Assembly: GCA_903851415.1 (NCBI GenBank)
Contig: CAINOE010000019.1
Coordinates: 62,001-126,000, forward strand
DNA length: 64,000 bases
Source of the DNA: an uncultured Rhodopila sp.
GTDB lineage: Bacteria > Pseudomonadota > Alphaproteobacteria > Acetobacterales > Acetobacteraceae
Reading direction: 5' to 3'
Position numbers and translations under genes: made by a program. Positions within the stretch are counted from its first letter, which is position 1. Each line of letters begins with the position of its first letter. Below the pieces are notes generated by a model, which worked only from the letters and a program-made list of their open reading frames with translations, was not told the origin of the DNA and made no database searches. Below are positions 1 through 64,000 of this stretch, piece by piece.

Positions 1-1119
1 CACCGACACGACCGAAGAACCGGCTGACACCGCGGCACGGCTGACCGGATGGCTGCTCGCCGCCCCCAGGGACGCCGCCACCCGCAGCAAGGCCGCCTCG
101 TCCGCAGCCCCGCTACAACCCACGAACGACAGCACCCCGGTCGTCAGGGTGCCGGTCTTGTCGAACACCACCGCATCGACGCCGGCGAGGTTCTCCAGAA
201 ACCCCGTCCCCTTGATCAAAATCCCATGCCGCGCCGCCACTGCGATCGCGGCAATCGCCGTCGCCGGGGCGGCCAGCACCAGCGCGCACGGGCAGGACGC
301 CACCAGCACGGCCAGCGTCGCCGCCATGTCGCCGGAGACGAACCACGTCCCCGCCGCCGCCATCAGCACCAGCGCCATGTATTGCTCGCCGTATCGCTCC
401 AGCACCCGGGTCACCGGCGGCTTCGACTCCTCCGCCGTGCGCATCAGGGTGATGATCCGTCCCAGCGTGGTGTCGGCGCCGGTGCGCGTCACCTCGATTT
501 CCAGCCAGCCGTTGCAGTCGATCGAGCCGGCGGCCACCGCATCCCCCGCCGCCACGTCCACCGGCACCGACTCGCCGGTCAGCGACGCCATATCCAGGCT
601 GGCGCTGCCCGCCCGCACCACGCCGTCCGCGGGGGCGCGATCCCCCGCCCGCAACTCGATCCGGTCCCCCGGGAGCAGAGCGCTGGCGGCCACCAGTTCA
701 ACACCGCCGGGAACCAGCCGCCGCGCCCGCGTCTCCGCCAGACGCCCCAGCGCCCGCACCGCCTCCCGCGTCCCCAGCAGGCTGCGCTCCTCCAGCACAT
801 GCCCCAAAATCATCACGATCGGCAGCACCGCCGCCGTCATCAGGTCCCCCGCCGCCCAGGCCGCCAGCAACGCCAAAGCCACCAGCCGATCGGCCACGCC
901 GTGCAGACTGGGGTGGCGCAGGCTGCGGGAGGCGTCGGCCAAAACGGGAACCGCCACCAAAGCCGCCGCCAGCGCCGCCACCAGCCCCGCCAGAGCCGGA
1001 TCACCGGGCACCAGGAACTGCCACAGCACCGCCAGGCCCAGCAGCCCCGCCGACAGCATCGCCAGCGTCAGTTGCGCCCCCAGCAGCAGGCGCTCGGTCC
1101 GCGCGAGCAACGCCGTCAT
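1..1119 (-). CDS. Heavy-metal-translocating P1B-type ATPase, 3' end beyond the window
   Basis: Membrane ATPase expected to pump a transition-metal cation using an aspartyl-phosphate intermediate. The visible 373 residues show, in order, a hydrophobic N-terminus (about residues 9-35), the actuator motif TGES (about 181-184), the metal-site motif CPC within SCPCALVLAAP (276-278) and the phosphorylation motif DKTGT (320-324), then an SSHP motif typical of P1B pumps. No CxxC metal-binding domain precedes the first membrane segments, so this is a short form. The ATG overlaps the stop of the preceding SPFH gene as ATGA, which indicates translational coupling. The nucleotide-binding domain end and last helices lie outside the window. 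CPC fits Cu, Zn or Cd; the metal cannot be decided here. Confidence 0.9.
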   Translation of the reverse strand, partial: MTALLARTERLLLGAQLTLAMLSAGLLGLAVLWQFLVPGDPALAGLVAALAAALVAVPVLADASRSLRHPSLHGVADRLVALALLAAWAAGDLMTAAVLPIVMILGHVLEERSLLGTREAVRALGRLAETRARRLVPGGVELVAASALLPGDRIELRAGDRAPADGVVRAGSASLDMASLTGESVPVDVAAGDAVAAGSIDCNGWLEIEVTRTGADTTLGRIITLMRTAEESKPPVTRVLERYGEQYMALVLMAAAGTWFVSGDMAATLAVLVASCPCALVLAAPATAIAAIAVAARHGILIKGTGFLENLAGVDAVVFDKTGTLTTGVLSFVGCSGAADEAALLRVAASLGAASSHPVSRAAVSAGSSVVSV

Positions 1120-2081
1120 GGCTGCCTCGCCGGCAAGATCACGCGCGACCCGCCATTCGGGTCGATCGCCACGACGCTGCCCGCCGCCTGCAAAATCGTG
1201 GCAACGCGGTCCCGCCAAAGCTGCTGCAACAACCCCGCCCGCCCGTCCGGGACAGTCCGCCCGGCCAGCGCGGCAATCTGCGCCACCTGCACGCTGGCAT
1301 CCGCCACCTGCTCCGCCGCCGCCCCTCGGGCGCTGGCGAGCAGCCGATCGCGCTCACGGTTGGCGGACTGCAATGTGCGTTCGGCGTCGGTGCGAGCACT
1401 CGCGCGGGCCTGTTCGGCAAGCTGAGTCGCCTCCAGCACGGCATCGAAGCCGGGCTTGGCGGCTTCCGGCAGCAGCGCATCCACATCGGCGCGGGTCACC
1501 TCCACCCCCAGCGACGCGCCGAAGTCCGCAAGCGCGGCCAACCGCCGGTTCACCGCCCGCTCCAGGTCGCCGCGGATCGCCTGGCGTTGCTGCTGCACCT
1601 CCATGTCGTCGCCCCCGACGGCGCGCACCGCCATGAAGTCATCGATCGACCGCGCGGCGGCCAGGCTGGTGGTTGCGGCAACGAACAGCCGCTGCAACGC
1701 CGGCGCCACATGGTCGCGCGCCAGAAGATAGGCGGCCGGATCGGTTATCCGCCAGGTCAGCGTCGCGTCCAACAACACCTGCCCGCCATCGCCGGTCAGG
1801 TAGCCGCCCGGACCGCCGCCGGCACCGCGTGCCGCCACCTTCATCTCCATCTGCCGCGCCGGGGCCGGCAGCAATTCCACCTGCTCTATCGGCCGCGGCC
1901 AGGCCAGCAGCAGCCCCGCCGGCTGCACCCGCACGATGCGCCCGAAGCGCAGCACCGCCGCCTGCGAGTCGGACGGCACCTGCCGCACATTCGAAAAGCA
2001 CCAGCCAACCGCGACCAGAACAATGCCGAGCAGCAGCACCCGAAACGTGATCTGCAGCGACTGGACGACCGGCCCGCTCAT
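1116..2081 (-). CDS. SPFH/band 7 membrane protein, HflK/HflC-like (321 aa)
   Basis: One N-terminal membrane segment (about residues 10-28) is followed by an SPFH/PHB domain that opens with QVPSDSQAAVLRFGRI, the usual start of HflK/HflC-type domains. A long Ala/Glu/Arg-rich helical stretch (about 200-270) matches the coiled coil with which these proteins oligomerise into rings. Family members act as membrane scaffolds or protease modulators; the true substrate here is unknown. It overlaps both neighbours by 4 bp (ATGA), so it is the third SPFH gene of a coupled operon that ends in a metal ATPase. It is not the canonical hflKC pair, which is normally linked to hfq/hflX or a DegP-like protease gene. 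Confidence 0.85.
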   Translation of the reverse strand: MSGPVVQSLQITFRVLLLGIVLVAVGWCFSNVRQVPSDSQAAVLRFGRIVRVQPAGLLLAWPRPIEQVELLPAPARQMEMKVAARGAGGGPGGYLTGDGGQVLLDATLTWRITDPAAYLLARDHVAPALQRLFVAATTSLAAARSIDDFMAVRAVGGDDMEVQQQRQAIRGDLERAVNRRLAALADFGASLGVEVTRADVDALLPEAAKPGFDAVLEATQLAEQARASARTDAERTLQSANRERDRLLASARGAAAEQVADASVQVAQIAALAGRTVPDGRAGLLQQLWRDRVATILQAAGSVVAIDPNGGSRVILPARQP

Positions 2082-3010
2082 GGCTTCGGCGGCGCCAGCA
2101 GCACGGAGAACGGTTCGGCATCGGTGCGCAAGACCAAACGGGTGCTGGAGCCGACAGACTGCACCAGCGTGTCCAACGTGCGCATCAGGGTGTAGAGTTC
2201 AGGGTCGCTGAGATACGCCCGGCTCTGGATCGCCGCCGCTTCCCGCCGCGCCTGAGCATCGATCTCGGCCGCCTCGGTCCGCGCCTGCGCCACCACGATG
2301 CGGCCGTCGCGTTCGGCGTCCGAGCGCACCTCGGCAGCCGCACGCAGCCCCTCGGCGGTGCGTTCGGCGGCAACCGTCTCACGCTCGGAGCGCATGCGGC
2401 TGACGGTCGCCGTCAGGCTGGCTTCGGGCAGGCTGAGCGTCTCGATGCCGGCCTGCCGCACCTGCACCCCATAGGTGCGCAAAACCTGCGCCTCGACCTG
2501 GGCCTGCAGGCGCTGCTCGAAATCGGCCAGATGCAGCTTCGCCGGATCGGTGTTGACCAGTTCGGCGAAGTCGAAGCTGCTGGCGGTGACCTGCAAGGCC
2601 GAGGCGATGAAGCTGCGCAACTGCCGTGCCGCCTCGTCGGGATCGTTGCGGACGGCCCGCAGATACTGCCGGATGTGATCGGGGTCCGCAGGCACCTGCC
2701 AGGCGACATAGGATTGCAGCAGGATGCGCAGCCCATCGCGGGTCCCGACATCCTCCAGCCCGGTCGAGCTGGTGCGCAGCCGCAGATCGACAGTAACGGT
2801 CCCCTGCAACGGCGCTGGCAGCTTCCAGGCCAGGCCCGGCTCGGTCAGCACCCGCACCGGCGCGCCGAACTCGGTCACCACCACGGCCTCCCCTGCCCCC
2901 ACCATCACCGCGGTCCCGGCCAGCACGGCGGCGCCCACCACGACCGCGGCGAGCAGGAACCGCAGCGCCATGCCGAACCGGGACAGGCCGGGCTGCGCTT
3001 CGTCGCTCAT
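2078..3010 (-). CDS. SPFH/band 7 membrane protein, HflC-like (310 aa)
   Basis: A single N-terminal membrane anchor (about residues 14-38) precedes an SPFH domain beginning VVTEFGAPVRVLTEPGLAWK, which is strongly HflC-like, including the 'PGL..K.P' turn. Residues about 190-260 form a charged helical segment rich in Glu, Arg and Ala (coiled coil). The predicted topology is an anchor with the SPFH domain outside the cytoplasm, as in HflC. The start ATG overlaps the stop of the larger SPFH gene upstream, and its own stop overlaps the next start. The three proteins probably form a mixed oligomer; that is inference from the coupling, not shown by sequence. Confidence 0.87.
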   Translation of the reverse strand: MSDEAQPGLSRFGMALRFLLAAVVVGAAVLAGTAVMVGAGEAVVVTEFGAPVRVLTEPGLAWKLPAPLQGTVTVDLRLRTSSTGLEDVGTRDGLRILLQSYVAWQVPADPDHIRQYLRAVRNDPDEAARQLRSFIASALQVTASSFDFAELVNTDPAKLHLADFEQRLQAQVEAQVLRTYGVQVRQAGIETLSLPEASLTATVSRMRSERETVAAERTAEGLRAAAEVRSDAERDGRIVVAQARTEAAEIDAQARREAAAIQSRAYLSDPELYTLMRTLDTLVQSVGSSTRLVLRTDAEPFSVLLAPPKP

Positions 3011-4899
3011 CTGAGTTGCTCCTCTATCGGCAGCGGCGCGCCCGGCGGCGGACGGAAATCCAGCAGCGGCACCGCCTGCGGCGGGATACGGTGGTCGAGC
3101 ACGGTCAGCGGTCCCGCTGTCAGCAGCGTCTGCGAGGCCGACAGCCGCCGCTCCATCCGATATGGCGGGGCGCCGCCGTTGTCGGCATCGCGATCCGCGG
3201 CGAAGCGGATGGCATCCGCGCGCGCGGCGCTGAGGGTTTCCTCCGCCCCGGCGGTGGCGCGGCGCAGCAGGCCGGTGGCGGCCTGGCGCTGCTCGGACAT
3301 GGTGGCGAAGGCCCGCCCACGCTCGGCCGAGATGGACGCGTCCGCATCGATCTGCGCCGCCTGAACGGCGTGGTAGGCGCCGGCCGCGCCGCCCGGAGGA
3401 TGCAGCGCCTCGATCACCACCGCGGAGAGTTCCAGCCCCACCCCGGCGGCGTCGAGGTCCCGCTGCACGCGCGTCCGCAAGGCGCCGGCCATGGCCTCGC
3501 GGTTCTCGCCGAGCGATTCGTCCAGCGTGCGGGCGGCGAAGAAAGCGGCGGCAACCCGTTCGGCGCTTTGCCGCAGCAGTCCGGCCGGATCGACCGCGCC
3601 GTAAGCCGCATGCAGCGCATCAGCATCGTTCAGGCCGACGCGCCAGAACAGGCGGATATCGGCGCTCACCATCTGGAAGCCCTGCTGCCGGTCATGCGCC
3701 GCGACCAGAAACCACGACTCCGCCGGATTCTCCCGTTCCCAAAGCCGATCGGCCTGCGGCGGGGGGACGGCTTCGGCGGCGAGGCGGTCGGATACGGACG
3801 TGCCCTTCAACGCCAGTTCGTGCACCGGCCCGAACTCCACGGTGCGGACGCGGCCGAACGGCCAGGGCAGCATCAGGTGGATGCCGGGCTGCAACACCCG
3901 GACCGGGGCGCCGAAGCGCTCGTACACCGCGCGCTGGTCGAGCGGGACGATTGCCACTCCGCTCAGGCCCCAGGCGATCAGCACCAGCAGCAGCGCCAGC
4001 GGCGCGAAGGCGGCGCGGACATAGGCCAGCGCCCAGCTCCGCGCGAAATCGATCCCGAGATGCCGCCGCATCGGTTCGGCCAGGCCGCGCGCCGCCGCCC
4101 CCTCGGCCATCAGGCGGGCAAGCAGGGAGTTGGCAGCGCCACGAGCAGTTTCAGCCGGTGGAGGAGGCAGGAAGCAGCGTCCGATCGCCCGCCCGGCAAG
4201 TTCGGCCGCGACCGCGGCCGGCAGCAGCGCCAGCAGCGCGGCCAGACGCGCCGCCAGCCAGGGCAGGCCGAACCCCGCGGCAAGCTCCAGGAGACCGGCG
4301 GCAGCGAAGGCGAGCACGGCGACGAAGGCCAGCGCGCGCAGCCACGGCGCCTCCGGCAACCGCGCGGGCGGCACGGCGGCCAGCAGGCGTTCGGCAACCA
4401 GCAACGGGAAGCAAAGCCCCAGGAGACCGCCACCGAGCAGCCAGGCGGCCTGCTGCGTCACCGGCGCCGGCGGATCGCCTGTCGGAAACAGCAGCGCCGC
4501 GGCGATACCGAGCGCTGCGAGAGGCGTCACCAACAGCGCCTGCGGCCAGCGCGCCGCCTTGCGGACCCCCATCGCCGAACCCGCCGGCCAGACAATCCTG
4601 CGGCGCCACGTCACCGCGGGCGTGGACGTTTCGGCGCGCCACCGCGCCCGGGTCACCGCCAGCGTGCCGGCGAGACCCGCCACTGCGGCCAGCAGCGCGG
4701 CAAGCGGCAGCGCCGCCAGCCGCGCGCGGGCGATTTCGACGAGCAGCGGTGACGCCGCGGCGTAACCGGCAACCGAGGCACGCAGTTGCAGCACGGCAAG
4801 GATGGCCGACAGGATCAGGCCGCCGAGCGTCAGCGCCTGAAGCATGCGCACGATGCCCGGCACCCCCGAACCGGGCTGCCGCGAGCGTGATGTGTTCAT
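3007..4899 (-). CDS. Large HflK-like protein with polytopic N-terminal domain and SPFH domain (630 aa)
   Basis: The first 310 or so residues carry several hydrophobic segments (for example LTLGGLILSAILAVLQL and ALLVTPLAALGIAAALLF), so the N-terminal half is a polytopic membrane domain. From about residue 313 an SPFH domain follows (VAIVPLDQRAVYERFGAP), ending in a coiled-coil-like region. Canonical HflK has one anchor and about 400 residues, so this is an extended architecture. The ATG at 4899 was chosen because upstream codons in this frame encode a non-conserved Arg-rich stretch. It is first of three coupled SPFH genes followed by a P1B ATPase. Function is unknown beyond membrane scaffolding expected of the family. 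Confidence 0.85.
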   Translation of the reverse strand: MNTSRSRQPGSGVPGIVRMLQALTLGGLILSAILAVLQLRASVAGYAAASPLLVEIARARLAALPLAALLAAVAGLAGTLAVTRARWRAETSTPAVTWRRRIVWPAGSAMGVRKAARWPQALLVTPLAALGIAAALLFPTGDPPAPVTQQAAWLLGGGLLGLCFPLLVAERLLAAVPPARLPEAPWLRALAFVAVLAFAAAGLLELAAGFGLPWLAARLAALLALLPAAVAAELAGRAIGRCFLPPPPAETARGAANSLLARLMAEGAAARGLAEPMRRHLGIDFARSWALAYVRAAFAPLALLLVLIAWGLSGVAIVPLDQRAVYERFGAPVRVLQPGIHLMLPWPFGRVRTVEFGPVHELALKGTSVSDRLAAEAVPPPQADRLWERENPAESWFLVAAHDRQQGFQMVSADIRLFWRVGLNDADALHAAYGAVDPAGLLRQSAERVAAAFFAARTLDESLGENREAMAGALRTRVQRDLDAAGVGLELSAVVIEALHPPGGAAGAYHAVQAAQIDADASISAERGRAFATMSEQRQAATGLLRRATAGAEETLSAARADAIRFAADRDADNGGAPPYRMERRLSASQTLLTAGPLTVLDHRIPPQAVPLLDFRPPPGAPLPIEEQLR

Positions 4900-4901
4900 G
4901 G

Positions 4902-5123
4902 TCAGCGCGTGGCGGCCAGCGCCGCCGTCCGATTGCAATACGGATTGATCCCGTGCGGTGTCACGCGTCCGGCGTGAACAGAGGCCATGATGTCCGGATT
5001 CCTCACGTCCCACTCAACGAGGCCGGGGACGAGAAGATGGTAAACGCCATCAATGGCGATTCCCATATCTTTCGTCGGGAGCATCAAAGCCGCCATCGCG
5101 TGACGAATCCGTCCTGGTGTCAC
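4902..5123 (-). CDS. Small hypothetical ORF between a secreted protein and the SPFH operon (73 aa)
   Basis: I do not recognise this protein. The case for a gene is positional: its GTG start overlaps the TGA of the upstream gene (GTGA), and its stop lies 2 bp before the ATG of the large SPFH gene, so ribosomes could pass through. The case against is that third codon positions are less GC-rich than in its neighbours and no motif is seen. The segment GIAIDGVYHLLVPGLVEWDV is weakly globular. It could be a coupling leader or a remnant of an older gene. Confidence 0.3.
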   Translation of the reverse strand: MTPGRIRHAMAALMLPTKDMGIAIDGVYHLLVPGLVEWDVRNPDIMASVHAGRVTPHGINPYCNRTAALAATR

Positions 5124-5518
5124 CCCACGGGCTTGCCGTCGCGCTGCCGGCGGAAAGCGGCCACCGCCGCATCGGCACGGCCCAGAGCCGGATTCACCCG
5201 CAGCGCTGAGCAGACCGTTGCCGGCTTATCGGCGGCGAAGTCCTCCAACGCCTCCATATCGGCATAGCCGAGCGCCGCCTCGGCCTTGCCGCTGTCCGGG
5301 GTAGCCAGCAGTTCGGCGTCTGACGTGGCCGTGCTGCCCGTCGCCGCCTGCAAGGCCGCACGGCGCAGGTCGAACGACCAGGTCTCGTCGCGCAAACCGC
5401 AGATCGGCGCCAGGGTGGCGACGGCGCCGAAGGCCGCGGCATCGGCGAGGCCTTGCCCGGGCTGCGCCTGCGCGCCGGTTACCCAGATCATGCAAGAAGC
5501 CGCCACAACCAACCGCAT
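5120..5518 (-). CDS. Hypothetical secreted protein (132 aa)
   Basis: Starting at ATG 5518, the first about 19 residues (MRLVVAASCMIWVTGAQAQ) form a signal peptide with an AQA-Q cleavage site, so the mature protein should be periplasmic. The mature part has two cysteines (PICGLRD and TVCSALR) that could pair, and is otherwise helical and Ala-rich. The open frame continues upstream to 5743 but that stretch lacks protein-like composition, and the signal peptide decides the start. No family recognised. It may be the first gene of the SPFH operon, as only the small ORF at 4902-5123 separates them. Confidence 0.65.
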   Translation of the reverse strand: MRLVVAASCMIWVTGAQAQPGQGLADAAAFGAVATLAPICGLRDETWSFDLRRAALQAATGSTATSDAELLATPDSGKAEAALGYADMEALEDFAADKPATVCSALRVNPALGRADAAVAAFRRQRDGKPVG

Positions 5519-5633
5519 CGATGCCTCCCGCCGCCCGGACGGACCATGCGGCTCGGCGGCTTGTTTGTCACCACCCCGGACATTGACAGGTTTTCGCCGG
5601 CGATACTGAATGGAGCCGAAACGGAGACCAGGC

Positions 5634-6737
5634 ATGAACCGGAAATTCCTCCGCATGGCGGCCATGATCGCCGGGGTCGCGATCGCATCGGCGTCCGCCT
5701 CGGCGCAGACGGTGCCGCAGATCGCGTTCGATTCAGTGCCCAATCCGCTGCACCTGCCAGCCGATCTTTATTTCGGAGAAGTATCGGGAGTGGCGGTGAA
5801 TTCGCAAGGGCATGTGTTTGCGTTCTCGCGCGGCAACACCACCGGCCCGGCCTATGGCGCAGCCGCCGCCCAGCTTCTGGAATTCGCCCCGGACGGACAA
5901 TTCATCCGCGAGATCGGCCACAACCTCTACGCCTGGTCGTTCGCGCACGCCGTGAAGATCGATCCCGAGGACAATATCTGGGTCACCGACAAAGGCTCCG
6001 ACCTGGTGGTGAAGTTCGATCATGACGGCCGCGTGGCGATGGTGTTCGGCCGCAAGCAGGAAGCCTCGGACGAAGACACCGCGCCGCTGAAACACCCGAA
6101 GCCGCCGCTGCCGCCGGTTGACGGCCTGTTCCGCCAGGTCACCGACATCGCCTGGGATGCCGCGGGCAACGGCTATATCAGCGACGGCTACATCAACTCC
6201 CGGATCGCCCGGGTCAGCCATGACGGCGAGTGGCTCGGTTCGTGGGGCTCGCCGGGCTCCGGGCCGGGGCAAATGATCACGCCGCACAGCATCGCGATCG
6301 ACGCCGAGGACCATGTGTATGTGGCAGATCGCGGCAACCGCCGCATCCAGGTGTTCGATACAAAGGGGATCCCGCTGCGGCAGATCACCATCGACGTGCC
6401 GTACGATCCCGACGCGAAACCGGCCATCGGCAACCGGCCGACGCTGCCGATACCGGCCGGCACGCCGCAGACGATGGCGCCGGGTTCTCCCTGGACGGTC
6501 TGCATCACACCGGGGCCGCATCAGGTGCTGTATGCCTCTGACGCATTCCCCGGGCGCATTTACAAAATGAGCCTGGATGGCACCGTTCTCGGAGTGCTCG
6601 GGTCGTCGGGAAAGCAGCTCAGGCAGTTCGGCTGGATCCACGAGATCGCCTGCCCGTCGGAGAACACGCTGTTCGTGGCGGAGTTGCTGAACTGGCGGGT
6701 GCAGAAGCTGATCCTGCATCCGCAGGCCCCAAAATGA
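5634..6737 (+). CDS. Secreted NHL-repeat beta-propeller protein, peptidyl-alpha-hydroxyglycine lyase-like (367 aa)
   Basis: A signal peptide with SASASA-Q cleavage (about residues 1-25) is followed by repeated NHL units, for example HSIAIDAEDHVYVADRGNRR and DIAWDAAGNGYISDGYINSR, and a GPGQM turn between blades. This set of motifs is typical of six-bladed propellers related to the lyase domain of peptidylglycine amidating enzymes; bacterial members usually have unproven activity. The ATG at 5634 is preferred over 5610 because GGAG lies about 8 bp upstream and the signal peptide then starts MNRKFLRM. It is divergent from the SPFH operon. Likely role: periplasmic binding or lyase protein, substrate unknown. 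Confidence 0.82.
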   Translation: MNRKFLRMAAMIAGVAIASASASAQTVPQIAFDSVPNPLHLPADLYFGEVSGVAVNSQGHVFAFSRGNTTGPAYGAAAAQLLEFAPDGQFIREIGHNLYAWSFAHAVKIDPEDNIWVTDKGSDLVVKFDHDGRVAMVFGRKQEASDEDTAPLKHPKPPLPPVDGLFRQVTDIAWDAAGNGYISDGYINSRIARVSHDGEWLGSWGSPGSGPGQMITPHSIAIDAEDHVYVADRGNRRIQVFDTKGIPLRQITIDVPYDPDAKPAIGNRPTLPIPAGTPQTMAPGSPWTVCITPGPHQVLYASDAFPGRIYKMSLDGTVLGVLGSSGKQLRQFGWIHEIACPSENTLFVAELLNWRVQKLILHPQAPK

Positions 6738-6814
6738 CGAAACCCCGCGTTGCGCGACCGGCCAAAATATGGTCTAGACCGCCCGGGCTTGGCTTCGCCC
6801 CTTGGACGGTCTGC

Positions 6815-7273
6815 CTAGCGCAGCCAGGTCTTAAGGCCCGAAGACCGGGATACGTCTTCCCTAGCAGTTCGAAGTTCGGAAAGCAAGTGTCCCATGCCAA
6901 GTCCATGCAATACCGCCGTTCGAATTCGCGCGAGGTCATGCGGGAGCATGTCGGGGATCACCCATTGGCGGCGGCCGATCTTGAAGCCGTCCAGGCGGTT
7001 GCGGCCGAGGTTCATGACCATGTCGCATTTTGCCCGGCAGGCGAGGTCATCCGGTTCCAGCGGATGGTAGTTCTTCGACAGCTTGTATACGAACGGCAGG
7101 TCATGCCTCGGCGCGGTCAGGCTGATTGGCACGATGGTCACGATCTCCGACCGGAAGGGCAGCTTCGGCGATATCACCACCACTGGCCGCACCTTGACCA
7201 TCTCCGGCGGCTGGAAGCCGGTAAAGTCGCACATGAACATCTGGCCGGCTCGAGGGTGGAAACTGATTGGCAT
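6815..7273 (-). CDS. PemK/MazF-family toxin-like protein, apparently without an antitoxin (152 aa)
   Basis: The N-terminus has the PemK/MazF signature: a GQMFMCDF strand, then KVRPVVVISP, and later VTIVPISLT, as in MazF endoribonucleases that cut mRNA at short sites. The C-terminal half (about residues 90-152) is longer than in MazF (about 110 aa). No antitoxin-like ORF lies directly upstream on the minus strand; the next gene there diverges. Either the antitoxin is elsewhere, or this is a solitary, possibly harmless family member. Its end is convergent with the NHL-repeat gene. Confidence 0.75.
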   Translation of the reverse strand: MPISFHPRAGQMFMCDFTGFQPPEMVKVRPVVVISPKLPFRSEIVTIVPISLTAPRHDLPFVYKLSKNYHPLEPDDLACRAKCDMVMNLGRNRLDGFKIGRRQWVIPDMLPHDLARIRTAVLHGLGMGHLLSELRTAREDVSRSSGLKTWLR

Positions 7274-7466
7274 GCGGCGGCTCCGGGACCCGGGCCGGGC
7301 GGCAGTCGCACCGCTCCGGCCCTTCCGCTTTGTCCGCCAAATTGGTAAACAAATGGTTTACCGGAACGGCACCCGACGCCGAGCGCCCCCGTCCCAGCTT
7401 TCCGCTGGCGGGTGCGCCGGATTATCGGCAAACGGTCGCCGGACTGCGGACAAAAAGGAACCCGGC

Positions 7467-8036
7467 ATGAGCGAGACCGTCGAACGAGCACACGAAACCA
7501 TCGAGGAGCACGCCCGGCACGGCGATCCGTGGGCTCGCAACGTGGCCATCCTGGTCTCGGTGCTCGCAGCCGCCCTTGCCGTCACCGAAATCGGCGGCAA
7601 TGCCGCCCAGAACGCCTATCTGGCGCAGCATGTCGAGCTGTCCAACAACTGGGCCTTCTTCCAATCCAAGAACGTGCGCGCGGTGGTTCTGGAGTCCCAG
7701 GCCGATGTGCTGGCAAGCCTGCCGAATGCGCAGGATCCCGCCATCCAGGCCCGCATCCAGGAGTCGAAGACACACGCGGTCCGCATGCGCGATGACCCGA
7801 AGGGCGGCGACGGCATGAAACAGCTCGCAGCCATCGCGCACGACCTGGAAGCGGAGCGGGCGGAATCCTTTCATCGCTATCATAAATACGAATTCGCCAC
7901 CGGAGCGTTGCAGATCTCGATCGTCCTGGCGTCCGTTTCTTTGGTAACACGGATGCGCGCGCTGGCCTTCGGCGCCGCGGCGATCGGAGCCGCCGCTATC
8001 GCCGCGGCGATCGGAGTCGCCACGAATTTGTTCTGA
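7467..8036 (+). CDS. DUF4337-type membrane protein (189 aa)
   Basis: Residues 20-40 (RNVAILVSVLAAALAVTEI) form a first membrane segment and two more lie in the last 45 residues, rich in Ala, Ile and Gly. The central part (NNWAFFQSKNVRAVVLESQA) matches the typical DUF4337 layout of a membrane hairpin around a soluble helical domain. The ATG at 7467 has AAGGA upstream; the longer frame from 7083 runs antisense to the toxin gene and lacks coding character. Function of the family is not known. Confidence 0.75.
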   Translation: MSETVERAHETIEEHARHGDPWARNVAILVSVLAAALAVTEIGGNAAQNAYLAQHVELSNNWAFFQSKNVRAVVLESQADVLASLPNAQDPAIQARIQESKTHAVRMRDDPKGGDGMKQLAAIAHDLEAERAESFHRYHKYEFATGALQISIVLASVSLVTRMRALAFGAAAIGAAAIAAAIGVATNLF

Positions 8037-8711
8037 TCAACCTGACGCCCCGGCCTTTCCTGCAATCCGCCGGAACTCCGCGGCCAGGCGTTCGGAGCCG
8101 GGATCGGCCAGCCAGGCGGCGGGGACTTCCAGCGCCTCGGCAAGCCGGCTCTTGTAGGTGTCGCGGGGGATTTCCACAGCCCCGAACTGCGACAAATGGG
8201 CGGTGACGAACTGCGTGTCGAGCAGCCTGTAGCCGCCCAGCCGCAGCCGCGCGACCAGATGCACCAGGGCGATCTTCGACGCGTCGCGAGCGAAGCTGAA
8301 CATGCTCTCGCCGAAGAAGACGCCGCCCAGCGACACGCCATACAAGCCGCCCACCAGCGTTCCGTCCTGCCAGGTTTCCACCGAATGGGCGTAGCCCATG
8401 CGGAACAACTCGGTGAACAGGCGCTCGATCTGCGGGTTGATCCAGGTGTCGGCGCGGTCCGGCAGCGGCGTGGCGCAGCCGGCGATGGTGCCGGCGAAGT
8501 TCTGGTCGACCGTCACGTGGTAAGTGCCGGACAGCGCTGTGCGCAACAGCCGGCGCGAGAGGTGGAAGCCGTCCAGCGGCAGGATGCCGCGCTTGACGGG
8601 ATCGAGCCAGAACAGGCGGTCGCCCGCGCGGCCCTCCGCCATCGGGAACAAGCCGTGGCGATAGGCGCGCAACACCAGGTCCGCCGAGATTTCCACTGAC
8701 CGTCTGGACAT
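8037..8711 (-). CDS. aat: Leucyl/phenylalanyl-tRNA--protein transferase (224 aa)
   Basis: Cytoplasmic enzyme that adds Leu or Phe from charged tRNA to proteins with N-terminal Arg or Lys, marking them for ClpSP degradation (N-degron pathway). Family landmarks are clear: AYRHGLFPMAE, FWLDPVKRGILPLD, HSVETWQDGTLVGGLYGVSLG, FFGESMFS and LLDTQFVTAHLSQFGA. Length is normal for proteobacterial Aat. The ATG at 8711 (MSRRSVEIS) fits the family start; the upstream extension to 8786 overlaps the divergent VOC gene promoter. Its stop abuts the DUF4337 gene end in a convergent arrangement. Confidence 0.96.
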   Translation of the reverse strand: MSRRSVEISADLVLRAYRHGLFPMAEGRAGDRLFWLDPVKRGILPLDGFHLSRRLLRTALSGTYHVTVDQNFAGTIAGCATPLPDRADTWINPQIERLFTELFRMGYAHSVETWQDGTLVGGLYGVSLGGVFFGESMFSFARDASKIALVHLVARLRLGGYRLLDTQFVTAHLSQFGAVEIPRDTYKSRLAEALEVPAAWLADPGSERLAAEFRRIAGKAGASG

Positions 8712-8757
8712 GGTCCTATAGTGCGACCCTGGCCGGTTTATGGGAAGGCGCAAAGCG

Positions 8758-9171
8758 ATGATCACGATCAGCCACCTCGACCACATAGTGCTGCGGGTGA
8801 AGAACCTGGCGGCAATGATGGATTTCTATGGCGGCGTGCTGGGGTGTCCGGTGGAGAAGGTGCAGGAGGATATCGGCCTGTATCAGCTCCGCGCCGGCAG
8901 CGCGCTGATCGACCTGGTGCCGGTGGCCGGGCCGCTCGGGGCGAGGGGCGGCGCGGCGCCGGGGCCGGAGGGCTGCAACCTCGACCATTTCTGTCTGCGG
9001 GTGGACCCGTTCGACGCGGCTGCGATCACCGCGCATCTGCGGGCGCACGGCGCCGAACCGACTCCGGTGGCGTCGCGCTACGGGGCGGAGGGCCAGGGGC
9101 CATCGATCTACGTGGCGGACCCGGAGGGCAACGTGGTGGAACTGAAGGGGCCGCCGGGACCGGTGGTCTGA
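8758..9171 (+). CDS. VOC-superfamily (glyoxalase/bleomycin resistance fold) protein (137 aa)
   Basis: Two beta-alpha-beta-beta-beta modules of the VOC fold are visible: ISHLDHIVLRVKNLAAMMDFY at the start and NLDHFCLRVDPFDAAAITAHL in the middle, ending DPEGNVVELKGP. The His, His and Glu expected for metal binding are in LDHI, LDHF and VVELK. Such proteins include glyoxalase I, dioxygenases and resistance proteins; the substrate is not readable. ATG 8758 is preferred over 8740 because GGAAGG lies 9-10 bp before it. Single gene, divergent from aat. Confidence 0.85.
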   Translation: MITISHLDHIVLRVKNLAAMMDFYGGVLGCPVEKVQEDIGLYQLRAGSALIDLVPVAGPLGARGGAAPGPEGCNLDHFCLRVDPFDAAAITAHLRAHGAEPTPVASRYGAEGQGPSIYVADPEGNVVELKGPPGPVV

Positions 9172-9176
9172 AGGCA

Positions 9177-9935
9177 CTACGGCGTGGCCGGTGCGGCGGG
9201 CGCTGCCGGGGCCGCGTCGGCTTTCGCCGGATGCAGAATGGTGGGTTCGGCGGTGGCCACAGCCGGTTTGGTGTCGGCAGGGGCCGCTTCGGCCGGCCTG
9301 GCGGCGCTGGTCGTCGCGGCCGGCTGGCTTGCCGCGGCGGGCGCCGGGGTGGTGGCGACGGCGGCCGGCGGAGTGGCAGCGGCCGGTGAGGAGGCAGGTG
9401 CCGGGGGCGCGTCGGCCGGCTTGGCATCGGGTTGCGCCGGCTTGGCGGGTTCGGCGGCCTTGGCCTCGCGCACGTCCGGCGGCAGCGTGTAATCCGGCAC
9501 CACCCGCGCCTGGTTGCCGGCGATCACCAGCACGTGCTGGCCCAGCGCGAGCGGCGTCTTGTCCTTCTGCGTCACGCTGACCAGGTCGCCGTTGCCCTTT
9601 TTGACGATGTATTCGAACGCCTTGGTATCCTCGGAGGCGTGCGCCGCGGCCGAACCCGCGATGCCGCCCACCAGGGCGCCGCCGAGCGACGCGAACGCGG
9701 ATGTGACCCCGACGCCGACCTGGGAGCCGGCGATGCCGCCGGCCGCGGCGCCGGTCACGGTGCCGACGGTGTCGGACGCGCTGACGGCGACGTCACGCAC
9801 GCCGACGACAACGCCCTGCTCGACCTTGTTCGCCTGCTGCACCGCGTTGCTGGCGTAAGTGTCTGGCGAGTATGACGGGCCGCATCCGGAGAGGGCTGCC
9901 AGAATCAGTCCAGGGATCAGAACACGCGTTCTCAA
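9177..9935 (-). CDS. Glycine-zipper outer-membrane lipoprotein with long Ala/Pro tail (252 aa)
   Basis: A TTG start at 9935 gives a textbook lipoprotein signal, LRTRVLIPGLILAALSGC, with lipobox LSGC. After it comes NAVQQANKVEQGVVVGVR and a glycine-zipper segment (TGAAAGGIAGSQVGVGVTSA) as in SlyB/Pcp-type envelope lipoproteins, then a small beta domain (about residues 100-145). The last about 100 residues are low-complexity Ala/Pro/Thr, probably a disordered spacer in the periplasm or across peptidoglycan. An in-frame ATG at 10007 would give a 24-residue longer protein with a poorer signal. GGAG lies about 10 bp before the TTG. Likely envelope-integrity protein. Confidence 0.83.
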   Translation of the reverse strand: MRTRVLIPGLILAALSGCGPSYSPDTYASNAVQQANKVEQGVVVGVRDVAVSASDTVGTVTGAAAGGIAGSQVGVGVTSAFASLGGALVGGIAGSAAAHASEDTKAFEYIVKKGNGDLVSVTQKDKTPLALGQHVLVIAGNQARVVPDYTLPPDVREAKAAEPAKPAQPDAKPADAPPAPASSPAAATPPAAVATTPAPAAASQPAATTSAARPAEAAPADTKPAVATAEPTILHPAKADAAPAAPAAPATP

Positions 9936-10058
9936 CTGTGCCGCACTCCAATGTTGCGGGGTTGTGGTAGCGGATCGAGCCGGGGATGTCACAGCCAAAT
10001 GAGGCATGTCTGGCGGGCAGGCTGGCGATGGCGGCGGCCGGCGTGCTAAAAAGGGTTT

Positions 10059-10643
10059 ATGAGCATCGCGTTGCGCAGACCGATGAGCCTGGAGGCGTTT
10101 CTCGCATGGGAGGAACAGCAGGATTTGCGCTGGGAATTCGACGGTTTCGAACCTGTCGCGATGACAGGCGGGACGGCGGGGCATTCCGCGATCCAGCGAA
10201 ATCTCATTTTTGCCTTAACCGCACGCCTGCGCGGCAAGCCATGCCAGCCCTATACCAGCGACCTGAAGATTATGGTTGCAGGATCGATCCGCTACCCCGA
10301 TGCCTTTGTCGTTTGCTCACCGGTTTCCCGAGACACGCTTGTCGTGACGGACCCGGTGGTCGTGTTCGAAGTTCTCAGCCCGGGCACGGCCAGCACGGAT
10401 ATCGGGGTCAAGAACCAGGAATATCGCGATACGCCCTCGATCCGGCGATATGTCATTCTGTCTCAGGATGATCGGCGGGCCACGGTGTTTGCGCGTGAGG
10501 GCGACGATTGGGTCGGGCGGATTGTGGCGGGTGAGAAGGTGCTGGAGATGCCGGAAATCGGGATCTCGGTGCCTCTGGCGGAATTGTATGAGGGGGTTTC
10601 GTTCGATGGCGCGGCTGCTGGGGAGGCTGGGGTGGAGGGTTAA
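10059..10643 (+). CDS. Uma2-family (DUF820) PD-(D/E)XK nuclease-like protein (194 aa)
   Basis: The Uma2 hallmarks are present: MSLEAFLAWEEQQDLRWEFD near the start, GGTAGHSAIQRNL, the Pro-Asp of RYPDAFVV and VVFEVLSPGTASTDIGVKN, which supply the acidic and Lys residues of a PD-(D/E)XK-like site, then YRDTPSIRRYVILSQD. The family is expanded in cyanobacteria and others; nuclease activity is predicted but rarely shown. A paralogue lies at 40041-40619 in this window. No partner gene is adjacent. Confidence 0.85.
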   Translation: MSIALRRPMSLEAFLAWEEQQDLRWEFDGFEPVAMTGGTAGHSAIQRNLIFALTARLRGKPCQPYTSDLKIMVAGSIRYPDAFVVCSPVSRDTLVVTDPVVVFEVLSPGTASTDIGVKNQEYRDTPSIRRYVILSQDDRRATVFAREGDDWVGRIVAGEKVLEMPEIGISVPLAELYEGVSFDGAAAGEAGVEG

Positions 10644-10652
10644 GCCGGGCGG

Positions 10653-10958
10653 TTATTCCACACTGGGATAGGGTTGGCTGATGGCCGCCTGATCCCGGAC
10701 CACGGCAATGACAACGGTCGGGACCGTATGCCGATAGGCGATCCAATACGACTTGGATTTCAACCACGCGGAACCGGGCAGGGCAAGGTCGCTACAGGTA
10801 GCCGGGACCGCGCGTGGGCGTCTCGGGCCAGCCCCGATAGCGGCTTCGGCATCGGCCAATGCCTTGTCGGGATTGCCTAACGCTTCCGGCCGCTGCTTCA
10901 AGCGATAATGGGCTACGAGATCGGCCCAATGTGGGCGAGCCGCCGGAGTGTATATCGA
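10653..10958 (-). pseudogene. RelE/ParE-family toxin, start codon lost
   Basis: The frame from 10958 to 10653 reads IYTPAARPHWADLVAHYR and later LALPGSAWLKSKSYWIAYRH, ending VVIAVVRDQAAI, the pattern of RelE/ParE toxins that bind and poison ribosome or gyrase targets. There is no ATG, GTG or TTG where the family starts; the antitoxin stop is immediately followed by TCG ATA TAC. A one-base change would restore ATG ATA TAC, which suggests recent decay. An internal TTG at 10901 would yield an 82-residue truncated product without the first helix. It pairs with the frameshifted antitoxin at 10959-11185. Confidence 0.6.
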
Positions 10959-11185
10959 TCAACGACGGTCCGCCGGTCCGGTCTGAGTTCCGCAACGCCG
11001 AGCGGCGTCGCGTTCCGACTCTTTCAGCGCAACGCGAATGGCGGCATGCACCACGCTCGCGGGCACGGTTTCGCCGCGGCCAAGTCCGCTTCGCTGAGGG
11101 CGAGTTGCTCAGCCCACCTCGGCGGGGATTGGTTGATAGGTTTGTCCGTGGGCGCAAGTTGGCTCGTCTCGACCGGGATTTTCAG
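10959..11185 (-). pseudogene. Antitoxin of the RelE/ParE pair, frameshifted
   Basis: Upstream of the toxin remnant, one frame reads PPRWAEQLALSEADLAA and the next continues ETVPASVVHAAIRVALKES to a TGA at 10961-10959. Joined, they resemble short antitoxins that start 'WA..LA.SEA.LAAG.TVP...V'. The break falls at a GCGGCGAAACC tract where one extra G would restore the frame, so a single-base deletion (or sequence error) explains it. I cannot assign a start codon. Upper boundary is approximate. Confidence 0.5.
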
Positions 11186-11310
11186 CGGTAAGCTCGACGG
11201 TGCCAACCGGAAAGTCCCGCCGGATTTTTTAAACGAGGTCAACGGTCTAAGATTAAGGCTCTTATGGCGTTGGTCGTTGGTAAGCGCCTGTTGCACTGCG
11301 GAACGCGAAA

Positions 11311-11400
11311 ACGTCATGCCGACGAAGGTCGGCATCCACGCCTTCCGCGGGTGCAGGCCGCAGCCAAGGCGTGGATGGCGGGCCTCCGCCCGCCATGACG
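11311..11400. repeat. Palindromic intergenic repeat (REP/BIME-like)
   Basis: Left arm CGTCATGCCGACGAAGGTCG then GCATCCACGCCTT; right arm AAGGCGTGGATGGCGGGC to CGCCATGACG. The arms pair as nested inverted repeats with CGTCATG ends. Such elements occur in many copies in proteobacterial genomes. Spurious ORFs through it give the typical 'AEARHPRL...MPTFVGMT' translation. The rest of 11186-11693 shows no coding signal that I can support. Confidence 0.6.
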
Positions 11401-11693
11401 GGGTCAGGCCGGTGCCCGCCTCGCGAAGACCAACAAACAACGCCAAAAGAGCCAAGATTAAAGATGGTAAAGGGTTCTGGCCAGGCGGAAGCCCGTGTCC
11501 GCGTCCCGGTTTCGTTCCAGATGCGCCTGCCCGCGCGAACGTCTGCCGGACCGGCAACCCACAACCCGCCGCGGAGCACACGAAGCGCCACGTCCGGTCA
11601 AGTCCTCTGCCCGCGTCCATGGATCTGCACAGCAGCGACACACCGCAGCGGAAACGCCCCCGGAACCCCCCAACCTGCGCCGACTTCGGATCG

Positions 11694-12191
11694 CTACCGG
11701 TTGACCTGCTCCCCCTCCGGCACCGCCGCATCCGGCGCCACGTACAGCGCCGCGCATTCCCGCACCATCAACCCGCCCTCCAGCGACAAATCCCCCCGGA
11801 ACGCATCCCGAATGAAATCTACCGTGTCCAGGTGACGGTCTTCGAAATACATCGGATGCACGTCGCCGCGGCCGGCGCCAAAGACGATGCGGCCGATCTT
11901 CGCCCAGATCGAGGCCATGGTGCACATGCCGCAGGGCTGCAACGTGGTATACAGAACCGCCCCGCGCAGTTCCTCGCACCGCAGCGCCTCGCCGGCCCGG
12001 CGCATCGAAACGATCTCGGCATGCGCGGTCGCGTCGTGCCGCAGCCCGACTTCGTTGCAGCCCTCGCCGATCACCTCGCCGTCGCGGACGATGACGCAGC
12101 CGACGGGATTCGTGCCCTCGTGCGCCTCGCCGTCTCGGGCCAGAGCAATTGCCCGCCGCATCCAGGTCATGTCGTCTTCGCTCCAGGCCAT
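11694..12191 (-). CDS. Zinc-dependent nucleoside/nucleobase deaminase (165 aa)
   Basis: Carries the cytidine/deoxycytidylate deaminase zinc motifs: HAE in TAHAEIVSMRRAG (proton-shuttling Glu, zinc His) and PCGMC (two zinc Cys), with NPVGCVIVRDGEVI ahead of them. The layout is that of free-nucleobase or nucleoside deaminases (guanine or cytosine deaminase group) rather than TadA, since the tRNA-binding Arg-rich tail is absent. ATG 12191 overlaps the TGA of the upstream glycosyltransferase (ATGA), favouring it over the GTG one codon earlier. Substrate undetermined. Confidence 0.85.
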   Translation of the reverse strand: MAWSEDDMTWMRRAIALARDGEAHEGTNPVGCVIVRDGEVIGEGCNEVGLRHDATAHAEIVSMRRAGEALRCEELRGAVLYTTLQPCGMCTMASIWAKIGRIVFGAGRGDVHPMYFEDRHLDTVDFIRDAFRGDLSLEGGLMVRECAALYVAPDAAVPEGEQVNR

Positions 12192-15100
12192 CACCGCACC
12201 TCCGGCACAGCATCAGGGCGCGCGGAGCGGCGCTTCAACCCCCTCACCCGGGACGTGAACCGCTTCGGCATCGCCAGCACGGCGGCGACCGCCTTGGCGA
12301 AGCCCGCTTCCCCGTTCTCCTGCTCCAGCCGGCGCAACGCCCCCTCACGCACGGCCCGCCACAAGCCTTCATTCCGGTAAAGCGCCAACACCGCGGCCGC
12401 GAAGGCCGCCGGATCGTCCGAACCCGCGGCCAAAATTTCCCGCCCGGCGGTCCATCCCAACTGCCCGCGCAACAACTCCGTCGCGACAACCGGCAAACCC
12501 CGCGACGCCGCCTCAAATACCTTATAAGGCGCCCCCGCGGCGAACCGTGTCGGTGCTATAAAGACACGACTTCCGTCATACAGCCCCTCCAGATCGGCCA
12601 TCGCCCCGCGCAGGGTAATCCGTGGATTGCTGTCGAAACGATCAAGCTCTACGCCGGGCGCGGCATAACCCGCGATCGTCAGCCGCGTCTCCCACCCCAG
12701 TTCAGCCTCGATCAGCGGCAGCACCGCATCGACAAACCAGGCCAGGCTATCGAGGTTCGGGCAATCCATCGTGTGGAACGCCCCGACGAACAGCATCCCG
12801 GCGCGCTGGCCGAAACCCCGCGGCGCCGGCCGAGGCTCGGCCATGTGCCCCACCACCGAAACATCCGCCACACCGCGCGCCCGCAGGATCTGCGCTTCCG
12901 CCGGAGTCACCGCCACCACGCGGCGGCACAGCGAGGCCGCCTTCAGCAGCGACTGCATCCCGGCTTCCATATCGTATGGTTTACCCGACAGACGCGCCTT
13001 CTCCGCTTCCCGAAGGGCAGCCACAGCTTCGGTATCGAGCACCACCGGAGGGCCGTCCGGCTGTAGCAGAGAGGCGATCCTGAGCAGATTATGCGCCCGC
13101 GCCACCCAGATCGCGTCGTAATACCCTTGCCGCCCGGCCAGGAAAGCCCGCAGCCCGGTGACGTCACGGTTATGCATCACCTCCACTCTGTCCGGCATGT
13201 CGCCGAAAACCCGAGCGCGGTCCTGCGAGCATCCGTTGACCGGATACACCGTCACCGCCAGGCCCAGCGAGTCCATGACATGAACGATATCATTCGAGCG
13301 CACAAAGCCCGATCCGGTGCGCCGCAGCGGCACGGTGTCTTCGATGAACAGTATCCGCCGCGGCGCCGCACCGGCATGACGCGCGAACACCTGCGCCTCA
13401 CCCCCCGGCGCATGGCGCCGAGCCAGGACTGCCGCGTGCTTCGTAACGAAATGGGCAGCGTTCCCGCCATGCGCTTCGGCCTCTATATCGTGGAACACCA
13501 GCACCGACGGATCGTACATCACCCTGAGCCCGTCAGCGGCGATGCGCAGGCAAAGGTCGACCGCGTGGTAGCCTTCCCCGCAATCGGCATCGAAACCGTC
13601 CAGCCGGGACAGCACATCGGCCCGCACCAGCATAAACGAAGAAGAAACGAAATCGACGGCGCGGACGAAGTTCGCCTCGGGCGTCAGGGGCAATTCGCCG
13701 CACTGGTAGCCGTGCGTCCCGCCATCGTTCCAGACGATGCCGCCAGCCTGGCCGATAAGCCCGTCGGGCTGTACGATCAGTCCGCCAACCGCGCCCGCGC
13801 CCGGATCGTCCGCCAGACGCGCGCAGGCGCGCCCGAGCGAACCCGGCGCGATCCGCACGCCGGCCGACAGGAACAGCACGAATCGCCCGGTCGCAATCTG
13901 CCGCCCCGCATCGGCCGACCGCGCCGTGCCGATATCGCTGTCGAAGCGCAGAACCTTTGCACCCGGAACATAAGACGCGATGAAACGCGTCTCGTCGGCG
14001 GACCCGCGATCGATGATCACCACCTCGATCGCCAACGCGCTGTCGGCCCGCAACGACGCGAGCGTCGCCATCGCCGCCGCGAAGCCGTTGCGCACCGGCA
14101 ACACCACGCTGACCATCGGTTCGCTGGACGGCTCGAACCGGTATCCGAACCGCCCGGCGACAGGAAGCAACGCGGCGGCGTGAAGCTCGAGCAACGCGCG
14201 TGCCGACGGCAGGCCGACCCGTTCCGCCTCCGGCGCCACCGCGGCGGAACCTTTCCGCCTTCCGATGGTCAACCAGTGGGCAAACGCATTGGGCGACCGG
14301 CCCTGTTCCAGGTCCAACCGAACCGGGGACTGCGCCGCATACCACACCAGATCGATCGACGGCGACGGAGACCTCAGTTCCCGCGCGCCGAAATGCAGGA
14401 AATGCATGTAGCCGTTGCGGAAAACCCGCGATGCCACCACTTCGGCCAGTTCCGGCTGGCGGCCCAGATAGTGCGACTCGGAAAAACTCTCCAGCGGATC
14501 GAAGGCGGTAGGGGTGTCGTTACAGAGATAGTGGTGCAGCGCGCACCTCCAGCGCCCGGCCGCGATTGCCGCGGCCACCTCGGGATAGCGCCGCAGATAC
14601 CACGCCGGATCGAAATAGATCGACGTGCGCAGCTCGGGCTCAGCGGTTTCGATACGCAACAGGTAATGCAGGAACACGCCGACGCGGCGGATCGCCGGAA
14701 CATCCGCGGCATCGAAGTTCCCGAGATAAACCTGCGGATCGAACAGCGCATGCCCGATACGATCCTCTCCCGCGCCATGGCGCAGGTAATGGTCGTAGCC
14801 GTTGGCAATCTCGACAGCAGACAACGCATCGTTCGACAGATCCGGATAAAGGGCGCGATACCCGAGCTCGTCAAACAGCCAATGCGGCGAACGGTCCAGA
14901 CTGCCGCGGCGGCAATAGGCATCGAAAGCCGAGCTGCACCGGCCGTCCGCCACGGCCCGGGCGATCGCCGGATACGCTGCGAGGTGCCAACTCTCGTCAA
15001 ACAGCCGGTTCGGCGAGTGGGCCTCGCCCTGGCCGATCTCGATGTAATATTGAAGAATTTCGGCGGGGTCGCCGTAGTCAGCCCGAGGATAGCGATCCCG

Positions 15101-15193
15101 ATACCAGACCGGATCGAAGACCGCCCAGACAGCCCTCGCGCCGCTTCCCGGCAGCTTCAGGACGTCGCAGGCAGACAGGTCGATCGGCCACAT
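12191..15193 (-). CDS. Large multidomain glycosyltransferase: FDxxWY repeats, GT2 and GT4-like domains (1000 aa)
   Basis: Residues about 20-310 hold four or five copies of a repeat of the form FDP.WY...YP...A...G....HYL (for example FDPAWYLRRYPEVAAAIAAG), found N-terminal to glycosyltransferases of surface polysaccharide and S-layer clusters. A GT2 domain follows (about 365-600) starting MVSVVLPVRNGFAAAMATL, with IIDRGS and, later, FVSSSFMLVRADVL. The C-terminal part (about 620-970) is GT4/GT1-like, with ITLRGAMADLEGLYDGSRVF and KVFEAASRGLPVVATELL. It should elongate an envelope glycan in the cytoplasm. ATG 15193 avoids a non-conserved Cys-rich extension. Only 13 bp from the CoA transferase stop and overlapping the deaminase. 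Confidence 0.87.
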   Translation of the reverse strand: MWPIDLSACDVLKLPGSGARAVWAVFDPVWYRDRYPRADYGDPAEILQYYIEIGQGEAHSPNRLFDESWHLAAYPAIARAVADGRCSSAFDAYCRRGSLDRSPHWLFDELGYRALYPDLSNDALSAVEIANGYDHYLRHGAGEDRIGHALFDPQVYLGNFDAADVPAIRRVGVFLHYLLRIETAEPELRTSIYFDPAWYLRRYPEVAAAIAAGRWRCALHHYLCNDTPTAFDPLESFSESHYLGRQPELAEVVASRVFRNGYMHFLHFGARELRSPSPSIDLVWYAAQSPVRLDLEQGRSPNAFAHWLTIGRRKGSAAVAPEAERVGLPSARALLELHAAALLPVAGRFGYRFEPSSEPMVSVVLPVRNGFAAAMATLASLRADSALAIEVVIIDRGSADETRFIASYVPGAKVLRFDSDIGTARSADAGRQIATGRFVLFLSAGVRIAPGSLGRACARLADDPGAGAVGGLIVQPDGLIGQAGGIVWNDGGTHGYQCGELPLTPEANFVRAVDFVSSSFMLVRADVLSRLDGFDADCGEGYHAVDLCLRIAADGLRVMYDPSVLVFHDIEAEAHGGNAAHFVTKHAAVLARRHAPGGEAQVFARHAGAAPRRILFIEDTVPLRRTGSGFVRSNDIVHVMDSLGLAVTVYPVNGCSQDRARVFGDMPDRVEVMHNRDVTGLRAFLAGRQGYYDAIWVARAHNLLRIASLLQPDGPPVVLDTEAVAALREAEKARLSGKPYDMEAGMQSLLKAASLCRRVVAVTPAEAQILRARGVADVSVVGHMAEPRPAPRGFGQRAGMLFVGAFHTMDCPNLDSLAWFVDAVLPLIEAELGWETRLTIAGYAAPGVELDRFDSNPRITLRGAMADLEGLYDGSRVFIAPTRFAAGAPYKVFEAASRGLPVVATELLRGQLGWTAGREILAAGSDDPAAFAAAVLALYRNEGLWRAVREGALRRLEQENGEAGFAKAVAAVLAMPKRFTSRVRGLKRRSARPDAVPEVR

Positions 15194-15206
15194 GGCGGGC
15201 GTCCAA

Positions 15207-16445
15207 CTAGATGCGTCGTTGCAGGTGTAGCACACCCGCCTCCCGCAGCGCATCTATCTCGGGCGCGGTATATCCGTGCTCCGCGAGGATCTCGGTGGCA
15301 TGCTCCGCGAATTTTGGCGGCGGGCGGCGCGTGCCGCCGCCGGTGCGGCTGAATTTTATCGGCGTGCCGATGCCGGTGTACCAGTCCAGCTCGGTAACCA
15401 TCTCACGATGGGCGGTATGCGGCGCCGCCGCGGCCTCGTCCACCGCCCGCACCGGTCCAGCCGGCACACCCGCGCGGATAAGCCGCAGCGACAGCGCCTC
15501 GCCATCCTGTTCCGCGAACGCCTCCGCCAGCGCCAGGGTCAGCGCCACGCGGTTTTCGTTACGCCCACCGTTGTTTACGAAGCGCGGATCATCAGCGATC
15601 CCGGGCCGTCCGATGATTTCGCACAGCTTGCGGAATTGCCCGTTGTTGCCGCTGGCGATGAAGATGTCGCAGGTGCTGGTGGGGTATTTGTCGTATGGCA
15701 CCAAATTCGGATGCGGGTTGCCGGTGCCCGCCGGCCGCTTGCCGTTCAGGAAATAATTTGCCGCCTGCGGATGCAGCAGGGCCAGGCCGCAGTCGTACAA
15801 TGTCATATCCAGATACTGGCCCCGGCCGGTCCGCCCGCGCTCATGCAGCGCCATCAGGATGCCGATGGCGGCGTAAAGTCCGGTGCCCATGTCGACAACG
15901 GCGGTCCCCAGCCGCATCGGCCCGGTCTCGGCATCGCCGTTGACGCTCATGAGTCCCGTCATCGCCTGCAGGATCGCATCGTATCCCGGCAGACCGCCCA
16001 GCGGCCCGTCGCCGCCGAAGCCGGAGACGCGGCAATGGATCAGGCCCGGAAACCGCCGCGCCAGCACGTCGTCATAGCCGAGGCCCCATTTCTCCATCGC
16101 GCCGGGCTTGAAGTTTTCAATCAGGACGTCGGCGCCGTCCAGCAGGCGCAGCAGCACCGCCTTGCCCTCCGGCCTGCCGAGGTCCAGCGCGATGGCCCGC
16201 TTGTTGCGGTTGACGCCGAGGAAGTAGCTGGCGTCGCCCTCATGGAACGGAGGTCCCCAGTCGCGGACCTCGTCCCCCTGCGGCGGCTCGATCTTGATCA
16301 CATCAGCGCCGTGGTCGGACAGGATCATCGTGCAGTACGGACCGCCGAGCACGCGGGTCAGGTCGATGACCTTGATCCCGGCCAGGGCGCCGGCGGTTTT
16401 CGCCAGCCCCTTGCCGGCGAGCGCGCCGGGGGAGGTGTTTGTCAC
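15207..16445 (-). CDS. CaiB/BaiF-type (class III) CoA transferase (412 aa)
   Basis: Class III CoA transferases move CoA between acyl groups through an aspartyl-CoA intermediate. The start GIKVIDLTRVLGGPYCTMIL and DHGADVIKIEPPQGDEVRDW are diagnostic, with NRNKRAIALDL, DVLIENFKPGAMEKWGLGYD and the catalytic-Asp region MRLGTAVVDMGTGLYAAIGI. The GTG start at 16445 overlaps the TGA of the dienelactone hydrolase gene (GTGA), which fixes the start; the longer open frame upstream is antisense-like noise. Together the two genes suggest catabolism of a carboxylic acid or aromatic breakdown product. The donor/acceptor pair is not readable. Confidence 0.93.
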   Translation of the reverse strand: MTNTSPGALAGKGLAKTAGALAGIKVIDLTRVLGGPYCTMILSDHGADVIKIEPPQGDEVRDWGPPFHEGDASYFLGVNRNKRAIALDLGRPEGKAVLLRLLDGADVLIENFKPGAMEKWGLGYDDVLARRFPGLIHCRVSGFGGDGPLGGLPGYDAILQAMTGLMSVNGDAETGPMRLGTAVVDMGTGLYAAIGILMALHERGRTGRGQYLDMTLYDCGLALLHPQAANYFLNGKRPAGTGNPHPNLVPYDKYPTSTCDIFIASGNNGQFRKLCEIIGRPGIADDPRFVNNGGRNENRVALTLALAEAFAEQDGEALSLRLIRAGVPAGPVRAVDEAAAAPHTAHREMVTELDWYTGIGTPIKFSRTGGGTRRPPPKFAEHATEILAEHGYTAPEIDALREAGVLHLQRRI

Positions 16446-17140
16446 GCCAGCGCCGCCGCCAGGGCCTCGGCGCTGCGTCCGTTGGCGATCGCCGCCGACA
16501 GTCCGTCCCAATGGATCCCGTTCACCCGGGCAAACGCGTGATCGGCGTTCGGGTAGACGTAGGTGGCGATGTGCGGGTGCCCCCTGGTGGTGGCGACCAC
16601 CTTGGCGCGGCCCTCGGGCGGGAAGAATTCGTCCTTGTCGGCGATGTGCACCACCAGCGGCTTCGTCACCTTGCTCAGGCCGTCCAGCAGCCCGTCCAAA
16701 CCGACACCGTAATAGGAGATGTTGGCGTCGGCGTCGGATTGCTCCGCCATCATGAACGCCAGGCGGCCACCGAGGCAGTAGCCGATGGTCGCAACCTTGC
16801 CGTTGGCGCCGGGCAGAGTCCGGGCGGCGGCGACGGTGGCCTTCAGGTCCTCGATCCCCTTCACCTGATCGAAAGCCTGAAACAGTTCGAACGCGCGCTT
16901 CCACTCGGCGTCGGTCTTGTCGGTGATGTCGATCCCCGGCTCGATCCGCCAGAACAAATCCGGAGCCACGGCGATGAACCCGAGATCGGCCACCCAGGCG
17001 GCGGTGTCGCGCAGCGCCTGGTTCACGCCGAAGATTTCCTGGATCAGCACGACGACGCCGGCTGGTTTGGCTTTCGGTTCCGCCACATAGGCGGCGAACT
17101 CTCCGCTGCCGTCGGTTGCCTTGATCTGTATGGCTGACAT
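16442..17140 (-). CDS. Dienelactone hydrolase family protein (232 aa)
   Basis: Alpha/beta hydrolase of the carboxymethylenebutenolidase type, which opens dienelactone in aromatic degradation. Catalytic elements are visible: Glu in LIQEIFGVN, nucleophile Cys in GYCLGG, Asp in IADKDEFFP and His in NADHAFAR. Length equals that of ClcD/DLH (about 235). ATG 17140 is preceded by a strong GGGAGG Shine-Dalgarno sequence about 10 bp away. Coupled to the CaiB-type CoA transferase by a 4-bp overlap. Many homologues act on unrelated esters, so the substrate is open. Confidence 0.92.
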   Translation of the reverse strand: MSAIQIKATDGSGEFAAYVAEPKAKPAGVVVLIQEIFGVNQALRDTAAWVADLGFIAVAPDLFWRIEPGIDITDKTDAEWKRAFELFQAFDQVKGIEDLKATVAAARTLPGANGKVATIGYCLGGRLAFMMAEQSDADANISYYGVGLDGLLDGLSKVTKPLVVHIADKDEFFPPEGRAKVVATTRGHPHIATYVYPNADHAFARVNGIHWDGLSAAIANGRSAEALAAALA

Positions 17141-17296
17141 GAGTTGGACCTCCCGGGGTTGATGGATGGGAAGATAGAGTGGTTTGGGGGTGGCTGAAAA
17201 CAGGCGCGGGGCTCGTTGCCCGCATCCGCACCTACCCTGCGGTTCGGGCTTGTCCTGCACTGTGCCGAATGCCCGAACCGGTGCTGGTCGAGCTTG

Positions 17297-17415
17297 TTTG
17301 AAACGCCAAGGCGCCAAGTTTTAGCCCCATCCCGCGACAGGCGGCGCGCCACCAGCAGAAACGGGCTTCGGTGCCCTGCATGATAACCTTGGCGCCTTGG
17401 CGTCTTGGCGTTGAA
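17297..17415. repeat. Intergenic inverted repeat of the AACGCCAAGGCGCCAAG type
   Basis: In the gap 17141-17489, AAACGCCAAGGCGCCAAGTT (17301-17320) is answered in reverse by AACCTTGGCGCCTTGGCGTC followed by TTGGCGTTGAAAT (about 17386-17415), with about 65 bp between. This would form a long hairpin in RNA from either strand. It lies between the dienelactone hydrolase promoter and the 3' end of prmA. No gene was found in the gap. Confidence 0.6.
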
Positions 17416-17489
17416 ATGCGGTGCCGACAGCGAACGCCGGCATTGAACAAGAGGGGTCCCGATCCACGCCCGGCAGCCCACCGGCTCAG

Positions 17490-18374
17490 CTATCCAGCCT
17501 TCCGCACCACAATCGTCGTCCATCCCCCCTGAGGCAGCATCCGCACCAGCCGCAGCCCCTGCCGGCGGTGCGCGGACAGCACCCAGCGCGCCTGCCCGGC
17601 CAGCAACCCCGCCAGGATCGCCGTGCCCCCCGGCGCCAGATGCGCTGCCAGGCCCTTCGCCATCAGGCACAGCGGCCGGGCCAGGATGTTGGCGAACACC
17701 AGATCGTATGGCCCGCCGCCGCGCACTGCCGGATCGCGCCAGCCATCCGCCAGCACGGGCCTCACCAGGTGCCCCAACCCATTCAACGCGGCGTTCTCCC
17801 GCGCCACCCGCACGGACCAGGGGTCGATATCCGACGCCAGCACCGGCCGGTTCAGCAGCCGCGCAGCCGCCATCGCCAGGATGCCCGACCCCGTCCCCAG
17901 ATCGAGTATCCGCCGCGGCCGCCGCCGCGCCACCTCCTCCAGCGCCACCAGACAGCCGCGCGTGGACTTGTGCTCGCCCGAGCCGAACGCCAGCCCCGCA
18001 TCCAGGGTCAAGGTGATCCGGTTCGCCGGCCGCGGCGCGTCTACATGCGTTCCGCGCACGGCGAAGCGGCGGCCAATCACGGTCTCCGGGAACGCCGCAT
18101 AGGTGCGGGCCAGCCAGCCGCCCGCCTCCGTCGATTCGCGATGCAGCACCGGCGTCGCCCCTGTCACCGCCGAAGCCAGCGCCAAACCGGCGGCCAGCTC
18201 CGCCTCGTTCACGCCTACGGGCTTGACACCTTCGACTCGCCAGAGGCCGGTGTCTTCGTCGAGGAAGAACCCGACGGTCTGACACGCGGTCAGGAACGCC
18301 GACTCGAACGCCTCCAACGCGTCCTCCGGCACATCGACGGAGACGGTTTCCAGCGGGATCGGGTGATTAGCCAT
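17490..18374 (-). CDS. prmA: Ribosomal protein L11 methyltransferase (294 aa)
   Basis: Cytoplasmic SAM-dependent enzyme that methylates ribosomal protein L11. The SAM-binding core reads RILDLGTGSGILAMAAARLL, preceded by GLAFGSGEHKSTRGCLVAL (family pattern 'FGTG.H.TT') and followed by ASDIDPWSVRVARENAALNG and LVFANILARPL (NIL motif). In the 'FGTG.H.TT' element, Ser and Lys replace Thr at two places. Length is normal. Its ATG shares a base with the TGA of the upstream helicase gene (TGATG), so translation is coupled. Confidence 0.95.
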   Translation of the reverse strand: MANHPIPLETVSVDVPEDALEAFESAFLTACQTVGFFLDEDTGLWRVEGVKPVGVNEAELAAGLALASAVTGATPVLHRESTEAGGWLARTYAAFPETVIGRRFAVRGTHVDAPRPANRITLTLDAGLAFGSGEHKSTRGCLVALEEVARRRPRRILDLGTGSGILAMAAARLLNRPVLASDIDPWSVRVARENAALNGLGHLVRPVLADGWRDPAVRGGGPYDLVFANILARPLCLMAKGLAAHLAPGGTAILAGLLAGQARWVLSAHRRQGLRLVRMLPQGGWTTIVVRKAG

Positions 18375-20584
18375 CAGGCGCGCTCCACAAAGCGGTCAAG
18401 CACGCGCTTGTCGCCGGATGTTTCGAAATGCACATCGAGCTTGTCGTCATCGACCGCCCGCACCGTGCCATAGCCGAATTTCTGGTGGAACACCCGCGCC
18501 CCCACCGGGATCGCATCCGCCCGCGCCGGCCGCCCGGGCTGTTCCCACGCATCGATCACCTTCGGGCGCCGGGCCACCAGCGGAAACTGGCCGGAAAACG
18601 AGGTTGCCGCCGCCACCCGCTGGTCGCGGGCCACGCTCGATGACCCGATGCGCTCGGCATGCGCCGCGGGGATTTCATCCAGGAAGCGGCTGGGGATGCT
18701 GCTTTGCCAGTTGGCATAGATGCGCCGGTTGGCGGCGTGGCTGACGATGGCGCGGCGGCGGGCGCGGGTCAGGCCGACATAGGCGAGGCGCCGCTCCTCC
18801 TCCAACCCCTTGTTGCCGCTTTCGTCCATCGAGCGCTGGTTGGGGAACACGCCTTCCTCCCAGCCCGGCAGGAACACGGTGTCGAACTCCAGCCCCTTGG
18901 CGCCGTGCAAGGTCATCAGGCTGACCTTGTCGCTATCCGATTGCTCCTCGTTCTCCATCACCAGCGCGACGTGATCGAGGAAGCCGGCCAGAGTCTCGAA
19001 ATCGGCCAAAGCGCGGACCAGTTCCTTCAGGTTCTCCAGCCGCCCCGGCGCTTCGGCGGATTTGTCCTGCTTCCACATCTCGGTGTAGCCGCTTTCATCC
19101 AGCATGGTGGCGACGGCGACGACATGGCCGTCCACCGGCAGTATGTCGCGCCAATGGCCGAACTGGCGCAGCAGCCCGCCGATAGCCTCTTTCAGCTTGC
19201 CCTTCAGCCCGCCGGCCTCCACGAGATGCGCCGCCGCGGCCTGCAACGGAATCCGCATCGCCCGCGATGTCTCGTGCATCGTGCGCAGCGCGGCATCGCC
19301 GACACCGCGCCTCGGGACATTGACGATGCGCTCGAACGCCAGATCGTCCGCCGGCTGCACCGTCGCGCGCATATAGGCGATGGCGTCGCGGATTTCGGCG
19401 CGTTCATAGAACCGCAGCCCGCCGACGACGCGGTACGGCACCCCGATATTGATCAGCCTTTCCTCGAAGGCGCGGGTCTGGAAGCCGGCGCGGACCAGCA
19501 CCGCCATCTCGGCCAGGCTGTCGCCGCCCCGGCGCAATTCCTCGATCTTGCCGGCGACCATCTTGGCTTCCTCGTCGGAATCCCACAGCTCGACGATGCT
19601 GACCTTCTCGCCGTCCTGCGCGTCCGCCCGTCCGGGCCGCAGCGTCTTGCCCAGCCGCCCCTCGTTATGCGCGATCAGCCCGGAGGCGGCGGCGAGGATC
19701 GACGAGGTCGAGCGGTAATTGGATTCCAGCCGGACGATATGCGCGCCCTCGAAGTCCTTTTCAAAGCGCAGGATGTTTTCGACCTCGGCGCCGCGCCAGG
19801 AATAGATCGACTGGTCGTCGTCGCCGACGCAGCAGATGTTGCGATGGCCTTGGGCCAGCAGCCGCAGCCAGAGGTATTGCACCAGGTTGGTGTCCTGGTA
19901 CTCGTCCACCAGGATGTAGCGGAACCTTCGGTGGTAGTCGGCCAGCACGTCAGGCTGCGTCCGCAGGATCTCCGTCATATGCAGCAGCAGGTCGCCGAAA
20001 TCCGCCGCGTTCAGCGTGCGCAGCCGCTCCTGGTAGGCCGCATAAAGCGCCTGCGCGCGGCCGTTGGTGAAGTCGGAGTCCTCGTTCGGCGTGATCCGCG
20101 CCGGGGTCAGGCCGCGGTCCTTCCAGCGCTGGACGACGCCCATCAGCCCGGCTGGAGTCCAGCGCTTGGTGTCGATGCGCTCGGCCTCCATCACCTGCTT
20201 CAGCAGGCGCATCTGGTCGTCCGTATCCAGGATGGTGAAGTTGGACGACAGGCCGACATGCTCGGCATGGCGCCGCAGCATCCGCGCGCACAGGGCGTGG
20301 ACGGTGCCGAGCCACAGGCCCTCCGCGGGCTGGCCGAGGATGGCGCTGACCCGCTCGCGCATTTCGCGGGCGGCCTTGTTGGTGAAGGTGACGGCCAGCA
20401 CCTGGTTGGGGAAGGCCCGCTTCGTCAGCAGGATATGGGCGAAGCGCGTGGTCAGCACGCGGGTTTTCCCGGTGCCGGCGCCGGCCAGCACCAGCAGCGG
20501 GCCATCGACGGTCTCAACGGCGGCGCGCTGTTCGGGGTTGAGACGGCTCAGGTAGTCGGAGGTGGCGGGAACGGGACTGTGCAC
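18374..20584 (-). CDS. uvrD: UvrD/PcrA-type ATP-dependent 3'-5' DNA helicase (736 aa)
   Basis: Superfamily 1A helicase for nucleotide excision and mismatch repair and for removal of recombination intermediates. Motifs in order: Q-motif LNPEQRAAVE, Walker A AGAGTGKTRVLTTR, Ia AVTFTNKAAREM, II VDEYQDTNLVQ, III GDDDQSIYSWRGA, IV LESNYRST, V SLMTLHGAKGLEFD and VI VGLTRARR. The C-terminus (RVFHQKFGYGTVRAVDDDKL) is the PcrA/UvrD tail that contacts RNA polymerase in other bacteria. 736 residues is the usual size. Overlaps prmA downstream. Confidence 0.95.
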   Translation of the reverse strand: MHSPVPATSDYLSRLNPEQRAAVETVDGPLLVLAGAGTGKTRVLTTRFAHILLTKRAFPNQVLAVTFTNKAAREMRERVSAILGQPAEGLWLGTVHALCARMLRRHAEHVGLSSNFTILDTDDQMRLLKQVMEAERIDTKRWTPAGLMGVVQRWKDRGLTPARITPNEDSDFTNGRAQALYAAYQERLRTLNAADFGDLLLHMTEILRTQPDVLADYHRRFRYILVDEYQDTNLVQYLWLRLLAQGHRNICCVGDDDQSIYSWRGAEVENILRFEKDFEGAHIVRLESNYRSTSSILAAASGLIAHNEGRLGKTLRPGRADAQDGEKVSIVELWDSDEEAKMVAGKIEELRRGGDSLAEMAVLVRAGFQTRAFEERLINIGVPYRVVGGLRFYERAEIRDAIAYMRATVQPADDLAFERIVNVPRRGVGDAALRTMHETSRAMRIPLQAAAAHLVEAGGLKGKLKEAIGGLLRQFGHWRDILPVDGHVVAVATMLDESGYTEMWKQDKSAEAPGRLENLKELVRALADFETLAGFLDHVALVMENEEQSDSDKVSLMTLHGAKGLEFDTVFLPGWEEGVFPNQRSMDESGNKGLEEERRLAYVGLTRARRRAIVSHAANRRIYANWQSSIPSRFLDEIPAAHAERIGSSSVARDQRVAAATSFSGQFPLVARRPKVIDAWEQPGRPARADAIPVGARVFHQKFGYGTVRAVDDDKLDVHFETSGDKRVLDRFVERA

Positions 20585-21310
20585 GCGCGGGATATAGGGC
20601 AGTTCCGGGCTCTGTGGAAACCGGACGATCGCGGACGCAGTTTTGGCATGCCGGGGTCAGGTGGCGGTATGGTGCGGGCGTCCGTGGCCGGCACTCGGCG
20701 CCGGCATCGGAAGCGTATCATGAAGTTTTCGGCAGCCGCCCGGCGTCAAGGCGGACAGGCCGCCGGCGGGACCGGCTGGTTCCTGATGCCGGCGGGAACG
20801 AGCGGCGGATCGTGCGTCCAATCATCCGGGTCCGCACCCAAATGAGCGTGTTCAGGAGGATCTGGCGATCCCGGGCCTCACGGAACCGATCTTGCGAACC
20901 CTGGAAATGGCTGCGCGAAACGCTATCACCGTTCGTCGCATCGGCATCGGAGCGCCGGCTGCGAACGGTGCGGTCACAAATCAGAGCGAGCTGGATCGCC
21001 CCCTTCCGGTGACAGGTGGCCGAGGCGATCGGCCCGGGGCGAACCCTCTCGCCGCAGGCCACACAGCGCAACGAAGGCACTTGGTACCCGACCCCGCACG
21101 ACGGCGCCCGATCGCCCCCGGGGACCCGCCGCGGTCGCTGATTGCGCCATGCGCTACCGCCCGCCCGGACCGGACCTGATCATGATCCAGGACAGCGAAC
21201 GCGGCATGTGGCGGCCCGGGGGCACCGCCTGAGCCCTGCGCATATCAGATACGAGGCAGCACCGAATGGCGCTGCGCGCTGCCGAATGTAAAGTTTTCCG
21301 ATTCCCGGCG
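20585..21310. other. Long intergenic stretch between uvrD and the first PEP-CTERM gene
   Basis: About 725 bp without a well-supported gene. On the minus strand 21080-20718 a GTG-started frame of 120 codons begins with two CxxC-like elements (RCVACGERV and ATCHRKG), which resembles a small zinc-ribbon protein, but its second half is Arg-rich and unconvincing. Near the right end, 21287-21303 reads TGTAAAGTTTTCCGATT, close to the 17-bp element upstream of both PEP-CTERM genes. I see no sigma-54 site at the matching distance. Confidence 0.35.
20718..21080 (-). CDS. Possible small zinc-ribbon-like hypothetical protein (120 aa)
   Basis: A GTG start at 21080 gives PSLRCVACGERVRPGPIASATCHRKG, with Cys at about residues 6, 9 and 23 and a fourth Cys at LALICDR, spaced as in a four-Cys zinc site. 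The remainder is rich in Arg and Ser and lacks a clear fold. No Shine-Dalgarno sequence is obvious. It is upstream of uvrD in the same direction. I list it as a weak candidate only. Confidence 0.22.
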   Translation of the reverse strand: MPSLRCVACGERVRPGPIASATCHRKGAIQLALICDRTVRSRRSDADATNGDSVSRSHFQGSQDRFREARDRQILLNTLIWVRTRMIGRTIRRSFPPASGTSRSRRRPVRLDAGRLPKTS

Positions 21311-21880
21311 TCAGGCGCGGCGGCGGGCGAAGGCAGCCAGGCCGATCAGGCCGCTGCCCAATAGCGCCAGAGAAGCCGGCTCCGGAACCACGGTCGCGTC
21401 GGTGAAAGAAACGCTGATACTGCTGCCCGCGCCGTTTTGGGAATACGCAGCGGTGTAGTCGACGTTCGACGAGGTGAGCGCGCTGCCTGATGAAACGGTC
21501 GTCTCGCTGATAGTGCCCACGGCGTCGATACCGAGCGTGGTTGCACCAGTCTGAACCGAAGTGACAGTCAAATCCTCGGTGAAGATACCGAGAGACGTCG
21601 TGAAGGATTTTGTGAAGGTCGCGCCCAGGGTGACCGGTGTCGGGTTTGTCAGAGAAATGGTGCCAAGCGACGCGAGGCCAGTGTTATCCGTTCCCAGTGA
21701 TGTGACCTTGTACGTGCCCGCGTTCGAAATCGTGGTTGCCGTTGTTATATCACCCGTCGAGGCGGTGAGCACACCAAAAGCGGAAACGCTGAAGGTCGTG
21801 TCAATCGCAGTGGCGAAAGCGGTGCCGGAGAACGCCAAAGTGGCTGCTACAGCCGCCCCGGCGAATTTGGTAACTCTCAT
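21311..21880 (-). CDS. PEP-CTERM sorted surface/secreted protein (189 aa)
   Basis: A signal peptide (MRVTKFAGAAVAATLAFSG, cleavage after FATA) leads into a Thr/Ser/Gly-rich, beta-strand-like region. The C-terminus has the PEP-CTERM tripartite signal: VPEPASLALLGSG motif, a hydrophobic helix and a terminal ARRRA. In this system an exosortase (EpsH/XrtA type, not in this window) cleaves at PEP and transfers the protein to the envelope or exopolysaccharide. ATG 21880 follows GGAA. Upstream lie a sigma-54 type promoter (21946-21960) and a 17-bp element (22023-22039). The body matches no family that I know. Confidence 0.88.
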   Translation of the reverse strand: MRVTKFAGAAVAATLAFSGTAFATAIDTTFSVSAFGVLTASTGDITTATTISNAGTYKVTSLGTDNTGLASLGTISLTNPTPVTLGATFTKSFTTSLGIFTEDLTVTSVQTGATTLGIDAVGTISETTVSSGSALTSSNVDYTAAYSQNGAGSSISVSFTDATVVPEPASLALLGSGLIGLAAFARRRA

Positions 21881-21945
21881 CGTTCCAGACCTTTCCAGTA
21901 GCCCATTTTGCGCGGCATCCGAACGATGCAGCCGAACGGTCTCTC

Positions 21946-21960
21946 GCAATCGCTATGCCA
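21946..21960 (-). promoter_or_regulatory. Sigma-54 (RpoN) -24/-12 promoter of the first PEP-CTERM gene
   Basis: Minus strand reads TGGCATAGCGATTGC, matching the RpoN consensus TGGCAYRNNNNTTGC at every defined position. It predicts a start site near 21934 and a leader of about 55 nt before ATG 21880. RpoN promoters need an AAA+ activator bound upstream. Confidence 0.8.
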
Positions 21961-22022
21961 GCCTTGAAATACCTGTTAAATCAATCGGTTAACCGAGCCC
22001 CCGGGTGACGGCCGATAGAAAC

Positions 22023-22039
22023 TGTAAAATTTGCCGACA
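22023..22039 (-). promoter_or_regulatory. Putative activator-binding site (UAS) of the first PEP-CTERM gene
   Basis: Plus strand reads TGTAAAATTTGCCGACA. It begins 63 bp upstream of the edge of the -24 box. The same element, TGTAAAGAATTCCGACA, sits at the same distance before the second PEP-CTERM gene. This fits an enhancer for a PrsR-type RpoN-dependent regulator, which has been linked to PEP-CTERM genes in other bacteria; the identity here is inference. Confidence 0.65.
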
Positions 22040-22370
22040 AGCCTCGAAATGCCGATCGGCCGCCTGTGCCGCGTCGATGGGTCGCGGCGAAGCCAATGCG
22101 CCGCCGTGCCCTCATAGGACCGGCCCGACCGGGACGGGACGGAGAGGATGGATCCGAAAGCGCCGCCGCGCCCGGCGCGATGGCTTCCGGCAGTGTCGTG
22201 CGCACAGGCAAATATGCTGTCCAAGCCGCCGGACCCGCCCTTTCCCGGCATACGATTGAGGGCATGTCCAACATTGCCGGCAGCATGCGCGCATGCTCCG
22301 CGGCCGTCACCGACTCAGGCGCGGTTCCGGCGCGTCTTTTCGCACGTCGAACCTCCATCCCATCCGGGAC
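22040..22370. other. Intergenic, no gene recognised
   Basis: Part of a roughly 660-bp gap between the PEP-CTERM regulatory region and the 3' end of the sulfotransferase gene. Reading frames here lack coding character on both strands. The right part of the gap is occupied by the inverted repeat at 22371-22535 and the 17-mer at 22541-22557; the remaining bases to 22696 show nothing else. Confidence 0.5.
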
Positions 22371-22535
22371 GGGGCATTGCCCCATGGCTATCAGGACAAC
22401 GGGCCATGCGGAGCAACGGCTTCCACCTCACCGTCATGGCCGGGGGTGTCCCGGCCACGACGACGGGGCAGTGGCGGTGCGGCAAAGCCCTTCTCCCCGC
22501 GTCGCTTATCCTGATAGCCATGGAGCATTGCCCGG
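22371..22535. repeat. Composite inverted-repeat element
   Basis: Outer arms CATTGCCCCATGGCTATCAG (about 22373-22392) and, inverted, CTGATAGCCATGGAGCATTG (22511-22530) agree at 18 of 20 positions. Between them is a smaller palindrome, CGTCATGGCCGGGGGTGTCC followed by CGGCCACGACG (about 22431-22461), of the same style as the repeats at 39908, 47629 and 51468. There is no ORF inside, so this resembles a MITE-sized or REP-type element. Confidence 0.55.
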
Positions 22536-22540
22536 CCGCC

Positions 22541-22557
22541 TGTCGGAAAACTTTACA
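22541..22557 (+). promoter_or_regulatory. Orphan copy of the 17-bp PEP-CTERM upstream element
   Basis: Plus strand TGTCGGAAAACTTTACA, the reverse orientation of the functional-looking sites. No -24/-12 pair is found 63 bp downstream (to the right), and only the 3' end of a minus-strand gene follows. An identical 17-mer is at 27722-27738. Role unknown. Confidence 0.4.
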
Positions 22558-22696
22558 GTTCGCGCCCGATCCGAAGCGGCGACCCGGGACGGCGCGGAGC
22601 GCCCCGGCGTTCACAAACATCATGCCCGGGATTCAGGCGACCGGCGTTGCCGGACGGACGCGGATACCGGTCCGGCCCGGGCCTATCGGAACAATG

Positions 22697-25600
22697 TCAG
22701 TCGTCCTCCGGGACAAGCCCCTTCAACCCGTCGAGAAGCGGCCCGAGGTGGTGCCGGTAGGGCCGCCATCGTCCAACCGAGGTTGCGTAAATCGGCTGGC
22801 GAACCTGCCAATGGCTCGCGGTCATGACCACGCGCCTGGTTTGGTGAAATGACAGGCAGGCCGGGTCCCAGGGCAGCCCGAGATAGTCGATCACCCTCCG
22901 GGCTTCCCGCTCAAGATCCTCGACGACGTCCTCGTAATAGACTTCCAGAAAGCGGCCCGGCAGAACATGGCACCAATGATCCAGGAGCCGTTCCATCTCA
23001 CGCGCGTAGGCCGCGCACTCCTCGAGCGTTTCGGTCCACGCCAAAACGCTTTCGGAAAACTCCTGCGTATAGCAGGACCAGGCCACGTCCCTCGGGTCCC
23101 GGCGGCAGACGATGATACGTGCGTGCGGCAACAACGCAGCGATGTGGCCTAACCAGGTCACGTTTCCCGGCGATTTGTTGATGACCCGCCTGGCGTCGCC
23201 TCCCTCTTGCCGAAGCCGCGCGATCAATGCCTCCGTGGCCGCGCGGCACTGCCGGACATCCCATTGCTCCGGCGGGGACAGCAGCATGGCTCTGGCTTCG
23301 CTGCCGAGCAGATCGAGGAAGTCGCCTTGCTCCCCCAGGCTGCTCACCGCCGGATGGCTTGCCGCGATCTGATCCACCAATGTCGTCCCTGAGCGCGGCG
23401 ACCCGACGATGAAAGCGGGCCTATCGCTGTCGATGCCGAACGGAACCATCGCGGCAACCATGCCGCGGGAAAAATGCGCGATCAGGCCGTCAACCAGTCC
23501 GGCCCGCTCGGCTTTCGCCCGGGCGGGGTCGTAGCCGAACCGGGATGTTCGCCTCGCCGCGTTGGCCTCTTCAAACAAAGCGAAGGCCGCCTCGTAGTCG
23601 CCGCTCTTGTCGCGCATTTTGGCCAGCGCGAAGGCTACAGCCGCCTTATCCGCGGCCGGTGACGCCGGATTTTTTCGCACCGCGGCCATGGCCTCAAGCA
23701 CGTCGCCGGTTGGCTCGGCGTTGGCGATCCCGACCAGTCCGGCCAATACGCCGCCGCTGAGCGGATTCAGCGACAGAGCCTTCCTGTAATGATCGGCAGC
23801 CGCGTTGTGGTCGCCCGCCATGGCAAGCGCATAGCCAAGAAACCGCCAGCTATCGGCCAAGGTGTCGTCGATCGCCAGCGCCTGCCGCAGCAGTTCGATC
23901 GCGTTTTCGACCTGCCGGTTCCGCAGATAAGCGTTGCCTGCCTGCTGAAGCAATTCCGCGCTTGCGGGGTTGCACGCCAAAGCCTGCTGGCTGGCCACGA
24001 CACTGGCCTCATACTCACCCTGTTCGGCCAACACGAGTGTCAGCCCCGAAAGCACATCCTGATCGGCCGGATTCAGGATATCCGCCAGGCGCCACAGCCG
24101 GGCGGAGTCCTCAAAGCGCCTTTGCCGGCACAGCACCGTCGCCATTCCGACCAACGACCTGTAGCTGTCAGGCTCCAGCGCGGTTGCCCGCTCCATCGCG
24201 CCGGCGGCGCCGGCCAGGTCGGTGTCGAGCAGGGCGTAGCCGAGTTGGCGCCACGCGTCAGCCCATGAGGGATCGTTTTCGATCGCCACCCGCGCCGACG
24301 CGGCGGCCGCGGCCGTGTCGCCGGCGGCATTGCAGGCATGCGCGAGGTCGCTTCTGAGAGTCACATCGTTGGGCCGCTGCTCGACAGCCCGAAGGAGCCA
24401 GGGGATCGCGTTCCCGGGTTGACGCTGGCTCAGCCACAGGACGCCAAGCAGATGATGCAAGCGCGGATTGTCCGGCTCTCTCGCGAAAACGGCGTCATAA
24501 ATCTGCTTCGCGGCGGCGAGGCGGCCGCAGCCATGATGAACCATGCCGATCGACAGGGCATGGTCTGCATCAGCCAGCAGCAGGTTCCAGTCCTCGGCAT
24601 CCGGTTCAGGGATCAGCCCGAGCAGCCCGAAAATCAGCGGGGTCAGATGCCGCCGGTAGTTCTTCCAGCGGCCGGTCGCGGTCGCATAGAGGGGTTGCCG
24701 CACCTGCCAGGCGCTCACGGTCATGACCGCGCGGGGGTTCTCGTGAAACGAGAGGCAGGCCGGATCCCATTCCAGACCGAGAAAGCCGATCAGCCGCCGG
24801 CTCTGGCCTTCGAGGTCGGACACGATCGTTTCATAGTCGACCTCCAGCATCCGCAGCGGCAGCGTCTGCCGCCAGTGAGCGGCAAGCCGGGCGGTTTGCT
24901 GCGCCTGCTCCGCGCAATCGGCCAGATCGTAGCACCACGCCATCTCACTCGCGAAATGGTGGAAATAGGCCGACAGGCAAACGTCGCGCATGTCGCGATT
25001 GCAGAAAATGACCCGGGCCCGCGGAAACAGAACGGCGATATAGCCAAGCAGGAAGATGTTGTCAGGCAGCTTGTCGGTGATCCGCCTGGCTGCGCCGCTG
25101 CCATCGAGGGCACGGTACTCGGCCAGGCACTGCTCCGCCTCCGCCCTGGCATCGGCCAGCCGCCACTCCGCGGGGGAACCGGCCTCTTTTTCAGCATTCA
25201 GGCGGGTGATCGCCGCGCCGGCAAGATTTCGCTCGCCGGCACCGAAAACGGCCGGATGGCTGGCGACGATCTGGTCCACGAGGGTCGTCCCCGATCGCGG
25301 CATCCCGACGATGAAGACAAGTTCGTCGGTCGGATCGCCGTATCCCGCCAGCCCAGCGAACAACTCCGGTTTGAACACTGACATCGCCCGGGCGACGGAA
25401 TGCAAGAGCCGCTCCGGCTGAAAGGCCCGGCCGGCTGCCTTGCGGGTGGCGGAAACCAGCCGGTTGCCGATCGCATAGGCTGCAAAAGCCTCATCATAAT
25501 CGCCCGCGCGATCCAGTGCCGGTCCAAGTCCGAAAGCCGCCGCGATTCTGTCCCGCGCGGGCGCCTCCTCGTTGCGCAGAAGCGCCGCCAGAACCGCGGC

Positions 25601-26539
25601 ATCACCATCGCCCGCGGTCAACCGGCCGAGCGCGGCCAGGCCTTGTCTTGCCTTGACCGACGACGGATCGCGCGCAATGGCCTCCCGGATCTCGGCCTCG
25701 GCCTCGTCGAAACGGCCGAGACATGTCAGGCTGTGACTGAGCAGGAGCCGGAGATCGGTCTTGTCCGGAACCAGGGCCAACGCGCGCCGGCAGGCATCCT
25801 TGCACCGAAGCGGACGCTGCTGGAGGTGGTAGGCAAAGGCCAGGCCGCCGCTCGCATCCGACGAGCGCGGATCGATCGCGACGGCGCGCTCATAGACCCG
25901 AACGGCATCGTTCGCGAATGCGCCGGTCAGCCAGATGCCGGCAACTTTCAGCACTGTGCGGATCCGTTCGTCATCCACGAGCATTGCCGTTTCGAACGCC
26001 TCCCGGGCTTCGGCGATTCGGCCGAGCTCCAGAAGCGATGTGCCGAGATGCAGATGCGCTTCGGCGTCGGCCGGTTGCAGACGGACCGCGGTGCGCAGAG
26101 GTGGCTCGGCGGCTGCGAGATCTCCCTGGTCCAGCAGAGCGCGCCCGAGCAAAAGATGGGCGGGCTGGAGATTGGGATCGGCTGCGAGGGCGCGCCTGGC
26201 AGACTCCGCGGCTGCCCCGGCCTGCCCGGTCGCCTGCTGAACCCTCGCCAGATTGCACAGCGCTTCGGCGAATTCGGGAATTTGCCCGACGGCCTGTTCC
26301 AGAACCTGCTGCGACTCGGCGTATCGGTTGGTATCCTGCAACAGAACGCCGAGGAAGTTCAGCGCGTCCGGATGATCCGGTTCGGTGTCCAGAACCTGCC
26401 TGTATGCTCGTTCGGCTCCGCCAAGGTCGCCCGCCTCATGCAGGGCGACGGCTTCGTCCAGAAGCTGCTCGAGATTACCCTGATGCTCATCCGACACCGG
26501 CTCCGGTCCCTCAATCAGAACGTAGGCGATGCCGGTCAT
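22697..26539 (-). CDS. Tandem TPR-sulfotransferase protein (1280 aa)
   Basis: Two complete TPR-plus-sulfotransferase units in one chain. TPR arrays occupy about residues 20-340 and 660-1000 (for example RALAADPNLQPAHLLLGRAL). Each is followed by a sulfotransferase domain with the PAPS 5'-phosphosulfate loop: GMPRSGTTLVDQIVASHP at about 410 and GSPRSGTTLVDQIAASHP at about 1043. Each unit also has the 3'-phosphate-binding region and the terminal 'MT(V/A)S.WQVRQP(L/I)YAT' segment (SAWQVRQPLYAT; SHWQVRQPIYAT). The enzyme should transfer sulfate from PAPS to a protein or glycan bound by the TPRs. Usual family members have a single unit of 500-700 residues. It lies between two PEP-CTERM genes. An in-frame GTG at about 26497 is an alternative start. 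Confidence 0.9.
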   Translation of the reverse strand: MTGIAYVLIEGPEPVSDEHQGNLEQLLDEAVALHEAGDLGGAERAYRQVLDTEPDHPDALNFLGVLLQDTNRYAESQQVLEQAVGQIPEFAEALCNLARVQQATGQAGAAAESARRALAADPNLQPAHLLLGRALLDQGDLAAAEPPLRTAVRLQPADAEAHLHLGTSLLELGRIAEAREAFETAMLVDDERIRTVLKVAGIWLTGAFANDAVRVYERAVAIDPRSSDASGGLAFAYHLQQRPLRCKDACRRALALVPDKTDLRLLLSHSLTCLGRFDEAEAEIREAIARDPSSVKARQGLAALGRLTAGDGDAAVLAALLRNEEAPARDRIAAAFGLGPALDRAGDYDEAFAAYAIGNRLVSATRKAAGRAFQPERLLHSVARAMSVFKPELFAGLAGYGDPTDELVFIVGMPRSGTTLVDQIVASHPAVFGAGERNLAGAAITRLNAEKEAGSPAEWRLADARAEAEQCLAEYRALDGSGAARRITDKLPDNIFLLGYIAVLFPRARVIFCNRDMRDVCLSAYFHHFASEMAWCYDLADCAEQAQQTARLAAHWRQTLPLRMLEVDYETIVSDLEGQSRRLIGFLGLEWDPACLSFHENPRAVMTVSAWQVRQPLYATATGRWKNYRRHLTPLIFGLLGLIPEPDAEDWNLLLADADHALSIGMVHHGCGRLAAAKQIYDAVFAREPDNPRLHHLLGVLWLSQRQPGNAIPWLLRAVEQRPNDVTLRSDLAHACNAAGDTAAAAASARVAIENDPSWADAWRQLGYALLDTDLAGAAGAMERATALEPDSYRSLVGMATVLCRQRRFEDSARLWRLADILNPADQDVLSGLTLVLAEQGEYEASVVASQQALACNPASAELLQQAGNAYLRNRQVENAIELLRQALAIDDTLADSWRFLGYALAMAGDHNAAADHYRKALSLNPLSGGVLAGLVGIANAEPTGDVLEAMAAVRKNPASPAADKAAVAFALAKMRDKSGDYEAAFALFEEANAARRTSRFGYDPARAKAERAGLVDGLIAHFSRGMVAAMVPFGIDSDRPAFIVGSPRSGTTLVDQIAASHPAVSSLGEQGDFLDLLGSEARAMLLSPPEQWDVRQCRAATEALIARLRQEGGDARRVINKSPGNVTWLGHIAALLPHARIIVCRRDPRDVAWSCYTQEFSESVLAWTETLEECAAYAREMERLLDHWCHVLPGRFLEVYYEDVVEDLEREARRVIDYLGLPWDPACLSFHQTRRVVMTASHWQVRQPIYATSVGRWRPYRHHLGPLLDGLKGLVPEDD

Positions 26540-26643
26540 GTCGCGCTGTTGTCAAACATTCCTTTGAACGCGGGACGCCAGGCCGGGTGTTTTGCCGCCG
26601 GTGGATGACTTCCCGGAGTTCGCCGGCCGCATGCGTTCAGCCA

Positions 26644-27372
26644 TCAAGGCTTCCGGCGACGGCGCAAGACGCCCAGACCGGTGAGACCCGCACCGATAAC
26701 CGCCAACGAAGCCGGCTCCGGAATAAAGTAATCGTAGGTGATCGACACCGTCGCATCGGCGTATGTCGTGACGCCGGCAGTTGAAATGGTGCTGCCTTGT
26801 GGCGACAGGAGATTCCAGCGTTTGAAATCCAACAGGGCCTGGAAGGTGCCAGTCCCCACGAAACCGGCAACGGCGGACGCCGCCACCGGCGGCGCGGTGG
26901 CGGAGGCAAAGTTTGGGGTGGGGAGAGTGCCTGTCCAGTCCAACGTCCCATTGGCGGCCAAGGGTGCCGCGGTGATCGCCACAGTTCTGAGTTTAGGCGT
27001 GCTGATGGTAGGGAAACCGCTCGGGGTTCCGCTGGTCGCGGGCTTCAGTATCAGGTTGATGCCGCCGGCAAAGGTGACATCCGTATGCGAAGCGGTGGTG
27101 TTTAGCAGTGTGCCCGTGCTTTGAGTTAGACTCATCGTTTCCTTCAATACGACGCCCGTCAGCTTTCCATACACGGGACTGGCCTGATTGAACGTGACCG
27201 TCGGTATGGTGTCGTCCGCCTGGCCGGAGAACGGAATGGTCTCCGTGCAATACGTAGTTATAGATGACAAAGATCCGCACACCGTACCGGCTTCGGCTGC
27301 GCCCGGGGCCGTTAGCGCCAAAGCACTCCCGAGCGCGAGCGTGCTCGACGAGGTAAGCAAGGTAAACTTCAT
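26644..27372 (-). CDS. PEP-CTERM protein, choice-of-anchor-like (242 aa)
   Basis: Signal peptide MKFTLLTSSSTLALGSALAL with cleavage after AEA, then a beta-rich body (IPFSGQADDTIPTVTFNQAS, VTFAGGINLIL, DYFIPEPAS) and the PEP-CTERM tail: IPEPASLAVIGAGLTGLG and a terminal RRRRKP. The body resembles 'choice-of-anchor' proteins described with PEP-CTERM or other sorting tails. It should be exported by Sec and processed by an exosortase encoded elsewhere. Expression is probably RpoN-dependent, from 27408-27422 with an upstream element at 27485-27501. It shares no body similarity that I can see with the PEP-CTERM protein at 21311. Confidence 0.88.
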   Translation of the reverse strand: MKFTLLTSSSTLALGSALALTAPGAAEAGTVCGSLSSITTYCTETIPFSGQADDTIPTVTFNQASPVYGKLTGVVLKETMSLTQSTGTLLNTTASHTDVTFAGGINLILKPATSGTPSGFPTISTPKLRTVAITAAPLAANGTLDWTGTLPTPNFASATAPPVAASAVAGFVGTGTFQALLDFKRWNLLSPQGSTISTAGVTTYADATVSITYDYFIPEPASLAVIGAGLTGLGVLRRRRKP

Positions 27373-27407
27373 CGCGTGGTCCTTCGCAGCGAGTTATCAG
27401 CCACCAA

Positions 27408-27422
27408 GCAAACGGCATGCCG
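27408..27422 (-). promoter_or_regulatory. Sigma-54 -24/-12 promoter of the second PEP-CTERM gene
   Basis: Minus strand reads CGGCATGCCGTTTGC, one mismatch (C for T) from TGGCAYRNNNNTTGC. Predicted start near 27396, about 24 nt before ATG 27372. Same internal spacing as the site at 21946-21960. Confidence 0.75.
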
Positions 27423-27484
27423 TTCACAAAAACCGTTGCGGGTCAGACCATTACGGGATTCGCACAAAAGGGCGGCGGACAAAG

Positions 27485-27501
27485 TGTAAAGAATTCCGAC
27501 A
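27485..27501 (-). promoter_or_regulatory. Putative activator-binding site of the second PEP-CTERM gene
   Basis: Plus strand TGTAAAGAATTCCGACA. It starts 63 bp from the end of the -24 box, identical to the distance at the first PEP-CTERM gene. Conserved halves are TGTAAA and CCGACA with a 5-bp centre. Confidence 0.65.
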
Positions 27502-27811
27502 GCCGCACCGGAACGAGGTCCGGCAATCGGCCGCGAAAGCCCGGGAGAGCCGCCCCTCCGGTTCGCCGGCCGCCACCCGTCAGCATGCCGATCGGCCGAA
27601 TCAGCGGGGAATCGGCGCGCGGAGCCGCCTATGCCATCGGAAAAAGGTCCATCCCCGGCCAGCAGCGTCCCGCCTGCGACGCTTTGTCGCGGTGTTCACC
27701 GCCGGTTGGACCGCCCGGTGGTGTCGGAAAACTTTACACAGCGGACGGCGCCATCCGAACCACGCGGCACGCAATCAAGACATCGTGTGCCGCGGCGGCG
27801 CCGGGTTGTGG
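27502..27811. other. Intergenic, contains an orphan 17-bp element
   Basis: No coding frame is convincing in these 310 bp. At 27722-27738 the plus strand reads TGTCGGAAAACTTTACA, identical to 22541-22557 and to a stretch inside metF at 28036-28052. No RpoN promoter lies at the expected distance to its right. The gap ends at the metF stop. Confidence 0.5.
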
Positions 27812-28759
27812 CTAAACCTTCCCCGGGGTTGCCCGCACGCCCAGCACATGCGCGATCGCGTAGGTCAGATCCGGCCGGTTCAGCGTGTAGAAGTGGAACT
27901 CGTCCACCCCGTTTGCCTGCAGCAGCCGCACCTGCTCCGCGGCGATCACCATCCCGACCATGCGCCGGGTTTCCGGATCGTCTTCCGTGCCCTCGAACAG
28001 CCGCCCCATCCAGGCCGGGACACTGGCCCCGCACATGTCGGAAAACTTTACAATCTGGGCATAATTGGAAACCGGCATGATCCCCGGCACGATCGGCGCG
28101 GTGATCCCGGCCGCGAGGCACAGATCCAGGAACCGCAGATAGGTCGAGGTATCGAAAAAATACTGCGTGATCGCCCGCGTTGCGCCGGCATCCAGTTTGC
28201 GCTTCAGGTTTTCCAGATCGGCGACCGGGCTCGGCGCCGCCGGATGCACCTCCGGATAGGCCGCCACGGAAATCTCAAAATCCGCCACGTTGCGCAGACC
28301 TGCCACCAGATCGGCCGCGAACGCATACCCGCCCGGATAAGGCGCATAGACGGTGCCATGCGGCGGATCGCCGCGCAGCGCGACGATGTGGCGGATGCCG
28401 GCATTCCAATAGTCGCGGGCAACCTGATCCACTGCCTCCCGCACCGCGCCAACGCAGGTCAGATGCGCGGCCGGAACAAGGCTGGTTTCCTTGACGATCC
28501 GCGCCACCGTCGCATGGGTCCGCGCCTGGGTGGAGCCGCCCGCGCCATAGGTCACCGACACGAAGCGCGGCGCCAGCGGCTCCAGCCGCTTGATGCAGGT
28601 CCAAAGCTGCTGTTCCAAAGCCTCGGTCCGCGGCGGGGAGAACTCGAACGACAGCTTCGGCGCCGGCAGGTCGGCGGTCCGCACCGGCAGGCCGGAGACT
28701 CGCGGGCCGGTCAGCCAACGGTGCAACGTGTCGGAGGCGGGGTCGATCGGCGTGTCCAT
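27812..28759 (-). CDS. metF: 5,10-methylenetetrahydrofolate reductase (315 aa)
   Basis: FAD enzyme that makes 5-methyl-THF for methionine synthesis. Recognisable parts: KLSFEFSPPRTEALEQQL (catalytic Glu region), SVTYGAGGST, AHLTCVGAVREAV, IVALRGDPP, AITQYFFD and IMPVSNYAQIVKFSDMCGA, ending EFHFYTLNRPDLTYAIAHVL. Length is typical. ATG 28759 is chosen because the codons upstream, to 28846, show no conservation and this ATG follows GGAG. Divergent from mlaA. No SAM riboswitch is visible in the 220-bp gap. The KFSDM codons happen to spell the 17-bp PEP-CTERM element. Confidence 0.95.
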   Translation of the reverse strand: MDTPIDPASDTLHRWLTGPRVSGLPVRTADLPAPKLSFEFSPPRTEALEQQLWTCIKRLEPLAPRFVSVTYGAGGSTQARTHATVARIVKETSLVPAAHLTCVGAVREAVDQVARDYWNAGIRHIVALRGDPPHGTVYAPYPGGYAFAADLVAGLRNVADFEISVAAYPEVHPAAPSPVADLENLKRKLDAGATRAITQYFFDTSTYLRFLDLCLAAGITAPIVPGIMPVSNYAQIVKFSDMCGASVPAWMGRLFEGTEDDPETRRMVGMVIAAEQVRLLQANGVDEFHFYTLNRPDLTYAIAHVLGVRATPGKV

Positions 28760-28982
28760 AGGCTCTGAATCTCCGGTTTCGGAAATAAAAGCAAGCGACC
28801 GCGTGCTTCTGCGGCCGGACGGGATTCCCATGGGACCCGGCCGCATGTTAGACGCAACGAGTCGAGCTGTTCACGGAAAACTCAATCTCAGGGTGTTCCA
28901 ATGTGAATCAGACTCGCCATGTTTGATTGCGCCCGGATGCGCGCGCCGATCGCGCGCGTCCCGCTCTGGCCTGAGGAAGCTG

Positions 28983-29807
28983 ATGCGATCTGTCCCACGT
29001 GCCCGCCCCCCGTTTCGTGGGACTTCATGGCTTCTGGCCTTGTCCGCGATCCTTCTCATCGGTTTGGCCGGATGCGCCACAAGGCCGCCGGCGGACGATC
29101 CGGACGCCGTGGCGGACTATGAGCAAACGAACGACCCGCTGGAGCCGACCAACCGGGTGTTCTACGCGATCAACAACGGGATCGATACGGTCGTCCTGAA
29201 GCCGGCGGCGCAGGCGTATCGCTTCGTCCTGCCCGGCCCGGTGCGGCAGGGCATCCACAATGCGCTGTCCAACATCGGCACGCCGATGCAGTTGACGAAT
29301 GACATGCTGCAGGGCAAGCCGCGGCGCGCGGGCGATACCGCGATGCGCTTTGTCATCAACACAACCGTCGGCGTGCTCGGCATCTTCGACGTCGCCAAGA
29401 AGTGGGGCTATCCGGACCACGATTCCGATTTCGGCATGACCCTGGCGAACTGGGGCGTGCCGGAGGGCCCGTTCCTGTTCCTGCCGGTCCTGGGACCGAG
29501 CGACCCGCGCGACGCCGTCGGTTTCGGCGTCAACATCGCGCTCGATCCGTTCACCTGGGTCGGCGGCCCGAACAACACCGGCCTTAAGGCTTTCAACTGG
29601 TCGCGCTGGGGCGTAAACGCTTTGGATTCCCGCGAACGGGTGCTCGACACCCTGGATCAGATCAAGAAGACGGCACTCGACCCGTATGCCACATTCCGCA
29701 GCCTTTATCGCCAGCACCGCCATTCTCAGATTGAAGAGATGCGTAACGACAACCGCGCCACCGTCCCCGTCTGGTTCCCGCAGGCGGCGAACGAGTCCAG
29801 CAAGTAA
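28983..29807 (+). CDS. mlaA: MlaA (VacJ) phospholipid-transport lipoprotein (274 aa)
   Basis: Outer-membrane component of the Mla pathway, which removes phospholipid from the outer leaflet. A lipoprotein signal ends in lipobox LAGC (LLIGLAGCATRPP). The MlaA domain begins DPLEPTNRVFYAINNGID and continues RQGIHNALSNIGTPMQLTND, FVINTTVGVLGIFDVAKKWG, DFGMTLANWGVPEGPFLFLP and GPSDPRDAVGFGVN. The ATG at 28983 is preceded by GAGGAAG. It is followed 31 bp later by mlaC, so the pair forms an operon; mlaD/E/F are not in the window. Confidence 0.95.
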   Translation: MRSVPRARPPFRGTSWLLALSAILLIGLAGCATRPPADDPDAVADYEQTNDPLEPTNRVFYAINNGIDTVVLKPAAQAYRFVLPGPVRQGIHNALSNIGTPMQLTNDMLQGKPRRAGDTAMRFVINTTVGVLGIFDVAKKWGYPDHDSDFGMTLANWGVPEGPFLFLPVLGPSDPRDAVGFGVNIALDPFTWVGGPNNTGLKAFNWSRWGVNALDSRERVLDTLDQIKKTALDPYATFRSLYRQHRHSQIEEMRNDNRATVPVWFPQAANESSK

Positions 29808-29838
29808 ACGACCCCGTTACCGGAGCTCGGAACATCTG

Positions 29839-30444
29839 ATGATTTATCGCCGGCCCTTCCTGTCCTTCGCCGCCGCTTCGGCCCTGCTCGCCGCCTCCGC
29901 CCCGGCCCGCGCCCAGGGCGCGGAAAAGGCGACCGCGTTCATGAAATCGCTCGGCGACCAGCTTGTGGCGGTCGTGAACGGAGCTGGCACGCCGAGCAGC
30001 AAGCGCGCCGCCATGACCCGTATCATCGACACCTACGTGGATGTCGACGGCATCGGCAAATTCTGCCTCGGGCGCTATTGGCGGCTGGCGACGCCTGAGC
30101 AGCAGAAGCAATATATCAACCTGTTCCACGAGGTGCTGGTGACGAACATCACCTCGAAGCTCGGCGAGTATCAGGGCGTGACCTACACCATGGGACGCAG
30201 CCGGATGCAGGACGAGGACGCGGTGGTGTCCACGACGGTCGTGCGCCCGAACAATCCGCCCACGGCGGTGGACTGGATCATCGCCAATCCGTTGACCTAT
30301 CCGAAGGTGACGGACGTGATCGCCGAGGGCACCTCGCTGCGGCTGACGCAGCGGCAGGATTACGCCTCGTACCTGGCGCACAACAACAACAGCGTGGACG
30401 CGCTGATCAGCGCGATGCGCAACCAGGTTTCGCAGAGCTCATAG
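29839..30444 (+). CDS. mlaC: MlaC/Ttg2D-type periplasmic phospholipid-binding protein (201 aa)
   Basis: Signal peptide RRPFLSFAAASALLAASAPA with ARA-Q cleavage, then the Ttg2 (MlaC) domain: YVDVDGIGKFCLGRYWRLAT, QQKQYINLFHEVLVTNITSK and DWIIANPLTYPKVTDVIAEG. It carries phospholipid between MlaA in the outer membrane and the MlaFEDB importer. Length (about 200) is usual. Immediately downstream of mlaA. Its stop overlaps the end of the convergent acetyltransferase gene by 6 bp. Confidence 0.92.
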   Translation: MIYRRPFLSFAAASALLAASAPARAQGAEKATAFMKSLGDQLVAVVNGAGTPSSKRAAMTRIIDTYVDVDGIGKFCLGRYWRLATPEQQKQYINLFHEVLVTNITSKLGEYQGVTYTMGRSRMQDEDAVVSTTVVRPNNPPTAVDWIIANPLTYPKVTDVIAEGTSLRLTQRQDYASYLAHNNNSVDALISAMRNQVSQSS

Positions 30445-30948
30445 CAGGCTCTCATACAGGATCATCGTATAGCCGCGCTGCTCGAACGTCTCGGCTTCGT
30501 GCATGCCGATGCCGCCGAGAACCATCCGGGAGCCGAAGTTACTTTCCCGGGCAACGGCGACGATCCGCGGCAGGCCGGCATTCTCGTGCCCGAACCGTAG
30601 CGCCGCGAAGGCAGCCTCCTTCGCGAGGCCGCGTCCCTGGGCGTCCGGCCACAAGGCGAACCGAAGGGCGACGCCGCGGCCGTCCGGACGATAGTCCAGG
30701 CCGGTAATGCCGGCGAAACGGCGGTTGACTGTTTCGCGGATCGCCCACATGCCGAAGCCGTGCCGCCCCCAGGCAATGACGTCGCGCGCCAGATCCTCGG
30801 CCGTCTCGGCATAGTTGCGGACGCCGCCCAGCATCACCGCGAACACCTGCGGATCGGCCTTGATCGCCCGGAGATCAGGCAGATCGGCGCCGCCGACGGG
30901 GGTGAGGATCAGGCGTCCGGTGCGGATGGTCAGAGCCGGATTGATCAT
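30439..30948 (-). CDS. GNAT acetyltransferase, RimJ/RimL-like (169 aa)
   Basis: GNAT fold with IRTGRLILTPVGGADLPDLRAI at the start, and an acetyl-CoA-binding segment close to ALRFALWPDAQGRGLAKEAAFAA (V/A..WGQGLA pattern). The layout is that of the RimJ/RimL (Acetyltransf_3) group, which acetylates protein N-termini or small amines; the substrate is unclear. ATG 30948. Convergent with mlaC. Confidence 0.85.
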   Translation of the reverse strand: MINPALTIRTGRLILTPVGGADLPDLRAIKADPQVFAVMLGGVRNYAETAEDLARDVIAWGRHGFGMWAIRETVNRRFAGITGLDYRPDGRGVALRFALWPDAQGRGLAKEAAFAALRFGHENAGLPRIVAVARESNFGSRMVLGGIGMHEAETFEQRGYTMILYESLL

Positions 30949-31276
30949 CGGCCCGGCGGATCCGGCTGATTGTTCCGCTCAGACCCGGCCTGTTCCGGGT
31001 TCTTTGCGATGCGCTGCCACCCGCTCACACACATCTCCCCGGGTTGCCGGCAAGTCCGCACCGTATGCGCGACGAATGGGCGGCCGTATACATGCGGGAA
31101 ATGCCTCGCGCCCGGATTCCCCGACAGTGCTTATGCCATGCGGCCCGTCGCCAGGGCACGATTTTGTCCCATCCGGCAACGACCCCGCGTGCGTCAAACC
31201 AAGCTGCCGGAGCGCGGTTCGCGGCCGGTTGCCGGGCCGCTGATCCCGGACTATTTCCTGGCCCTGGAGGTGCGGG
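30949..31276. other. Intergenic, nothing recognised
   Basis: 328 bp between divergently transcribed acetyltransferase and rhodanese genes. Should contain both promoters. Frames through it do not look coding; no repeat, RNA or clear -35/-10 pair identified. Confidence 0.4.
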
Positions 31277-31681
31277 ATGGTAATCCGGAAAGGCTACAAA
31301 CAGCTTCTCGCCGAGGCGAACGCCGAGATCGAAACGCTTGCGGTCGAGGACGCCATCGCCCTTGCCGGGCACCCCGGCGTCGTGTTCGTCGATTTGCGCG
31401 ATCCGCGGGAGATGGCGCGGGAGGGCAAGATGCCCGGCGCCTTCGCCTGCACCCGCGGCATGCTGGAATTCTGGATCGATCCGGAAAGCCCGTATGCCAA
31501 GGCGGTTTTCGCGGAACCGAAGCGTTTTGTGTTCTTCTGCGCCGGCGGATGGCGCTCGGCTCTGGCGGCGAAGACGGCGCAGGACATGGGGCTGGAGAAC
31601 GTCGCCCATATCGACGGCGGCTTCGGCGCCTGGAAAACCGCCGGCGGCCCGGTGGAGGAACCGCCGCCTGCAAAATCCTAA
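31277..31681 (+). CDS. Single-domain rhodanese-like protein (134 aa)
   Basis: Rhodanese domain: VVFVDLRDPREMAREGKMPGA, then the active-site loop FCAGGWRSALAAKTAQ with the persulfide-forming Cys, and AHIDGGFGAWKTAGGPVE near the end. Such proteins transfer sulfane sulfur. The loop CAGGWRS fits sulfurtransferases rather than Cdc25-like phosphatases, which have a longer loop. GGAGG lies 8-9 bp before ATG 31277. Convergent with the DUF2939 gene, overlapping by 4 bp. Confidence 0.9.
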   Translation: MVIRKGYKQLLAEANAEIETLAVEDAIALAGHPGVVFVDLRDPREMAREGKMPGAFACTRGMLEFWIDPESPYAKAVFAEPKRFVFFCAGGWRSALAAKTAQDMGLENVAHIDGGFGAWKTAGGPVEEPPPAKS

Positions 31682-32250
31682 GTCGGAGAGCCGGAGTTCG
31701 TCAGCAAATCCGCCGGCAGCCAGACCCGCTGCACCTGCCACGCGCCGTGGTGCAGCGCCATTTCCAGCTTGATCGGATCGGCCTGGCCGCGCGCCTGCAG
31801 GCTGACCAGGAAGGTCGTCGGGCTGTCAAAGAAGGCCCACTTCACACGCACATCAGCGGTCTTCTGTTCAGGCGCGGGCCGGGCCTGCGCGTAGCGGTCC
31901 ATCGGCGGCTGCCGCGCGGGCTGGCTGATGGTGCCGGTTGCCGCCAGCAGCGCCTGCGGCGTAACGGCCTGGTCGATCGCATTCGCAGCGATGCCGCGCA
32001 TGAACGAAGCGCCGAACGGCGGCAGGCTGGTCTGCGTCTTCGGTCCGGGATCATCGAGGACAAGATCGCAGACATCCTCCTTGATGCCCTCCCGTACCGC
32101 CGGCCAATCAACGAGCGATTCCAGGGTCGTCGCATCGGAGGTCTGGATCGCCGCGCCGAGACGGTACAGCGTCACGTAGGGATAGGCGCCGTAAGTGAGG
32201 CCCGCCACCAGCACCGCTGCGACAACTGACCACTTGGCACGAATCGGCAT
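31678..32250 (-). CDS. DUF2939-family membrane-anchored protein (190 aa)
   Basis: One N-terminal membrane segment (residues about 7-25, VVAAVLVAGLTYGAYPYVTL), then YRLGAAIQTSDATTLESLVDWPAVREGIKED, the typical opening of DUF2939, and a C-terminal strand-rich part (VRVKWAFFDSPTTFLVSLQ). Family function is not known; the domain is probably periplasmic. Single gene. Confidence 0.8.
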   Translation of the reverse strand: MPIRAKWSVVAAVLVAGLTYGAYPYVTLYRLGAAIQTSDATTLESLVDWPAVREGIKEDVCDLVLDDPGPKTQTSLPPFGASFMRGIAANAIDQAVTPQALLAATGTISQPARQPPMDRYAQARPAPEQKTADVRVKWAFFDSPTTFLVSLQARGQADPIKLEMALHHGAWQVQRVWLPADLLTNSGSPT

Positions 32251-32351
32251 TGCTGTATCCCTGTCAGTGCATGGTGCCCCTTAACGCGATAGCGCGCCGG
32301 TGCTTTCCGTCAAGCCGTCGTCAGACTATAGCACAAATGGTTGACGAAGGG

Positions 32352-33518
32352 TTAACGCTGATGCGAACCCAGCAAATTTTGATATGAGAACGAATCGGTA
32401 ACGCCCTCGGTGGCGAAACAAAGCACCCGGCTGGCCGGGCTCAGCCGGAGCGTGCCGCACGCCGCCCGATCCTGCGCGGCCAGCATCAGCGCCGCGAGGC
32501 CGGCGACGCCGGACTCGCCGATGGACAGGCCCGCCCCGGCCAGAAGACGCATGGCATCGGTGGCCGCCGCATCCGGTATCGTGGTGAACGCGAAAGCCGC
32601 CCGTTCGAGCTCCTGCCAGGCCAGCAGGCTTGGCTCGCCGCAGGCCAGCCCCGCCATGATCGTGTCAAGGTTGCCGCCCACGGCCGTTAGCGTGCCGGCC
32701 CGGGCGCTGGCGAAAAGACAGGCCGCACGGTCGGGTTCAGCCACGACGAGCACCGGGGCGGTTCCGAACCGCGCGCGGATCTGCACCGAAACCGCAGCGG
32801 CCGCGCCCCCGACACCGGCCTGGATGAACACGTGCGTCGGGGGTGGCCCGGTCCATTGATCCGCCGCCTCATCCGCCATCAGGCGATAGCCCTGCATGAC
32901 GTCGCGCGGCACCTCGGTGTAGCCCGGATACGACGTATCGGAGACCACGAACCAGCCTTCCGCGCGCGCCCGCCGATCGGCTTCCCGCACGGCATCGTCA
33001 TAGGTGCCGGGAACCCGGACGACATCGGCGCCGAACGCGGCGATGGCGTCAACGCGGCCCTGGCTGACGGTTTCGTGCACAAAAATAACGCATTGGCAAT
33101 GGAAACGCCATGCGGCCCAGGCGACGGAGCGGCCGTGATTGCCATCGGTGGCACACGTGACGGTGACCGACCCGGTGGAGCCGCGGCAGCGCCCGTCCGC
33201 CAGCGCCTCGGCCGATGTTGAAACCGCGATGCCGTGGCGGGACAGTTCCGCCGACAGCAAGGTCGCCACCGCGTAGGCGCCGCCAAGGGCCTTGAAGCTG
33301 CCCAGGCCGAACCGGCCGCTCTCATCCTTGATCCGCAGCGCCGCAACGTTTGCGGCCGCGGCGATGGCCGGAAGGTCATGAAGGGGCGTTGGCGCGTATC
33401 CCGGCCAGGACGTTATTGCCGCCTTGGCGCGGCGGAAGCCGGAAGCGGGAAGCACGGTCACGCCCGGCACGCCGTGCCGCGGGTTGCGCAGAAGACCGAA
33501 TGGATGAGTGCCGAACAT
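32352..33518 (-). CDS. dpaL: Diaminopropionate ammonia-lyase-like PLP enzyme (388 aa)
   Basis: PLP fold-type II enzyme that deaminates 2,3-diaminopropionate to pyruvate. Compared with YgeX/DpaL it keeps GYAPTPLHDLPAI, KDESGRFGLGSFKALGGAYA (PLP Lys in SFKALGG), CATDGNHGRSVAWAA, FIQAGVGG, GGNLDTIMAGLACGEPS and SIGESGVAG. ATG 33518 is preferred to the TTG at 33557. It diverges from a DenD-like dehydrogenase gene. Threonine dehydratase is a less likely alternative because of the TDGNHGR and ACGEP motifs. Confidence 0.87.
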   Translation of the reverse strand: MFGTHPFGLLRNPRHGVPGVTVLPASGFRRAKAAITSWPGYAPTPLHDLPAIAAAANVAALRIKDESGRFGLGSFKALGGAYAVATLLSAELSRHGIAVSTSAEALADGRCRGSTGSVTVTCATDGNHGRSVAWAAWRFHCQCVIFVHETVSQGRVDAIAAFGADVVRVPGTYDDAVREADRRARAEGWFVVSDTSYPGYTEVPRDVMQGYRLMADEAADQWTGPPPTHVFIQAGVGGAAAAVSVQIRARFGTAPVLVVAEPDRAACLFASARAGTLTAVGGNLDTIMAGLACGEPSLLAWQELERAAFAFTTIPDAAATDAMRLLAGAGLSIGESGVAGLAALMLAAQDRAACGTLRLSPASRVLCFATEGVTDSFSYQNLLGSHQR

Positions 33519-33580
33519 GCCTGCACGGTGGACCGGCAGCCCGGTCGGTGCAATCAATCAGCCTGACCGGAGGGACAACC

Positions 33581-34567
33581 ATGAAAATTTCCATCCTTGG
33601 CGGCGGCGGATTCCTCGGCCGCAAGATCGCAGCGCGGCTGGCGAAGGACGGCGCCCTCGGCGACCGGGCCGTCACCGCGCTGGCACTGTTCGATGTCGCC
33701 GCACCGCCGAAGCCCGAGGCCCCGTTCCCGGTCGCCTCGATCGCCGGCGACATCGTCGAGCTGCCCGAAGCAGCGATCCCGGCGGGGACGGATGTGGTCT
33801 TCCATCTCGCCGCCGTCGTCAGCGCGCAGGCCGAGGCGGATTACGACCTCGGCCGCCGCGTCAACCTGCGCGGCACGGACGCAGTGGTCGACCGCTGCCG
33901 CGCGCTGGTGGCAGCCGGAGGCAAGCCGCCGCGCTTGGTGTTCACCAGTTCGGTCGCCAGCTTCAGCGCGGGCCAGGACAGCGTCCTGCCGGACAACACA
34001 CGGCAGGTCCCGGGCAACAGCTACGGCGCGCAGAAGGCGGCGGCCGAGCTGATCCTGGCGGACGCGTCCCGCCGCGGCTTCCTCGATGCCGTCAGCCTTC
34101 GGCTGCCGACCGTGATCGTCCGCCCGGGGAAGCCGAACAAGGCCGCCAGTTCGTTCGTCTCCGCCCTTGTGCGCGAGCCGCTGCTCGGCCTGGATACGGA
34201 GTTGCCGGTGGCGGACGATTTCGCCATCTGGGTGTGCAGCCCGCGCCGTGCCGTCGATTGGCTGCTGCATGCCGCCGCGATGGATACCGGCAAGCTGGGA
34301 CTCGACCGCAGCATCGATCCGCCCGGCATCAGCACCACCGTCGCGCACCTGATCCAGGCGCTCGAAGAGGTCGCGCCTGGCGCCGCTGCGCATGTCAAGC
34401 GGGTGGAGGACAAGGCGATCGCCGCCATCGTCTCCACCTGGCCACCGGCTTTCGAGGCGCTGCACGCGCGAACGCTCGGCTTCTCCGCGCACGAACCGGT
34501 GCTGGAGGTGATCCGCGCCTTCATCGCGGACGATCTGGAGGCGACCCGGGCGGAACGGGCATCGTGA
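33581..34567 (+). CDS. denD: D-erythronate dehydrogenase-like NAD-dependent SDR (328 aa)
   Basis: Extended short-chain dehydrogenase: MKISILGGGGFLGRKIAARL (NAD-binding Gly motif), VVFHLAAVVSAQAEADYDLG, FTSSVASFSAG (Ser) and SYGAQKAAAELIL (Tyr-x-x-x-Lys), then RLPTVIVRPGKPNKAASSF, a segment typical of DenD, which oxidises D-erythronate in C4-acid sugar use. No OtnK/OtnC/DenK partners are visible in the window, so the true substrate may differ. ATG 33581 follows GGAGGG. Divergent from the DpaL-like gene. Confidence 0.85.
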   Translation: MKISILGGGGFLGRKIAARLAKDGALGDRAVTALALFDVAAPPKPEAPFPVASIAGDIVELPEAAIPAGTDVVFHLAAVVSAQAEADYDLGRRVNLRGTDAVVDRCRALVAAGGKPPRLVFTSSVASFSAGQDSVLPDNTRQVPGNSYGAQKAAAELILADASRRGFLDAVSLRLPTVIVRPGKPNKAASSFVSALVREPLLGLDTELPVADDFAIWVCSPRRAVDWLLHAAAMDTGKLGLDRSIDPPGISTTVAHLIQALEEVAPGAAAHVKRVEDKAIAAIVSTWPPAFEALHARTLGFSAHEPVLEVIRAFIADDLEATRAERAS

Positions 34568-34682
34568 TCGCGTACGATGACTTTACCGTGTCAAAGCTGC
34601 GATCGGGGACTGGCCGGTTGCGCACGGCGGCTGCATCTCCGTAAACGAACCCTGTTCCTCCTGATCCCGGCTGGGCGGCAAG

Positions 34683-36554
34683 ATGCCGATTGCACACGGC
34701 GATACTTCGACCGCGGAGCCTCCCGGCATCCGCCTCAAGGGGAAAGCCGCGTCCGCCGCAGCCGATGAAACCCGGCGCGCCGCTGCCCGCCGGCACCGCC
34801 GTCCGTTCGGTTCGGCGCTGCTGCATGCGCCACGGGTGCTGCGTGCGCTGGTGCGCGCCGATGAAATCTGGCTGGTGGCGCTGGCCGCGTTCCTCGGCTG
34901 CGGCACCGGCCTCAGCGTCTGGCTGATGAACGCGGGGACGCAACTGGTGCATCAGCTGCTGTTCAACCTGCGGCCGGACCAGCGCCTGAGCGCGATGGCC
35001 TCGCTCGATCCGGTCCGCACGGTGGTGGTGCCGGCGCTGGGCGGCCTGGCGCTGGGGCTGGTGACGCTTGGCCTGACCCGGCTGCGGCCGCGCCGCACGG
35101 TGGACCCGATCGAGGCGAACGCTTTGTTCGGCGGCCGGATGTCGCTGACCGGCAGCCTGATCGTCGTGCTGCAGACCATGATGTCCAACGGCGTCGGCGC
35201 CTCCGTCGGCCTGGAAGCCGGCTACACCCAGATCGGCTCGGCCATCGGGTCCCGCTGGGGACACGCGTTCCGGGTCCGGCGCAACGATCTGCGCCTGCTG
35301 GTGGGCTGCGGCGCCGCGGCGGCGATCGCCGGGGCGTTCAACGCGCCGCTGACCGGTTCGTTCTACGCGTTCGAACTGGTTATCGGTACTTATACTCTCG
35401 TGGCCTTCGCCCCGGTCGCGGTCGCCGCACTGGTCTCACAGGCCGTGGTGCAGGCGCTGGGCGGCTCGATCTTCGACCTCAACGCCCAGATCACGATGCA
35501 TATCGAGGCGCTCGACTACATCCCGATCCTGGCGCTCGGCATGCTGTGCGCGCTGCTGGGCATCTCGATCATGCGCGGCGTGACGCTGACCGAGGAACTG
35601 TTCCGCCGCAGCCGCGTCCCGATTTGGTTGCGCCCGGCCATCGGCGGGGTGGCGATCGGGATGATGGCGCTGGTGACGCCGTCGGTGCTGTCTTCCGGCC
35701 ATGGCGCGCTCGGCCTGACGTTCGAAATGAAGGAGCCGCTGCGCTGGATCGTCCTGCTGGTGCTGCTGAAGGCGACGGCCTCGGCGGTCTCCATCGGCTC
35801 GGGGTTCCGCGGCGGGCTGTTCTTCGCGTCGCTGTTCCTCGGCGCGCTGCTCGGCAAGGCGTTCGCCGGCGGACTGGCGCTGGCCACCACCGCGCATGCG
35901 ATACCGGAGACGGTCTGCATCCTGGTGGGCATGAGCGCGCTGGCGGTGGCGATCATCGGCGGTCCGCTGACCATGGGCTTCCTGTCGCTGGAGGCGACCG
36001 GCAGCCTGCCGATGACGGTGGCGGTGCTTGCCGCCTGCGTGGTGTCCTCGCTGACGGTGCGGCGGACCTTCGGCTACTCGTTCGCCACCTGGCGGTTCCA
36101 TCTGCGCGGCGAGGCGATCCGCAGCGCGGTCGATATCGGCTGGATGCGCAACCTGACGGTGGGGCGGATGATGCGGCGGGACATGCGGACGGTGCGCGCC
36201 GACATGCCGTTGAAGATGTTCAAGCGGGACTTTCCGCTGGGTTTGACGCAGCGGGCGATCGCGCTGGACGAGGGTGATCGCTACGCCGGGATCGTCCTGC
36301 TGCCGGAGGCGCATGCGGACGAGGATGACGCCCACACGGTCCGCGACATCGTGCACTACGCCGAAACGGTGCTGCTGCCGCAGATGACGATCAAGGAGGC
36401 GGTGGCGATGTTCGAGGCTGCCGAAAGCGACGCCCTGGTGGTGGTGGACAGCGCCGAGGGGCGGCATGTCATCGGCCTGCTGACCGAACAATACGCCCTG
36501 CGCCGCTACACTGAAGAGCTCGATCGGCGGCGGCGGGAGTTGTCGGGGGAGTAG
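34683..36554 (+). CDS. ClC-type chloride channel/transporter with C-terminal CBS region (623 aa)
   Basis: About 12 hydrophobic segments span residues 60-460. ClC filter elements: GVGASVGLEAGYTQIGSAIG (GxE motif, with the gating Glu kept although the family's GREGP is altered to GLEAG), FNAPLTGSFYAFEL, GSGFRGGLFFASLFLGALLG and GMSALAVAIIGGPLT. The cytoplasmic tail (about 500-623) looks like a CBS-type domain (VGRMMRRDMRTVRAD; MTIKEAVAMFEAAESDALVV). Family members are Cl-/H+ antiporters or channels. GLEAG instead of GREGP suggests a variant subgroup. Confidence 0.87.
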   Translation: MPIAHGDTSTAEPPGIRLKGKAASAAADETRRAAARRHRRPFGSALLHAPRVLRALVRADEIWLVALAAFLGCGTGLSVWLMNAGTQLVHQLLFNLRPDQRLSAMASLDPVRTVVVPALGGLALGLVTLGLTRLRPRRTVDPIEANALFGGRMSLTGSLIVVLQTMMSNGVGASVGLEAGYTQIGSAIGSRWGHAFRVRRNDLRLLVGCGAAAAIAGAFNAPLTGSFYAFELVIGTYTLVAFAPVAVAALVSQAVVQALGGSIFDLNAQITMHIEALDYIPILALGMLCALLGISIMRGVTLTEELFRRSRVPIWLRPAIGGVAIGMMALVTPSVLSSGHGALGLTFEMKEPLRWIVLLVLLKATASAVSIGSGFRGGLFFASLFLGALLGKAFAGGLALATTAHAIPETVCILVGMSALAVAIIGGPLTMGFLSLEATGSLPMTVAVLAACVVSSLTVRRTFGYSFATWRFHLRGEAIRSAVDIGWMRNLTVGRMMRRDMRTVRADMPLKMFKRDFPLGLTQRAIALDEGDRYAGIVLLPEAHADEDDAHTVRDIVHYAETVLLPQMTIKEAVAMFEAAESDALVVVDSAEGRHVIGLLTEQYALRRYTEELDRRRRELSGE

Positions 36555-36711
36555 GCCTGGCTGTCCTGGTGGCGGCAGGGCCACCATTTACGGCTCGGCC
36601 AGCAGTGGGATTCGACCCTTGGGCGCGTGTCAGCGTCGGGCGATGTGGCTGAAGACCGCTTGACAGGTGGGGTGATGATCAGCTCCGGCGCTGTGAGCGA
36701 GCGATCGGCTG

Positions 36712-36990
36712 TCATCGCATCAATCCGCCTTCCCTGGCACGGCAAGATCGCCAGTCTCCGAAACAGGCAGCAGATCGAGTGGCGCGTCCGAGTCCGGGGG
36801 AGACTTGCTCCGGCGTTGCCATGAGGGTGTTACGCCAGTCATTAGCGTTCCAGGGAGCAAGCAACTGCCCCGGGTCACCAATGCCACAAAGGCGAGCAGG
36901 CTCCACTCCGGTAACGAAACTGAACGTTACCGGGTCATAAAGTGCCGTCGCCGTTCGGGTGAACGCCGCTATCCATTCCGCGTCGTCCAC
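36712..36990 (-). CDS. Hypothetical protein (92 aa)
   Basis: A GTG at 36990 is preceded by GGGAGG with 5-bp spacing, a strong ribosome-binding site. The product starts VDDAEWIAAFTRTATALYDP and is plausible globular protein to about residue 60; no family recognised. Base composition is less GC-rich than its neighbours. It diverges from the orphan gene at 37107, and the two form a small island between the ClC gene and the DUF2237 gene. Confidence 0.45.
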   Translation of the reverse strand: MDDAEWIAAFTRTATALYDPVTFSFVTGVEPARLCGIGDPGQLLAPWNANDWRNTLMATPEQVSPGLGRATRSAACFGDWRSCRAREGGLMR

Positions 36991-37044
36991 GCACGCCTCC
37001 CTTACGCCGGATGCGTCATACCGTGGCGGCGGTCGGGCGCAACA

Positions 37045-37073
37045 TTGACAGCCGATTTGGCGTTAGTTAGAAA
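37045..37073 (+). promoter_or_regulatory. Sigma-70-like promoter of the orphan gene at 37107
   Basis: TTGACA (37045-37050), a 17-bp spacer and TAGAAA (37068-37073): perfect -35, four of six at -10. It lies in an unusually AT-rich patch for this genome, ahead of the GTG at 37107. Confidence 0.5.
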
Positions 37074-37106
37074 TAAGTACTAAATAGATACAGGACGTCC
37101 CAACCC

Positions 37107-37733
37107 GTGCCAGATATCCGTACTATCGTCAGCGACCTTTTCCACAATCGTGCCCGCCGGGTCCTCGGGATGGGTACGTTGGGCGCACAGGGCCCGCAAC
37201 AAGTTGCGACGCTTTCGGACTTCTACCGGGTGACGGAGGCGGCCACCGCGATCTCGACCACCGTCGGTGGCCCGCCTGACAACTCCATTTCCGTGGTCGC
37301 CGCCCCGCTGAACGGTAATGGTTTCGGCCTGTTTTTTCAGGAGGACTGGTCCACGGTGGCGACGCTGACCCGCACGCACCGAACGGTGCTGGGGGGCGGC
37401 TATTCAGGCTGTCTCTACAGCGTCTATTTTGCTGGTGCCGGGGTTTACAAATGTGTCCACACCGCCCGCCCGAACGGCGCCACCAGCGATGCGTTCGTCG
37501 CCGGCATCCGTGGTTATGCCGCGGACAGGGGCTGGCGACTGGTGCATGAAATCCGCACGGTGACAGATGAGTTTGACGGCGGCGCGGGGGTGGGTGGCTG
37601 CATCACGACCTTTTTCGTGACTCGCGTCAGCTACACTATCGCACCAACGCCGATCGTGCGCACGGTGCGGCTGCGGCAGGATGCGCAGGGCTATTCTGTC
37701 TCCCGGCGTCGCTGGAACACAGCCACGCCATAG
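37107..37733 (+). CDS. Orphan hypothetical protein (208 aa)
   Basis: No family recognised. GTG start at 37107 with AGGA 11 bp upstream and a sigma-70-like promoter. The protein lacks a signal peptide and membrane segments; Gly/Thr/Val-rich strands dominate (GGGYSGCLYSVYFAGAGVYK; FDGGAGVGGCITTFFVTRVS), and three Cys are spread along it. Composition is less GC-rich than the flanking housekeeping genes, so it may have been acquired. No partner apart from the divergent 92-residue ORF. Confidence 0.6.
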   Translation: MPDIRTIVSDLFHNRARRVLGMGTLGAQGPQQVATLSDFYRVTEAATAISTTVGGPPDNSISVVAAPLNGNGFGLFFQEDWSTVATLTRTHRTVLGGGYSGCLYSVYFAGAGVYKCVHTARPNGATSDAFVAGIRGYAADRGWRLVHEIRTVTDEFDGGAGVGGCITTFFVTRVSYTIAPTPIVRTVRLRQDAQGYSVSRRRWNTATP

Positions 37734-37850
37734 TCCATCGTGACGTGACCAGGAGGCGCTGACTACACCGGCTCATGCCGGGCCGCTCCTCATGCGCATC
37801 CGTAAGGACCATAGCGGTCCCGCGCCGCCGAACTGACCAAAGCCCTGCTC

Positions 37851-38255
37851 TCACCCCAGATCGACAGCGAACCGCGTCAGATCCTCCAGCCGGCAATGCC
37901 GCAGCGCGCCCTCCTCGGTCGCGTGCATCACCACCTGAGGCGCGGCGCCGGCCTCCAGCGCCTCCTGCCAGCGCGGCGCGCACAGACACCAGCGGTCGCC
38001 CGGCTTCAGCCCGACGAAGCCGAACTCCGGCCGCGAGGTGGACAGGTCGTTCCCCTGCCGCTTGCTGAACGCCAGGAACTCGGCGGTCATCACCGCGCAG
38101 ACCGTGTGGCTGCCGATGTCCTCCGGGCTGGTCTCGCAGCAGCCGTTCCGGAAGAACCCGGTCATCGGCTTGTTGGAACACACCCCCAACGGTCCGCCGA
38201 GCACATTGCGGCCCGGACGCCGGCCGGGACGGCCACCGGATTCGTCGAACGGCAT
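37851..38255 (-). CDS. DUF2237-family protein (134 aa)
   Basis: Close to the family pattern: NVLGGPLGVCSNKPMTGFFR, GCCETSPEDIGSHTVCAVMT, EFLAFSKRQGNDLSTSRPEF and LKPGDRWCLCAPRWQEALEA, with invariant Cys residues that could bind metal. Family function is unknown; members are short cytoplasmic proteins of about 120 residues. ATG 38255 adds about 18 residues before the conserved part. Divergent from the ComM/YifB gene. Confidence 0.9.
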   Translation of the reverse strand: MPFDESGGRPGRRPGRNVLGGPLGVCSNKPMTGFFRNGCCETSPEDIGSHTVCAVMTAEFLAFSKRQGNDLSTSRPEFGFVGLKPGDRWCLCAPRWQEALEAGAAPQVVMHATEEGALRHCRLEDLTRFAVDLG

Positions 38256-38309
38256 GCGAACCCCCTCGATCTTACCAATTTGTTTACCAATAGCCGCGAC
38301 AATGCGGCC

Positions 38310-39830
38310 ATGAGCAAGCGCACGCAATCCACCACGATGGCAATCGCCAACACCTTTGCGTTCTCCGGCATCGAGGCGGTGCCGGTGGAGGTCCAGGTGC
38401 AGATCGCCCCCGGCGCACCCGGGCTTGTGCTTGTCGGCCTGCCCGACAAGGCCGTCGGCGAAGCACGTGAACGGGTGCGCGCCGCCTTCGCCGCCATGAG
38501 CCTGTCGCTGCCGCTGAAGCGCGTGCTGGTCAATCTGAAGCCAGCCGACATACCCAAGGAAGGCAGCCATTTCGACCTGCCTTTGGCGCTGGGGCTGCTC
38601 GCCGCGATGGAGGTGCTGCCGCGCGACGAGATCGCCGGCTACGCGGCACTCGGGGAATTGTCGCTGGACGGCTCGCTCAACCCGGTCGCCGGGGTGCTTC
38701 CCGCCGCCATCGGCGCCTCGGCGCGGGACTGGGGCCTGATCTGCCCGGCCGGACAGGGCGGGGAAGCCGCCTGGGCCGGCCGCATCGAGGTGCTTGCGCC
38801 ACGCGATCTGCTTGGGTTGATCAACCATTTCCGCGGCACCCAGGTGCTGACTCCACCACAGACGGCGGGCGTGGCGGAGGGTGCCGCCTGCCCGGACATG
38901 CGCGACGTGAAAGGCATGGAAACCGCCCGCCGCGCCGTCGAGATCGCCGCCGCCGGCGGCCACAACCTGCTGCTGATCGGCCCGCCCGGAGCCGGCAAGT
39001 CAATGCTGGCGGCGCGGCTGCCGGGGTTGCTGCCGGACCTCGATCCGCGATCCGCGCTGGAGGTCAGCATGATCCACTCCGTCGCCGGGTTGCTGGATGG
39101 CGGGCGGCTGGTGATGCGGCCGCCGTTCCGGGAACCGCACCACTCCGCGTCCCAGGCGGCGCTGACCGGCGGCGGCCAGCGGGCGCGGCCGGGGGAGGTC
39201 AGCCTGGCGCATCGCGGCGTGCTGTTCCTGGACGAGCTGCCGGAGTTCCCCCGCCAGGCGCTGGAATCGCTGCGCCAGCCGATGGAGTCCGGACGCACGA
39301 CGGTGTCGCGCGCGGCGGCGCACATCACCTATCCGGCGCGGTTCCAGCTTGTCGCGGCGATGAACCCTTGCCGCTGCGGCTATCTGGGCGACGGCGCACG
39401 GGAATGCGGGCGGGCGCCCCGCTGCGGCGAGGATTACCAGAACCGGGTCAGCGGGCCGGTGCTGGATCGGATCGACCTTGCGGTGGACGTGCAGCCGGCG
39501 ACGGCGGCGGAGCTGTCGCATGCGCCGCCGGGGGAGGCATCCGCGCCGGTGGCGGCCCGGGTCGCGCGGGCGCGGAGTATTCAGGCCGAGCGGGCGGGGG
39601 CCGACGGCCCGGCAACAAATGCGGAGGCGGATCCGCGCGGGATCCGGCTGGAGCCGGAGGCGCTGCGTTTGCTGGAGCAGGCGATGGAGAAGCTGCGCCT
39701 GTCGCCTCGGGGGTACACGCGGACGATGCGGGTGGGGCGGACGATCGCCGATTTGGAGGGGGCGGAGGTGGTGGGGCGGGTGCATGTGGCGGAGGCGTTG
39801 GCATTCCGGCACCGGACAAAAGGGCGTTAA
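38310..39830 (+). CDS. comM: YifB/ComM-family Mg-chelatase-like AAA+ ATPase (506 aa)
   Basis: Three-part layout: N-terminal Lon/RuvB-like ChlI domain (GLVLVGLPDKAVGEARERVRAA; LPLALGLLAAM), central AAA+ core with Walker A GPPGAGKSMLAARLPG and Walker B GVLFLDELPEF, and C-terminal MCM-like part with MNPCRCGYLGD, CGEDYQNRVSGPVLDRIDL and RGYTRTMRVGRTIADLEG. ComM in naturally competent bacteria drives branch migration of integrating DNA. Length is typical. ATG 38310; longer frames upstream are antisense to DUF2237. Confidence 0.93.
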   Translation: MSKRTQSTTMAIANTFAFSGIEAVPVEVQVQIAPGAPGLVLVGLPDKAVGEARERVRAAFAAMSLSLPLKRVLVNLKPADIPKEGSHFDLPLALGLLAAMEVLPRDEIAGYAALGELSLDGSLNPVAGVLPAAIGASARDWGLICPAGQGGEAAWAGRIEVLAPRDLLGLINHFRGTQVLTPPQTAGVAEGAACPDMRDVKGMETARRAVEIAAAGGHNLLLIGPPGAGKSMLAARLPGLLPDLDPRSALEVSMIHSVAGLLDGGRLVMRPPFREPHHSASQAALTGGGQRARPGEVSLAHRGVLFLDELPEFPRQALESLRQPMESGRTTVSRAAAHITYPARFQLVAAMNPCRCGYLGDGARECGRAPRCGEDYQNRVSGPVLDRIDLAVDVQPATAAELSHAPPGEASAPVAARVARARSIQAERAGADGPATNAEADPRGIRLEPEALRLLEQAMEKLRLSPRGYTRTMRVGRTIADLEGAEVVGRVHVAEALAFRHRTKGR

Positions 39831-39907
39831 CAATGAGGACTTGCGCATGCCCAGACATGCTAGAGCGTGTTAAGGCTGACTGGAACGGCGGCTGACTCTG
39901 CCACACC

Positions 39908-39983
39908 GTCATGGCCTGGCTCGTCCGGGCCACCTATACCAGTACCCTGCCGCGATAGGTGGCCCGGACAAGCCGGGCCATGA
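39908..39983. repeat. Palindromic repeat with GTCATGGCC ends
   Basis: GTCATGGCCTGGCTCGTCCG (39908-39927) plus GGCCACCTAT is mirrored by ATAGGTGGCCCGGACAAGCC plus GGGCCATGAC (39954-39983): 28 of 30 pairs match, with a 16-bp loop. It sits between comM and the second Uma2 gene. Same family as 47629-47706 and 51468-51580. Confidence 0.75.
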
Positions 39984-40040
39984 CGAACCGGGTCATCGCC
40001 ACGATTCCAGTCAGCCTGAAAATCCTCTAGACTACGCGTC

Positions 40041-40619
40041 ATGAACGTCACGTTCACCAAACCCTGGACGGTCGAAAGGTTCCTGATCTGGGCAGCCGGG
40101 CAGGAGGAGCGGTACGAGTTCGACGGCAAGCAGCCGGTCGCCATGACGGGCGGCTCGGGCCGCCATAACCGCATCAGCCAGAATATCTACGCCGCGCTTC
40201 GGGCACGCCTGCGCGGCAGCAGATGCTCTTATTTCGGTCCTGATCTTGGGGTCAGAACGGCAGGAGATAAAGTCCGTTTCCCGGATGCCCTGATCACCTG
40301 CACGAAATTCCCGGAAACCGAGCGTCTCGCGCCCGATCCTGTCGTCGTGTTCGAGGTTCTCAGCCCGGATTCCGGCCGGCGTGACCGGATCGAAAAGGTC
40401 CGGGACTATGCATCGGTCGCCTCGATCCGCCGCTATGTCATCGTCGAGTCATCGGGCGTTGGCCTGCTCGTGCTTCACCGTCAGCAGGGCGATGCCGCTT
40501 TCACCGCCCTGCCCCTGTCCGGTGAGCACATCCTGGACTTGCCGGAGATCGGGATCGAGATGCCGGTTGCGGAAATCTATGAGGATGTCGATTTCGAGGA
40601 CACCGCTTCGGCCGGGTGA
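40041..40619 (+). CDS. Uma2-family (DUF820) nuclease-like protein (192 aa)
   Basis: Paralogue of the gene at 10059: WTVERFLIWAAGQEERYEFD, then VAMTGGSGRHNRISQNIYAA, the PD motif in VRFPDALITCTK, VVFEVLSPDSGRRDRIEKVR (Glu and distal Lys) and YASVASIRRYVIVESS. Predicted PD-(D/E)XK fold, cellular role not established. Its start is 58 bp from a palindromic repeat. Confidence 0.85.
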   Translation: MNVTFTKPWTVERFLIWAAGQEERYEFDGKQPVAMTGGSGRHNRISQNIYAALRARLRGSRCSYFGPDLGVRTAGDKVRFPDALITCTKFPETERLAPDPVVVFEVLSPDSGRRDRIEKVRDYASVASIRRYVIVESSGVGLLVLHRQQGDAAFTALPLSGEHILDLPEIGIEMPVAEIYEDVDFEDTASAG

Positions 40620-40712
40620 CGGCGCCGGCAAACCGATTGATCTATGACCGCAGGTATAGCGTGGCTGCCAACCGGGTTGTTGAGAACACGATACCTCCGG
40701 CGCCATCAAGCC

Positions 40713-42074
40713 TCATTGCGGTATCCTGAAATCCGGCGTCGTCCGGGTCAGCGCATCGATCAACGTCCACGCCTGGATCGGCACCTGCCGCCGGAACCGC
40801 GCATCGGCGGGATCGAACAGGTCAATGAAGTTCCGCTTCACCTCCTGGCAGACCTCGTCAGTTCGGCAGCCGTGGAAATGCGCGCGGTGCTCCAGCATCA
40901 TCCTGGTGTTGCTGACCAGCTTCGCGGTCACCGAGTCGCCCAGCGTTCCCCATTCCAGGGTCATCGCCACCACCGCCCCGTCCGGCGCCAGTCTCGGCAC
41001 GAAGTCGATCACGTCGCCAAAGGTTTCAAACGCGCTGCCCCGGGCCGAGGTCGCGATAATCGTCGGTTCCTTGACGGTGTCCACGAACCTTGCCAGTTCG
41101 TAGTAGCTCAACGGCTTGCCGCCGGGGTTCTTGTCCTCCTTCCAGTCCCGCCCGGAAAACACAGACAGCTTGCCCGCGGGACCGAGACCGGTGTGCAGGT
41201 CGAGGAAATAGATCCGGCCCGCATGCGCCGCGATCAGCGGCGTCAGCAGTGAACGCAGGAAGTCGGACTGCGGCTCCGCCCGCTTGCCTCCGAACTCGAA
41301 CCCGGGCGGATTGACATACTGGCCGCCATGCGTCCCCTGGCTGAACGCGGTCGATCCCATCCCGCCCAGCACAAACGCCAGCGTGCGGATGTTGGCGTCC
41401 AGCGAGTCCAGCGTGACCGACTTTACCGGATCGGGGTCCTCGGTCAGGCTCCGCAGCCTCTCATAGGGCGGATTCGGCATCGTGTAGATGCTGCCATCGG
41501 CAGAGAAGTTGCGGTTGAGGTCGATGTTGCAGGCATCCACCCGCCGCAAGTACTTAAATCCATAGGGATTGACGGCGTGGATGAACAGCACGTCGAAGCC
41601 GCGGTCAAGGATCGTCTCCAGCCGATCGGCCATGATCCGCCGCTGCACCGCCGCCCCGGCGAACGCCTCCACCCCGTGCAGGCCGGACTGCAGCACCAGC
41701 AGGTTCCGGTTGCCCGCGCGAGCGGCATAGGCAGTGTCGATGGTGAGGTCCGGATCGCCCTTCACGGCGAGCGGATATTGCCGGCAGACCGCTTCCCCTT
41801 TCGCCTCCAGCATGCCGCAATCCGCCCGGAAACGTGCGCGCGACTCTTCGTAATTCGCGGGAAAGGACTCGTCACCCGCGACTGCCGGGCGGACCGGCTC
41901 CGGCAGGGTGGATGCGGCACAGTCCCCGGCCAGCAAACCCTTGTCCGGCGGCGGAGGGTCCGGGACGCCGGCCGCGCAACCGGCCAGCACGGCGGCGAAG
42001 CCCAACAATCCGGCCAGACCCGGTCTGAACCGGCGGCGCTCGGCCGCCGTCCTCCGCAACCGGCCTCGTATCAT
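40713..42074 (-). CDS. DUF2817-family M14-like peptidase lipoprotein (453 aa)
   Basis: Lipoprotein signal LAGLLGFAAVLAGCAAG, then a DUF2817 domain (metallocarboxypeptidase-like). Probable zinc and catalytic elements: QSGLHGVEAFAG (His and Glu), NIDLNRNFSADGSIYT (Asn-Arg), IYFLDLHTGLGPAGKLSVFS (His) and VAMTLEWGTLGD (late Glu). It would act on peptides in the periplasm or outer membrane; the substrate is unknown. ATG 42074. It runs in the same direction as the SGNH hydrolase gene 59 bp upstream. Confidence 0.85.
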   Translation of the reverse strand: MIRGRLRRTAAERRRFRPGLAGLLGFAAVLAGCAAGVPDPPPPDKGLLAGDCAASTLPEPVRPAVAGDESFPANYEESRARFRADCGMLEAKGEAVCRQYPLAVKGDPDLTIDTAYAARAGNRNLLVLQSGLHGVEAFAGAAVQRRIMADRLETILDRGFDVLFIHAVNPYGFKYLRRVDACNIDLNRNFSADGSIYTMPNPPYERLRSLTEDPDPVKSVTLDSLDANIRTLAFVLGGMGSTAFSQGTHGGQYVNPPGFEFGGKRAEPQSDFLRSLLTPLIAAHAGRIYFLDLHTGLGPAGKLSVFSGRDWKEDKNPGGKPLSYYELARFVDTVKEPTIIATSARGSAFETFGDVIDFVPRLAPDGAVVAMTLEWGTLGDSVTAKLVSNTRMMLEHRAHFHGCRTDEVCQEVKRNFIDLFDPADARFRRQVPIQAWTLIDALTRTTPDFRIPQ

Positions 42075-42133
42075 GACTGCTGCTCGCTCGTGTTGGTCGT
42101 GTTGCCGATCCCGGTGCGCCGCGTCCGGCGGCG

Positions 42134-43471
42134 TCAGTGTGTCTTGAAGCGCACCGCCTTCATCAACCTGATCACAGCCGCGTCGACGAGATTGGACGGC
42201 TGGACGGCGAGCGGCGCGGTGTGCGCCTTGCGCCGGATGTCGAGCCAGGCGTCATGCACTTCGTCCCAGAGCACGGGAAGATTGGTGAGCATGGTGTCCG
42301 CCTGGTAGGCGGCCTGGAAGCTCGGCGGCGTTAGCGGCTGCACGCCTTCATATCTTGTGATTTCGTCGAGAATCGCCTGCGCCATGACGGCGTAGCCCAC
42401 GATGCTCGGGTGCATTCCGTCCAGTCCCATCAGGCCGCCGCGCCAGCCGGACGTGTTGCCGGCCACCATGTCATTCGACAGAATCTTGTCGCCGATCGGG
42501 ATCGTGGCGCCGTTGTCCTTATGCTTAAAGTCGTACGAACTGATGACCGCATCGATGGGTACGATGTGAATCCGGGCATCCTGCTGCGCCAACTCCCTGA
42601 GCAACGCGTTGACGAGTTGCACCGTCTGGTCGTTCAGCTTCGCCTGTGCGTCGCTCAGGGTGCCATACGTGAACCCGAAGCTGTTCTCGTAGCTGCGGAA
42701 GTAATATTGCTTGGGTTGATCCGCGACGTTCGGTCCGGGCATCAGGTTGGCAACCCCGCTCGGCAGTGGAAGCGCGTTGATGTAGATGTGTTCGACGCCT
42801 TGTACGCCATCTTCCGTCCCGGGCAGGGCGCTCAGACGGCGGATCAGCTCTTTCAGATCCGCCAGGTCGTGCTGGTTGAACGGTCCCGTGTCACCGCCGA
42901 TCCGGCCGGTCGACGGGATCGCATCGAAGCCCATGCTCCAGAGTCCGTTGTTGGCGCCGATGCTGACCAGCAACCGGCGGGGCCGCCGCTGCGTGACGAT
43001 GGCGAGCGGAGACAGTCCCCCGGCCCCGGCGGTGCCGCGGGGATTGAGCAGAAATCGGGTATTGAACGCGAAGAACTGATCGGCGAGGTGACTGTTGATC
43101 CAGTAGAAATCCGGGCCGAGCTGACTGTGCAGGGCGTCGAGTTGCCCCTGGGCCACGTCGGCGGTGCGATTCCAAAGGTCGGCGTACTGGGCTGAGGCGA
43201 TCGCGATGTTATCGAACTGATCGAGTGACGAATGCGGACAGTTGTCCCAAAACTTGATGTTGTCGTGAAGGTCAAAAAGAAATTCAAGACGCTTCAGCCA
43301 TTCCTCCAGATTGATAACAACGTTCCGGGGATAATCAGGGTTGACGAAGTCGGCGAGGCCGAGCGCCCGGGCGACTTGAGCCGGAGCACTCCAGTAAGCG
43401 AGATCTTTGTTGATTGTCAAAGACCGGACGCCGTTGAACAAGGAATCGCCGATCGCCATCATTTCCGGCAT
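42134..43471 (-). CDS. SGNH/GDSL-fold hydrolase-like protein (445 aa)
   Basis: Block I reads MMAIGDSLFNGVRSL at the very N-terminus (GDSL Ser), block III VSIGANNGLWSMGFD (usual GxND is GANN, so the oxyanion Asn is kept but the Asp is not), and block V LDGMHPSIVGYAVMAQAI (Asp and His). This completes a Ser-Asp-His set. There is no signal peptide, which is unusual, as most SGNH esterases are exported. Length 445 is long, with extra segments between blocks I and III. Substrate unknown. Confidence 0.8.
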   Translation of the reverse strand: MPEMMAIGDSLFNGVRSLTINKDLAYWSAPAQVARALGLADFVNPDYPRNVVINLEEWLKRLEFLFDLHDNIKFWDNCPHSSLDQFDNIAIASAQYADLWNRTADVAQGQLDALHSQLGPDFYWINSHLADQFFAFNTRFLLNPRGTAGAGGLSPLAIVTQRRPRRLLVSIGANNGLWSMGFDAIPSTGRIGGDTGPFNQHDLADLKELIRRLSALPGTEDGVQGVEHIYINALPLPSGVANLMPGPNVADQPKQYYFRSYENSFGFTYGTLSDAQAKLNDQTVQLVNALLRELAQQDARIHIVPIDAVISSYDFKHKDNGATIPIGDKILSNDMVAGNTSGWRGGLMGLDGMHPSIVGYAVMAQAILDEITRYEGVQPLTPPSFQAAYQADTMLTNLPVLWDEVHDAWLDIRRKAHTAPLAVQPSNLVDAAVIRLMKAVRFKTH

Positions 43472-44149
43472 CGCATCCTCTCCCGGGGATACTCTGTTTA
43501 CTACGACAGTCCGGTTTGCTTAGCACGCGGAAGTCCGGTACGCAATAGCAAGTATGATGAACGGGGAGTGGACGACCCTGGATCGCCTGCCCGCCGGGCT
43601 GGCGTGCGCAAACGCGACGCTGGCGTCGCGGGACCAAGCCGCCCGGATCGACTGTGCAAGAAGGCTTTCCGGACGGGCGTGAGCTTTTGACATCTTGATC
43701 AAGGCCGCCGCTCGAAGTTTTCCCGCAGTTCATTCAATGCGCGGGCTTCCGTACCCGCCGGGTACTGGTGTACCGGGCAAAAGCACGGTCCGGCTGGATA
43801 ATGAAAAAGAAACAGTTATTTTCTTACGTTCTTTGAGGCCGCAATCGGATTGGCCTTGAACGAAGCGGGCCGGGACACACGCCAGGGGTCCTCCGCGCGA
43901 GATTCCGGGAAATCGTCTGCGATCGGGATCAATGACATGCAATATTCTTTTTCGTCACGATTGCCAGTTATTTGCGCGCCCGAACCGGATGAATGCACAT
44001 CCGCAATAGCACCGCCGTCTGCGGCGCAAGGCAAGCCGGGCCGGATTCGTAGACGCGGAATTATACCACTTTGTTACCGAGGCATCCCACGTCCGCGAAG
44101 CGCCGGGGCCGGCCGCATTCCCGATCCCGGCTTTCGATCGCACTGCGTC
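43472..44149. other. Long intergenic stretch before the sulfotransferase remnant
   Basis: About 680 bp without a well-supported gene. On the minus strand a 40-codon frame from 43938 to 43816 reads MSLIPIADDFPESRAEDPWR and onwards; it is protein-like but has no ribosome-binding site, so I only note it. Other frames are not convincing. AT-rich patches (43800-43835, 43945-43965) could hold promoters for the SGNH gene or for lost genes. Confidence 0.4.
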
Positions 44150-44358
44150 GCAACAAGCGTCAGGATAGCAACCCGGTGCGGACCGTCTCCGGTCTCGGCC
44201 GCGGCGGCACCTCGCTGGCGGCCACGATCCTGTTCAACGCCGGGATCCACATGGACCATCGCCTGGCGGAGGCGGTCTATGACGATCCGGAATTCACCGA
44301 AGCCTTTCCACGCCGGCAAATGCGGTACGTGACTCCCAAGATACTATTGTCCTGTTGA
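44150..44358 (+). pseudogene. Truncated sulfotransferase-like fragment
   Basis: Plus-strand frame around 44174-44358 reads TVSGLGRGGTSLAATILFNA then GIHMDHRLAEAVYDDPEFTE, the PAPS-loop start of sulfotransferases ('G.GRSGTS'). It stops after about 60 residues, and no start or remaining domain follows. The next feature is tRNA-Cys 40 bp away. I read it as the 5' part of a gene cut by a deletion. Confidence 0.6.
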
Positions 44359-44397
44359 TGCGACGCATGCGCCGCCGGGCGCTATACGGCCAGCCAC

Positions 44398-44471
44398 GGT
44401 CCGGTGTCCGAGTGGTTAGGAGCGGGTCTGCAAAACCCGCCAGAGCGGTTCGATTCCGTTACGGACCTCCA
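44398..44471 (+). tRNA. tRNA-Cys(GCA)
   Basis: 74 nt with acceptor arms GGTCCGG/ACGGACC (last pair mismatched), D-arm TGTCCGAGTGGTTAGGAG, anticodon stem-loop CGGGT-CTGCAAA-ACCCG with anticodon GCA, T-loop GGTTCGATTCC and an encoded CCA after T. Located beside a truncated gene; tRNA 3' ends are frequent integration sites, but I found no repeated copy of its end in the window. Confidence 0.93.
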
Positions 44472-44877
44472 TCATCCCGGCTGCCATGGCCATCCGGTCG
44501 TCCAACCGCCGGCAAGAGTGGAGCCGCGGTGGACGGCATGCCCCTTGCCCGCGACGAATGCGCCCCCGGGCCACGAGGCTGCGCTGACAGCAGCAGGAGC
44601 CGCCGGACTGACGTGGCGGGCGAGCCGCGTTCAAGCATTGCTCGGCATGCCCGTCTCCCTGCCGGACATTGCCGCTCTAAAGCCGGCCGAACCGCCCGCC
44701 CCGCTGCCCGGGACGGGAACTGGTGGATGCCACCGGCGCCCGGCGCGCTTCGGCTTCACCGGCAGGCCGCCGTAATGCAGCGGATAGTCGCGCCGATGAT
44801 GTCCGGTTCGTCCATGAGGGGCGGCCACCGAACGGCCCCGTCATTGAAGCGCGGACTCTTCGGTCGCGGCGGGCCAA
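44472..44877. other. Intergenic, no gene recognised
   Basis: About 400 bp between tRNA-Cys and the stop of phaZ. Frames on both strands are Arg/Pro-rich shadows without motifs or ribosome-binding sites. No repeat of the families seen elsewhere in the window is present. Confidence 0.4.
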
Positions 44878-46098
44878 CTAATGGTTGGTCACTTCGATCA
44901 TCGCCCGTACCCGCGGGTAGATTTCCCGGGCCCAGCGCGACCCGCTGAAGACGCCGTAATGGCCGACACCGGCCTGAAGATGGTGCCGCTTCTGGCTGTT
45001 GCGAAGTCCGCTGCAGAGATCCAGCGCCGCCATCGTCTGCCCGATGGCGCAAATGTCGTCGCGCTCCCCCTCGACGGTCAGCAAGGCGGTGCGGTGGATC
45101 GCCTCCGGCCGCACCGGCTGCCCGTGCCAGGTCAGCTTGCCGAGCGGCAGATCGTGGTCCTGGAACACTTTCTGCACGGTCTCCAGATAGAACTCCGCCG
45201 GCAGGTCCATCACCGCGTTGTATTCCTCGTAGAATTTGCGGTGCGCGTCGGCGGCCACGACATCGCCGCAGGCCAGCGCGCGGTATTGGGCCATGTGCGC
45301 GTTGATATGGCGGTCCAGGTTCATCGACATGAACGCCGTCAACTGCAGGAACCCCGGGTAGACGCGGCGGAACGCGCCGGGGTATCGCCACGGCACCTTG
45401 GCGATCAGTTTCTTTTCGAACCACTCGATCGAGTGGCCCTTCGCCAGCTCATTCACCTTCGTCGGATTTTGCCGCGTATCGATCGGCCCCGCCATCAGCG
45501 TCAGGCTGCGCGGCTGAGCACGGTTGTGGGTTTCGGCCATGACGGCGGTCGCAGCCAGCGCGGCAACGCATGGCTGGCATACCGCTACCATGTGGCTGCC
45601 TTCGCCGATGACCTCCATGAAGCGGATCATGTGGTCAACGTATTCGTCGAACCCGAAGGTTCCCTCGGACAGCGGAACGTCCCGGGCATTCTTCCAGTCG
45701 GTGATATACACATCGTGATCGGGCAGCAGAACCGCGACGGTGCCGCGCAGCAATGTCGCGAAATGCCCGGACATCGGCGCCACGACCAGAACCCTCGGTT
45801 GCTGGACCTCGCTGTCCTTGCGGAACCGCAGCAGCGTGCCGAACGGCGTTTCCAGGCGGGATTCCTCGGTTACCCCGACGACATCGTTGCCCATCTTGAC
45901 GGTGCGGAAGCCGTAATCCGGCCGCTGATGGGTCAGGCCGCCCTCCGACATCATCGTCAGCGCCGCGCCCAGCTGCCGCAGAGGCGCGGGGGTGTACTGC
46001 CCAAGGTCCATTGATTTGGCTACGCCAGCCCCTAGTTTGGCAAGCTGGCGAGCGGGAAACAGCAGATCGGCCTGCGCCTGGTAAATTTTGTAAATCAT
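44878..46098 (-). CDS. phaZ: Intracellular polyhydroxyalkanoate depolymerase (406 aa)
   Basis: Mobilises stored PHB/PHA granules. Conserved beginning MIYKIYQAQADLLFPARQLA, then VVAPMSGHFATLLRGTVAVL, DVYITDWKNARDVPL, and the nucleophile region MVAVCQPCVAALAA where Cys (about residue 174) replaces Ser, as in class PhaZa1 enzymes. Later YNAVMDLPAEFYLETVQKVF and HYGVFSGSRWAREIYPRV, with the catalytic His. Length near 410-420 as expected. ATG 46098 follows GGCAGGCA; an upstream TTG (46134) is less likely. Divergent from the GST gene. Confidence 0.93.
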   Translation of the reverse strand: MIYKIYQAQADLLFPARQLAKLGAGVAKSMDLGQYTPAPLRQLGAALTMMSEGGLTHQRPDYGFRTVKMGNDVVGVTEESRLETPFGTLLRFRKDSEVQQPRVLVVAPMSGHFATLLRGTVAVLLPDHDVYITDWKNARDVPLSEGTFGFDEYVDHMIRFMEVIGEGSHMVAVCQPCVAALAATAVMAETHNRAQPRSLTLMAGPIDTRQNPTKVNELAKGHSIEWFEKKLIAKVPWRYPGAFRRVYPGFLQLTAFMSMNLDRHINAHMAQYRALACGDVVAADAHRKFYEEYNAVMDLPAEFYLETVQKVFQDHDLPLGKLTWHGQPVRPEAIHRTALLTVEGERDDICAIGQTMAALDLCSGLRNSQKRHHLQAGVGHYGVFSGSRWAREIYPRVRAMIEVTNH

Positions 46099-46254
46099 TG
46101 CCTGCCGCGTAGCGCCATCCTTGTCATTGAGCAATCTCTATCATTCCCGGACGTATGTCATTAGAATGTCGCCTGCATCGCAAAGCCTCGCCATCACATC
46201 GAAGCTGTTGCTATATTGCGCAGCAGCATGCCAGCAGGATCAGGGGTTGTCACT

Positions 46255-46911
46255 ATGGCGGGAGCCACGCTTCTCATAAGCAGTAAAAATTATTCCTCAT
46301 GGTCGCTGCGCGGGCACCTTCTGGTGCGGCTTGCAGGCCTGGCGTTCGAGGAAAAGGTCGTCGATCTCGACGACCCGGTGAACCGCAAGGAGCTGCTGAT
46401 GCAGTCCTCCTCGATCCGGATTCCGGCGCTGATGCATGACGATGTCGTGATCTGGGACACCATCGCGATCGCCGAGTATCTGAACGAAATGTTTCCGAAT
46501 GCGGGGATGTTGCCGTCCGAGCGGGGCGCTCGTGCACGGTGCCGCTCGATCTCGGGGGAGATGCATTCCGGCTTCGCTGTTCTGCGCGAGGCGCTGCCGA
46601 TGAACCTGCGCATCTTCCGCCCGCGCTTCGCCATCTGGTCCGCCGTGCAGGCGGACATCGACCGCATCACGGAAATTTGGCGGGAGTGCCTTTCCACCTG
46701 GAAAGGCCCCTGGCTGTTCGGCGCCAAACCCACCATCGCCGACGCAATGTATGCCCCGGTCGTGACCCGCTTCCGCAGCTATGACGTGAAGATGGACAAG
46801 GTCTGCGAGGCCTATTGCCAGCAGATCACGGCGTGGCCCGAAATGAAAGAATGGTTCGCCGCCGCTCAGCGCGAGCCGGAGCAGATCGACGAACTCGACA
46901 TAGAATTTTAG
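46255..46911 (+). CDS. Glutathione S-transferase family protein (218 aa)
   Basis: N-terminal thioredoxin-like domain: TLLISSKNYSSWSLRGHLLV (Ser-rich active-site loop), IRIPALMHDDVVIWDTIAIAEYL (the cis-Pro and Glu/Ser glutathione-binding region). C-terminal helical domain from about 95 (KGPWLFGAKPTIADAMYAPV). The pattern fits bacterial Beta/Zeta-like GSTs. ATG 46255 is chosen; earlier in-frame starts at 46216 and 46228 would add a non-conserved stretch. A rho-independent terminator follows. Confidence 0.88.
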   Translation: MAGATLLISSKNYSSWSLRGHLLVRLAGLAFEEKVVDLDDPVNRKELLMQSSSIRIPALMHDDVVIWDTIAIAEYLNEMFPNAGMLPSERGARARCRSISGEMHSGFAVLREALPMNLRIFRPRFAIWSAVQADIDRITEIWRECLSTWKGPWLFGAKPTIADAMYAPVVTRFRSYDVKMDKVCEAYCQQITAWPEMKEWFAAAQREPEQIDELDIEF

Positions 46912-46926
46912 CCCCCACCGGAAGGA

Positions 46927-46947
46927 CCCTCCCACAGGGAGGGTTTT
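46927..46947. terminator. Rho-independent terminator after the GST gene
   Basis: CCCTCCC-ACA-GGGAGGG followed by TTTT: a 7-bp GC-only stem with a 3-base loop, 15 bp after the GST stop and 11 bp before the stop of the convergent YciF-like gene. The T-run favours the plus strand. Confidence 0.85.
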
Positions 46948-46957
46948 CCCGGGGTGA

Positions 46958-47476
46958 TCAGCGGCCTGCCGTGACGCCCGCCTCCGACCGGCTCACGAAC
47001 GTCCGGGTTGTTTCGGCCAGGTGATCGTCGATCCATGCCGCCATCGCCTCCTCCTCGGCCAGCGACTGCCGCAACGCCGCTTCCGCGGCGGCGTGGCCGG
47101 TCAGATCGGCCAAAGTCAGCAGCGACTTGTAGGCCGCGATCTCGAAGTGCTCGAACGCGAAGTTCGCGAGGGTGTTCTTGATCACCTCGTCGGAGGCCGG
47201 GGTATGCGCCAACGCCGCGACGTTCCCCATGAACGACATCATCGTGTCCTTGATCCCCGATTCAGTGGTGCCGAACTGCCCCAGCAATTCCTCGAGCCGG
47301 CGCGCCTGCTGCTGCGATTCCGCCACATGCCGGCGCATGCGGTCAGCCATTTCCGGGTAGTTCTCCAGCCGCCCGATCTGCCGCTCCAGCAGTTCGATGG
47401 CCTGATTTTCGACCGCGTGCTGGTTGCGCAGACCGGTGAGATAGATCGATTGTGCCTTTTCGCTGGTTCCGCTCAT
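46958..47476 (-). CDS. YciE/YciF-like ferritin-fold (DUF892) protein (172 aa)
   Basis: Four-helix ferritin-like protein of the stress-induced YciF group: IYLTGLRNQHAVENQAIELL, ESQQQARRLEELL, FAFEHFEIAAYKSLLTLAD and RQSLAEEEAMAAWIDDHL, which hold Glu and His residues in a di-iron arrangement. Role in oxidative or osmotic stress is inferred. ATG 47476 has AGGAG 6 bp upstream. Confidence 0.85.
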   Translation of the reverse strand: MSGTSEKAQSIYLTGLRNQHAVENQAIELLERQIGRLENYPEMADRMRRHVAESQQQARRLEELLGQFGTTESGIKDTMMSFMGNVAALAHTPASDEVIKNTLANFAFEHFEIAAYKSLLTLADLTGHAAAEAALRQSLAEEEAMAAWIDDHLAETTRTFVSRSEAGVTAGR

Positions 47477-47628
47477 CAACGTTCTCCTGTTGTGTCCACG
47501 GACTCAACGATGTGCCCGGGCCTCAGATGCATGGATTTTCGGCAATGACACCGGGCGGCGACACTCCTGCACCTCTTTTTCCTTGCCGGACTCGACCGCA
47601 TCGTTGTCACGACGACCGCGCCTCTGAT

Positions 47629-47706
47629 CGTCATGGCCCGGATTGTCCGGGACACCTGCAGCGGCACATGCGGATATGGATGGCCCGAACAAGCCGGGCC
47701 ATGACG
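47629..47706. repeat. Palindromic repeat with GTCATGGCCCGG ends
   Basis: CGTCATGGCCCGGATTGTCC (47629-47648) plus GGGACACC is mirrored by ATGGCCCGAACAAGCCGGGC plus CATGACGG (to 47706). It lies in the 278-bp gap between the YciF-like gene and the CtpA-like protease; the gap shows no gene. Confidence 0.7.
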
Positions 47707-47754
47707 GCTGGGGAGAACGCCGTGCTCCGCGGCGGCGGAACCGCTGCGTGATCG

Positions 47755-49272
47755 CTACCGGTCCACCATCGGCGGCAGCAACGCGGCCGCATAGGCCGCC
47801 GGGTTGGCGATCAGCGACCGCGCCGCTTCGAGATCCGTGACCCGTCCCTCCGCGCCCGGGCATGGCGCGCGAATCTCCAGCACATCCGATGCCGGAACGG
47901 GCGCCCGAGCAGCCCGCTCGCGCCTGAGCGCTTCGATCATCGGCTGAAATCCGGCCGACAACATGGAAAGCTGCCGGTTCAGCACCTCCGTTCCCAGGCT
48001 TGTGCAGACCTGAGGCAGGACACCCAGGCCTTGCAGCGGCCAGCCCAGCGGCGCCAGCACGCGGCTCCAGGTGATGAACAGGTCGCCGCCATCCGGCAGC
48101 GGATCGATCGTCTGCACCAGCCCTTTCCCGACCGTTGAACTGCCGACGACCACGGCGCGCCCCCGATCCGCCAGAGCCGCGGCGAGTATTTCGGCGGAAC
48201 TGGCGGTGCGGCCGTCGACCAGGATGATCAGCGGCACGTTTTCCGCGAGTTCGCCCTCGGTTGACCGCCAGATATGATTGGCCTCCTGGTCGCGGCCCGT
48301 GGTGATCGCGACCACGCCCGCCGGCAGGAACGTGTCCGCCGCGGTCACCGCCTGCCGCAGCAGCCCGCCGCGATTGTCCCGCAAATCCAGCACGATGCCA
48401 TGCACCGGACGGGGCTCGGACAGCGCGTCCTGCACCGACAGCGCCAGATGCGAGGCCGTGGTCCCGCTGAAACTGGTGATTCGCAGCACCAGCACATCTG
48501 CCACGCGTTCTGCGAAAACCGTCTCCGGGGCCACCATGACGCGGATCATCTGAGCATCCCGCGTGCGCCCGTCCCGGCCGCGCCAGGTCACGGTCACCGC
48601 GGACCCATCGGCGCCCGACAGCAGGGCGCCGATGGTGGCCGGATCCTGATCCCGGGTTTGTTGGCCGTCGATCGCCAACAGGAAGTCGCCGGGGTGGATC
48701 CCGGCAATCGCGGCCGGACTGTCGCGAACGACGGCGCGCACGTCCACCATCCGGCCGCGCAGTCCCACCGTCAGTCCCAGTCCGGCCCGACCCGCGCGGC
48801 GGGCGCGGTCTTCGCCCGCCTGGTCCGGCGCCACGTATCGGGAATACGGGTCAAGACGCCCCAGCATCTCATCGAAGAAGCCCTGGATGACGCCCTGCGT
48901 CCCGGCCCGGCGCAGCAGAGCCGATACCTGGTAGCCGGCCGCGCTGACCGCCACGGCAGTCCTCGCCCATGCCGTCGCCGTATCATCCTTCGGCGCTGCG
49001 ACCTCCAGCACAATCTCGCCCTGGCGGAACAACTGCAGGTGCGAGTCCCGGATGCCGATGCGCAGCGCGGGATCAAGAGTGGTCAGGCCCTGCAGGCCCC
49101 ACACCGTCAGTTGCGGGACCGACACCGGATCGAGGATGCGCGGCGCCATGAATGCAAGCGCCTCGGCGTAGACGGCGGTCATACGCTCCTGGTCGAGGCC
49201 GGCGCTCGGAAGGGACTGCGCCTGCGCCCGGCCGAACGCAAACAGCACCAGCAGGAAACCGATCCGGATCAC
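47755..49272 (-). CDS. S41-family C-terminal processing peptidase, CtpA-like (505 aa)
   Basis: Signal peptide IRIGFLLVLFAFGRAQAQ, then a PDZ domain (AGLGLTVGLRGRMVDVRAVV; GIHPGDFLLAIDG) and an S41 protease domain: GIVLDLRDNRGGLLRQAVTA, then VPLIILVDGRTASSAEILAA with the catalytic Ser, and VGSSTVGKGLVQT with the catalytic Lys. It would process or degrade periplasmic proteins. Its ATG overlaps the rnr stop by 4 bp, so it is co-translated with RNase R. Confidence 0.88.
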   Translation of the reverse strand: MIRIGFLLVLFAFGRAQAQSLPSAGLDQERMTAVYAEALAFMAPRILDPVSVPQLTVWGLQGLTTLDPALRIGIRDSHLQLFRQGEIVLEVAAPKDDTATAWARTAVAVSAAGYQVSALLRRAGTQGVIQGFFDEMLGRLDPYSRYVAPDQAGEDRARRAGRAGLGLTVGLRGRMVDVRAVVRDSPAAIAGIHPGDFLLAIDGQQTRDQDPATIGALLSGADGSAVTVTWRGRDGRTRDAQMIRVMVAPETVFAERVADVLVLRITSFSGTTASHLALSVQDALSEPRPVHGIVLDLRDNRGGLLRQAVTAADTFLPAGVVAITTGRDQEANHIWRSTEGELAENVPLIILVDGRTASSAEILAAALADRGRAVVVGSSTVGKGLVQTIDPLPDGGDLFITWSRVLAPLGWPLQGLGVLPQVCTSLGTEVLNRQLSMLSAGFQPMIEALRRERAARAPVPASDVLEIRAPCPGAEGRVTDLEAARSLIANPAAYAAALLPPMVDR

Positions 49273-51368
49273 GAGAAGCGGGGCCGTTTCCCTGACGGAC
49301 TGGCCGGATACCTGCCCTTCGGCCCTGATGCCCGTGCGGCGGCACGGTCCTGCAGGACATGGAAGACCATGCTGCCGGTGACCGCATTCGCTTCCGACAA
49401 AAGCACCTCGACCTCCTGTGCCAGGCGATACACCTGCTGCGTGCGGCGGCCTGTCACGGTCTGCTCCCGCTCATCATACTGCCAAAAATCGTCCGGCAAG
49501 GTTGCAAAGGGGACGATACCGCTTGCCCCGGTCTCTGTGACCGTGACGAACAGCCCGAAACGAGTCACGCCCGATATGCGGGCGTTGAACCGCTGGCCGA
49601 TCTTATCAGACATGAAGGCGGTTAGGTAACGGTCGATCGCTTCGCGTTCCGCCGCCTGGGCGCGCCGCTCGGTTTCGGTGATGCGTTCGCCGGTCTCCGC
49701 GAACGCCTCGACCTCCCCGGCGGTCAGCCCGTCCTCCCCCATTTTCAGTCCCCGTATCAGTCCCCGGTGCACGAGCAGATCAGCATACCTTCGTATGGGA
49801 CTGGTGAAATGCCCGTAGCGTGCCAGGGCGAGGCCGAAATGACCAATATTGTCAGGGCTGTAGGCCGCCTGCGACTGGCTGCGCAACATCACCTCGTTGA
49901 CCACCTGCGCTTCCGGCGTATCGGCGAACCGGCGCAGCACGCGGTCCAGGTCGCGTGGGTGCAGCAGGTTGGACGCCGATAAAGAGACACCGAGTGTTGC
50001 CAGAAAAGCACGCAGCGATTCGAGTTTTTCCTCCGACGGCGGCGCGTGGACGCGGAACATGCAGGGTTGGTGCAGCCGTTCCAGTTCCTCGGCGGCGGCG
50101 ACATTCGCCAGCACCATGAACTCCTCGATCAGCCGGTGGCTGTCGAGGCGCGGACGCGGCGCCACGCTCAACACATGGCCAATGTCGTCCAGCACGACCT
50201 TCCGCTCCGACAGATCCAGGTCGAGCGCGCCGCGTTCCAGCCGGGCGGCCAGCAAGGCGTTGTATGCGGCATAGAGGTGCACCAGCGGAACGCCGATATC
50301 GTCTTGCGCATCGTGCGCCGCCTGGACCGCCTCATAGGTCAGGCGCGCGGCGCTGCGCATCAGGCCGCGGCCGAAGCGATGCGCGGTCTTCCGGCCGGAG
50401 CGGTCGATCCGCATCTCGACGAACAGGCATCCGCGGTCTTCGTTCGGGCGCAGGCTGCACCAGCCATTGGACAGTGCTTCGGGCAGCATCGGCACAACAC
50501 GGTCGGGGAAATAGACGCTGTTGCCGCGGTGGCTCGCCGCGCGGTCCAGCGGCGAGCCCGGGCGGACGTAATGCGCGACGTCGGCGATGGCGACGACAAG
50601 GCGAAATCCGCCGGGCTGGTCAGGGTCCGGTTCGGCGAAGACCGCGTCATCGAAGTCGCGCGCATCGGCACCGTCTATGGTGATCAGCTTGAGCCCACGC
50701 AGGTCGGTGCGGCTGCCGAGCGGCGTCGCTCCGGCGTGCTCGGCCTCCTCCAGCGCGGCTTCCGAAAAAGTCTGCGGGATGTCGTGCGTGTGGATCGCGA
50801 TCAGGCTGATCGAGCGGGCATCGCCGAGCTTGCCCAACCGCTCGACCACCCGGGCGGGCTTCAGGCCAAGGTGCTGGTTGCCGGCGACCGGTTCGGCGAC
50901 GACGATCTCATCCGGTTCGGCGCCGGCATCCTGGCCGTGCGGCACGCTCCACTCGGCCTTGGATCGCCGATCGGTCGGGACGATGCGGTTCTCGAGACGT
51001 CCGCGCTTGAAGATGCCGAGGATTCGGCCCGGGGTTTCGCTGATGCGGCGCAGCGTGCGTCCGTCGTAGCGGCCGGGGCCGAAAGGCTTCAGCCGCGCGA
51101 GCACGCGTTCGCCAGGGGCCAGCGCGGGGGTGCCGTGCTTTTCGGGCGTCATCCGAATTTGTGGCGGCGGTCCGTCGTTGCGGTCCCACTCCACCGGGCG
51201 GGCCAGGGCGTCGCCGTCGGAATCGATGCCGACGATCTGCACGACGGCTTCATCCGGCAGCCGGACGGGTGCGAGCGACGCGCGTTCGAACTCTTCCGGC
51301 CGTAGATTTCGTTTGAAGGTGCCGTCCCGCGGGACAGACTTACCCCGGTGCTTGATGCGTTTCGCCAC
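49269..51368 (-). CDS. rnr: Ribonuclease R (699 aa)
   Basis: Processive 3'-5' exoribonuclease that degrades structured RNA. An N-terminal cold-shock-type region (about 50-200) precedes the RNB domain with TIDGADARDFDDAVFAE (metal-binding Asp cluster), VVAIADVAHYVRPGSPLDRA, RGNSVYFPDRVVPMLPEALS, FTSPIRRYADLLVHRGLI and a C-terminal S1 domain (ARISGVTRFGLFVTVTETGA). Shorter than E. coli RNase R (813) but of normal alphaproteobacterial type. Immediately upstream of the CtpA-like gene. Confidence 0.95.
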   Translation of the reverse strand: MAKRIKHRGKSVPRDGTFKRNLRPEEFERASLAPVRLPDEAVVQIVGIDSDGDALARPVEWDRNDGPPPQIRMTPEKHGTPALAPGERVLARLKPFGPGRYDGRTLRRISETPGRILGIFKRGRLENRIVPTDRRSKAEWSVPHGQDAGAEPDEIVVAEPVAGNQHLGLKPARVVERLGKLGDARSISLIAIHTHDIPQTFSEAALEEAEHAGATPLGSRTDLRGLKLITIDGADARDFDDAVFAEPDPDQPGGFRLVVAIADVAHYVRPGSPLDRAASHRGNSVYFPDRVVPMLPEALSNGWCSLRPNEDRGCLFVEMRIDRSGRKTAHRFGRGLMRSAARLTYEAVQAAHDAQDDIGVPLVHLYAAYNALLAARLERGALDLDLSERKVVLDDIGHVLSVAPRPRLDSHRLIEEFMVLANVAAAEELERLHQPCMFRVHAPPSEEKLESLRAFLATLGVSLSASNLLHPRDLDRVLRRFADTPEAQVVNEVMLRSQSQAAYSPDNIGHFGLALARYGHFTSPIRRYADLLVHRGLIRGLKMGEDGLTAGEVEAFAETGERITETERRAQAAEREAIDRYLTAFMSDKIGQRFNARISGVTRFGLFVTVTETGASGIVPFATLPDDFWQYDEREQTVTGRRTQQVYRLAQEVEVLLSEANAVTGSMVFHVLQDRAAARASGPKGRYPASPSGKRPRFS

Positions 51369-51467
51369 TGTTTTGCGACCGCGACTCTGTGCGGATCAAA
51401 CTGACACACCCGGGGGATTTGCGCCACGATAACCGGAGAAGCGTCCCGAACGGGTTTCTCCGCAATC

Positions 51468-51580
51468 GTCATGGGTCGCCTTGTCCGGGCCATGACGAGG
51501 AAAGGACAACGCCTCGGCCAGATTTTTCGCCCGTCGCGGCTTGTCCTGACAGCTATGGGGACACGCCTGGCCATGACGGA
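51468..51580. repeat. Palindromic repeat cluster with GTCATGG ends
   Basis: GTCATGGGTCGCCTTGTCCG plus GGCCATGACG (51468-51497) is a short palindrome. A second part, GGCTTGTCCTGACAGCTATG to GGCCATGACG (51538-51580), repeats the right end and resembles CTGATAGCCATGG of the element at 22371-22535. No gene in the 51369-51596 gap. Confidence 0.6.
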
Positions 51581-51596
51581 GAGGCTGAAGCTCGCC

Positions 51597-52706
51597 CTAG
51601 CGCAGCCGCTGCACCGTATAATCCGCCACACCGGCCAAAGCGCGCCGGAACGGCCCGTCCGAAAACACCAGCAGCGCATCCTTGGCTTCCTGGGAAAACC
51701 GTTGCGCGCGGTCCAAGGTCACCTTGATCGCGTCATGTTCGGCGATCAGCCGCATCGCATGGTCCAGATCGGCATCCGTCTGCTCCAGCGTCTCGATCGT
51801 CCGCTGCCAGAACGCCTTTTCCCGCTCATCCCCGGCCAGGAACGCGGTCAGCACCGGCAAGGTGATCTTGCCTTCACGGAAATCATCGCCGACGGTCTTA
51901 CCCAGCTTCGCCTCGTCGGCGACATAGTCCAGCGCATCGTCCACGAGCTGGAAGGCAATCCCCAGCTTCATCCCGTATTCCGCCAGCGCCTCTTCCTCCG
52001 GCAGCGGCCGATCGGCAACGACGGCGCCGATCTGGCAGGCGGCGGCGAAGAGGGCGGCGGTCTTGCCCTGGATCACCTCGAGATAGCGGCTCTCGGTGGT
52101 GGACAGGTCGTTCTGCGTCACGAGCTGCAACACCTCGCCCTCGGCGATCGTCGCCGCGGCCCGCGACAGGATCGCCAGCACCCTCAGCGACCCGTCATCC
52201 ACCATCAACTGAAAGGATCGCGCGAACAGGAAGTCGCCGACAAGCACGGACGCCTTGTTGCCGAAGATGGCGTTGGCGGATGCCAGGCCGCGGCGAAGCT
52301 GGCTCTCGTCCACGACGTCGTCGTGCAGCAACGTAGCGGTGTGGATGAACTCCACACAGGCCGCCAGATCGATATGCCTGGCGCCGCCGCCGGGACCCGG
52401 ATAGCCGCACAGGCGGGCGGATGCGAGAGTGAGAAGCGGGCGAAGCCGTTTGCCGCCCGCCGCGACGATATGCGCGGCGAGTTGCGGGATCAGGGCGACC
52501 GGGCTGTCCATCCGCCCGACGATGACCTCGTTGCACGCATCAATGTCGGCCTGAACCAGGCCGACCAGCGCGGAAAGGGCATCCTCGCTCACGTCCGGCG
52601 AGGAAACCGACATGAGCGACACGCCTAATTCAAGGGGACTGGCGATGCCGCCCAACTCGTTCTCCCGACTTTTGCCTGAAAGTGCGCCCTTCATATCGGT
52701 CGTCAT
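51597..52706 (-). CDS. ispB: trans-Polyprenyl diphosphate synthase, IspB-like (369 aa)
   Basis: Makes the long-chain polyprenyl diphosphate side chain of ubiquinone. Conserved Asp motifs: FARM TLLHDDVVDESQLRRGL and SARM LGIAFQLVDDALDYVADEAK, with AGGKRLRPLLTLASA (Lys/Arg) and GDFLFARSFQLMVD, and GEVLQLV. The start is uncertain: ATG 52706 (MTTDMKGALSG) gives 30 extra residues, while ATG 52613 (MSVSSPDVSE) fits the usual family length better. Divergent from the DUF2007 gene. Confidence 0.92.
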   Translation of the reverse strand: MTTDMKGALSGKSRENELGGIASPLELGVSLMSVSSPDVSEDALSALVGLVQADIDACNEVIVGRMDSPVALIPQLAAHIVAAGGKRLRPLLTLASARLCGYPGPGGGARHIDLAACVEFIHTATLLHDDVVDESQLRRGLASANAIFGNKASVLVGDFLFARSFQLMVDDGSLRVLAILSRAAATIAEGEVLQLVTQNDLSTTESRYLEVIQGKTAALFAAACQIGAVVADRPLPEEEALAEYGMKLGIAFQLVDDALDYVADEAKLGKTVGDDFREGKITLPVLTAFLAGDEREKAFWQRTIETLEQTDADLDHAMRLIAEHDAIKVTLDRAQRFSQEAKDALLVFSDGPFRRALAGVADYTVQRLR

Positions 52707-52910
52707 CAAACAGGGTCAAGGCAACATACTGGCGCGGAACGGCGCCCGCGCATAGCCTGGCCCGGCAGCATATGCAGCCATGCTTCCGGAAAAGCGACGA
52801 TCTTTGACGAAAAACCGCATCAATTCAACGCGGCAACCCGATGTATCACGGGTCCCCCGGACGATGCTCACCCTGTTGCGCGCTGGTATCATACGCGCCA
52901 CGATCCGCTG

Positions 52911-53117
52911 ATGCGCGCACTCATCACATCCAATAATCCCGTACAGCTCTCATTCCTGACTGCCTTGCTTGCGGATGCGGGCATCGGGACAACCCTGCTC
53001 GACAGCCACACCAGCATTGCCGAAGGCAGCGCCGGAGCGATTCCCCGGCGGCTGATGGTCGACTCGGACGATTTCGAGCGCGCCCGCCGCGTCCTGGTGG
53101 AAGCCGGCGAGCTATGA
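52911..53117 (+). CDS. DUF2007-type small protein (68 aa)
   Basis: Short protein with the DUF2007 pattern, ALITSNNPVQLSFLTALLAD then AGIGTTLLDSHTS and RRLMVDSDDFERARRVLVEAG. Family members have a ferredoxin-like fold and are annotated as putative signal-transducing proteins. It precedes the methyltransferase gene by 7 bp with a TGATCGAGCTATG linker, so the two are co-transcribed. Confidence 0.85.
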   Translation: MRALITSNNPVQLSFLTALLADAGIGTTLLDSHTSIAEGSAGAIPRRLMVDSDDFERARRVLVEAGEL

Positions 53118-53124
53118 TCGAGCT

Positions 53125-53862
53125 ATGACCCTGGCAACGACGCACGGTCACCTGCTGGGCGGGCGCCTGCGTTATGCCCAGCCCGAAAGCGGGTTTCGCA
53201 GCGGGATCGAACCGGTCCTGCTGGCGGCGTCCATCCCGGCGCGGGCCGGCCAGCATGTGCTTGAGGCCGGAACCGGCGCCGGTGCCGCGCTGCTCTGCCT
53301 GTGCGCCAGGGTCCCGGGCGTGCGGACCGTCGGCATCGAGATCGACGGCGCGCTGGCGCAGGTTGCGCAGGAGAACGCCAGGGCCAACGGCTTCAGCAGC
53401 TGCGAGATCATCGCGGGCGCCGTCGAAACCGCCGCTTTGGCGCAACCGTTCGACCACGCTCTGGCGAACCCGCCCTACCACGCGCCGGACGGCACGCTAT
53501 CCCCCGTCGCGGCGCGCGAAACCGCCAAGCGGGGGTCCGATGCCCTGATGCACGTGTGGATAGCCCGGCTTGGCGCAGCTCTGCGCAGCCGTGGCAGCCT
53601 GACCCTCATTGTCCAGGCTGGCATGGTGCCGGCCTGCCTGGCGGCGATGACTGAGGCCGGGACCCCCTGCACCGCCATCTTCCCGCTCTGGCCGAAAGCC
53701 GGACGGCCCGCCAGGCTGGTGCTGCTGCGCGGTATCAGGCAGGCACGGGCACAAATGAGGCTGATGCCGGGGCTGGTCCTGCATCAGCCGGACGGATCAT
53801 TCACCCGGGAAGCTCAGGCAGTTCTGCGGGAGGGCACGGAACTTGCCGTTGAACAGGCTTAA
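53125..53862 (+). CDS. TrmN6/YfiC-like tRNA or small-molecule N6-methyltransferase (245 aa)
   Basis: Class I SAM methyltransferase with VLEAGTGAGAALLCLCARV (SAM-binding loop), VGIEIDGALAQVAQENARAN and the DHALANPPYHAPDGT motif NPPY, which marks N6-adenine methylation in TrmN6-type enzymes (tRNA1Val A37). The start GHLLGGRLRYAQPESGFRSG resembles that family. The N- and C-terminal parts are compact, so the target is tRNA most likely. It overlaps the convergent 53859-54134 gene by 4 bp. Confidence 0.85.
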   Translation: MTLATTHGHLLGGRLRYAQPESGFRSGIEPVLLAASIPARAGQHVLEAGTGAGAALLCLCARVPGVRTVGIEIDGALAQVAQENARANGFSSCEIIAGAVETAALAQPFDHALANPPYHAPDGTLSPVAARETAKRGSDALMHVWIARLGAALRSRGSLTLIVQAGMVPACLAAMTEAGTPCTAIFPLWPKAGRPARLVLLRGIRQARAQMRLMPGLVLHQPDGSFTREAQAVLREGTELAVEQA

Positions 53863-54134
53863 AACCCGTCCGCGTTCGGATGCCGCAGATGCCAAAGGCG
53901 CTCATGCGCGGCGACGAGGCTTTCCATATTGCGGCGCCGCGTGCCGTCCGGTGTCAGCGGGCGCCGCGTCAGCATCATCTCCAGCACGCGGAGCAGCTCT
54001 TCCGCGACCTCGAAGTCCGACTGGTCGCAAGCGTGGTGAAAGGCGATCAGGATTTTGTCGGAAAGGCGCCTGCTATAGCGCGGAGCGCCTCCCGTGCCGG
54101 TTTCGCGGCCGCTCTCTTCCTCGGATTGGCTCAC
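53859..54134 (-). CDS. Conserved hypothetical protein, Acetobacteraceae-type (91 aa)
   Basis: A GTG at 54134 follows AGGGG. The central stretch YSRRLSDKILIAFHHACDQS then DFEVAEELLRVLEMMLTRRP and RRNMESLVAAHERLWHLRHP looks strongly constrained, with repeated charged helices. I associate this sequence type with acetic acid bacteria, where it is conserved and unnamed; I do not know its function. Tail-to-tail with the methyltransferase gene. Confidence 0.72.
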   Translation of the reverse strand: MSQSEEESGRETGTGGAPRYSRRLSDKILIAFHHACDQSDFEVAEELLRVLEMMLTRRPLTPDGTRRRNMESLVAAHERLWHLRHPNADGF

Positions 54135-54453
54135 CGTAGCCCCTAACAAGATGGTCGTGCCCAACAAAGCCTCCCTGGTGTCCGAGCCCGGTCTCAGGCC
54201 GCCATCATGCAACCTCGCCAACCACGCTTATATAGACCACAGGATCGAACGTGCACAAAGAAGCAGCCGGCATGTGAAAAATTCGTTAAGTGCATGGCTC
54301 AGGACTGCGAAAAAGCCCTGGCAATCAAATCGCCCGGTCGTCGCACGGAAATGGACATCGCCCGCAGCACCTTCCTTCACATCTCACCCGGCATGGCAGC
54401 CGATCGCCAGATGCTGCCATGAAATATGATTACCGGCCAAATTGTTGCGGAAG
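54135..54453. other. Intergenic before the nrdB stop
   Basis: About 320 bp. A 42-codon plus-strand frame (54294-54422, MAQDCEKALAIKSPGRRTEM and on) is protein-like but lacks a ribosome-binding site and is not recognised. No terminator hairpin with a T-run is obvious. Confidence 0.35.
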
Positions 54454-55503
54454 TCAACCCGCGATCGACATGCACGGGTCTGTGCCGCGCTCCGGCGACG
54501 ATCCCGCAAACGCCTCCTCCCACGTGCCCGAGGTCGATGCCTTGCTGTATTCCGTGGCTCTATTCTCAAAAAAGTTCGCGTGTTCGACAGCGTTCAGCAT
54601 GTCATCCAGCCAGGGCAACGGGTTTTTCGCCACATGGAACAGCCCGCTCAGCCCCAGTTCGACCAGCCGCCGATCGGCGATGTAGCGGATATATTGCTTC
54701 ACTTCGCGTGACGTCAGGCCCTGGACCGGCCCCTGCTCGAACGCGAGATCGATGAACGCGTCTTCATGCGAGACGATGGTCGCGCAACTCAGATACAGCT
54801 CCCGCCGCAGCTCCTCTGTCCACAGCTCCGGATTCTCCTGGATGAACGTGCGGAACAGCCTGATGATCGAGGCGCAGTGCAGGCTTTCGTCCCGCACCGA
54901 CCAGGTGACGATCTGCCCCATGCCTTTCATTTTGCCGAAGCGCGGGAAATTCAGCAGGATCGCGAAGGAGGCGAACAACTGCAGCCCCTCGGTGAAGGCG
55001 CCGAACGCCGCCAGGGTCCGGGCGATCTCGAACGGCGATGAGACCGAGAAGCCCTGCATGTAGTCGTACTTGTCCTTCATCTCCTTATATTTGAGGAAGG
55101 CGGTGTACTCGATCTCCGGCATGCCGATGGTGTCGAGCAGGTGGCTGTAGGCGGCGATGTGGATCGTCTCGATGTTGGAGAACGCCGACAGCATCATCAG
55201 CACCTCGGTGGGTTTGAACACCTGGCTGTAATGCTTCATGTAGCAGTTGTTCACCTCGACGTCGGCCTGGGTGAAGAAGCGGAATATCTGCGTCAGCAGG
55301 TTGCGCTCCCCGTCGGTCAGGTTGCGGTGCCAGTCCTTCACGTCGTCGGCGAGCGGCACTTCCTCCGGCAGCCAGTGGACGCGCTGCTGGGTCAGCCAGG
55401 CTTCGTAGGCCCAAGGGTAGCGGAACGGCTTGTAGACGGGGTTTTCAGTCAGCAGGTCAAACCGGATCGGGTGTTCGCCGGCAGCTCGGTTCATCCCGTC
55501 CAT
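54454..55503 (-). CDS. nrdB: Ribonucleotide reductase class Ia small subunit (349 aa)
   Basis: Provides the tyrosyl radical and di-iron site for dNTP synthesis. Iron ligands and radical site: EVNNCYMKHYSQVFKPTEVL, SNIETIHIAAYSHLLDTIG (radical Tyr region) and WSVRDESLHCASIIRLFRTF (late Glu/His), then DDMLNAVEHANFFENRATEY. Start ATG 55503 (MDGMNRAAGEHP) gives 349 residues. The large subunit nrdA is not adjacent within the window, although these often sit together. Confidence 0.95.
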   Translation of the reverse strand: MDGMNRAAGEHPIRFDLLTENPVYKPFRYPWAYEAWLTQQRVHWLPEEVPLADDVKDWHRNLTDGERNLLTQIFRFFTQADVEVNNCYMKHYSQVFKPTEVLMMLSAFSNIETIHIAAYSHLLDTIGMPEIEYTAFLKYKEMKDKYDYMQGFSVSSPFEIARTLAAFGAFTEGLQLFASFAILLNFPRFGKMKGMGQIVTWSVRDESLHCASIIRLFRTFIQENPELWTEELRRELYLSCATIVSHEDAFIDLAFEQGPVQGLTSREVKQYIRYIADRRLVELGLSGLFHVAKNPLPWLDDMLNAVEHANFFENRATEYSKASTSGTWEEAFAGSSPERGTDPCMSIAG

Positions 55504-55707
55504 CTGTGTCCTGTTCCCGCAGTGAGAAGCCCGATTCGTCAACATAGACCACCCATTGTGGGTCGGCCGTATCCCAAACGCAAGAAATTGTGGCGGTGGC
55601 CGGCGCGATTGACGACCGCGCCGATGCGGACGAGGCCCGGGATTTGCCACCGGCCCGGCCCGGTCCTACCGTTCAGTCAAACAAGCACACCAGCAGGGAG
55701 CGGGTCC

Positions 55708-57333
55708 ATGAAAGTCGGTCAGGCCGTCGCTGAGATCATGAAGCGCGAGGGAATCGAGATCCTCTGCGGCTACCCCGTCAACCACCTGCTTGAATTCGCC
55801 GCCGCCGCCGACATCCGCCCCGTCATCGTCCGGCAGGAGCGCATCGGCCTGCACATGGCCGACGCCATCTCCCGCGTCACCTCCGGCCGCACCATCGGCG
55901 CCTTCTGCATGCAGCACGGTCCGGGCACCGAGAACGCCTATGGCGGCGTGGCGCAGGCCTACTCCGAATCCGTGCCGCTGCTGGTGATCCCGCAGGGCTA
56001 CCCGCGCCGCATCGCCCATATCGATCCCAACTACAATGCGGTGCGGGAGATGCGCGGCGTTTCCAAGCTGGCCGAGCCTGTCACCCTGCCGAAGGAGGTC
56101 GCCAACGTGATGCGCCGCGCCTTCAGCGCCATCCGCAACGGTCGCAGCGGCCCCGCCCTGGTCGAAATCCCCACCGACATCTGGAACGAGGAAATCGGCG
56201 ACATCGACTACACCCCCGTGGGCGTGTCGAAATACGGCCCCGACCCGGCCGATGTCCGCCGCGCCGCGGCGGCGATCCTGGGCGCCAAACGGCCGGTGAT
56301 CTACGCCGGCACCGGAGTCCATTGGGCGGAAGCCTGGGCGGAGCTGCGCGAATTCGCCGAGTTGCTCGGCGCGCCGGTCACCACCAGCCTGGGCGGCAAG
56401 AGCGCCTTTCCCGAGAACCATCCTTTGTCGCTCGGATCGGGTGGCGCTGCCGTGCCGAAGCCGGTGCATCACTTCGTGCAGAACGCCGACGTCATTATCG
56501 GCATCGGCTGCTCGTTCACGGAGACGAATTTCGGCATCCGGTTCCCCAAGGGGAAGAAATTCGTCCACGCAACGCTCGACCCCAGCCATCTGAACAAGGA
56601 CGTGGTCAGCGCCGCCGGCCTTGTCGGCGACGCCAAACTGACGCTGGCGGCGCTGATCGGGGAGTTGCGGCAGACCATCTCCGGCAACCGGGACGCCTCC
56701 GCCGTGGCGGCCGAGATCGCCGCGCTGCGGGAGGAATGGTTGGAACAGTGGCGCCCGCTGCTGACATCGAACGAGGCGCCGCTGAGCCCGTACCGGGTGA
56801 TCCAGGACCTGCTGCAGACCGTGGACATCCGCAACACCATCATCACGCACGATGCCGGCAGCCCGCGCGACCAGATTTCTCCGTTCTGGGTGTCCACCGA
56901 GCCGCTGTCCTATATCGGCTGGGGCAAGACCACCCAGTTGGGCATGGGGCTTGGCCTCGCGATGGGGGCGAAGCTGGCCAAGCCGGACAAGCTGTGCATC
57001 AACCTGTGGGGCGATGCGGCCATCGGCTTCACCGGCATGGATTTCGAGACCTGCGTGCGCGAGCGCATCCCCATCCTGTCGATCCTGCTCAACAACTTCT
57101 CGATGGCGATCGAGCTGAAGGTGATGCCGATCTCGACGGAGAAATATCGGTCGACGGATATATCGGGAGATTATGCGGCGATGGCGCGGGCGTTCGGCGG
57201 CTACGGGGAGAGGGTGACCCAGCCGGGGGACATCAAAGCGGCGATCCGGCGCGGGATCGAGCAGACGAAGGCCGGGAAGCCGGCGCTTCTGGAGTTCATC
57301 ACCGCGAAGGAGACCCGGGTTTCCAAGTTCTGA
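55708..57333 (+). CDS. Thiamine-pyrophosphate enzyme, acetolactate-synthase-like (541 aa)
   Basis: Three-domain TPP enzyme: N-terminal PYR domain with the TPP-activating Glu in VIVRQERIGLHMADAISRVT, central domain (AKRPVIYAGTGVHWAEAWAE), and C-terminal PP domain with the TPP/Mg motif WGDAAIGFTGMDFETCVRER then ILLNNFS. There is no membrane segment. Acetolactate synthase proper has a regulatory subunit and different substrate residues; benzaldehyde lyase, oxalyl-CoA decarboxylase and related enzymes are alternatives. ATG 55708 follows AGGGAG. Divergent from nrdB. Confidence 0.87.
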   Translation: MKVGQAVAEIMKREGIEILCGYPVNHLLEFAAAADIRPVIVRQERIGLHMADAISRVTSGRTIGAFCMQHGPGTENAYGGVAQAYSESVPLLVIPQGYPRRIAHIDPNYNAVREMRGVSKLAEPVTLPKEVANVMRRAFSAIRNGRSGPALVEIPTDIWNEEIGDIDYTPVGVSKYGPDPADVRRAAAAILGAKRPVIYAGTGVHWAEAWAELREFAELLGAPVTTSLGGKSAFPENHPLSLGSGGAAVPKPVHHFVQNADVIIGIGCSFTETNFGIRFPKGKKFVHATLDPSHLNKDVVSAAGLVGDAKLTLAALIGELRQTISGNRDASAVAAEIAALREEWLEQWRPLLTSNEAPLSPYRVIQDLLQTVDIRNTIITHDAGSPRDQISPFWVSTEPLSYIGWGKTTQLGMGLGLAMGAKLAKPDKLCINLWGDAAIGFTGMDFETCVRERIPILSILLNNFSMAIELKVMPISTEKYRSTDISGDYAAMARAFGGYGERVTQPGDIKAAIRRGIEQTKAGKPALLEFITAKETRVSKF

Positions 57334-57550
57334 AGCTTCCTGCAGGCCGCCGCGCCCGGGTGAATATGAACGCGGCCCGGCGTTACCGGTCTCCGCCATC
57401 GTTCCGAAGTCCACTGTTTTCGATCCAAACCAAAGTGATGCGGCAACCAGGCCAAGTCGTTCACGCCCGCGTGATAGTCATTCCGCATGGCTGGCTATTC
57501 TTTACCGATCCCCTAAAGTCGTGCCGATATTGATACAAGGCCGAATCAAC

Positions 57551-58423
57551 ATGGTTGCGCCTTCCGCATCGCGGCTGCCCGAAATCCTGTCGGGATTCGA
57601 ACGGCAGATCATCGCCGATTGGCTCACCATTCTGCGGGAAACGCCGGACGCCAGGCTGCCGGCTGCCGAGATCGAGTCGCAGTGCGAAATCATCGTGACG
57701 AGGTTGGCCCGGGGCGCCCGCGAGGGCAATCTCTCCGATATTGAGGGAGCCTCGTACGCGCCGCTCCGGGATATCCTGGCCGATCTGTCGCGGACACGGG
57801 CATTGCTGGGGTTCACGCCGACGGAAACGGCGACGTTCCTGTTCTCCCTCAAGCAGCCGTTGTTTGAACGCCTGCGCGATGTCCCCGGCTTCGAACCGGC
57901 TGCGCTGGCAAGCGAGACGATGATCGCCAGCCAACTGATCGACGCGCTCGGGCTGTTCATGATGGAGACGTTCCAGCGCGCCCGGGAAGAGGTGATCATC
58001 CGGCAGCAGACCGAGATCTCCGAACTCTCCACCCCCGTCGTCCGCCTCTGGCAGGGCATCCTGGCGCTGCCGCTGATCGGCACCCTGGATTCCGCGCGCA
58101 CCCAGGTGGTGATGGAAAACCTGCTCGACAGCATCGTGCGGTTCGAGGCCGACATCGCCATCATCGACATCACCGGCGTGCCGACGGTCGATACACTCGT
58201 GGCGCAGCATCTGCTGAAGACCGTCGCCGCCGCGCGCCTGATGGGGGCGGACTGCATCATCAGCGGCATCCGGCCTCAGATCGCCCAGACCATGGTGCAT
58301 CTCGGCGTCGAGCTGAACGTGGTGTCGAAGGCCAACCTGTCTGACGCCTTCGCCCTCGCGTTGCGGCGCCTGGGCAAGACCGTGGTCAGCGTCAGGCGCC
58401 CGCTTGCGGCCGAGAGCGCATAA
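57551..58423 (+). CDS. rsbR: RsbR-type STAS protein (290 aa)
   Basis: Stressosome scaffold/co-antagonist. N-terminal RsbRD-like helical domain (residues about 15-140; TATFLFSLKQPLFERLR) and a C-terminal STAS domain from about 165. Phospho-acceptor positions known from B. subtilis RsbR are kept: Thr at GT in LIGTLDSAR (about 178) and Thr in VDT of ITGVPTVDTLVAQHL (about 215). ATG 57551 follows AAGG; an upstream GTG is less likely. First gene of a cluster with RsbS and RsbT 10 bp and a few bases downstream. No sensory PAS or haem domain is recognisable. Confidence 0.87.
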   Translation: MVAPSASRLPEILSGFERQIIADWLTILRETPDARLPAAEIESQCEIIVTRLARGAREGNLSDIEGASYAPLRDILADLSRTRALLGFTPTETATFLFSLKQPLFERLRDVPGFEPAALASETMIASQLIDALGLFMMETFQRAREEVIIRQQTEISELSTPVVRLWQGILALPLIGTLDSARTQVVMENLLDSIVRFEADIAIIDITGVPTVDTLVAQHLLKTVAAARLMGADCIISGIRPQIAQTMVHLGVELNVVSKANLSDAFALALRRLGKTVVSVRRPLAAESA

Positions 58424-58433
58424 GGCCGCCGCG

Positions 58434-58832
58434 ATGGACCGGATCCCGATCCTCAAGCTTGGCGAGGCGCTGCTCGTCACCATACAGGTGGACATGCACG
58501 ACCGCCTCGCCATGGCGCTGGAAGAAGACCTGACGACGCGCATCACGGAGGTCGCTGCGAGGGGTGTGCTGATCGACATCTCTGCGCTGGAGATCGTCGA
58601 CAGCTTCATCGGCCGCACGCTGGCCAATATCGCCATGATCGCCAAAGTGCTGGACGCGGTGACCGTCGTCGTCGGCATGCGCCCGGCGGTCGCGATCACC
58701 CTGGTGGAACTCGGCCTGTCGCTGCCCGGCGTGCGCACCGCGCTGAACGCTGAACGCGGCATGGCGATGATCCGTGCGCTGCTCGACACCGAGACCATGG
58801 CCTGCGGCGATGAGGCCGAGGGTGCCCCGTAG
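58434..58832 (+). CDS. rsbS: RsbS-type STAS antagonist (132 aa)
   Basis: Single STAS domain: IPILKLGEALLVTIQVDMHD, VLIDISALEIVDSFIGRTLA with the phosphorylatable Ser (about residue 57, the DSF position of B. subtilis RsbS) and VGMRPAVAITLVELGLSLPG. It should bind RsbT when unphosphorylated and release it when phosphorylated. Starts 10 bp after rsbR; overlaps rsbT by 23 bp, which indicates coupled synthesis. Confidence 0.9.
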   Translation: MDRIPILKLGEALLVTIQVDMHDRLAMALEEDLTTRITEVAARGVLIDISALEIVDSFIGRTLANIAMIAKVLDAVTVVVGMRPAVAITLVELGLSLPGVRTALNAERGMAMIRALLDTETMACGDEAEGAP

Positions 58833-59217
58833 CACCGTCCGGATTCAGTCCGGGGAGGACGTGGTCCGGGTGCGCCAGGAAGTCCGCCGCATTGCCATCG
58901 AGGCGGGACTGGGTCTGGTGGACCAGACCAAGATCGTCACCGCGGCCAGCGAACTGGCGCGAAACACTTTGGACTACGGAAAGGGCGGCGAGGCCGGAAT
59001 CGAGATCGTGCAGGCCGGGCCGCGGCGAGGTGTCAGGATCGTGTTCGAGGACAACGGTCCGGGCATTGCCGATATCGAGCTGGCGCTGAAGGATGGCTAC
59101 TCGAGCGGCAAGGGGATGGGCCTCGGCCTGGGCGGTGCCCGGCGGCTGTGCAACGAGTTCGCCATCGAGTCGGCACCCGGGTCGGGTACGCGCGTTACCG
59201 TCGCGCGCTGGAAGTAG
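58810..59217 (+). CDS. rsbT: RsbT-type anti-antagonist serine/threonine kinase (135 aa)
   Basis: GHKL ATPase of about 135 residues. N-box ASELARNTLDYGKGG, G1 FEDNGPGIADIELALKDGYS and G2 GKGMGLGLGGARRLCNEFAI match RsbT. It should phosphorylate RsbR/RsbS and, once freed, activate a downstream phosphatase or kinase. The 23-bp overlap with rsbS and the internal GTG at 58822 leave the exact start uncertain. Confidence 0.9.
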   Translation: MRPRVPRSTVRIQSGEDVVRVRQEVRRIAIEAGLGLVDQTKIVTAASELARNTLDYGKGGEAGIEIVQAGPRRGVRIVFEDNGPGIADIELALKDGYSSGKGMGLGLGGARRLCNEFAIESAPGSGTRVTVARWK

Positions 59218-59746
59218 GGCGGTTCGCAGACCGGGGCGGCGGCCGAAGCCTTCCACGACGGAGCCGCAGTGAGCATGGGGATCGCCACCTTATGAGCAGC
59301 ATGGCCAAACGCTCTCGCCTGGCAGACCGGTGCGACGACCGGATAGGCGGCGGCGACCGGGGCGTAGGCCTTCAGGGCCGGAGTGGCTTCAAGGTTCGCG
59401 ATTCAACACAGAGGAAGAACGAGGGCCACAGAGGCCACAGAGCTACCGGGCGGAACGATGGGTCGTGCGCCCGAACAGGTCATCGCCGAATCCCACTCCA
59501 AACGCCGCGGACCGTGCGGCCCGTAGCCTGCAACGCTTGCCGCGCGAAGCGCCCTGCTTGCCTTCTCCGAGTCCTCTGTGGCCCTCATCTTTCCTCTGTG
59601 TTGAATCGCCGGACTGCGAGCCCCGGCGGCCCAACCCGGGTGGCACCGCCGATAAAGCCAGCCGCCGGATTCCGTCCCGCATCCCCCGGCACCGGGACAC
59701 TGCACGGTCAGCCGGCTGCCTCGCACCGGCCATCAGGTTGACGCGA
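59218..59746. other. Intergenic break inside the rsb-kinase cluster
   Basis: 529 bp separates rsbT from the next plus-strand gene, whereas all other genes of the cluster are spaced by less than 15 bp. The centre is filled by the inverted repeat at 59398-59608. No gene is convincing in the flanks. Confidence 0.55.
59398..59608. repeat. Inverted repeat element of the CACAGAGG type
   Basis: Left arm GCGATTCAACACAGAGGAAG and GAGGGCCACAGAG (59398-59433); right arm, inverted, CTCTGTGGCCCTCATCTTTC and TCTGTGTTGAATCGC (59573-59608). The arms agree at about 32 of 36 positions, with about 140 bp between. It contains no ORF and lies between rsbT and the phosphatase gene. Confidence 0.75.
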
Positions 59747-60724
59747 ATGGACCGCATCCAGGTCCGCGATCCGACCGACATCGCCTCCGCCCGCCGCCGC
59801 ATCGTCGGGCTGGCGGTCCGGCTCGGCTACAGCGAAACCGAGGCGGGCCGCGTCGCCATCGTCGCCACCGAACTGGCGCAGAACCTGCTGCGCCACGGCG
59901 GCGGCGGCGAGATGCTGGCCGGGCCGGAGGACGGCGCCCCCGGGGGCATCGAAATCGTGGCGTTGGACAAAGGCCCCGGCATGGCGGATGTCGAAGCCTG
60001 CCTGCGCGACGGGTTCTCCACCGCCGGCACACCCGGCAATGGCCTCGGGGCGGTGCGGCGCATGGCCCGGCAGTTGCTGATTCATTCGCGTCCCGGCAGC
60101 GGTACCGCCGTGCTGGCGCGGATGGGCGGCGACGCCGGGACGGGCGACAGAATGGCGGCGGCGCTGTGCGTGCCGAAGCCGGGCGAGGACATCTGCGGCG
60201 ACGCGGCCTGCATCCTGGCGCGCCCGGACGGCACCGCCGGTTTGCTGCTCGCCGACGGGCTGGGCCATGGTCCGCTGGCGGCGGCCGCGTCCGGCGAAGC
60301 GGTGCGGCTGTTCCGCAAGCATCCCGCGGCAGGACCGGTGGAGCTTCTGACCATCCTGCATGCCGGCCTGCGCGCCACGCGCGGAGCCGCCGTCGCGACG
60401 GCGCTGATTGATCCGGCGGCGCGGCAGGTCACGTACGGCGGCATCGGCAATATCGCCGGGTTCATCACCGATACCGGCGGCGTCCGCCGCATGGTGTCGC
60501 ACAGCGGCACGGCGGGACACACCGCCGGCCGGATGCAGGCCTTCCACTACCCGATGCATCACCGCCCGGTGGTGGTGATGTTCTCCGACGGCCTCGCGAC
60601 CTCCTGGTCGCCCGACGGTCACGCAGGTCTGTTCACGCTGGACCCTACGCTGATCGCCGCCGTCCTGTATCGTGATCACGCGCGCGGCCGGGACGATGCA
60701 TCGGTGGTCGTGTGGAAAGGTTGA
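59747..60724 (+). CDS. HATPase-PP2C (SpoIIE/RsbX-type) fusion protein (325 aa)
   Basis: N-terminal RsbT/RsbW-like GHKL domain: VATELAQNLLRHGGGGE, LDKGPGMADVEACLRDG and GNGLGAVRRMARQLL. From about 140 a PP2C-type SpoIIE/RsbX phosphatase domain with metal ligands: EDICGDAACIL, LLLADGLGHGPLAAAASGEA, VVVMFSDGL and GRDDASVVVWKG. RsbX-like phosphatases reset RsbS and RsbR. The fusion could combine partner-switch ATP binding with dephosphorylation. ATG 59747. Its stop is 4 bp before the next gene. Confidence 0.88.
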   Translation: MDRIQVRDPTDIASARRRIVGLAVRLGYSETEAGRVAIVATELAQNLLRHGGGGEMLAGPEDGAPGGIEIVALDKGPGMADVEACLRDGFSTAGTPGNGLGAVRRMARQLLIHSRPGSGTAVLARMGGDAGTGDRMAAALCVPKPGEDICGDAACILARPDGTAGLLLADGLGHGPLAAAASGEAVRLFRKHPAAGPVELLTILHAGLRATRGAAVATALIDPAARQVTYGGIGNIAGFITDTGGVRRMVSHSGTAGHTAGRMQAFHYPMHHRPVVVMFSDGLATSWSPDGHAGLFTLDPTLIAAVLYRDHARGRDDASVVVWKG

Positions 60725-60728
60725 CCGC

Positions 60729-62486
60729 ATGGAGTGGCCCCTGCTGACCGTCGCCCTGTCGGACCCCGAGGACATCGTGCTGGCGCGTCATCGGGCCCGG
60801 CAAGTGGCGGCCCGGCTCGGCCTCGACGCCGCCGGCCAGACCCGCTTCGCCGCCTCCGTCTCCGAGATCGCCCGCAACGCCATCGCTTACGCCCGCGGCG
60901 CCCGCGTCGCCTTTGCGGTCAGCCGCAACGGCTCGCCCGCCCTGGTCGCCCGCGTGTCCGATAGCGGTCCCGGCATAAGCGACCTCGATGCGGTGCTTGA
61001 GGGCCGCGCTCCAGGCCGGGGCATCGCCAGCGCCCGGCGTCTGGTGGACGACTTCGCCATCGCCAGCACCTCCGCCGGCACCATCGTGTCGCTGTCGCGC
61101 CGCCTGCCGGAAGGCGCCTCCTGCCTTGCACCCGGGGAAATCGCCCGCATCGCCGACACGCTGAACCTGGGCCTTCAGCCCAACCCGGTGCAGGAGCTGC
61201 AGACCCAGAACATAGAACTGGTCGCCAGCCTGGCGGAGCTCCGCCTGCGGCAGGAGGAACTGGAGCAACTCAATACCGAACTGGAAGACACCAATCGCGG
61301 CGTCGTCGCGCTGTACGCCGAACTCGACGAGCGCGCCGAGCAGTTGCGCCAGGCCAGCGAGCTGAAATCCCGTTTTCTCTCCAACATGAGCCATGAGTTC
61401 CGCACCCCGCTGAATTCGATCCTGGCCCTGTCGCGCCTGCTCCTCGACGGGGTCGACGGCCCCCTTACCCCCGAACAGGACCGCCAGGTCACCTATATCC
61501 GCCGATCGGCTGAGAGTCTGACTGAACTGGTGAACGACCTGCTGGATCTGGCGAAGGTCGAGGCCGGCAAGCTGGAGGTGCGGCCAAACCCGTTCACCGT
61601 GAACGAGCTGTTCGGCGCCTTGCGCGGGGTGATGAAGCCGCTCCAGCAGAACGAGGCGGTCGAACTGATCTTCGAGGAAGCCTACGGCCTGCCAATCCTG
61701 ATCACCGACGAAGCCAAGGTCGCGCAGATCCTGCGCAACCTGATCTCCAACGCGCTGAAATTCACCGAACGCGGGGAGGTGCGGGTTTCCGCCCGCTTCG
61801 ATCGTGAAACCGGGCTGATCAGCCTGGCGGTTTCCGATACCGGCATCGGCATCGCCGAGCAGGACCACCAGCTTGTGTTCCAGGAGTTTTCCCAGGTGGC
61901 GAACCGGCTTCAGGTTCGCACCAAGGGGACCGGCCTCGGGTTGCCGCTGTCGCGGCGGCTCGCGGAACTGCTCGGCGGGACGCTGGCGCTGCGGAGCGCC
62001 CCGGGCGAAGGGTCGGTTTTCACGCTGAGCATACCCGTTCGTCCGCCTGCCGCCTGTGCCGCGCCCGCGACTCAACCCGAACGGGCGCGCGACGTTCTCC
62101 TGATCGATGACGAGGAGACCTCCCGCTACGTGCTGCGCCAGATGCTGAGCGCCTGGCAGGTGTTGACCATCCGCGAAGCCGAGACCGGCGCCGAGGGCCT
62201 TCGCCTGGCCGGGGCCGCGGCGCCGGACGCCGTGCTGCTGGATCTGCGGCTGCCGGACATCGACGGATTCGCGGTGATGGATCGCCTGCAGGCCGATGCG
62301 GTGACCGCCGGCATCCCGGTGATCGTCTGCACCTCCTCCGTGCTGACCGGCGCTGAACGGTCCCGGCTCGGGCATGCCCGCGCGATCCTGTCCAAGGCGG
62401 CACTGACACGGGATGCCGTCCAGCGCGCGCTGGACGCGGTGTGGCAGGACGATGTCGCGCGTGCCGCGGGACGGATCGCCGAATGA
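60729..62486 (+). CDS. Hybrid histidine kinase with N-terminal RsbT-like ATPase domain (585 aa)
   Basis: Order: RsbT-like GHKL domain (about 1-130; SEIARNAIAYARGARV, DSGPGISDLDAV, GRGIASARRLVDDFA), coiled coil (about 155-215), HisKA with H-box SNMSHEFRTPLNSILALSRL, HATPase with NLISNALKFTE, DTGIGIAE, GTGLGLPLSRRL, and a receiver domain (DVLLIDDEETSRYVL; LLDLRLPDIDGF as phospho-Asp; ILSKA as Lys). No membrane segment, so cytoplasmic. The N-terminal GHKL unit suggests input from the Rsb partner-switch. It overlaps the next gene by ATGA. Confidence 0.9.
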   Translation: MEWPLLTVALSDPEDIVLARHRARQVAARLGLDAAGQTRFAASVSEIARNAIAYARGARVAFAVSRNGSPALVARVSDSGPGISDLDAVLEGRAPGRGIASARRLVDDFAIASTSAGTIVSLSRRLPEGASCLAPGEIARIADTLNLGLQPNPVQELQTQNIELVASLAELRLRQEELEQLNTELEDTNRGVVALYAELDERAEQLRQASELKSRFLSNMSHEFRTPLNSILALSRLLLDGVDGPLTPEQDRQVTYIRRSAESLTELVNDLLDLAKVEAGKLEVRPNPFTVNELFGALRGVMKPLQQNEAVELIFEEAYGLPILITDEAKVAQILRNLISNALKFTERGEVRVSARFDRETGLISLAVSDTGIGIAEQDHQLVFQEFSQVANRLQVRTKGTGLGLPLSRRLAELLGGTLALRSAPGEGSVFTLSIPVRPPAACAAPATQPERARDVLLIDDEETSRYVLRQMLSAWQVLTIREAETGAEGLRLAGAAAPDAVLLDLRLPDIDGFAVMDRLQADAVTAGIPVIVCTSSVLTGAERSRLGHARAILSKAALTRDAVQRALDAVWQDDVARAAGRIAE

Positions 62487-64000
62487 GCGCCATCCCGCCT
62501 TTGGTGCTGAATGTCGACGATGATCCGGCCAACCGCTACGTCAAGACGCGGTCGTTGCGGATGGGCGGGATGGAGGTGATCGAGGCCGAAGACGGCGCCT
62601 CCGCCCTTGCGGTCATAGCCGAACGACAGCCGCTGCTGGTGCTGCTGGATGTGAATCTGCCGGATGTGAACGGGCTGGAGGTCTGCCGCCGCATCAAGCA
62701 GTCCTGGCCGGAGATCGTCGTGATCCAGATCTCCGCCACCGCCATTTCCTCGGCCGAAAAGATCGTCGGACTGGAAAGCGGCGCCGATTGCTACCTGACG
62801 ACTCCGGTCGAGCCGCTGGAGCTGATCGCCGTCACCCACGCCATGTTGCGGCTGCGCCAGGCGGAAACCCGCGCCCAGGAAGCGCATGAGCGCTACCGGA
62901 TGATCGTCGAGAGCGCGGTGGACTACGCGATTTTCACCTGCGGCCTGGACGGACGGGTCACGAGCTGGAACTCCGGTGCCGAAGCGATCCTGGGCTACAC
63001 TCCGGACCAAATCGTCGGCCAGCCCTGCGCGCGCATTTTCATGGCCGACGACGTCGCCGCCGATGTTCCCGAAACCGAGATGCGCTCGGCCCGGGCTGGG
63101 ATCGGCGTGCGGGCGGAACGCTGGCACCGGCGGCGCGACGGCACCCGCTTCTGGTCCAGCGGCCGCATGGTGCCGCTGCGCGACCGTCGTGGCGAGGTCG
63201 CGGGCTTTCTCAAGATCCTCTACGACCGCACGGTCGAGAAGGACGCGCGTGACGCGCTGGAGGCTTTGAACGCCGAGCTTGAAAACCGCGTGGCGGAGCG
63301 CACCCGGGAACTGGCGGCGGCCAATGAGCGGCTGCGGGCGGAGATCGCCGAACGCGAGCGGACCGGAGAGCAGATCCGTCAGTTGCAGAAAATGGAAGCG
63401 CTCGGGCAACTCACCGGCGGGATTGCTCACGATTTCAACAACCTTCTCACCGCGATCCTGGGCGGCCTGGAGGTCACGCGGCTGCGGATCGAGGATCCGC
63501 GCACCTTGCGGATGATCGACAGCTCCGTCAGCGCCGCGCAGCGCGGGGCAAAGCTGATCGCGCAGCTTATGGCGTTTGCGCGCCGGCAGAACCTGGAGCT
63601 CGATTATCTGCCGATAAACGATCTTCTGCAGGAGATGCGGGAGCTGCTGGAGCGCAGCGTCGGTTCGGCGGTGACGCTGACCTTCGATTTCGCTCCCGAT
63701 GTCTGGCCGGTGCTGGCAGATGCGAGCCAGGTGCAGACAGCGGTCCTGAACCTCGCGATCAACGCGCGCGACGCGATGCCGGAGGGCGGTGCCTTGCGCA
63801 TCGCCACCGGCAATACGCTGATCCGCGGTCCGGTGGACGGAACGGACGTGCCGCCGGGCGACTACGCCACCTTGTCGGTGGAGGACACCGGCACAGGGAT
63901 GTCGGACGAGGTGAAGGGGCGGCTGTTCGAGCCGTTTTTCACCACCAAGGAGCTGGGAAAGGGCACCGGCCTCGGACTGGCCCAGGTGTATGGCTTCGTG
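62483..64000 (+). CDS. Receiver-PAS-histidine kinase, 3' end beyond the window
   Basis: Starts with a receiver domain (VLNVDDDPANRYVKTRSLRM; LVLLDVNLPDVNGLEV) in which the usual Lys is Thr (DCYLTTPVEP), a replacement also met in related receiver-PAS-kinase proteins. A PAS domain follows (about 140-255; DYAIFTCGLDGRVTSWNSGA), then a coiled coil, HisKA (GQLTGGIAHDFNNLLTAILG) and HATPase motifs (NLAINARDAMPEGG, EDTGTGMSDEVKGRLFEPFF, GTGLGLAQVYGF). Visible length 506 residues; an additional C-terminal receiver is possible beyond the edge. It is coupled by ATGA to the kinase before it. Confidence 0.92.
   Translation, partial: MSAIPPLVLNVDDDPANRYVKTRSLRMGGMEVIEAEDGASALAVIAERQPLLVLLDVNLPDVNGLEVCRRIKQSWPEIVVIQISATAISSAEKIVGLESGADCYLTTPVEPLELIAVTHAMLRLRQAETRAQEAHERYRMIVESAVDYAIFTCGLDGRVTSWNSGAEAILGYTPDQIVGQPCARIFMADDVAADVPETEMRSARAGIGVRAERWHRRRDGTRFWSSGRMVPLRDRRGEVAGFLKILYDRTVEKDARDALEALNAELENRVAERTRELAAANERLRAEIAERERTGEQIRQLQKMEALGQLTGGIAHDFNNLLTAILGGLEVTRLRIEDPRTLRMIDSSVSAAQRGAKLIAQLMAFARRQNLELDYLPINDLLQEMRELLERSVGSAVTLTFDFAPDVWPVLADASQVQTAVLNLAINARDAMPEGGALRIATGNTLIRGPVDGTDVPPGDYATLSVEDTGTGMSDEVKGRLFEPFFTTKELGKGTGLGLAQVYGFV

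What the first reader, a model, noticed from the sequence alone, without database searches (positions are those of the whole stretch)
27372..27501. Second PEP-CTERM gene repeats the same architecture with identical 63-bp spacing
CGGCATGCCGTTTGC at 27408-27422 and TGTAAAGAATTCCGACA at 27485-27501 have the same order and the same distance as at the first gene, although the two proteins share only signal peptide and PEP-CTERM tail. Two independent genes with the same geometry argue against chance and define a local regulon.
Basis: seen in the sequence. Interest (0 to 1): 0.8.

Follow-up and report, generated by a model that had tools for sequence, protein, structure and literature searches.

The report
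PEP-CTERM promoter with hidden third site
Two surface-protein genes carry the same known two-part on-switch at an identical 62-base spacing; comparison with relatives adds a likely DNA-bending site held in a fixed place between the two parts, and shows a further copy of the switch's box inside the coding sequence of the neighbouring metabolic gene metF.

Summary
In detail: both PEP-CTERM genes have TGTCGG..TTTACA, exactly 62 bp, then a sigma-54 -24/-12 element. This is the published PEP-CTERM promoter (Haft 2006: motif 1, ~62.8 nt, motif 2), so the core is known; the genome holds PrsK, PrsR, PrsT and exosortase A. It is not a local regulon: two more promoters with the same 62-bp gap lie on other contigs, and only 3 of 16 PEP-CTERM genes have one.

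Relatives show features absent from the Haft passages I read. (1) The gap clusters at about 51, 62 and 74 bp, one helical turn apart; the first two clusters recur in eight other genera. (2) An IHF consensus sits at a fixed register 24 bp before the sigma-54 element (57 of 81 genus promoters score >=7/9, 3.5 expected), so the likely machine is PrsR box, IHF bend, sigma-54. It is weakest (6/9) at the gene reported. (3) A perfect box inside metF uses rare codons and coincides with Asp in place of Ala in MetF within a 12-species clade: likely selection on DNA, perhaps as a distal enhancer. (4) 14 of 71 promoter-bearing genes carry another box after the stop codon; a palindromic box class exists. 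Binding of PrsR and IHF is predicted, not shown.

The parts
26644..27372 (-). gene 2: PEP-CTERM protein with choice-of-anchor E domain, 242 aa
   Evidence: NF033208 34.7 bits (cut-off 23.8), TIGR02595 22.8 (cut-off 16); PF07589 21.9 (cut-off 20.7)
27408..27422 (-). sigma-54 -24/-12 element CGGCATGCCGTTTGC of gene 2
   Evidence: 9 of 10 scored positions
27441..27453 (-). degenerate IHF-like site TAATGGTCTGACC (6 of 9 scored positions) at the register seen in relatives
27485..27501 (-). promoter-proximal PrsR box TGTCGGAATTCTTTACA of gene 2
27722..27738 (+). extra box TGTCGGAAAACTTTACA, inverted relative to gene 2, 237 bp upstream of the proximal box
27812..28762 (-). metF, methylenetetrahydrofolate reductase (region used as query; the ORF runs to 28846)
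   Evidence: TIGR00676 329.9 bits, cut-off 293.7; PF02219 311.1 bits
28036..28052 (+). perfect box inside the metF coding sequence, in codons I-V-K-F-S-D-M, inverted relative to gene 2, 551 bp upstream of its proximal box
21311..21880 (-). gene 1: PEP-CTERM protein, 189 aa
   Evidence: TIGR02595 26.1 bits (cut-off 16)
21946..21960 (-). sigma-54 element TGGCATAGCGATTGC of gene 1
21979..21991 (-). perfect IHF consensus TAACCGATTGATT (9 of 9) between box and sigma-54 element
22023..22039 (-). promoter-proximal PrsR box TGTCGGCAAATTTTACA of gene 1
22541..22557 (+). extra box TGTCGGAAAACTTTACA, inverted, 518 bp upstream of gene 1's proximal box
21287..21303 (-). box-like AATCGGAAAACTTTACA, same orientation as gene 1, 7 bp after its stop codon

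Best explanation
Each of the two genes has the published PEP-CTERM promoter, a 17-bp box and a sigma-54 element exactly 62 bp apart, where the response regulator PrsR likely binds the box and would open the sigma-54 polymerase, helped by IHF that is predicted to bend the DNA at a site held 24 bp before the sigma-54 element. Shown by sequence: box, gap, sigma-54 element, IHF consensus at a fixed register in 57 of 81 genus promoters, clustered gaps, PrsK/PrsR/PrsT/exosortase A in the genome. Inferred: that PrsR binds the box, that IHF binds the middle site, that the gap is quantised because box and promoter must face each other across the bend. Further boxes (inverted upstream copies, one of them inside metF, and copies after stop codons) are likely auxiliary PrsR sites that raise local occupancy or act from a distance; this last step is the least certain.
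For: Published architecture and cognate regulators: motif 1 ending TTTACA, spacer mean 62.8 (SD 10.6), motif 2 with GG/GC, PrsK/PrsR/PrsT matching its phylogenetic profile. Same parts here: PrsR 624.6 bits vs cut-off 502.6, PrsK 548 vs 300, PrsT 570 vs 312.2, exosortase XrtA 294.4 vs 208; PrsK, PrsR and PrsT are in tandem on C133. Gaps in this genome: 62 in the 4 promoters found. Genus: class II boxes n=71: 49-52 in 9, 60-64 in 57, 74-77 in 5; palindromic class I n=10: 62 in 9, 63 in 1 (gaps 44-83 scanned, best pairing per gene). Other genera of the family: 59 sites, 50-53 in 21, 61-64 in 36, 71 and 74 once each, none at 54-60; cluster means 51.0 and 62.1. Other classes: 62, 62, 51 and 62 in 2 genomes (from the printed coordinates). 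IHF consensus: best score >=8/9 in 43 of 81 genus promoters vs 3.0 expected, 34 of the 43 at exactly -24; at that register +-1, >=7 in 57 of 81 vs 3.5 from half-wise shuffles; outside the genus 22 of 36 (0.75 expected) and, for the short gap, 12 of 21 (0.59 expected). The 4 own promoters score 9, 6, 7 and 8 of 9 at the same offset. [quoted passage not shown]
Against: No binding or expression data for this organism were found. In the genus, short-gap promoters mostly lack the IHF match (2 of 9), unlike those outside it. Over all boxes, not only those before PEP-CTERM genes, 10 of 95 box/sigma-54 pairings in the range 20-130 bp fall outside the three clusters. Of 298 other genomes sampled across the phylum only 2 matched the composite pattern, so the test outside the family is small. 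G001 (97% complete) has boxes and 29 PEP-CTERM matches but no PrsR over cut-off; G003, G019 and G030 have PrsR but no strict box. The presence of IHF genes was not searched. 13 of 16 PEP-CTERM genes here have no such promoter.
Confidence: 0.78

Rival explanations
1. The box is bound by another NtrC-family activator, not PrsR.
For: The genome has 11 other sigma-54 activator-type hits at 234 to 366 bits; box-bearing G001 lacks PrsR over cut-off.
Against: PrsR is the only hit over its curated cut-off in this genome (624.5 bits). 25 of 29 box-bearing genus genomes have PrsR over cut-off, and a 26th (G020) has a stretch matching positions 1-270 at 405.8 bits, below cut-off. The one genome with neither boxes nor PrsR (G008) also has no PEP-CTERM match.
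Confidence: 0.12
2. The box in metF is there only because the MetF protein carries V-K-F-S-D-M; it has no regulatory role.
For: G007 and G017 keep a perfect metF box without a PEP-CTERM gene next door. Within the 12-species clade the link between box and neighbouring PEP-CTERM gene is not significant (Fisher p 0.15).
Against: 21 of 30 genus MetF have Ala or Gly in place of the Asp, and S-D-M occurs in 5 of 80 named records, all with the box at 0-1 mismatch. The Val codon is GTA in 7 of 12 clade members against 4 of 274 other Val codons, and the box window ranks first of 302 for conserved rare codons.
Confidence: 0.3
3. The shared geometry is only a recent duplication of one promoter.
For: Tandem PEP-CTERM genes with boxes before, between and after occur in a relative (L161).
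Against: The two 62-bp spacers match at only 22 of 62 positions, and the same gap recurs in 8 other genera and 2 genomes of other classes.
Confidence: 0.03
4. The middle element is an A+T-rich or flexible tract and not an IHF site.
For: Positions on both sides of the element are A+T-rich. IHF genes were not searched.
Against: The 13-mer has both halves of the (recalled) IHF consensus: information 1.42 and 0.87 bits at the two A's, 0.95 to 1.69 at TTGA, against 0.03 to 0.19 at three of the four positions between, 0.46 at the fourth. Shuffles that keep base composition by half give 3.5 vs 57 of 81.
Confidence: 0.2

Closest known systems
PEP-CTERM box / PrsR-sigma-54 promoter (Haft et al. 2006, PMC1569441)
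   Same: 17-nt motif ending TTTACA, ~62-nt spacer, -24/-12 element, upstream of PEP-CTERM genes, PrsK/PrsR/PrsT in the genome; repeated motif 1 was noted there
   Different: The spacer clusters at whole-turn steps and carries an IHF consensus at a fixed register; [quoted passage not shown] an 18-bp palindromic class TGTAARGNNNNCYTTACA occurs
IHF-assisted sigma-54 promoters (NifA/nifH and xyl Pu types recalled; the IHF role is stated in PMC6296734, passages)
   Same: activator site, IHF site, sigma-54 element in that order
   Different: here the activator box is close and at stepwise distances; the 17-bp box is asymmetric
Intragenic sigma-54 sites in E. coli (PMC4591121, search listing with start of abstract)
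   Same: sigma-54 regulation encoded inside coding sequence, conserved
   Different: there the sigma factor binds; here it is a predicted activator box, and no sigma-54 element follows it specifically

Membership tests
PEP-CTERM box promoter (Haft 2006) | 17-nt motif 1 ending TTTACA | tested here: met
   (the published logo itself is a figure and was not seen)
PEP-CTERM box promoter (Haft 2006) | spacer within 32-92 nt, mean 62.8 | tested here: met
   62 nt at both window genes, C105 and C22
PEP-CTERM box promoter (Haft 2006) | motif 2 with -24 GG / -12 GC | tested here: met
PEP-CTERM box promoter (Haft 2006) | precedes a PEP-CTERM gene | tested here: met
   TIGR02595 over cut-off for both proteins
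PEP-CTERM box promoter (Haft 2006) | PrsK, PrsR, PrsT in the same genome | tested here: met
   all over curated cut-off
PEP-CTERM box promoter (Haft 2006) | expression depends on RpoN and PrsR | not testable with these tools
   needs mutants
IHF-assisted sigma-54 promoter | IHF consensus between activator site and sigma-54 element | tested here: inconclusive
   9/9 at gene 1 but 6/9 at gene 2; 57 of 81 genus promoters >=7; consensus recalled
IHF-assisted sigma-54 promoter | IHF binds and bends there | not testable with these tools
   needs a footprint; IHF genes not searched
PrsT (TIGR02917) for the TPR gene between the two PEP-CTERM genes | over the curated cut-off | tested here: not met
   168.5 bits vs 312.2; it is a TPR-sulfotransferase

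The most novel reading that the evidence does not exclude
PEP-CTERM promoters are three-part machines (PrsR box, IHF bend, sigma-54) whose geometry is counted in helical turns from the bend, and a working PrsR enhancer has been written into metF, with a change to the MetF protein itself (Asp in place of Ala at the box's end), and kept by selection on DNA for the neighbouring surface-protein gene.
Probability: 0.4. Interest if true: 0.7.

Novelty: new variant of a known kind. Interest (0 to 1): 0.5.

Why it matters
The 2006 promoter is described as two boxes with a loose spacer. A fixed IHF site and whole-turn spacing would give it a testable mechanism and a more specific search pattern for the exosortase regulon. 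The metF box, if functional, would be a regulatory site that has overwritten a conserved residue of an enzyme, with sister species that lack it as a natural control.

Tried and rejected
Antisense sigma-54 promoter fed by the metF box: a sigma-54-like element lies 133 bp on in 9 of 12 clade members, but also in G027, G023 and G011 that have no good box, and not in G002, G018 and G009 that have one; it is a coding coincidence.

Inverted orientation of distal boxes as a rule: true for the four exact TGTCGGAAAACTTTACA copies in this genome, but relatives also have same-orientation repeats, so I do not claim it.

Terminator-like hairpins just after the stop-codon boxes: suggested by eye on a few sequences, but a strict test found a stem with T's in 2 of 14; dropped.

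Strict co-occurrence of PrsR and box in the genus: 25 of 33 genomes have both, 4 box only, 3 PrsR only, 1 neither. The PrsR search used E <= 1e-150; the looser (E <= 1e-90) on the 5 genomes without found none over cut-off, and a 405.8-bit stretch in G020.

Box and PEP-CTERM neighbour at metF: 6 of 8 with the box (<=1 mismatch) vs 2 of 22 without, p 0.001 over 30 genomes, but the genomes are related, one of the 6 (G002) has the gene on the other strand, and within the clade p is 0.15. Downstream flanks were only 1.5 kb in 8 of the 30, 1.3 kb in G028 and 0.7 kb in G030.

Rows dropped: three g13 hits (not PEP boxes by eye) before the gap count; two hits with gaps 71 and 74, as their printed strings were cut. 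Searches used loci fetched around boxes, some overlapping, so the fractions are not population estimates; the PEP-CTERM regular expression also picks false ORFs (the 174 rows include some). The listing was cut by the tool: no G032 site and 5 of 6 G031 sites could be fetched.

Full report
What was checked. The proteins share only the C-terminal tail in a pairwise BLAST; both pass the PEP-CTERM model, and gene 2 also passes the choice-of-anchor E model. The 17-mer is far above chance in the window: 4 matches with up to 3 mismatches against 0.03.

What it is. Haft et al. 2006 (PMC1569441; passages, section 7) described this promoter: a 17-nt motif ending TTTACA, a spacer of 62.8 nt on average (SD 10.6), and a sigma-54 element, upstream of 99 of 167 proteobacterial PEP-CTERM genes, with PrsK, PrsR and PrsT as the matching proteins. 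Here PrsK, PrsR and PrsT are in tandem on contig C133 and pass their cut-offs, and exosortase A lies on the same contig. The best named metF relatives are Rhodopila and Acidisphaera records, Acetobacteraceae (the window's own records may be left out there). So the core finding is a new member of a known kind.

The regulon in this genome. Of 16 PEP-CTERM genes, 3 have box plus sigma-54: the two window genes and one on C105. A fourth promoter on C22 precedes an ORF of about 60 aa that reads like a small membrane protein, with a counterpart behind a like promoter in G023. All four gaps are 62 bp. This contradicts 'local' but supports 'regulon'.

Stepwise spacing. In 117 loci (907,915 bases, some overlapping) I found 156 boxes with up to 2 mismatches; the reversed and complemented motifs gave 0. 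Over all these boxes 85 of 95 pairings with a sigma-54 element at 20-130 bp fall at 49-52, 60-64 or 74-77; 10 do not (32, 34, 40, 70, 84, 85, 101, 115 and twice 127). Taking the best pairing for each PEP-CTERM gene, the 81 genus promoters fall at 49-52 (9), 60-64 (67) and 74-77 (5), with none between, although 44-83 was scanned (means 50.6, 62.1 and 74.8). A pattern search over 200 genomes (22 with a match, 1 match to the control pattern) gave 59 sites in 8 other genera: 21 at 50-53, 36 at 61-64, one each at 71 and 74, none at 54-60. A phylum-wide sample of 299 genomes, with a somewhat narrower pattern, added four sites in two genomes of other classes at 62, 62, 51 and 62; the other 296 besides G000 had none. 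Steps of 11 to 12 bp fit one turn of DNA. Same-face placement of activator subsites is described for CbrB (PMC6296734, passages).

A third element. Aligned on the sigma-54 element, the strongest conserved positions of the 62-bp spacers are AA at -30 and -29 and TTGA at -24 to -21, within YAANNNNTTGATW. That is the IHF consensus (recalled). It scores 8 or 9 of 9 in 43 of 81 promoters against 3.0 in shuffles, 34 of these at exactly the same base. At that register +-1, 57 of 81 reach 7 against 3.5, and outside the genus 22 of 36 and, for short gaps, 12 of 21 against 0.75 and 0.59. In the three of five long-gap promoters with a match at that register, the IHF site stays about 25 bp from sigma-54 and the box moves out (42-43 instead of 31 bp). 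So the bend and the promoter look like one rigid unit and the activator box moves in whole turns. In the genus the short-gap class mostly lacks a clear IHF site (2 of 9), which speaks against the element being needed there. Gene 1 has a perfect site, gene 2 only 6 of 9. The held text of Haft 2006 has no 'IHF'; a search for PEP-CTERM with integration host factor listed 3 papers, none on these promoters by title and abstract start.

Box inside metF. The copy at 28036-28052 reads ATT GTA AAG TTT TCC GAC ATG in metF. Of 30 genus metF genes, 6 carry it perfectly and 2 with one mismatch, at the same codons; the other 22 have 3 to 9 mismatches. These 8, and G005 with 3 mismatches, encode S-D-M; the other 21 have Ala or Gly in place of Asp. 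A MetF tree built without these codons puts all 8 in a 12-species clade (100/97), with G005, G023, G027 and G011 as members without a good box; one gain and some losses is my reading. GTA is used at the box Val in 7 of 12 members and at 4 of 274 other Val positions; the box window ranks first of 302 windows for conserved rare codons. A PEP-CTERM gene lies next to metF in 6 of 8 with the box and in 2 of 22 without, but G007 and G017 have the box and no such neighbour, and within the clade the link is not significant. The promoter boxes of the neighbour genes in five other clade members and in G032 are palindromes within one mismatch of TGTAARGNNNNCYTTACA, also 62-63 bp from sigma-54.

Boxes after stop codons. 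Of 71 PEP-CTERM genes with a promoter, 14 have a same-orientation box (up to 3 mismatches) within 200 bp after the stop and 3 an inverted one; of 64 without a promoter and with full flanks, 6 and 0; 40 permuted motifs gave none. One of the 14 is also the promoter box of the next gene (L161); the others have no sigma-54 element in reach. No paper search was aimed at this feature; the passages of Haft 2006 that I read speak only of upstream sites. I have no firm function for them.

Judgement. The spacing rule and IHF element are well supported as sequence facts and inferred as mechanism. The metF box is the most surprising part and the least settled.

Noticed in passing
own genome C22:66482-66575 (L053), and L179: A full promoter (box, 62 bp, TGGCATGCGGCTTGC, IHF 8/9) precedes an ORF of about 60 aa without a PEP-CTERM tail, alike in G023: a likely extra regulon member.
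   Followed up: partly
21287-21303; L097, L134, L163, L175, L191 and others: Same-orientation boxes after PEP-CTERM stop codons, 6-14 bp away in those named, up to 85 bp in others.
   Followed up: partly
L100, L117, L143, L162, L165, L190, L195, L201, L240, L253: Second box class, an 18-bp palindrome TGTAARGNNNNCYTTACA (up to 2 mismatches), at the same 62-63 bp from sigma-54.
   Followed up: partly
22697-26539; L238, L239: TPR-sulfotransferase of 1280 aa between the two PEP-CTERM genes; homologues (39-41% over most of the length) lie beside metF, convergent to it, in G007 and G017, where the PEP-CTERM gene is missing.
   Followed up: partly
G001 (same genus): 29 PEP-CTERM matches and 3 boxes but no PrsR over cut-off in a 97% complete assembly.
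   Followed up: partly
28983-29807: MlaA lipoprotein gene divergent from metF.
   Followed up: no
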